A stretch of DNA of 22,039 nucleotides. It comes from a virus. Every line of letters begins with the position of its first letter. The stretch's first letter is position 1. Shown piece after piece: positions 1 through 22,039 of the stretch. The translations under genes were made by a program, and so were the position numbers. Below the pieces are notes generated by a model. The model saw only the letters and a list, made by a program, of their open reading frames with translations, was not told the DNA's origin and ran no database searches. The stretch lies in IMG/VR virus record IMGVR_UViG_3300044911_000239, positions 1 through 22,039 of that record. One strand, given 5' to 3'.

Positions 1-404
1 ATGGCAGTGGCCAGCCACTTGGTAATCTCGGCCCATGTGACTGATCTAAGCTGACTCTCCGAGTTAGCCGAGATGATGGTCGTCGAGCCTATTCTGGTCG
101 TGAGCATCCAGATTGTGATCCATGAGACTAACGCCGACTTGCCAATACCACGGCCTGATGACACGGCATGTCTAAGGGTATTGAAATCTAGCTTGCCCTG
201 ATTGTTTTTAATGTGGTCGGCTATTTGGGTGAGGACCTCACGCTGCCATTTGCGCGGGCCTTTGAAATGTTCTAACGGCGTGCCAGGCTGACCCCAAGGA
301 AACGCGAACATCACAAAGGCTAAGGGGTTGTCCTTGATCGCTGGCGCCCATAGCCGCGCCATGAGTTCTTGTTCGTCTTCAGCGCTGTATATGGTCGATT
401 GCAT
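1..404 (-). CDS. Terminase large subunit, N-terminal part (cut by window edge)
   Basis: ATPase and nuclease motor that packages phage DNA into the prohead; only the first ~134 residues lie in the window and the gene runs off base 1. Reading left from the ATG at 404 the protein opens MQSTIYSAEDEQEL, then has a phage-terminase-like stretch (WGQPGTPLEHFKGPRKWQ) followed by the Walker A-type P-loop SSGRGIGKSALV and the strand TTIISANSESQLR, in the order expected for the ATPase domain. The start lies inside the small terminase gene, with a 26-bp overlap in another frame, a usual arrangement for a terS-terL pair. The nuclease domain is outside the window, so the terminase subfamily and packaging mode cannot be told. 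Confidence 0.88.
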   Translation of the reverse strand, partial: MQSTIYSAEDEQELMARLWAPAIKDNPLAFVMFAFPWGQPGTPLEHFKGPRKWQREVLTQIADHIKNNQGKLDFNTLRHAVSSGRGIGKSALVSWITIWMLTTRIGSTTIISANSESQLRSVTWAEITKWLATA

Positions 405-810
405 CTGGTTCCTTGGCCTGTACGTCAATCACCTCTATAGCCCGCTTAGTCGCCTCGGCCAGCGCGCCAGTGATTGATATGCGCTGATCCACTTCGACAG
501 ATATGGCCTGCTTAGCCACCCAGCCGTGCTGGTGCTTCAAGACTTCTAACGCCATCTTGGCGTCGCCTTCTAGCGCCGCCTTGCGCATGATGTTCGCCAT
601 TTCTATCTCACCGTCAGCTTTGCCTTTTTGCGCAGCCATCTCAACCACGGGGTCAAGTTGCGTGAGTTGTCGGTATTCGGTGGGCAACATGCCTGCGGCC
701 AATGCGAGGGTGTCGCCTTTGAGGCCAAGTTTGGCCGCGTCGTACACCGCCTTCAAGCGCGACTCTGTCGCTTGCACTTTGCGCGGTGTAAATGGAATCG
801 AATGGAACAT
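379..810 (-). CDS. Terminase small subunit (putative)
   Basis: 143 aa. DNA-recognition subunit that would bind the packaging site and load the large subunit. The protein is almost all helical: an N-terminal segment (residues ~15-55, LKAVYDAAKLGLKGDTLALA then TEYRQL) looks like a helix-turn-helix, followed by a helical oligomerisation-like region (ADGEIEMANIMRKAALEGD) and the segment HQHGW. Length fits the family. The start ATG at 810 has a good ribosome site, AGGAGA, five bases upstream. The call rests on these features and on the following overlapping terL. It is probably the first gene of the leftward late operon; the repeat-rich region begins about 150 bp upstream, so those repeats could be its binding sites. 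Confidence 0.75.
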   Translation of the reverse strand: MFHSIPFTPRKVQATESRLKAVYDAAKLGLKGDTLALAAGMLPTEYRQLTQLDPVVEMAAQKGKADGEIEMANIMRKAALEGDAKMALEVLKHQHGWVAKQAISVEVDQRISITGALAEATKRAIEVIDVQAKEPDAIDHIQR

Positions 811-840
811 GTGTTCTCCTGCGCGTTTGCGAGTGCTTTT

Positions 841-866
841 ATTCTACAAGAAAAAAAATTTTGTAG
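841..866 (-). promoter_or_regulatory. Possible leftward promoter/operator before terS
   Basis: Reading leftward there is a TAGAAT hexamer (846-841), five of six to the sigma70 -10 consensus, in a very A/T-rich context (runs of A at 851-858 and 871-877). No good -35 is seen at 16-18 bp. An inverted repeat CTACAA (844-849) and TTGTAG (861-866) with an 11-base A/T-rich loop overlaps the hexamer and could be an operator. It sits 31 bp upstream of the terS start. Confidence 0.25.
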
Positions 867-960
867 CTAAAAAAAAATTGTTCACGATCCGTACGTTTCC
901 GCTGGCCCTTTGCCGTCGGCCCTACCCCCTCCCCCTTGGCCTCCTGGTCATTTTGGCTGG

Positions 961-995
961 TGGGTCATGTGGCCGCGTGGCCGTGGGTCATGTGG
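961..995. repeat. 12-bp direct repeat, two copies
   Basis: TGGGTCATGTGG occurs at 961-972 and 984-995, 23 bp apart start to start, with GTGGCC units between. The second copy runs directly into the first TGTGGACAA pair. Confidence 0.7.
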
Positions 996-1008
996 ACAAT
1001 GTGGACAA
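991..1008. repeat. TGTGGACAA tandem pair (iteron copies 1-2)
   Basis: Two head-to-tail copies at 991-999 and 1000-1008 with a 9-bp period and no spacer. The complement, TTGTCCACA, differs from the DnaA box TTATCCACA only at the third base. Confidence 0.85.
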
Positions 1009-1037
1009 CTGGCTCCAAGTCGCATGGTCTTTTTAGT

Positions 1038-1087
1038 TTGTGGACAATGTGGACAATGTGTTTTTATGTTGTCCACATTGTCCACAA
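1038..1087. repeat. 19-bp perfect inverted repeat built from four iterons
   Basis: Copies at 1039-1047 and 1048-1056 read forward; copies at 1069-1077 and 1078-1086 read reverse. With the flanking T/A pair they make a perfect 19-bp inverted repeat around a 12-base spacer (1057-1068). It could extrude as a cruciform, or bind a dimeric or multimeric initiator on both arms. Confidence 0.9.
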
Positions 1088-1088
1088 G

Positions 1089-1138
1089 TTATGCACAGGC
1101 TGTGGATAACAAACCCCTTGGGGTATCAGTTATGCACA
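1089..1138. repeat. DnaA-box cluster
   Basis: TTATGCACA at 1089-1097 and 1130-1138 fits the relaxed DnaA consensus TTWTNCACA. TGTGGATAA at 1101-1109 is the exact complement of TTATCCACA, the strongest E. coli box. A small hairpin ACCCC-TT-GGGGT lies between them (1113-1124). Three boxes within 50 bp next to the inverted repeat favour host DnaA binding. Confidence 0.65.
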
Positions 1139-1145
1139 TGTTTTG

Positions 1146-1159
1146 GTCTTATATAAGAC
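1146..1159. repeat. 14-bp perfect palindrome
   Basis: GTCTTATATAAGAC is perfectly self-complementary and lies between the DnaA-box cluster and the next iterons. Its role is unknown; such a site could bind a dimeric regulator. Confidence 0.6.
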
Positions 1160-1166
1160 TTCAAAT

Positions 1167-1197
1167 TGTGGACAACCAGCACTTGCACTGTGGACAA
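1167..1197. repeat. TGTGGACAA spaced pair
   Basis: Exact copies at 1167-1175 and 1189-1197, both forward, with starts 22 bp apart (about two helical turns), so they face the same side of the DNA. Confidence 0.8.
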
Positions 1198-1245
1198 CTT
1201 TGGCCGAGGGGTTAGTGTGCAAAACGTAAAAAACGGCTTAAACGT

Positions 1246-1255
1246 CGTTTAAACG
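1246..1255. repeat. 10-bp palindrome CGTTTAAACG
   Basis: Perfect palindrome just before the next iteron group; the bases before it (ACGTAAAAAACGGCTTAAACG) are rich in related AAACG words. Role unknown. Confidence 0.45.
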
Positions 1256-1265
1256 CGTCCCAGTT

Positions 1266-1292
1266 TGTGGACAATGTGGACAATGTGGACGC
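1266..1292. repeat. TGTGGACAA tandem array, three units
   Basis: Exact copies at 1266-1274 and 1275-1283, then a degenerate third unit TGTGGACGC at 1284-1292, all with a 9-bp period and forward orientation. Confidence 0.85.
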
Positions 1293-1340
1293 CCGTTTTA
1301 AATTGGTGGCGGACGAGGCGTCAACTTGCGTTGACACACC

Positions 1341-1396
1341 ATATAGGTATTAACCCTTATATAAATATCTTTAACTTTAGTTGCTAGAAAATGATT
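1341..1396. other. AT-rich stretch, candidate DNA-unwinding element
   Basis: 44 of 56 bases are A or T, including TTATATAAATATCTTTAA, in a region otherwise GC-balanced. It lies between the forward-reading iterons on its left and the reverse-reading iterons on its right, where an unwinding element would be expected. A TTGACA hexamer at 1331-1336 precedes it, but the nearest -10-like hexamer (TTATAT, 1357-1362) is 20 bp away, so a promoter here is doubtful. Confidence 0.4.
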
Positions 1397-1412
1397 GTCC
1401 ACATTGTCCACA
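1395..1412. repeat. TTGTCCACA tandem pair (reverse orientation)
   Basis: Exact complement-strand iteron copies at 1395-1403 and 1404-1412, 9-bp period, directly right of the AT-rich stretch. Confidence 0.85.
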
Positions 1413-1471
1413 ATCTCCCAGACACCGCGCCTTTGCTACGTTTGCGCGTGGGTCAAAATCCAATCTATACG

Positions 1472-1502
1472 GTGTCCACCTGTTGTCCATCTGTTGTCCA
1501 CA
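1472..1502. repeat. Three reverse iteron-like units with an 11-bp period
   Basis: GTGTCCACC (1472-1480), TTGTCCATC (1483-1491) and an exact TTGTCCACA (1494-1502) start exactly 11 bp apart, so all three face the same side of the helix, unlike the 9-bp-period copies. They lie about 50 bp upstream of the likely early promoter and could mediate its control. Confidence 0.65.
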
Positions 1503-1524
1503 AACAAACTTTTTTTCAACTGCG

Positions 1525-1556
1525 CGGTTTATTGCAAAGAAATCCTTTACAATAAT
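1525..1556 (+). promoter_or_regulatory. Weak candidate promoter for the rightward early genes
   Basis: TACAAT at 1548-1553 matches five of six bases of the sigma70 -10 consensus and lies 50 bp before the first rightward gene; no good -35 is seen at 16-18 bp. If real it may need an activator, possibly a protein bound to the 11-bp-spaced units at 1472-1502. Confidence 0.3.
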
Positions 1557-1602
1557 TCATCGACACAAAAACAGTCGATAAAACCTAACCTAAGGAAACA
1601 TT

Positions 1603-1797
1603 ATGCAAACAGCACTTATTAAGGACTTGCCAAAGGGCGAATTTTTCAAGCGCAAACCAGATGCAAACAAGGTTTATCAGCGCGAAGACTACAACCGCGC
1701 GGCTAAGAAATACGACTGCGCGGACATGCTCGACGTGTGGGGCAACGGCCTCCAGTTGAAGGGCACGACTGTGGTTTATATCGGTTTTGACTATTAA
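1603..1797 (+). CDS. Small conserved phage-type protein, unknown function
   Basis: 64 aa (MQTALIKDLPKGEFFKRK...). The opening resembles a small protein type I recall from other phages with a KDLPKGEFFKRKP-like start; no function is known to me. Mixed-charge N-terminal half with a Tyr-rich C-terminal end (VVYIGFDY); no membrane segment. The ATG is preceded by AAGGAAA, seven bases upstream. First gene of the rightward early block, followed 11 bp later by the next start, so almost surely co-transcribed. By position it could be an early host-takeover or replication accessory protein; that is inference. Confidence 0.8.
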   Translation: MQTALIKDLPKGEFFKRKPDANKVYQREDYNRAAKKYDCADMLDVWGNGLQLKGTTVVYIGFDY

Positions 1798-1808
1798 AGG
1801 GGCACATT

Positions 1809-2030
1809 ATGAAATATACAAAAGCTGTCGATGTCTGGGCACTGTCCCAGGAACAACGCAAACAACTGCAAGTCGGTCAGTGGGTCTTGGCAGGATCAGG
1901 GGGCGCCAAGGGTCAGTGGCTGGGTCAAAAGGCGTCAGGGTCTGACGTGGCCGCGTGGCACCACCACGGGATTAAAGGATGGCGCGCTAAGGTGTCCACC
2001 CTGCGCGCATACGCTAAAAACTGGAGCTAA
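1809..2030 (+). CDS. Hypothetical protein, 73 aa
   Basis: Not recognised. A helical N-terminal half (ALSQEQRKQLQVGQWV) is followed by a Gly-rich stretch (AGSGGAKGQWLGQ) and a basic, aromatic C-terminal end with a His triplet (AAWHHHGIKGW). The VGQW...GQWLG...VAAW pattern suggests a small beta-rich domain. The ATG follows an AAAGGGG ribosome site. It sits 11 bp after the preceding gene and 3 bp before the next start, inside the early operon. Confidence 0.75.
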   Translation: MKYTKAVDVWALSQEQRKQLQVGQWVLAGSGGAKGQWLGQKASGSDVAAWHHHGIKGWRAKVSTLRAYAKNWS

Positions 2031-2033
2031 ACC

Positions 2034-2288
2034 ATGTCCTACAACTTCACATTAAAACTTCACCCTTGGGGCGAAAGCCCCGAGCGCGGCAACGTTGAGA
2101 TTGACGAAGGCGCCATGTATGGCGCTTGGGAATACAAAGACGGCACCGAAGGCGGCGGCCTGTGGTTTGAGCGCTTAGACGATGGCCGCCTTGACCTGGT
2201 CGACTACGACGGCGCGTTTGCGTTGCCCAAGGCGGTCGTTGACGCCCTGCGCTTGGCCGATTTCAGCGTTGAGGAGATTTTTGAATGA
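2034..2288 (+). CDS. Hypothetical acidic protein, 84 aa
   Basis: Not recognised. Acidic protein with a predicted beta-rich first half (NFTLKLHPW, GNVEIDEGAMYGAWEYKDG) and a helical tail (AVVDALRLADFSVEEIFE). Acidic small early phage proteins often bind or mimic nucleic-acid-binding sites, but nothing here shows that directly. GGAG seven bases before the ATG is the ribosome site. The stop overlaps the next start in the ATGA arrangement, indicating translational coupling. Confidence 0.75.
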   Translation: MSYNFTLKLHPWGESPERGNVEIDEGAMYGAWEYKDGTEGGGLWFERLDDGRLDLVDYDGAFALPKAVVDALRLADFSVEEIFE

Positions 2289-2380
2289 AACATACTTTTT
2301 ACGACGTCCTAACGGCAGTGGCCGTGGGTTTGCTATTGGCTTTGGGCGCCCTTGCCTATTTCGACATTCTTTGGAGTTAA
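2285..2380 (+). CDS. 31-aa single-pass membrane peptide
   Basis: MKHTFYDVLTAVAVGLLLAL and onward form one hydrophobic helix (residues ~8-27) between a short polar N-terminus and a FDILWS tail. The start overlaps the preceding stop (ATGA, 2285-2288) and the next gene begins 2 bp after its stop, so the frame fills an otherwise empty 94-bp gap exactly. Many phages make such tiny inner-membrane proteins; the function is unknown. Confidence 0.6.
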   Translation: MKHTFYDVLTAVAVGLLLALGALAYFDILWS

Positions 2381-2382
2381 AC

Positions 2383-2688
2383 ATGACAGACACTAAATAC
2401 AACGGTTGGACAAATTACGCCACATGGCGCGTCAACTTGGAAATTTTCGACGGCTTCGACCCGTTCGACTATTTCTCAGACGATCAAGCCAACATGATGG
2501 ACTGGCTCGCGGATTACCTCAAAGAGTACGCCGAGGAGATTATTGAGCAGACAAGTTCTGAGGGTTTAGCGCGCGATTACGCCTTGGCGTTTTTGCAAGA
2601 AGTTAACTGGCGCGAAATTGCTGAACACATGTTTTTTGATTACGCCGACGACGAAGACGTGGCCGCGTATAAGGAGGCAACAGCATGA
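2383..2688 (+). CDS. Small phage protein with NGWTNYATW motif, 101 aa
   Basis: Opens MTDTKYNGWTNYATWRVNLE. An NGWxNYxTWxVxL motif at the N-terminus is a pattern I recall from small hypothetical phage proteins; no function is known to me. The rest is strongly acidic and helical and ends DYADDEDVAAYKEATA. The open frame extends upstream to 2182, but GGAG before the ATG at 2383, the motif right after it and the tight spacing to the 31-aa gene decide for 2383. The stop overlaps the next start by four bases (ATGA). Confidence 0.8.
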   Translation: MTDTKYNGWTNYATWRVNLEIFDGFDPFDYFSDDQANMMDWLADYLKEYAEEIIEQTSSEGLARDYALAFLQEVNWREIAEHMFFDYADDEDVAAYKEATA

Positions 2689-2903
2689 GCACACATTACG
2701 ACCGCACAAAAATAACCTTCCACAGGGGCAATGCCTTCACGCCCGAAGGCATCGAGGCCGAGCCGTTCGCTACGCTCACAGTCAACGATCTAATTGAGCG
2801 CGACCTGATAGACGCTATTTGTGGCCTCATACGCGACCATGTGAACAAGACGCACATGGATTTTTGCAACATTAAATTAACGACTGAAGACTGGGACGTA
2901 TAA
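2685..2903 (+). CDS. Hypothetical protein, 72 aa
   Basis: Not recognised. A short N-terminal beta-like part (TKITFHRGNAF) is followed by a long helix (LTVNDLIERDLIDAICGLIR) and a polar end. One of the strongest ribosome sites of the window, AAGGAGG, precedes the ATG, and the start overlaps the preceding stop (ATGA). This suggests higher expression than its neighbours. The next gene starts one base after its stop. Confidence 0.72.
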   Translation: MSTHYDRTKITFHRGNAFTPEGIEAEPFATLTVNDLIERDLIDAICGLIRDHVNKTHMDFCNIKLTTEDWDV

Positions 2904-2904
2904 A

Positions 2905-3315
2905 ATGATCACTTTTGAACACCACGGCATAACCGTAAAATGCAAGCCTGAGCGCGCCGCCGATTACCGGCGCCTGATGGACAAGCCGCCAAAGCCCCGC
3001 CCCGTGGCTGAGAAGCGCGACTATCCGAAGTGGAATCCTACGATGTCAACCGGCGATTATCTGCGCGCCTACATCAAACTGAACGACCGCCGCCGCATGC
3101 TTGAGTGTGGCCACACATGCGCCAACTATGACCAGGCGCCGGTTATGTATGACAGCGCAGCGCCCGAGGTTTTGGAGGAGATCGACCCCGATTATGTGCC
3201 CACGGCTAAGGCGCGCAAGATCACGCCCAAACAGGCCATTGTGCAAGCCCTTGACGCGCTCAAGCTGGGTGACATCGACACGGCGCAGTGCATCTTGACG
3301 GAGGCGCTTAAATGA
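2905..3315 (+). CDS. Hypothetical protein, 136 aa
   Basis: Not recognised. The first ~40 residues are basic and Pro-rich (KCKPERAADYRRL, PPKPRP), followed by a CGHTC segment (Cys-x2-x-Cys spacing within LECGHTCANYD) that may be a partial metal-binding site, and a helical C-terminus (ITPKQAIVQALDALKLGDID) resembling a small helical repeat. Largest gene of the early block. The start lies 1 bp after the previous stop and its own stop overlaps the next ATG (ATGA). Confidence 0.75.
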   Translation: MITFEHHGITVKCKPERAADYRRLMDKPPKPRPVAEKRDYPKWNPTMSTGDYLRAYIKLNDRRRMLECGHTCANYDQAPVMYDSAAPEVLEEIDPDYVPTAKARKITPKQAIVQALDALKLGDIDTAQCILTEALK

Positions 3316-3512
3316 CTCACCCAGTTATCGCCGAGGCGCTTGCACCATTCCGGCCACTCACCTACACCGAGCACTACTATATTGAACTAGGTTACAAGCA
3401 CGAACAAGGCAAAGCCGACGACCACGAATACAAACGCGCCTATGGCGAAGGCCAAGAGGCTCGCCGCTTGCTCAACAGAGGGGCGATGGAGGCGCTCCAA
3501 AGGCGGTATTGA
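3312..3512 (+). CDS. Hypothetical protein, 66 aa
   Basis: Not recognised. Charged helical protein, Tyr-rich around residues 18-34 and Arg-rich at the C-terminus (EARRLLNRGAMEALQRRY). The start overlaps the preceding stop by four bases, so translation is coupled. Last clear gene before the terminator. Confidence 0.68.
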   Translation: MTHPVIAEALAPFRPLTYTEHYYIELGYKHEQGKADDHEYKRAYGEGQEARRLLNRGAMEALQRRY

Positions 3513-3571
3513 TGGTTTTATTTTTTGCGCTTATACTGGCCGCGTTGATTGCCATCCTTCTTGATCTATAG
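3512..3571 (+). CDS. Possible 19-aa hydrophobic peptide
   Basis: MVLFFALILAALIAILLDL is entirely hydrophobic, enough for one membrane helix. Its ATG overlaps the preceding stop (TGATG, 3510-3514) and the frame ends 5 bp before the terminator stem. The overlap and composition support translation, but at 19 residues chance cannot be excluded. Confidence 0.35.
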   Translation: MVLFFALILAALIAILLDL

Positions 3572-3576
3572 AAGTT

Positions 3577-3610
3577 CAAAGCCCCTAGAAATAGGGGCTT
3601 TTTTTTTTTT
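3577..3610 (+). terminator. Strong intrinsic terminator ending the early block
   Basis: Perfect 9-bp stem AAGCCCCTA / TAGGGGCTT (3579-3587 and 3592-3600) closed by a GAAA tetraloop, followed by T's to 3610. It lies between the last rightward gene and the stop of the leftward primase-helicase gene (3609), so it separates the convergent transcripts. The lack of a long T-run on the other strand makes it mainly one-way. Confidence 0.93.
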
Positions 3611-5897
3611 ACTTCACAAGTCTGACAGACAACGGCGGCGGTATATCTTCGACAAGGCGGCGCAGTTCTGACTTGGACACGTCCCGCATCTCAGGCGCGC
3701 AGAATATGTGCTTTTTAGAGTCAAACTCCCGCGACTTAAGGCGCCCACAGTCAACCCAACCGGCCTCTTTGAGCGCGTGCAGTAGCGCAGGCTGAGGCAC
3801 CTTCACGCCAGACGGCGCGGCGCCCGCCAAGCGGTCACAAAGCGCATGGAAGGGGGACGCCACCACACCCTTGGAAAACTCGCCTAGACGATTGCGCATA
3901 AGCTCGACAAGGTACGACTCGGCCATGCTCATGCCATGCTCGACAAGGTTTAATTTGAATTCGGTCATCATGGGCGCCGCACCAGGATTAAAAGCGGCCA
4001 CGTCACGGGACGCGAGCCACCCACCGATAGACGCAAACCCGCCCGACTTGTACCATTTCCACATTTTCTCGGCCGCAGAGGGTGACATGCGCGGGGCGTG
4101 CGACCATACGCAAAACCACCGGCGGTCTTGGGAGTCCAAACTAATCGGCACTGGGTCGTTAGAAAACGCCAGCACGAACACGCGGTTAGCCATTTGGTAC
4201 GGGTGCAGGCCCTTGCGATTGACTGTCAACATTTCAGGCGGCGCAGCAATGATAGGTTTTAACTTATTGGCCAGCGCGCGGCGTTCTTTAGCGTCGGGTT
4301 CTTTAAGTTCATTCAATATCAAAATTTCAGATTCAAGGGCGTAGCCAAACTGCGACGACATGGTGTCATTGTCCAATAAGCCGCGATTCTTTAAATGCTC
4401 ACCACAGACTGCCCAGATGAACGGTGCCCACATGGTGTCTTTGCCTGACCCCTGGTCGCCGCCGTGCAGGACGGCGTGGTTGATCTTGACTTCAGGGTGT
4501 TGCACCTTGAAGGCCATCACGTTAAAAATATGGTTAAGTTCGTCAGGGTCAGGAATTAGGGTTTTGCAGTGTTCAAGCCACGGGGTCACGTCACCCGACC
4601 CAACAGATGGGCGCGCGTCGCGCCAGCGATTGCCAAACAGATCGCCATCACGGGCGACAATGACCGACTCGCCTGCGGCGTACGTTATGCCGACAAGCGC
4701 CTTTGCGCCATATTTCTGGCGGTTCTCATCAAAAGAAATTGACGCCTCAACCTTGGGGTTTTTGCCGTGGATTGAGTTGCACTTGATGTGGCGAAACAAG
4801 GCGTTAAAAGTTGACCGCGACACCTCACGCCTATCTTGCATATCAAAATAAGACTCATCGTCTTGGATGTAGGCGAAGCGCTCATACCACTGCGACTTTT
4901 CAATGCGGCCTAATTCTTTGCGCTCAACTTCTGCAATCACGGCAGCCGCGTCGTCTGTGAACATGTCGGATGGCGTCAGCTTGGACAAGGCCGCGTCCAT
5001 AGCCAAGGCCAGCAGCTCATCACGCAAACCGTGGGCGTGCTTGGGGCCACCATTCTCGGACACCCACTCAAGAAACGCGCTAGAACCAAACTCAACGCAA
5101 TGGCTGTGCAGGCAGCAGTAGGCGCGATTAGCGGGCATGTAGCGGCCTTCAGGGTTGCCGTCCGTATGCTCGGCTGAGTTGGGGCACATCACGCCCGCCC
5201 AGCCCTCAGCGTTGGGCTTTGACAATAACAAACCTTTGCCAGACAGCCATGCCATCACATCGTCAGCGCCATCATCTGACAAGCGAATGGGACGCACGCC
5301 CACTGAGTCAGCAGGTGCAGGCACCACGTCAAGGGCGGTGCAGATTTGCTCAAGCGTAAAGTCGCGCTCTGGGTGAAACTCAACTAACTTAGACGCAAAG
5401 TTGTTGCGGTCAGGTTTCAAGTTAATTGAACCAGGCAGTCGAAAGTTGCGCACCGCATTGATCGCACCCTTGTCGGTGTAGCCAGCATCGGCGATGGCTT
5501 TAATAGCGGCGGCAAAATCGGCTTTGGTGGGTTGCTCTGAAAAAGCGTAGCCCCACTGGTATGACCCCTCTGAGGTTTCCATTTTCCAAGTGGGTTCTAA
5601 GGGCGGGATGGCCGCCTTAGTGCCTACGTCATCCAGCACCATCACAAGCACGTATTCACAATAGGCCGCGCCTGCGGAGACGTGGCCGTCTTTGAAGCGG
5701 TCAATAATAAAGCTGGCAGTGTTGCCATAGATTGCCCAGTCGGGTTTGATCTTGGTGGTGGGAAGCATTGCAGGCCAAGTGCATTTGATCGCGCCGTCTG
5801 CATGGAATTGCAGTTCTTTGCCGATGGGCTTCTGACGCACGACCAGCGCAGTCTCACCCTCGGGCGCCAAAGAAATTAAAAAATCTAAGAAATTCAT
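3609..5897 (-). CDS. Primase-helicase fusion (primase-like N-terminus, DUF5906-type SF3 helicase)
   Basis: 762 aa. Would unwind and prime phage DNA at the replication fork. The N-terminal ~190 residues resemble RepB/archaeo-eukaryotic primases: an acidic strand VLVMVLDD (83-90) and the family-typical RNFRLPGSINLK (150-161). A Cys/His cluster at 238-267 (C238, H244, C261, C262, H264, C267) looks like a zinc site. The helicase part has Walker A GGDQGSGKDT (479-488), Walker B-like EILILNELKE (523-532), a sensor-like FSNDPVPI (578-585) and Arg-finger-like DRRWF (591-595), as in DUF5906 phage proteins. It is the last gene of the leftward replication operon, 17 bp after the polymerase. The ribosome site is AAAGG, eight bases before the ATG. 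Confidence 0.9.
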   Translation of the reverse strand: MNFLDFLISLAPEGETALVVRQKPIGKELQFHADGAIKCTWPAMLPTTKIKPDWAIYGNTASFIIDRFKDGHVSAGAAYCEYVLVMVLDDVGTKAAIPPLEPTWKMETSEGSYQWGYAFSEQPTKADFAAAIKAIADAGYTDKGAINAVRNFRLPGSINLKPDRNNFASKLVEFHPERDFTLEQICTALDVVPAPADSVGVRPIRLSDDGADDVMAWLSGKGLLLSKPNAEGWAGVMCPNSAEHTDGNPEGRYMPANRAYCCLHSHCVEFGSSAFLEWVSENGGPKHAHGLRDELLALAMDAALSKLTPSDMFTDDAAAVIAEVERKELGRIEKSQWYERFAYIQDDESYFDMQDRREVSRSTFNALFRHIKCNSIHGKNPKVEASISFDENRQKYGAKALVGITYAAGESVIVARDGDLFGNRWRDARPSVGSGDVTPWLEHCKTLIPDPDELNHIFNVMAFKVQHPEVKINHAVLHGGDQGSGKDTMWAPFIWAVCGEHLKNRGLLDNDTMSSQFGYALESEILILNELKEPDAKERRALANKLKPIIAAPPEMLTVNRKGLHPYQMANRVFVLAFSNDPVPISLDSQDRRWFCVWSHAPRMSPSAAEKMWKWYKSGGFASIGGWLASRDVAAFNPGAAPMMTEFKLNLVEHGMSMAESYLVELMRNRLGEFSKGVVASPFHALCDRLAGAAPSGVKVPQPALLHALKEAGWVDCGRLKSREFDSKKHIFCAPEMRDVSKSELRRLVEDIPPPLSVRLVK

Positions 5898-5914
5898 ACT
5901 GTTGCCTTTATAAA

Positions 5915-7816
5915 TTATTTACCGTATCTAGCCATCACTTCTACTTCAGCGTTCAAGGGCAGGCCGTCTGCCCATGCTGGCGCTGTACACATCACACGTT
6001 TTAATTTTTCTGCGGCGTCGGGGTCGGCCGTCTCAAGTACGATTTCATCATGCACATGCAGCACAACGTCATCAAGTTGGCGCAAGGCGTGGCGAAGCAG
6101 ATCGTTGGCCACTGCCTGCGTCACATTTTCACATGCCAAGCCTTTCCAAAGCCTTGCTCTAGGCCATTCTTTTGCATCTTGCGCGGGCTTCCATGCCGCT
6201 TTGGCATAACTGACACCCTCTGATTCCAGTTTGGCATAGGGGTAGCACAAAATGCGCCCTGACGGTAGGGCATACCATAGGTGCTGGCCATCGTATAAAT
6301 ATGTTATACGGCCAGCCTTAAATTCACGCCCTTTGTTGCGCATGGCGCGGGTATAGGATTCCTCTAAAGCCGACCAGTAAGGTACGCTCCAAGGATTAGC
6401 ACGGCGCCAGCCATCAACCATTCGCTTGGCCACAGGCTCTGGAAGACTAATGCCGTAAGCGCGGCCCATGGCAGCAAATGCACCAACGCCTCCAGCAAAC
6501 CCACACGCAAGTTCCTGTACCTTTCCGATCTGGCGCTGATCTTTGGTGACGTCGGCCACTCGGACATTAAAGGTGGCTGCGGCGTTGACTTTGTAAACGT
6601 CTTCGCCTGATTTAAAGAGATCCAATTTGTCTTGACCTCGGCCCGAGAGCCAGGGGTTGACTCGGGCTTCGATGGCTGCCCAGTCGGCGACGACAAGGTG
6701 TTTGCCTTCGGCGGGGATGATTGCAGGTCGGAGCATTCCTTTAAGAACATCGGTAACGCGCTTTCCATACCTTGGCACGATTGCATGGCCTCGCACCATT
6801 GCGTGACGGACATCGTCGGGTTCTTCGGCGCATCGGCGGGTGAAATTATGTACCTGGGCGCCATAGCTTGATGCACGGCCTGTAGCTGAGCCTCCAGCAA
6901 AGACAAACGCGCCTCGAACTCTCTGATCTTCCACGTCTGCAAGTTGCGCGAGGCGGCTAAATTTTGCAACTGACGACGCCCATAAGTCGTCGGCGCATTG
7001 AATGACTTCTTGAACATCTGCTGGGACTTCATCGGGGTTCTCCATTGCTAGTAAATTTGCACGAACTGTTTTGTCAATAGAATATTTGCCGTCTTTTTCC
7101 ATCAACTTCTTGGCTTCATCGCCCACGCGCTCAAGCACCCACTCACGCATGCGTGGCGACCGGACGCTGGCAATAGCGCCGCCAGTGACTTCTTGCACGA
7201 TCTGTTCGATCTCAACAAGCTCGTCAGAGGCGTATTTGACTGCGGCATGGCACAGCGCCACGTCCACTAGCACGCCGCGATCATTGATCTGCTCGTTGAC
7301 GTGGTAGTCCAGCAGCTCCTCATCACTAAGGTCACGCATGGCTTTGCTGATCGCACGCATGGAGCGCACGTCTTGCTCACAGTATTGGATCATCTCGGCC
7401 ATCAGTTCAGGCGAATCTTTAAACGGCGGCACGCACATCAAACGAATCAGTTGCGCGCCTCGGTGATCCTTCTTCATGGACGCGCCAGCAAAGCGGCCAA
7501 CATCCTCCAGACTGCCAGGCGCACAGTTGGCGCGGGCTTGTGTTGCAGTGCAATAAAACTGATTCAACTTAAAATTTATTTGTAAAACATACCAAAAAAT
7601 CAAGCGCTCGAACGCCGCGTTGTGCGCCCTGATCTGGCCGGTGTAACTGCGCACACGCTCGGGGAATGGCTCGGACGGAACCCACGTCACCACGTCCTCA
7701 TCGTCAAACGCATAGGACATGCACAGCACATCGGTACTGGCATCCTGAGCATAGTTGTACACGCCCTTGGCGCGTAGGTCGCACATACTGCGCGTCTCGA
7801 AATCTAACCAAAGCAT
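5915..7816 (-). CDS. DNA polymerase, family A, with 3'-5' exonuclease domain
   Basis: 633 aa phage replicase. The exonuclease domain shows ExoI LDFET (4-8), ExoII HNAAFE (65-70) and ExoIII YCEQDV (145-150), so proofreading looks intact. The polymerase domain has GRASSYGAQVHNFTR (313-327), motif A ADWAAIEAR (377-385), motif B with QIGKVQELACGFAGG around 429-443, and motif C HVHDEIVLE (~597-605). The ADWAAIEAR and ELACGFAGG forms are typical of phage polymerases of this operon type; there is no 5'-3' exonuclease domain. The ATG at 7816 follows AAAGGAGA. A stem-loop lies in the 45-bp gap to the upstream gene. Confidence 0.97.
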   Translation of the reverse strand: MLWLDFETRSMCDLRAKGVYNYAQDASTDVLCMSYAFDDEDVVTWVPSEPFPERVRSYTGQIRAHNAAFERLIFWYVLQINFKLNQFYCTATQARANCAPGSLEDVGRFAGASMKKDHRGAQLIRLMCVPPFKDSPELMAEMIQYCEQDVRSMRAISKAMRDLSDEELLDYHVNEQINDRGVLVDVALCHAAVKYASDELVEIEQIVQEVTGGAIASVRSPRMREWVLERVGDEAKKLMEKDGKYSIDKTVRANLLAMENPDEVPADVQEVIQCADDLWASSVAKFSRLAQLADVEDQRVRGAFVFAGGSATGRASSYGAQVHNFTRRCAEEPDDVRHAMVRGHAIVPRYGKRVTDVLKGMLRPAIIPAEGKHLVVADWAAIEARVNPWLSGRGQDKLDLFKSGEDVYKVNAAATFNVRVADVTKDQRQIGKVQELACGFAGGVGAFAAMGRAYGISLPEPVAKRMVDGWRRANPWSVPYWSALEESYTRAMRNKGREFKAGRITYLYDGQHLWYALPSGRILCYPYAKLESEGVSYAKAAWKPAQDAKEWPRARLWKGLACENVTQAVANDLLRHALRQLDDVVLHVHDEIVLETADPDAAEKLKRVMCTAPAWADGLPLNAEVEVMARYGK

Positions 7817-7832
7817 TGGCGTCTCCTTTCCA

Positions 7833-7853
7833 ATGGGCGCTCATAACGCCCAT
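7833..7853 (-). promoter_or_regulatory. Stem-loop just upstream of the polymerase ribosome site
   Basis: In the leftward mRNA, ATGGGCG and CGCCCAT (7853-7847 and 7839-7833) pair over 7 bp around a 7-base loop. It lies between the stop of the putative ssDNA-binding gene (7862) and the AAAGGAGA of the polymerase. No T-run follows, so it is not a complete terminator. It could limit read-through, protect the upstream mRNA's 3' end or tune polymerase translation. Confidence 0.55.
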
Positions 7854-7861
7854 CAGAAAGG

Positions 7862-8518
7862 TTACGCAGCGCGGCGGCGGCGTGCAGGCGCTTTGGCGGC
7901 TTCCTGTTCGGCAGTTGGCCATGCTGGCTCATCGGCCTTGGGCTTTTCACCATCCATGCTTACCCATTCGACAACTTCAAACACTGGCGTGTAAATTTTG
8001 CCGTAGGATTTGTGGGCATAGTGGTCTTTCTTCAAACGCACGACAGGCACTGGCTTGGTCTGGTCTTTCTCGACCTGCTCGGCCAGATCCACGGCCAAGG
8101 TCTGAACCGCACGCTTACCGCCCACTGACGTGGTGGTGAAACGCGCTTCCATGCCCTTGTCTTCGCCTGTCAGGCATTTAAGAGACATACCGACTTGAGT
8201 TTCCCAGCCCTTCTTGGCTGAAGGCGGTGCCTCATCCAACTCAGGCAACGGGTTGCTGACGCTGGTCATTTTCTCGCCCAACACTTCACCATCACCCCAA
8301 GCAATAAAGCCGTGGACAAAAGAGAAGGGATTGACAGCCCAGATAGCGTCGTCTTCGACTTCGGTTTGATCCGCACCAAAGACCCAATGACCGGTCTTGT
8401 CCATTTTGAGAATGACAACACCGGCAGGGCCGACTTCGGCTTGGATCGAACGCAAAGCGCTGGACAAGGTAGAAACTGCGGGTAGATTAGCTTGAGAGAA
8501 GGTTACTAAATTAGACAT
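7862..8518 (-). CDS. Putative ssDNA-binding protein (DUF2815-like position)
   Basis: 218 aa. Beta-rich first two thirds (VVILKMDKTGHWVFGADQTE, NPFSFVHGFIAWGDGE, TTTSVGGKRAVQTLAVDLAE), then a Lys/Tyr-rich segment KKDHYAHKSYGKIYTPVFEV and a disordered basic tail APARRRRAA. In comparable replication operons the gene between the DUF2800 nuclease and the polymerase encodes a Gp2.5-type ssDNA-binding protein (DUF2815), and this protein has a fitting size and beta-rich pattern. However, the tail is basic rather than acidic as in T7 Gp2.5, so the function is inferred from position. AAGGAAAA eight bases before the ATG; 8 bp after the upstream stop. Confidence 0.6.
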   Translation of the reverse strand: MSNLVTFSQANLPAVSTLSSALRSIQAEVGPAGVVILKMDKTGHWVFGADQTEVEDDAIWAVNPFSFVHGFIAWGDGEVLGEKMTSVSNPLPELDEAPPSAKKGWETQVGMSLKCLTGEDKGMEARFTTTSVGGKRAVQTLAVDLAEQVEKDQTKPVPVVRLKKDHYAHKSYGKIYTPVFEVVEWVSMDGEKPKADEPAWPTAEQEAAKAPARRRRAA

Positions 8519-8526
8519 GATTTTCC

Positions 8527-9654
8527 TTACTGTAGTTTAGAAAGGGCAGCAGATAACTGTTTGCCCAAGAGCATCACTTCGGGTCGTGGATCATCCACGT
8601 TTGCCAAAGTGTTACCTGAAGAAATGGCGACCACTAGGTCATCCGGTAGGCCGATCTTGCGCTTTTTGAGCGCCTTTTCGGCCTTAGCGGGGGAGACGAC
8701 AGTAGTCTCCATCACTTCAGATTCTGTGAGGCCACACGCAAACAAAGCAACTTTCGCTTTCTCGTCGTCTGACCATGACCGGATGGCACGCTTAGCTACC
8801 AGTTTGTATTCGGGCAACTTGGCGCCTGACTCAAGCATCTGCAATGCAAGGGCGCGTAAGTCTTTGATCCATTCCTCAAGCATGTCAGCGTTTTTGAGAT
8901 AGGTGCTAATCTGCTCGGCAGGCAACGCTTCAATCTGCACTTTCAATGCGCGGTCGGCAGCGCCGGTCATCTTGGGGCAAATGGGCTTGGCCGCGCACCA
9001 ACGGCAATGATCGCCAACGGCTAGCTTGGCGTTTGGTTTTTCGGCTTGTTTGACGGCCTGCACCAGTTCCAGTTCAAACTTGGCAATACGCTCAGGCGTT
9101 GTCACCCAGCGGCGCACTTCAGGCGGCTGGACAATCACGCACTCGATCTCAGTGACGCCCTCAAATGCCCACTGCGCATCTGGCGTGCGCATGGCAGCCG
9201 CCGCGTAAAACATCAACTGTGGATTTTCCTCAACCTCGACCATAACGCCGTCACCGAATTTCCAATCGAGTACAACAGCGCGATTACCAAGACGACCAAT
9301 AAGATCAGTAGACCCAAAAACCCCAGGCAACAAGTCACCAAATTCAACTCGGGTTTCTGATTCAATTTCCATCTTCTGTTCGGGGTCGATGATGTCAAGG
9401 GCGCGTAGGGCTGGCCAGATTTTTTCTTCCACCAGTTCAGGCGTGAGGATTTGATCTTCATAGCGTGTGCCAAGATAGTAGTCTGGCGGCTCCTCACCCA
9501 TGATGAGTTCGGCCATGACGTTGTGTAGAAGTGTACCTTCGTCAGCGTATTTGCTGGATGGCCTTGGCGGCATTTTCTGCACCAACGCCACACTGCCTGG
9601 GCAGTTGATGACGCGCTTGGCTGTAGAGCCGCCGACGATATTACTGTGTTGCAT
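8527..9654 (-). CDS. DUF2800-type Cas4/RecB-like nuclease with Fe-S cysteines
   Basis: 375 aa. PD-(D/E)XK exonuclease fold: H44 in EGTLLHNV, D117 in FGSTD, D130-W-K132 in VVLDWKFGDG and Q146...Y150 in NPQLMFYAAAA give the full RecB-motif set. Four cysteines, C18 (NCPGS) plus C217, C220 and C226 (CRWCAAKPICP), match the Cas4/AddB Fe-S cluster layout of one N-terminal and three C-terminal cysteines. A helical C-terminal part follows. It probably processes DNA ends during phage recombination or replication. The start at 9654 overlaps the upstream gene by 14 bp and has GGAGG six bases ahead. Confidence 0.9.
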   Translation of the reverse strand: MQHSNIVGGSTAKRVINCPGSVALVQKMPPRPSSKYADEGTLLHNVMAELIMGEEPPDYYLGTRYEDQILTPELVEEKIWPALRALDIIDPEQKMEIESETRVEFGDLLPGVFGSTDLIGRLGNRAVVLDWKFGDGVMVEVEENPQLMFYAAAAMRTPDAQWAFEGVTEIECVIVQPPEVRRWVTTPERIAKFELELVQAVKQAEKPNAKLAVGDHCRWCAAKPICPKMTGAADRALKVQIEALPAEQISTYLKNADMLEEWIKDLRALALQMLESGAKLPEYKLVAKRAIRSWSDDEKAKVALFACGLTESEVMETTVVSPAKAEKALKKRKIGLPDDLVVAISSGNTLANVDDPRPEVMLLGKQLSAALSKLQ

Positions 9655-9856
9655 TGCGAGCCTCCATCATTGCGTCTGCCATTTGATAAGACATATTTGC
9701 AACGTCAAAATCAAGAGGCATGAGAGTTCTGGGGTCGTTTGAAACCATGGGCATGAGTTGTTGCATGGCCTTGGCCGCAAAGTAGTCGCGCATGGTCAAG
9801 CCACGTTCGTTGTCTGCCAAGTCATAGTGCATGGCGGGGAATGCGGGTTCGATCAC
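9641..9856 (-). CDS. Small phage protein, 71 aa, GTG start
   Basis: Starting at GTG 9856 the product is (M)IEPAFPAMHYDLADNERG..., with a GLTMRDYFAAKAMQ helix and an MADAMMEARNATQ tail, a pattern I recall from small conserved phage proteins of unknown function. An in-frame GTG at 9895 would give 84 aa, but it overlaps the promoter -10 region and lacks a ribosome site, while GTG 9856 follows GAAAGGA at good distance, so 9856 is preferred. First gene of the leftward replication operon, overlapping the nuclease start. Confidence 0.75.
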   Translation of the reverse strand: MIEPAFPAMHYDLADNERGLTMRDYFAAKAMQQLMPMVSNDPRTLMPLDFDVANMSYQMADAMMEARNATQ

Positions 9857-9885
9857 TTTACTGTCCTTTCGTTTATTGAAATTGA

Positions 9886-9914
9886 ATATTAGCACAAAAA
9901 ATATTGTTGTGCAA
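9886..9914 (-). promoter_or_regulatory. Leftward promoter of the replication operon
   Basis: Reading leftward: -35-like TTGCAC (9914-9909), a 17-bp spacer and -10-like TAATAT (9891-9886) preceded by TGC, which gives an extended -10 (TGnTAATAT). Transcription would start near 9879, about 23 bp before the GTG at 9856. The match is moderate but the spacing and extended -10 are right. Confidence 0.55.
9892..9912. promoter_or_regulatory. Inverted repeat between divergent promoters, candidate shared operator
   Basis: GCACAA (9892-9897) and TTGTGC (9907-9912) form a 6-bp inverted repeat with a 9-bp A/T-rich spacer, centre-to-centre 15 bp. It overlaps the spacer of the leftward promoter and the -35 of the rightward one, so one bound dimer could repress both. 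Confidence 0.5.
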
Positions 9915-9934
9915 ATCTTTTTTACATGTATACT
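9907..9934 (+). promoter_or_regulatory. Rightward promoter of the helicase block (leaderless)
   Basis: TTGTGC (9907-9912), 16-bp spacer, TATACT (9929-9934). The -10 is five of six to consensus. Transcription should begin at about 9941-9942, exactly at the ATG of the VRR-NUC gene (9942), which has no recognisable ribosome site. Confidence 0.5.
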
Positions 9935-9941
9935 TTACGGC

Positions 9942-10229
9942 ATGAAAGAAAAAAAAATTGAAGTTTATTTTGATTGGGCGGTGCAGCGCATTGGTGGCCG
10001 GACTTGGAAGTTTACATCTCCCGGACGCAAAGGTGTAGCAGACCGGATTGCGTGTTTACCCGATGGCCAGACGTGGTTTGTGGAATTGAAAACCAAAGGC
10101 GGCAGATTGTCAGAACTGCAAAAACTATTTCAAACAGAGATGGCGCTACTGCGTCAGAACTACACATGTTTGTGGACTAAGGAACAAGTTGATGGTTTCA
10201 TTACGACCGTATCAAGAGACAGCCGCTGA
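9942..10229 (+). CDS. VRR-NUC domain nuclease
   Basis: 95 aa, the stand-alone minimal form seen in phages. The active-site set of the PD-(D/E)XK superfamily is visible: SPGRKGVADRI with D34, then E48-x-K50 in FVELKTKGG, and Q60 in LSELQ. Family members act as structure-specific nucleases, and phage stand-alone forms are proposed to cut branched DNA. The frame continues upstream to 9831 but that part overlaps the divergent gene and both promoters; ATG 9942 places the fold correctly. No Shine-Dalgarno is seen (TACGGC before ATG), consistent with a leaderless start. Its end overlaps the helicase gene by 38 bp. Confidence 0.9.
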   Translation: MKEKKIEVYFDWAVQRIGGRTWKFTSPGRKGVADRIACLPDGQTWFVELKTKGGRLSELQKLFQTEMALLRQNYTCLWTKEQVDGFITTVSRDSR

Positions 10230-11514
10230 CTTTCTCTTTGAGCATGACCGCGCCATGATCTTGGCGCCGGTGGGTGCGGGTAAGACCGCCATCACACTGA
10301 CGGCCATGTGGGAGATGATCCGCGATGGGCACGTCAAGCGCTGGCTGGTGCTGGCGCCCAAACGCGTCTGTACCGACGTGTGGCCAGTCGAGCGCCCCAA
10401 GTGGGCAGACCGCTTAAGCATGGCTTTGTGCGTTGGCACACCTAAGCAACGCTTGGATGCCCTCAAAAGCAACGCCCAAGTGGTCGTGACCAACTACGAC
10501 AACTTACAATGGTTGGCCGAACAAAAATTAAATTTTGACGGCGTGGTGTTTGACGAACTCACGCGCCTCAAGAACCCGTCAGGCACACGCTTCAAAGCGT
10601 TTCTTAAAGTGGTTGACCCTATGACAACGCGCTGGGGCTTGACTGGCTCATTTACCAGCAACGGCCTTGAGGACGTCTTTGGCCAGTGCAAGATCGTTGA
10701 CCAGTCATTGCTGGGGCGCAGCAAAGGCGCGTTTATGCAACAGTATTTTGTGCTGATTAACAAGGAGTTTGGCGAATGGTCGCCGCGTGTAGGGTCGCTT
10801 GAAAAGGTAATGAACGTGATCAAGCCTGCCACATTTGTTTTGGAGGCCGGTGAGTATAAGGACAAGTTGCCGCCTTTGCATACTGTTGAGTTGGCTTGCA
10901 CGATGGACATGACGCCGTACAACACCATGAAAAAGGATTTTGTGCTGGAAGGCATCACAGCCGTTAACGCGGCAGTTGTCACGGGCAAACTACAACAACT
11001 GGCGTCAGGGTTTGTTTACGACACCACCACCACGCCATCTGACTTACCAGGGCGGTTTAAGGTTGAGCAAAAGCCTGTCTGGTACAGCCTGCACAAGTTT
11101 GAACGCCTTGAAGAATTACTTGATGAGAACCAGCATGCCAATACCATTATTGTGTACAACTACCAAGAAGAACTTGCCGAACTCAAGCGTAGGTTTGGAC
11201 ACTTACAAACCCTTGACGACACCGACGCCATTAAGCGATGGAACGAGGGCAAGATACGACTATTGGCCGTGCACCCGAAATCCGCAGGTCATGGGCTTAA
11301 CTTACAGCACGGCGGCTGCCACATTGTCTTTCTGTCCTTGCCGTGGAGTCTCGAACTTTACGAGCAGACCATCGGTCGTTTGCACCGAAGCGGACAGCAG
11401 CAGGCGGTCTGGTGCTACGTGATGCTGACCAGCAAAACGGTTGATGAAAAAATTTGGGCCGCCTTACATGACAAGCGCGCCATATCTGACATTGCAATGG
11501 AGGAACTTAAATAA
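10192..11514 (+). CDS. SNF2-type SF2 helicase/ATPase
   Basis: 440 aa. ATP-driven DNA translocase, probably remodelling replication or recombination intermediates together with the adjacent nuclease. Motifs in order: LRPYQ (4-8), Walker A APVGAGKT (25-32), motif II FDELT (120-124, DExx variant rather than DEAH), motif III LTGSF, motif V-like HPKSAGHGLNLQ and motif VI QTIGRLHRSGQ (392-402). All ATPase and helicase residues look intact; length fits the compact phage form. The start is ATG 10192 with AAGGA eight bases upstream; a TTG directly before it could add one residue. It overlaps the upstream nuclease gene, a pairing known in other phages. Confidence 0.93.
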   Translation: MVSLRPYQETAADFLFEHDRAMILAPVGAGKTAITLTAMWEMIRDGHVKRWLVLAPKRVCTDVWPVERPKWADRLSMALCVGTPKQRLDALKSNAQVVVTNYDNLQWLAEQKLNFDGVVFDELTRLKNPSGTRFKAFLKVVDPMTTRWGLTGSFTSNGLEDVFGQCKIVDQSLLGRSKGAFMQQYFVLINKEFGEWSPRVGSLEKVMNVIKPATFVLEAGEYKDKLPPLHTVELACTMDMTPYNTMKKDFVLEGITAVNAAVVTGKLQQLASGFVYDTTTTPSDLPGRFKVEQKPVWYSLHKFERLEELLDENQHANTIIVYNYQEELAELKRRFGHLQTLDDTDAIKRWNEGKIRLLAVHPKSAGHGLNLQHGGCHIVFLSLPWSLELYEQTIGRLHRSGQQQAVWCYVMLTSKTVDEKIWAALHDKRAISDIAMEELK

Positions 11515-11606
11515 TGTGGCCATTCCCGCCTTTTCCAAACCCCAAAGACAAGGGCAACAAAGTGCCTAAGTTTAACCCTGACAACTTTGAGGACGCGCCG
11601 CTATGA
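11514..11606 (+). CDS. 30-aa Pro/Lys-rich peptide between overlapping genes
   Basis: MWPFPPFPNPKDKGNKVPKF and onward, ending DNFEDAPL. Too short for most gene finders, but the start overlaps the helicase stop (TAATG, 11512-11516), the stop overlaps the next start (ATGA, 11603-11606) and GGAGGAA stands about ten bases upstream. Exact overlaps at both ends argue for a translated gene. Probably unstructured; function unknown. Confidence 0.6.
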   Translation: MWPFPPFPNPKDKGNKVPKFNPDNFEDAPL

Positions 11607-12232
11607 GTTATATCGTGGCATCACTGCCGCCCATGAAGTGTTTTGTGAAGCGCGAGTTTTTGTACAACGACCACAAGGGGCACAACGAACTGGAGCCTGC
11701 AATCTGGGTCAGCCTTAAAGCCCTGCGCGGTCAAGTGTTTCGCATCGAGTCGCTGTTGCCCAACTATGGCGCGCTATACGACAAGTTGCCCATCCACGCT
11801 TATGTCTGGCACGCAGACGCTGGCAATCTGCCAATTGACACGCTCCAGTTGTGGGATTGCATGGGCTACCGCTTTACCATTGTTGAAAAGATTGGCCTGC
11901 GTAACCTGGGCGTCAAGTTTCTTGGCAAAGACAAAGAGTGGCATTTTGGGCGTTACTTGTTTACAGTGGACTTTTGCGCTGACGGCATGGACTTAGACAC
12001 GGGCTTTACCGAGCAGGCCGAGGAACATAAGTCGTTTAATTGGATTGCGCTGGACAACGGCCAGTTTGCTTGCCAGCCAAACAACCGTTGCCTTTGGTAT
12101 GACCAGAGCTTGATCCCTGCTGAGACAAAGTTTCCTGACTTCCAAGCGGCGCAGCGTCTGTGGACAGTTGACGGCACACGCAAATGGTCGGCTGGCGACG
12201 ATTGGTTTTACGACATCAAGGAGAAAACATGA
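11603..12232 (+). CDS. Conserved phage-type protein of unknown function, 209 aa
   Basis: Not assigned to a function. Soluble, aromatic-rich protein with many Trp and Tyr (YVWHADAGN, TLQLWDCMGY, HFGRYLFTVDFCADGMDLD, NNRCLWYDQSLIPAET), giving a mixed alpha/beta pattern and no membrane segment. Many acidic residues around 125-140 could hold metal, but no known motif is complete. It is translationally coupled to the 30-aa gene upstream (ATGA) and to the glutaredoxin downstream (ATGA), so it may act with either. Confidence 0.8.
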   Translation: MSYIVASLPPMKCFVKREFLYNDHKGHNELEPAIWVSLKALRGQVFRIESLLPNYGALYDKLPIHAYVWHADAGNLPIDTLQLWDCMGYRFTIVEKIGLRNLGVKFLGKDKEWHFGRYLFTVDFCADGMDLDTGFTEQAEEHKSFNWIALDNGQFACQPNNRCLWYDQSLIPAETKFPDFQAAQRLWTVDGTRKWSAGDDWFYDIKEKT

Positions 12233-12528
12233 TCCACACCGACGAAGACGACGAGTTTGACCGCATCAAGCGCGAGAATGCTATGCGTGAGGTGCAACGA
12301 TTAGGGCAAGAAATAGAGGGTGGGCAACCCTACTATTGGAAAGCCATGGAAGTGGTGATCTACACCAAGCGCAAATGCCCCGACTGCACGGAAGTCAAAC
12401 AGCTTTTGAGGGCTAAGAACATCAACTATGTCGAAATGGACATGGAGTCTAGCCCTGACTTACCCCATATTTTTATCAATGGCAAGCGCGTCGATGGCTT
12501 GGCCGGACTACAGGAAGCACTCAAATGA
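12229..12528 (+). CDS. Glutaredoxin-like protein with acidic N-terminal extension
   Basis: 99 aa. Residues ~42-99 form a compact glutaredoxin domain: VVIYTKRKCPDC with the active site C50-P-D-C53, then LPHIFINGKRVDG, which holds the cis-Pro loop and glycine pair. It would reduce disulfides, for example of a ribonucleotide reductase, as known for phage T4 glutaredoxin. The first ~40 residues (TDEDDEFDRIKREN...) are charged, helical and not part of the fold. The frame is open back to 12184, but AAGGAG before ATG 12229 and the ATGA overlap with the preceding stop fix the start. No ribonucleotide reductase gene is visible in the window. Confidence 0.88.
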   Translation: MIHTDEDDEFDRIKRENAMREVQRLGQEIEGGQPYYWKAMEVVIYTKRKCPDCTEVKQLLRAKNINYVEMDMESSPDLPHIFINGKRVDGLAGLQEALK

Positions 12529-12686
12529 AACGAATTGACCAATGGAAAGCCAAACTTAAAGTGGCCCACGCAGAACGGCGCATACGCGACCGAGAAGCCA
12601 ACGCCGCAGTGCGCGCGCTTATGCGCGTGCGCGCAACAATTATCGAATTGGAGAGAAAAATTGACAAACACTTGGCGAAGCCTTAA
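12525..12686 (+). CDS. 53-aa basic coiled-coil protein
   Basis: MKRIDQWKAKLKVAHAERRI and onward, one long Arg/Lys/Ala-rich helix ending ERKIDKHLAKP. The start overlaps the glutaredoxin stop (ATGA, 12525-12528). Composition suggests a DNA- or RNA-binding or partner-binding helix; the function is unknown. A competing open frame over the same bases (12535 onward) has Cys/Pro-rich, unlikely content before 12661. Confidence 0.6.
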   Translation: MKRIDQWKAKLKVAHAERRIRDREANAAVRALMRVRATIIELERKIDKHLAKP

Positions 12687-12849
12687 CAGCCAACTTAGCA
12701 GGATGAGCGAAGACGAGGTTCTCAGACTGCTCAACGAGGAACGTGATGGCGCAAAGCGCGTCAGCATGCTTGAGCGCCTTCACCAGCGCTATAACACCCT
12801 GCGCGTAGCGCGGGAGAGATTAGAACTACTTAAAGGAGCAACACAATGA
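12661..12849 (+). CDS. 62-aa helical protein, TTG start
   Basis: Starting at TTG 12661 the product is (M)TNTWRSLNSQLSRMSEDEVL..., highly helical, with VSMLERLHQRYNTLRVARER near its end. GGAGAG with ideal spacing precedes the TTG, while the internal ATG at 12703 has no usable site, so the TTG start is preferred; it overlaps the 53-aa gene by 26 bp. The stop overlaps the next ATG by four bases. Function unknown. Confidence 0.65.
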   Translation: MTNTWRSLNSQLSRMSEDEVLRLLNEERDGAKRVSMLERLHQRYNTLRVARERLELLKGATQ

Positions 12850-13037
12850 TCAACTGGACACCACCAGAAGGCACCAAAGTGACTTACCCAAGCAAGAGTC
12901 TGCAAGACCGTGCATTTAATTACCAGCGCGGCTCAGACGTGCAGGCGCTCTGGCGCGAACACGGCTGGACACCGCCCAGCGAAGGCATGACACCGCCGCC
13001 ACCTGAGAAAGCGTTTGAGCTTAGGAGAGTCAGATAA
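12846..13037 (+). CDS. Hypothetical protein, 63 aa
   Basis: Not recognised. Opens MINWTPPEGTKVTYPSKSL; basic, with two WTPP words (residues 4-7 and 41-44) and a Pro run (GMTPPPPEKAF). AAAGGAG precedes the ATG; the start overlaps the previous stop (ATGA), and the next gene begins directly after its stop. Confidence 0.68.
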   Translation: MINWTPPEGTKVTYPSKSLQDRAFNYQRGSDVQALWREHGWTPPSEGMTPPPPEKAFELRRVR

Positions 13038-13229
13038 ATGCCGCGCCCCAAACCACCTGAACCCCTACTAGGCCGACAAGTCCGAATGTCTGACAGACAT
13101 TGGATGATCTTGCAAGAACTTGGCGGTGCCGAATGGCTGCGCAAGCAGTTGGACAAGAACGCTAAAATGCCAGCCAAGTATTACCGCCGTGAATTGGACG
13201 CGCCGTCTAAGAAGGAACTTAATGACTAA
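13038..13229 (+). CDS. Small basic protein, 63 aa, possibly DNA-binding
   Basis: MPRPKPPEPLLGRQVRMSDR opens the protein; next come a helix (HWMILQELGGAEWLRKQLDK) and a basic tail (AKYYRRELDAPSKKEL). The order of a short basic strand (RQVRMSD) followed by helices recalls ribbon-helix-helix-like regulators, but the second helix is not clear, so this is only a suggestion. Start follows the previous stop with no gap; the end overlaps the next gene by 8 bp. Confidence 0.68.
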   Translation: MPRPKPPEPLLGRQVRMSDRHWMILQELGGAEWLRKQLDKNAKMPAKYYRRELDAPSKKELND

Positions 13230-13383
13230 CTCGCCAGACTTTGCAACATGGGGCCAAGCCAACTTGGTTAAGTTTGCGCAAGAAGCCTACGCCAAGCTGT
13301 GTGAGCAAGACGACCGCATACAGCACCTACAATGCGATCTAAAGACCGCCATAGAGGCGTACAGGGCGCTAACTAAGGAATAG
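13222..13383 (+). CDS. 53-aa helical protein, last rightward gene
   Basis: MTNSPDFATWGQANLVKFAQ and onward, ending CDLKTAIEAYRALTKE; amphipathic helices, possibly a coiled coil. The open frame reaches back to 13120 but AAGGAAC before ATG 13222 and the overlap with the preceding stop support this start. Its stop overlaps the end of the convergent lysozyme gene by 15 bp, with no terminator visible. Function unknown. Confidence 0.6.
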   Translation: MTNSPDFATWGQANLVKFAQEAYAKLCEQDDRIQHLQCDLKTAIEAYRALTKE

Positions 13384-13845
13384 GCGGCGCTCGTCTATGC
13401 GGCGGTTTTGCAAGCCTCTAAGGACTTTGCCGCCCGCCATGCAGTATTTCAATAGTTCTTCGGCTGCGCCTTCTTTGTCAAGCCGAAGAACTTTTTGACG
13501 AAGCGTCGAACGCTGTAGTGTTCCCAGACCGACATTAAAACTAAAAGACACAAGGCCATCAAACATCCCTTGTGTAAGAGGGACAGGGCAGAAACGCTCC
13601 ACGCCCCGCTCAAAGCGATCCAGATCGGCTCGAAGAATTGCATCTACTTCGTCTTTTGAAAACGCTCGGTTATCTTCTGGGTGAAGCGCATAAGCGCCTC
13701 TTTGATCAATTGGCATCTTGCCTTGATTTGGGTAAAGAACATGGCCTACTCCTATTGTCCACAGCTTTGCTGGGCACTGGTATGGTTTAAATCGAACACC
13801 CTCATGGTGTTTGATCATCTCAATGGTTTTGGCAGAGACATTCAT
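13369..13845 (-). CDS. Phage lysozyme (T4/GH24 type endolysin)
   Basis: 158 aa. Cuts the peptidoglycan sugar backbone at the end of infection. The core HHEGVRFKPYQCPAKLWTIG holds catalytic E15 and T30 at the T4 lysozyme spacing (E11, T26), but the T4 D20 position is C24. The FDGLVSFSFNVG helix and a C-terminal GLQNRRIDERRLF box are typical. There is no signal peptide or signal anchor, so release should need a holin. Last gene of the leftward late block; start overlaps the stop of the holin-like gene by four bases. Confidence 0.93.
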   Translation of the reverse strand: MNVSAKTIEMIKHHEGVRFKPYQCPAKLWTIGVGHVLYPNQGKMPIDQRGAYALHPEDNRAFSKDEVDAILRADLDRFERGVERFCPVPLTQGMFDGLVSFSFNVGLGTLQRSTLRQKVLRLDKEGAAEELLKYCMAGGKVLRGLQNRRIDERRLFLS

Positions 13846-14357
13846 TTGCCAAACGCCCGACCACCAAAGTGGAATGCAATGATGCTAGCAAATAGTGCCT
13901 GGGTGTCAGAGTCCCACAGCATCTCGGCCAACTCCACAAAAGTAACGCCATTGTGCCAACCGTAGGCAAACAAGCCAACGTCAACAAAGACTAACAGAAA
14001 AAAGAACCCATAGGTAATAACTGGGCGAACGCTGGCGCGCAGGTTTCGCATCCATGTGGATGTGCCTTCGTTCAGGCTTTCATCGTGAGCGTAAATGGCC
14101 TGCATCTCTGCCTGCTGGGCACCAATGATGGCCTGACTGGTGGCCGCCGCGCTTTCGGTTTCCAACTGCTCAGAACGTATATGCTCAATGCGTTCTTGCG
14201 CTTCGAAGCCAGCCTTGCGCAGTTCAAGCTCACGGGTAATCTGCATTTGAGCCAGTGCCAGTTCATGCAGCTTGTCGGCGCGGTCTTGAAAGAAATCCAA
14301 CAGCTTGGGCAGGCCGCCCATTAAGAAAGAGATTAAGGTTGAGAGTAGAGTTAACAT
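13842..14357 (-). CDS. Holin-like membrane protein (putative)
   Basis: 171 aa. An N-terminal hydrophobic/amphipathic helix (residues 1-22), a long charged coiled coil (~23-90) and two C-terminal hydrophobic segments (~112-132 and ~153-167). The SVRPVITYGFFFLLVF segment after a basic WMRNLRAS resembles the three-TM phage holin family (PF11351) as I recall it. Position directly before the lysozyme, with an ATGA overlap, supports a role in opening the inner membrane, but the long coiled coil is unlike simple holins. Its start overlaps the stop of the 49-aa gene (TAATG). Confidence 0.7.
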   Translation of the reverse strand: MLTLLSTLISFLMGGLPKLLDFFQDRADKLHELALAQMQITRELELRKAGFEAQERIEHIRSEQLETESAAATSQAIIGAQQAEMQAIYAHDESLNEGTSTWMRNLRASVRPVITYGFFFLLVFVDVGLFAYGWHNGVTFVELAEMLWDSDTQALFASIIAFHFGGRAFGK

Positions 14358-14506
14358 TACAGTCCAATCATTCCAAGTAGTTTATTGACAATCTTGTTTG
14401 ACAAATCGTCAGGCAAAAATCGAAGCAGTCCAAGCACCCACCAAGCGATGCACAAGCGTACAAACACTTTGAGAAACAGGTCAAATTGCTTTTGGTACTC
14501 ATTCAC
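14357..14506 (-). CDS. 49-aa single-TM protein in the lysis cassette (GTG start)
   Basis: Read from GTG 14506 the product is (M)NEYQKQFDLFLKVFVRLCIA and onward, with one hydrophobic helix (~10-31) and a DDLSNKIVNKLLGMIGL tail. The frame fits the gap exactly: GTGA overlap with the upstream stop (14506-14503) and TAATG overlap with the holin-like start (14357). AGGTG stands six bases before the GTG. It could be an antiholin, pinholin or spanin-like partner; position and topology are the only evidence. Confidence 0.7.
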   Translation of the reverse strand: MNEYQKQFDLFLKVFVRLCIAWWVLGLLRFLPDDLSNKIVNKLLGMIGL

Positions 14507-14997
14507 CGCCCACACCTTGATCGGGCGCATATATCGCTAATCTCAGCAATGCCCCAACCAACAGCACCAATTAGCATGACGATGACAACAATACCAACCG
14601 CCCACGCCAACTGTTCATCTTCTTCTTCTTTGCGTTTCTTTTCTTCGGCCTTGGCTTGGCGCGCTAGATGCGCGTCTTCAAGATCCATCTGTTGCTGGCG
14701 CTGTTTGATGTTGTTCCACACGTCTATGCGGCCAGTCTGCATAAAAAGCATTTGTAACTCGGCTTCAAAGCGCTTGGCCTCATCAAGCGCCATCTCAATT
14801 TGTAATGCTACGCCAAGGTTTGACTTGTTGCCAGAACGCTTGGCCTCAACCATGGATCTGGTCGCCACGCTTTTGGCGTCGAACATCTTAGCGATCATAG
14901 GGGCCAGCCCCGCCAGATCGTTAGCGACTTTGCTTGCCTTTTTGACAAGTCCTATCGCTTGCTGTAACCCTTCTAAAGCAATTAAGGGATCTATCAT
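14503..14997 (-). CDS. Hypothetical membrane protein, 164 aa
   Basis: Not recognised. Helical N-terminal region (QQAIGLVKKASKVANDLAG), a long Glu/Lys/Gln-rich coiled coil (~65-130) and one C-terminal membrane helix (~131-151, AWAVGIVVIVMLIGAVGWGI) followed by a short Cys/Arg tail. This resembles a tail-anchored coiled-coil protein. It overlaps its neighbours on both sides (ATGA and GTGA). A role in lysis or membrane remodelling is inferred only from position. Confidence 0.75.
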   Translation of the reverse strand: MIDPLIALEGLQQAIGLVKKASKVANDLAGLAPMIAKMFDAKSVATRSMVEAKRSGNKSNLGVALQIEMALDEAKRFEAELQMLFMQTGRIDVWNNIKQRQQQMDLEDAHLARQAKAEEKKRKEEEDEQLAWAVGIVVIVMLIGAVGWGIAEISDICARSRCGR

Positions 14998-15446
14998 TTC
15001 AACTCAAAATTTAGGTTTGCATGGCGAGGGTACTGCACAATACGCTCACCCTCTGGGCATTTGTATTTGATGGTCGCTAACAATGTGGCTTTGCCGGGTG
15101 CAATCTTTTCTTTTCCCACTGCCGTAAGTTGATAGGTAAACGTGTCAATCTCTGGGCCTGCTGGGCCGCTAAACTTGCTTGCGGTGGTGGTCACTTCATG
15201 TACCATGCCTGCCGCATCACGGATGTTTGGTGTAAAACTTTCAACAGAACAGTCGTCCCGTTTTTTTATTCTTGCAACTGTGACGTTGATGGGCTGTCCA
15301 ACTTCCGACACGATTTTAAAATTCTCTGGCGACCACTCAATGATGGCTCTGTCAAACCAACCAAACTTATCGGCAAGCGTGTAACTGCCCCCTAGCGCGG
15401 CAACACTAGCGGCGACTGCTCCAATGGCTTTAGTAAGATCAATCAT
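14994..15446 (-). CDS. Hypothetical exported/anchored protein, 150 aa
   Basis: Not recognised. A hydrophobic N-terminal segment (residues 7-22, AIGAVAASVAALGGSY) may be a membrane anchor, followed by a beta-rich domain with two cysteines (C66, C130) that could form a disulfide outside the cytoplasm. No lipobox is visible, so it is not a classic outer-membrane spanin. AAGG/GAG precedes the ATG, which overlaps the stop of the 43-aa gene. Confidence 0.72.
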   Translation of the reverse strand: MIDLTKAIGAVAASVAALGGSYTLADKFGWFDRAIIEWSPENFKIVSEVGQPINVTVARIKKRDDCSVESFTPNIRDAAGMVHEVTTTASKFSGPAGPEIDTFTYQLTAVGKEKIAPGKATLLATIKYKCPEGERIVQYPRHANLNFELK

Positions 15447-15574
15447 TTTCGCTCAACCTTTTCCCACTTAAGGCATACTACTTTGCGATTGTATACATCA
15501 CCTGTCCACGCCCACCGCACACAACGGTATTCAGAAACTTGTGGTATTAACATCACCACAAGAAGCCAACTCAT
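15443..15574 (-). CDS. 43-aa small protein with hydrophobic N-terminus
   Basis: MSWLLVVMLIPQVSEYRCVR then a WTGDVYNRKVVCLKW core. The first ten residues are hydrophobic (short anchor or signal-like) and two cysteines (C18, C34) could pair outside the cytoplasm. Missed by length cut-offs, but its ATG overlaps the upstream stop (ATGA, 15574-15571) and its stop overlaps the downstream start (ATGA, 15446-15443). Function unknown. Confidence 0.68.
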   Translation of the reverse strand: MSWLLVVMLIPQVSEYRCVRWAWTGDVYNRKVVCLKWEKVERK

Positions 15575-15792
15575 TTATCCACTTTATTGTCTAGTTTATC
15601 AAAAATCTTACCAAGCATTTCTTTGACTTCACGCATGTCAGACCGATAGTCATCCCGCGTGACGTAGTTGAGTGGCATGGCCCGCACGTCGGTGTCGAGG
15701 CGTTCCAAGGAACGGTAGATGTTGTTTAACACCCAACCACCTAAGAACCCCGCCAGACTTACGGCGATGTTAAATAGAACCTGCGATTCCAT
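15571..15792 (-). CDS. 73-aa membrane-anchored coiled-coil protein
   Basis: N-terminal membrane helix (VLFNIAVSLAGFLGGWVLNN, residues 5-24) followed by an amphipathic coiled coil (EVKEMLGKIFDKLDNKVDK). The topology recalls XhlA-like phage lysis proteins with the order reversed, and i-spanins; no clear homology is claimed. The start overlaps the stop of the upstream virion gene by one base (TAATG). First gene of the small membrane-protein chain. Confidence 0.72.
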   Translation of the reverse strand: MESQVLFNIAVSLAGFLGGWVLNNIYRSLERLDTDVRAMPLNYVTRDDYRSDMREVKEMLGKIFDKLDNKVDK

Positions 15793-17738
15793 TATTTGTT
15801 AGCCATTCCGCTTAAATCAACGCGGTATGGCGCTAAAGCATTTTTATCCTGTACTTCAGGCGCAAGCGCGTTTGCGCTTAATCCTAACGCAGTTAACTTA
15901 GCGGGGCTTAACCGACCTTGGGCATCGCCAATCGCACGTAAAACTTCATTGCGCTCTTTAAACGGAATTTTGTTTAGCAACGTAGAAAGACTTTTACCGC
16001 TTTCAAATGCGTCGGTCAAAAGGCCAATTGTTTTTTCGTTAACTTTACCTTCAAGAAGCGAGGTTGTTTCACGCGCAATCGCTGCTTTGGCATCAATAAA
16101 GTTAGGGATAAACTTCTTAGCGCTTTGTGAGTTGCGGCTTAAAATTTCCGTTAACGCATTTTGACCTGCTCTAGCTTGCGCAGCCATTTGTACATCCCGC
16201 GTCATCTCACCCGCAACTTTTTGCACCACACCCATTTGTGGCTCGGTTAACACTTGACCCAACTCAGTGTAGCGAGGTTGACCAGTCGAGCGTTTTAAAA
16301 GTGCTTCTTCACCACGGCCAAGGGCGTTTAAAAATGGTTGAACACGTTCGCCGCCGCCTGGCTTTTGAAGCACAGAAAGCATTTCGTTAAGAACTTGTGC
16401 TTGGTTGACAGGCTCAGACATTTTTGCAAAAGTTTGCCGCGCTGCGCCATAAACAGGCAATACTTCAGGGCTTTCAATTACTTTTAAATAGTCCGTCAAT
16501 ACATTTCTGGCAGCGGCTTGCGTATCTCTGCCAATACCGGTGGCGGGCGACGCATTTGCAATATCGGACAACGCACGTTTAATATAGTGCAATGATTCGC
16601 CAGAAATGGCCGCAGTTGTAGCGGGGACGGTTTTTGTAAAAGGTTGGCCTCCCGCAGTAAGAAGTCCTGTTGGAACTTCTTGAGCGAGTTTAGTTTCGCC
16701 AATAATAAAAGGACGTTTATCCATCCTTGCAATTTCGGCGGCTTTTTCTAATGTTCCTGATGGAAATCGTTCAAATACGCTTTGCAATTCAGGACTTATT
16801 TGTGCAGCGGCTTTATTTGCCTGTTCATACAGCGGCGTTGTTGCTTGCGTGCGGGCTGCAATAGCCGCTGCTTTATCCGGTGTAACTGCTTGAATAGCGG
16901 CTTCACGACCACGAATCGCGGCTTCTTGTTTAGGAAAAAACTTTTGGGTTCCCGCAAGCGTAGATTGAACATCAGCGGCTAAAGCCTGCATGGCTGGCGC
17001 GCGTTCAGTAACACCTGAAATTGCTTGCGCGGCGGTAAGATTTGAAGGTGCATTTATCGCAGCAGCGCGAATATCCTCAAGTGCTGGGCCAGCAGCTTCG
17101 CGGGCAATCTTAGCGGCTTTTTGGGTTGGTAATTCGCCTTTAAGGGCCTCTACCGTTTTACCTATTGCAGACGCGACAGGCGCGCCTGCTTTAGTGACCC
17201 CTGCAATGACTGGAGTCATAGGGTTGGTCAATTTAGCAGCGGTGCTTAAAATCTTAGATACACCAGGCGCTACTCTTGTCGTAGCCGCCGCGCCGCCAGA
17301 AAACAAAGTAGAAATGTCTGCCGCCGCGCCTACTGGGTCAGTAGCAAGCGTATTTTTTAAGCCTTCAATACTGCCATAACGCTCTTTGTACATACCGCCA
17401 ACAGCGTTAGCAACTTTAACTGCCTGTTGCGCGGCTTCTGGATGCGCGTCAAATTGATTGACAAAATCAACAACATTCTTAGGCAATACGTTTTGAAGCG
17501 CGCCAGCGCCGATGTCAAGAACGCCTTTGGCTGTTTGTAAAGGGCTAGTAACCGCTTCAACAACGCCGCCAAAAAACTTTTGCGCGCTTGTACCAACATT
17601 AGCCAAGGCTTCGCCGGGCACGTCAGACCAAGCACGGCGGGGGCCGGGGATGCCGCCACCGCTTGGTATTGGCTTTGCGGTACTAAGATCAAATCCACCA
17701 GTTGCGACTGGCGCGGCGGTGCTAAGATCAAAAGCCAT
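15792..17738 (-). CDS. Putative DNA-ejection / internal virion protein, 648 aa
   Basis: Long, Ala-rich, mostly helical protein without enzyme motifs, typical of podovirus internal virion proteins that form the channel for DNA delivery. The N-terminus carries two copies of FDLSTA (residues 3-8 and 16-21), 13 residues apart, a tag I recall from other phage virion proteins. A Gly/Ala/Pro-rich region (~85-215) with hydrophobic patches is followed by long helices, and the C-terminus has two NALAP words about 10 residues apart. It is the third of three such proteins, after the 533- and 497-aa ones. AGAGG precedes the ATG, which overlaps the upstream stop (TAATG). Confidence 0.68.
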   Translation of the reverse strand: MAFDLSTAAPVATGGFDLSTAKPIPSGGGIPGPRRAWSDVPGEALANVGTSAQKFFGGVVEAVTSPLQTAKGVLDIGAGALQNVLPKNVVDFVNQFDAHPEAAQQAVKVANAVGGMYKERYGSIEGLKNTLATDPVGAAADISTLFSGGAAATTRVAPGVSKILSTAAKLTNPMTPVIAGVTKAGAPVASAIGKTVEALKGELPTQKAAKIAREAAGPALEDIRAAAINAPSNLTAAQAISGVTERAPAMQALAADVQSTLAGTQKFFPKQEAAIRGREAAIQAVTPDKAAAIAARTQATTPLYEQANKAAAQISPELQSVFERFPSGTLEKAAEIARMDKRPFIIGETKLAQEVPTGLLTAGGQPFTKTVPATTAAISGESLHYIKRALSDIANASPATGIGRDTQAAARNVLTDYLKVIESPEVLPVYGAARQTFAKMSEPVNQAQVLNEMLSVLQKPGGGERVQPFLNALGRGEEALLKRSTGQPRYTELGQVLTEPQMGVVQKVAGEMTRDVQMAAQARAGQNALTEILSRNSQSAKKFIPNFIDAKAAIARETTSLLEGKVNEKTIGLLTDAFESGKSLSTLLNKIPFKERNEVLRAIGDAQGRLSPAKLTALGLSANALAPEVQDKNALAPYRVDLSGMANK

Positions 17739-19231
17739 TATTGTGCCTCTTTGAATGATTTACGATCTGGGCTAACCCATGCTTTGTTGCCTGCGGCATC
17801 GCTTTCAAATGTCCAATTAGTGCCGACACCTGCTGGACGCGTTGCGCCGCCCATAATCGATGATAGTGGAGGCACTTTAATTGGTGTGACAGATAGGCCA
17901 GTGCCTTGCACCACTTCTTTTGGTATTTCTCCAACCCGTTTGTTCCAAGCGGCTGCGCTGCTTGTTGCAACACGGTGTTGTAGTGTGGCCAAGTCCGTAA
18001 GGGTTTTTTGAGTCAAACCAATTGTGCCGCCCGCAATACCTTGCAAGAATTTAAGATCTTTATCAGTAAATCCTTGTCCAGTACCCAAACCAGCGCCTTT
18101 AATTGCATTTAAAGTGCTTTGGCCTGTTCCTGCAATAAGCAGTTCAGTGTTAGCAATTTTTTCTTCATTGTTAGCGCCTGCTACGTTTAACGCGCGCGCA
18201 AGATTTAACTTAACGTCGGCAATCGGGCCTGTAAATACATCGCCTTGTTTCACCAGACCAATAATTCGATTAGCGTTTTCAGCCATTGCTGGCGCTGTTT
18301 CAGCAGTAGTCATTTTAGTAATGTCTACATCTGCAAGTTTGCTGCCAAACGCTTCCCCGTACTTTCGCTCTGTACTGACATTAACAGTTGTACCAGGGGC
18401 ACGGCTTGCGACAGCTATACGCAATTTTTGCGCTTCTTCTTCAGGTGTAAGCAAACGATCTGGCCGCTGTGCATCGCGGAATGCTTGATAGCCTGCTTTC
18501 GTTAACGGGTAACCTAACTGCTTCATTAACGTCGCGTCCGGCGCTGTTTTACTTACCTCAGTTAACTGAGCTTTAAGCATTTCCGTCATTGCTTTTGCGC
18601 GGGGATCGCCAGACTGGCTAAACATAATAATTTCACGGCGCAGTTGATCTGCGGTCTTACCAGTAGGCTCTGTAGGCGCAACGCTAGCGGCTAACGCATT
18701 GACAGGCGCGGCCTGTGCAACATTAGGCGCTAAAGCATTTGTGGGTTGCATGCCGTACATGCCAGTGCCCAACATATCTCGCGTTGGCGCGGCTGGTGCA
18801 ACAGCAGGCTGGCGCATCATTGAAGGCGCGGGTGCGGCGGCAGGTGCGGCGATAGGCGCGGCGGTAGGTGCCGCGCCAAACAACTCAGGGTAAAGGCTTT
18901 TACCAACGCGCTCAAAATCAGCTTGCTCTTTGAGCTTCTTAGTCAGCTCAACACCTTGTTGAAAATATTTAGGTGACTTGAGCATGGTTTTGGCCAACAA
19001 GTCCAAATCAGGATTTCCACCACTTTTCTCAAGTTGACTTTGAAAATTTTTCATTTCCATGCGGTCTTGCTTCAACTGTTCAAGTTGAATCTGAGCCATT
19101 TCGTTTTGGCGTTGGGCGGCTTCACCTTGACGCTGGGCAGCTTGAATCTGCGAGACTTGCGCCATTTGCGCCAATGGGTCTGGCAGTTGGAGAGGGCGCA
19201 CGCCCAATGCAATAGATGGATCGAGAGCCAT
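17738..19231 (-). CDS. Putative DNA-ejection / internal virion protein, 497 aa
   Basis: Opens MALDPSIALGVRPLQLPDPL, a start I recall from phage virion proteins next to ejection genes. It continues into a Gln-rich coiled coil (QAAQRQGEAAQRQNEMAQIQ) to residue ~90, an Ala/Pro-rich linker (~118-200) with NALAP and NALAA words, then a helical C-terminal domain ending VSPDRKSFKEAQ. No enzyme motifs. Probably packed in the capsid and injected with the DNA. AAGGAAC precedes the ATG; 9 bp after the stop of the 533-aa gene. Confidence 0.68.
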   Translation of the reverse strand: MALDPSIALGVRPLQLPDPLAQMAQVSQIQAAQRQGEAAQRQNEMAQIQLEQLKQDRMEMKNFQSQLEKSGGNPDLDLLAKTMLKSPKYFQQGVELTKKLKEQADFERVGKSLYPELFGAAPTAAPIAAPAAAPAPSMMRQPAVAPAAPTRDMLGTGMYGMQPTNALAPNVAQAAPVNALAASVAPTEPTGKTADQLRREIIMFSQSGDPRAKAMTEMLKAQLTEVSKTAPDATLMKQLGYPLTKAGYQAFRDAQRPDRLLTPEEEAQKLRIAVASRAPGTTVNVSTERKYGEAFGSKLADVDITKMTTAETAPAMAENANRIIGLVKQGDVFTGPIADVKLNLARALNVAGANNEEKIANTELLIAGTGQSTLNAIKGAGLGTGQGFTDKDLKFLQGIAGGTIGLTQKTLTDLATLQHRVATSSAAAWNKRVGEIPKEVVQGTGLSVTPIKVPPLSSIMGGATRPAGVGTNWTFESDAAGNKAWVSPDRKSFKEAQ

Positions 19232-19240
19232 AGTCGTTCC

Positions 19241-20842
19241 TTACCCGCCGTATGTAGATTTGCGAATAGCATCAGCCAGATTCTGGCTAGATGAATAATT
19301 CAAGTAACCGCTTAACGCATTTGTCAAAGCATTGGCACTTCCAACTTGGCCCGCTGCACTTGCCGCGCCTGCGCCAGTTATGTTACCGCCTGCTTGCGTG
19401 CCGTAATTGCCCGCAGCCGCCGCTTGATTGCTTGCCGCTGCTTGACCGCTACTAAGCAAACTGCCCAAAGGTTGCAATTGATTAGCACGGTTTGTTTGGT
19501 AGCGATTGAACGCGTTTTGATATTCTTGCGAACCCATGTCTTGACCGTACCGTGTGGCGGCTTTCAACGCACCGCCAGAGATCAGACCACCGCGAGCAGC
19601 GGCTTGTCGATCAAGTGTTTTTTGGCCTTCAGCCAAACGGAAAGCATAGCCAGGGTCAGCCGTAAAGTCGGACATGCTGAAGTCTTTGCCGTACTTACCA
19701 AAGCCTTCTGCGCCCCTATTTTGGCTCAAGCCCAACAAGTCAAGCAGCCTGTTCTGCGCCGTAATGCCTGCACCACGGAAAGGCTCTTGAAGACCTTTCT
19801 GTTCTTGGTACATCTTGTAGAGCAATTCATTGGCTTCTCTAGCCGAATCAGCCTGAGTTGCAGCCGCACTTTTTGCAGCGTCTGCGCCCGTCAACGCAGT
19901 TGCAGCAATAGCCAAAGGCGTTGCCAAAGAGGCTAAATTTGTAGGAATAATTGGCGGCGTAACCACAGGAGGGGTGACAACTGGAGGAGCAACTGGCGGC
20001 GTAACTACAGGAGGTGCTGCGACTACAGGAGGGGTACCGCCGGGGGGAACTACAACTGGAGGGGCAAGCGCATTTACTGTTGTTGGTGTTCCTACTAAAC
20101 CATCTACCCCTAATGCAAAAGCGGGATTAAGTGTTCCGCCTGCATTTGTATAAGCAGTATCCCAAGCGTTAATTCCAGTTGGCACACCTTCACCTAAAAA
20201 CGCCCCATTGCCAACAGGCAAACCAAAAGCAGGGTTAAATGTTCCACCTGCGGATGTAAACGCCGCATCAAAAGCGGGCACTCCAGAAGCTACGCCTTCA
20301 CCTAAAAAGATGCCCTCAGCACCTGCTGCTGGACCTAATAAACTATCAAAAACGCCAGCACCGCCAGCAACACCTAATACGGCGGCTTGGACAACTGGGT
20401 CTTTTAGCATGTCTACAAAACCGCCAACAAACGATAAATCTTTTTTAGTTTTTACTGTGTTAACAAGTTCACCAGTAGGGCTGTAAATGTTTACTGGTGT
20501 TCCAACAGGAGCTTTATAGTTAACATCGCCATTAGATTTAGATGTGGTAAAAGTTTCAAGAGCACCAATTTGCTCATCCATGCCAGAACCAGTAGTGCGG
20601 TACTGAGGAGCAAGAACGGTGTCGCCAAGCGTTACCGACATACCAGGAGAAACAGTAGCCGCCACACGGGCCGCAATCTGACCTTCTGGCACACCAACAA
20701 TTTTTGACATGTCGGACGGGGAAACACCTAAAGTCTCCATGGCTTTAGCAATACTTGCATCGCTTGCCCCCGGATTACTTTTTAAGTAATCCATCATCCT
20801 TGTTCTTGTAGCATCAAAGGATAAGTCTTTAAAAAAGCCCAT
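19241..20842 (-). CDS. Putative DNA-transfer / injection protein, 533 aa
   Basis: Modular virion protein. Residues 1-65 are helical (SNPGASDASIAKAMETLG then DMSKIVGVPEGQI, HTH-like). Residues 179-242 hold two copies of a FLGEGV...NAGGTxNPAF unit, 36 residues apart. Residues ~260-300 are a Pro/Val-rich linker. The C-terminal part (DPGYAFRLAEGQKTLDRQAA, RGGLISGGALKAATRYGQD, NRYQTNRANQLQPL) matches a domain I recall from phage DNA-injection proteins, followed by a Gly/Ala-rich tail. GAGGTG precedes the ATG, which directly follows the upstream stop. Confidence 0.75.
   Translation of the reverse strand: MGFFKDLSFDATRTRMMDYLKSNPGASDASIAKAMETLGVSPSDMSKIVGVPEGQIAARVAATVSPGMSVTLGDTVLAPQYRTTGSGMDEQIGALETFTTSKSNGDVNYKAPVGTPVNIYSPTGELVNTVKTKKDLSFVGGFVDMLKDPVVQAAVLGVAGGAGVFDSLLGPAAGAEGIFLGEGVASGVPAFDAAFTSAGGTFNPAFGLPVGNGAFLGEGVPTGINAWDTAYTNAGGTLNPAFALGVDGLVGTPTTVNALAPPVVVPPGGTPPVVAAPPVVTPPVAPPVVTPPVVTPPIIPTNLASLATPLAIAATALTGADAAKSAAATQADSAREANELLYKMYQEQKGLQEPFRGAGITAQNRLLDLLGLSQNRGAEGFGKYGKDFSMSDFTADPGYAFRLAEGQKTLDRQAAARGGLISGGALKAATRYGQDMGSQEYQNAFNRYQTNRANQLQPLGSLLSSGQAAASNQAAAAGNYGTQAGGNITGAGAASAAGQVGSANALTNALSGYLNYSSSQNLADAIRKSTYGG
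19943..20065 (-). repeat. Pro-Val-rich linker coding repeat
   Basis: Codes for about 40 residues made of APPVV/TPPV units (residues 260-300 of the 533-aa protein), imperfect short tandem repeats that probably form an extended spacer. The DNA is repetitive (GGAGGGGTAACTACAGG-like words) and may vary in copy number between relatives. Confidence 0.7.
20117..20308 (-). repeat. Two-copy 36-residue internal repeat
   Basis: FLGEGVASGVPAFDAAFTSA (from residue 179) and FLGEGVPTGINAWDTAYTNA (from residue 215) align without gaps and continue through AGGTxNPAF. Units lie at 20225-20308 and 20117-20200, 108 bp apart, a diverged tandem duplication inside a virion gene. Confidence 0.85.
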
Positions 20843-21178
20843 TTAGGTCACCTCACGACCGCTGACGCGGATATTGATTGCGCTGGCTGTTCCGGCAATT
20901 GTACTGATGAAATCACCAATGCCAAGCACTTGGCCAACAAGTTCTGGGAACGTATAAACCTCAGATGCCTGAAGCGTCTTGGTTTTGGTGATCAAGTTGG
21001 TGTTACCCGCAGAGCCTGCGGTTGTTACCAAGTTCACGCTGATTGTGGCCGCTGATGCGCTGATGTTGGTGGCAGTAAACTTGTCGATAATGGCAGTCAC
21101 GCCAGTCGCGGTGTACTGGGTTGTTTGCGAGTTTTCGGCAAATTTTGCGGGTACAAGTACCTTCACTGATACGGTCAT
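20843..21178 (-). CDS. Beta-rich virion-associated protein, 111 aa
   Basis: Alternating Thr/Ser/Val-rich strands (TGVTAIIDKFTATNISASAA, ASEVYTFPELVGQVLGIGD, TASAINIRVSGREVT), a pattern I recall from small beta-sandwich proteins in phage virion operons. The role is unknown; decoration or tail-fibre-like assembly are options. GGAG seven bases before the ATG; 3 bp after the upstream stop and directly abutting the injection-protein gene (TAAATG), so co-expressed with virion genes. Confidence 0.7.
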   Translation of the reverse strand: MTVSVKVLVPAKFAENSQTTQYTATGVTAIIDKFTATNISASAATISVNLVTTAGSAGNTNLITKTKTLQASEVYTFPELVGQVLGIGDFISTIAGTASAINIRVSGREVT

Positions 21179-21181
21179 GGT

Positions 21182-21895
21182 TTACTCCAATAATAGGCAA
21201 TTGTTAGCGGCCTGTTGCATGATGATCCAATTTGTGCCGTCAGACACCATTGTCGCCCAATTTCCTACAACTGCCAAGAGGATTGCGGTGCCTGCGCTGG
21301 TGCTGTCAATTGGCACAACATTGCTTGACGCAGACACCAAAGTCTGCGCCTGCATGTTCTTAAAAGTCAAATAACGACCAGTGTAGGTAGCCGCAGAAGG
21401 CAAGGTCACGGTGCAAGTCGAGCCTGACTTGTTGTTAATGTACCAAGCACTGCTTCCAACCGTAAAGTCAGCCGTTTCGGTCACTGGCACACTAGACAAC
21501 GCTGCAATGCTCGCGCTAATTAAACCAACGTCAATGACCGGCTGCACTTGCAAAGCCTCAATCTGCTTTTGCATTTCAGCCGTTTGAGACACTAAGGCAG
21601 AACAACAATCAACAAGATTAGCGTCTTGAATTTGCTTAATCAATTCAGCGCTTGAATCAATCGTTGGCGGTAAGGTTTGCAGTTCTTGATTGACCGATAA
21701 CAAAGCCGCCTCATAAGAGGCAATTACCGACTCAGAGCTAAACGTAATACTAGAATCGTCAATAACCGCCGTAGCAACATTGTTAAGCGACAAGAAAAAC
21801 AAATACCAAGCACGGTCAATATAGCCCGTGCGAGGGTCAACCAACGGCACCCGTGGGGGTGTGATTGGCGTTGGCGTAGCGTTAGGGCTAGGCAT
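21182..21895 (-). CDS. Putative virion structural protein, 237 aa
   Basis: The N-terminal PRVPLVDPRTGYIDRAWYLFF motif (shown here over 21-residue span in pieces: PRVPLVDPRTG, then RAWYLFF) is one I recall from phage tail or neck proteins. A coiled-coil middle (SVNQELQTL...MQKQIEALQ) is followed by a beta-rich C-terminal domain (SAWYINNKSGSTCTVTLPSA, NVVPIDSTSAGTAILLAVVG, NWATMVSDGTNWIIMQ). Such coil-plus-beta layouts occur in trimeric tail spikes and needles, which is inference here. The start overlaps the stop of the partial gene upstream by 8 bp. Confidence 0.65.
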   Translation of the reverse strand: MPSPNATPTPITPPRVPLVDPRTGYIDRAWYLFFLSLNNVATAVIDDSSITFSSESVIASYEAALLSVNQELQTLPPTIDSSAELIKQIQDANLVDCCSALVSQTAEMQKQIEALQVQPVIDVGLISASIAALSSVPVTETADFTVGSSAWYINNKSGSTCTVTLPSAATYTGRYLTFKNMQAQTLVSASSNVVPIDSTSAGTAILLAVVGNWATMVSDGTNWIIMQQAANNCLLLE

Positions 21896-22039
21896 TCGTT
21901 GGACTCAAAATAAGTTCAGCGCCCATGATGTCAATCTTCACAGGATCAGTGCCCGATATTTCATAGACGCGATCACGCAACTTTAATGTCATTCCCAAAC
22001 GTCGCCAAAACACGCGCTTATAGTATTCGCCAATTTTAC
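21888..22039 (-). CDS. 3' end of a virion-region gene (cut by window edge)
   Basis: Reading left from the window end one frame is open to a TAG at 21890-21888: ...KIGEYYKRVFWRRLGMTLKL, then RDRVYEISGTDPVKIDIMGA and the end ELILSPTNA. A basic, beta-like C-terminus of about 50 visible residues. It overlaps the next start by 8 bp and is in the same direction as the virion block, so probably a head-tail or tail component; not identified. Confidence 0.7.
   Translation of the reverse strand, partial: KIGEYYKRVFWRRLGMTLKLRDRVYEISGTDPVKIDIMGAELILSPTNA

Follow-up and report, generated by a model that had tools for sequence, protein, structure and literature searches.

The alpha protein of P4 binds the repeats of its origin through a winged helix (PMC4234260). 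Origin iterons are recognized by a C-terminal domain in the initiator helicases SaPI Rep and SCCmec Cch2 (PMC7581432). In the NrS-1 phage polymerase, a primase-polymerase-helicase, the Tail fold has been described as novel, and the protein has a single 8-nt recognition sequence (PMC7102993). For the PrimQH-type AEP proteins, the winged helix has been suggested to take part in recognizing the origin (PMC5862659). Closely related geminiviruses have different iterons, which correspond to determinants in each virus's own Rep (PMC12548392 and references therein).

The window analysed here is a whole virus record of 22,039 bases from a freshwater, lytic-looking phage. An iteron array occupies the interval from a terS-like ORF (379-810, - strand) to the small genes that run from 1603 onward. 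In relatives the array keeps its place and geometry, its iteron switches between close relatives, and the switch co-varies tightly with the wing of a predicted winged helix at the C-terminus of the phage primase-helicase. By analogy with P4 alpha, SaPI Rep and SCCmec Cch2, and judging from the sequence comparisons below, the array is likely the replication origin of the phage and the primase-helicase its initiator, reading the iterons probably through the C-terminal winged helix. The array region comprises the following features:

379..810, - strand: small-terminase-like ORF that flanks the array, named by position only; no co-variation with iteron type
991..1502, both strands: iteron array, 13 exact TTGTCCACA/TGTGGACAA sites, proposed initiator-binding sites of the replication origin
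1038..1087, unstranded: inverted-doublet core, with a pair of 19-bp arms separated by 12 bp (TGTGTTTTTATG)
1089-1097 and 1130-1138, unstranded: two copies of TTATGCACA, not conserved across relatives
1101-1109, - strand: single perfect DnaA box TTATCCACA, not conserved across relatives
1341..1407 (about), unstranded: AT-rich block within the array, the AT-richest 60 bp of the interval being 75% AT; candidate DNA-unwinding element

The proposed initiator and its parts are encoded as follows:

3609..5897, - strand: primase-helicase, 762 aa, proposed initiator
3633..3929, - strand: C-terminal winged-helix domain, residues 657-755, predicted by AlphaFold (pLDDT 85, pTM 0.72 for a 128-residue C-terminal model)
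3705..3749, - strand: wing hairpin, residues 717-731 (CGRLKSREFDSKKHI), with six of the seven columns that separate iteron types

P4 alpha, close in size at 777 aa, combines primase, helicase and DNA binding in one protein, and its winged helix is C-terminal (PMC4234260; structure 1ka8). The window's protein unites primase, helicase and a predicted C-terminal winged helix as P4-alpha-like initiators do. The P4 repeats are also about 8-9 bp long, and in the P4 record two type 1 repeats of crr are spaced by 9 bp. The crr (L249, 4291-4590) carries CTGTTCACA CTGTTCACC, and CTGTTCACA equals TTGTCCACA at 7 of 9 bases, which could be coincidence. P4 differs in having a bacterial-type (Toprim) primase (PMC4234260), whereas the N-terminus here is RepB_primase-like, and in having two repeat regions (ori and crr), whereas there is one array per genome here. 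A profile comparison of the P4 origin-binding domain with the window's C-terminal domain gave no significant match and detected no sequence homology, and 1ka8 was not among the matches listed in the structure comparison of that domain.

The SaPI, SCCmec and PICI systems resemble the one proposed for the window in having an initiator helicase and an iteron origin. In SaPI and PICI, however, the origin adjoins the rep gene; here the array is not directly downstream of the initiator gene but about 2.1 kb from the primase stop. The likeness to the NrS-1 polymerase is confined to residues 454-596, where the helicase part matches 6k9c and 6k9e, and NrS-1 has one 8-nt recognition sequence in place of an array. 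PrimQH-type proteins have the same domain order (primase-helicase-winged helix), and the available portion of their description reports no iteron co-variation (PMC5862659). Geminivirus Rep is the nearest analogy for the switching, and analogy only, since the proteins are unrelated and geminiviruses use rolling-circle replication.

The iteron array

The 13 exact iteron copies counted in the earlier note were recovered on both strands of 991-1502, as were its single perfect DnaA box, two TTATGCACA sites and AT-rich stretch. In dinucleotide-preserving shuffles of the whole window, TGTGGACAA, counted with its complement, occurred 0.22 times on average and at most twice, versus the 13 in the array; one more copy of TGTGGACAA/TTGTCCACA lies outside it, at 13755. 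Ten of the 13 sites form head-to-tail doublets with an exact 9-bp period (991/1000, 1039/1048, 1069/1078, 1266/1275, 1395/1404). These doublets and the inverted-doublet core at 1038-1087 were absent from the earlier note, as was the conservation of the array's place, rather than its sequence, in relatives. The terS-like ORF does begin near the array as the note had said, at 810, about 150-180 bp away. It gave no Pfam or PHROG match and is called terS because it adjoins a large-terminase fragment (PHROG match: terminase large subunit).

Arrays in relatives

A search with the primase-helicase as query yielded 80 viral contigs; with the additions from further scans and from six genome contigs, the comparison covered 96 primases, distinct in C-terminal or downstream sequence. 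The earlier note had suggested looking for the array in related genomes between terS and the early genes. An array is found at that place, conserved in position and not in sequence, and two main types are distinguished: type A, with the window's unit TTGTCCACA, and type B, with ATGACCCAA, which does not look like a DnaA box. The array lies about 2.1-2.6 kb beyond the primase stop, with small early genes in between, and no more than one array of either kind was seen per genome when 12 relatives of 36-39 kb were scanned with the A and B 9-mers.

The geometry is common to both types. The spacing of identical 7-mers peaks at 9 bp in A and B alike. The inverted-doublet core module has 18-bp arms set 9-16 bp apart, and its spacer often contains an A/T tract. 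It recurs in both main types and in several other arrays; for types A and B the best 18-bp arms mostly have 0-4 mismatches, versus 4-7 in shuffled controls. The AT block, sought inside the array, has a median of 77% AT in A and B relatives and lies about 485-495 nt upstream of terS. Iterons are found on both sides of it, as in SaPI/PICI-type origins, a flanking that is partly by construction given where the block was sought.

Some arrays and array edges are mixed. At L035 5554-6095, a type B array has three type A sites on its terS side and is possibly an intermediate. Two copies of GTGGGTCATGTGG, which includes the type B core ATGACCCA, stand at the terS-side edge of the window's array (960-972, 983-995), and a GTGGGTCATGTGG-like site occurs 8 bp past the last A site in 8 of 20 type A genomes of the first primase group. 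The last 800 bases before terS in L078 hold A-like sites and several copies of a near-palindromic GTTAGTGAGTGCTCACTAAC-like repeat, and before terS in L197 TTGGGTC-like sites adjoin a 7-bp unit, CGGTCGG, repeated many times in tandem.

The near-identity of TTGTCCACA and the DnaA box TTATCCACA, which differ by one base, raises the question whether host DnaA reads the array, the iterons being near-DnaA boxes that recruit or titrate it. The perfect box and the two TTATGCACA sites within the array point the same way, and TTGTCCACA is close to the box that DnaA proteins of some actinobacteria prefer. Type B relatives, however, have the same geometry built from ATGACCCAA, and perfect DnaA boxes, which a DnaA-dependent origin should conserve, are missing from several A arrays and, within the first set of loci, from the B arrays. 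Relative L149 is binned in a Rhodoferax MAG, an uncertain basis for assigning the host; the stretch retrieved around dnaA in this MAG has a TTATCCACA and no TTGTCCACA. Across 23 virus records, that of the window among them, no DnaA C-terminal-domain match was found. The lack of DnaA boxes in type B and several type A arrays counts against host DnaA as the reader common to both types, and we consider it very unlikely; DnaA could act as a helper on type A arrays. The suggestion in the earlier note that the recognition box was derived from a DnaA box finds no support, as relatives carry ATGACCCAA or other units at the same place and TTATCCACA is missing from many A arrays as well as the first-set B arrays.

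In a more distant relative, L250 (MW202483.1), the DnaA C-terminal DNA-binding domain (PF08299) does occur, in a small protein encoded at 7083-7379; the gene sits between the primase and that relative's own repeat cluster, ATGTAAAC.

The primase-helicase and its predicted winged helix

The N-terminus of the primase-helicase is RepB_primase-like, with a match in 19 of 28 family members, and residues 477-593 form a DUF5906 helicase domain. The full-length model is confident in parts only, the C-terminal domain among them. PDB fold matches to this domain are winged helices with Z up to 6.4, too weak for naming a family, and no origin-binding family was named. The residues that separate iteron types are placed by the predicted winged helix in the second strand, the wing and the third strand, not in the recognition helix (702-711).

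Co-variation of wing and iteron

In a sliding comparison of A and B primases, the clearest divergence was at the C-terminus in both primase groups. Seven columns (717, 720, 721, 723, 726, 731 and 739, the last outside the wing hairpin) separate A from B perfectly in both groups, which comprised 20 A and 25 B, and 11 A and 11 B, sequences. Among the window proteins tested, the primase-helicase alone has such columns; TerS, the TerL fragment, PolA, the SSB-like protein and the exonuclease have zero, and for several of the small early genes the relatives that carry them are too few for the column test.

This result bears on the packaging site offered as an alternative in the earlier note. A pac or cos site bound by the small terminase would accord with the end of the array lying about 180 bp from the terS-like ORF. 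Such a site might be expected to co-vary with TerS, but no TerS column tracks the iteron type, nor does any column of the TerL fragment separate A from B; nearest neighbours agree in type in 24/66 cases for TerS and 37/66 for the TerL fragment. The AT-rich block within the array also fits an origin better than a packaging site, and packaging is highly improbable as the function of the array.

Wing class equals array class in all 76 scorable A/B genomes (40 A/A, 36 B/B, no mismatches), the wing motif having been defined on the first set of loci and about 19 further contigs, many of them close relatives, being concordant with it. The rest of the 96 primases are L084, unscored, with an A-type wing and no clear array; six whose A/B arrays lie beyond the contig ends; and 13 with other wing motifs. 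On a tree of primase residues 1-680 both labels change seven times, always jointly and at least five times on well-supported branches, and the effective sample is these five to seven events, not 76. Independent pairs are concordant in 5 of 5 cases, where a sign test cannot go below p = 0.0625. For example, the primases of L054 (A) and L056 (B) are about 95% identical overall, and near the C-terminus their differences are almost confined to the wing region. This joint change of repeat spelling and wing suggests that the wing reads the repeats.

Other wing motifs go with other repeat units, in a few cases with the repeats read by eye: ATGACTAAC in L129, L132 and L139; ATTGCTTAC-like units in L133 and L144; and TTTGACAA-like units with 8-bp spacing in L135 and L125.

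Of the three readers put forward in the earlier note (host DnaA put to use, host DnaA competed for by mimicry, or an initiator of the phage's own), the phage-encoded initiator is favoured by the 76/76 co-variation; the origin itself gains indirect support.

Linkage of array and wing

The iterons are separated from the wing by 2-3 kb with variable small genes. Among the early genes between primase and array, the strongest association with type is that of a gene of 104-119 aa that begins some hundreds of bases beyond the primase stop, present in 33/36 B versus 1/40 A genomes. Because this gene tracks type B, block exchange is possible, and iterons and wing could move as one linked block. The wing might then change by linkage only, with another protein encoded nearby in the exchanged block reading the array. 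The early gene just described would be a candidate, as would the family of window ORF 3312-3512, which separates the types within one primase group. Three type B genomes without the early gene nevertheless keep B arrays, and the 3312-3512 family is missing from the second primase group, though the type switches there too. Only the wing columns separate the types in both groups, and a reader of this kind, encoded nearby with the wing changing by linkage, is very unlikely. Homologues of another window ORF, 2905-3315, are present in 13 type A and 0 type B relatives of the first set.

Model for initiation

If the primase-helicase is the initiator, its C-terminal winged-helix domain would probably bind the 9-bp iterons, with contacts from the wing setting the sequence that is read. 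Melting of the AT-rich block within the array would then fall to the helicase part and the start of synthesis to the primase part, so that replication would begin at the array. In six relatives of 36-39 kb, cumulative GC skew, a check proposed in the earlier note, does not reach an extremum at the array, and it gives the origin no support.

The array could instead be a regulatory or partition site for the primase-helicase or another protein. The transcription units on its two sides are divergent, and it is overlapped by promoter-like matches, which are near the shuffle level. The co-varying protein, however, is a replication enzyme, and the layout is like that of known iteron origins; sequence data cannot fully separate such a site from an origin, and we regard it as unlikely.

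With the array as origin, specificity may have been exchanged repeatedly through the short wing together with the whole array. Such exchange might bar coinfecting relatives or satellites from each other's replication machinery, a tentative proposal that we hold to be possible but somewhat doubtful. This kind of system is already known; what may be new is a natural exchange of origin specificity confined to the wing, for which a limited search of the open-access literature turned up no precedent among phage origins. If the proposal is true, the close relatives are a natural experiment in which a few wing residues and a 9-bp site have changed jointly several times. The code by which a winged-helix protein recognizes DNA would become directly testable, as would the question of why phages change origin specificity.

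Elsewhere in the window, a glutaredoxin-like ORF (Pfam) is found at 12184-12528.
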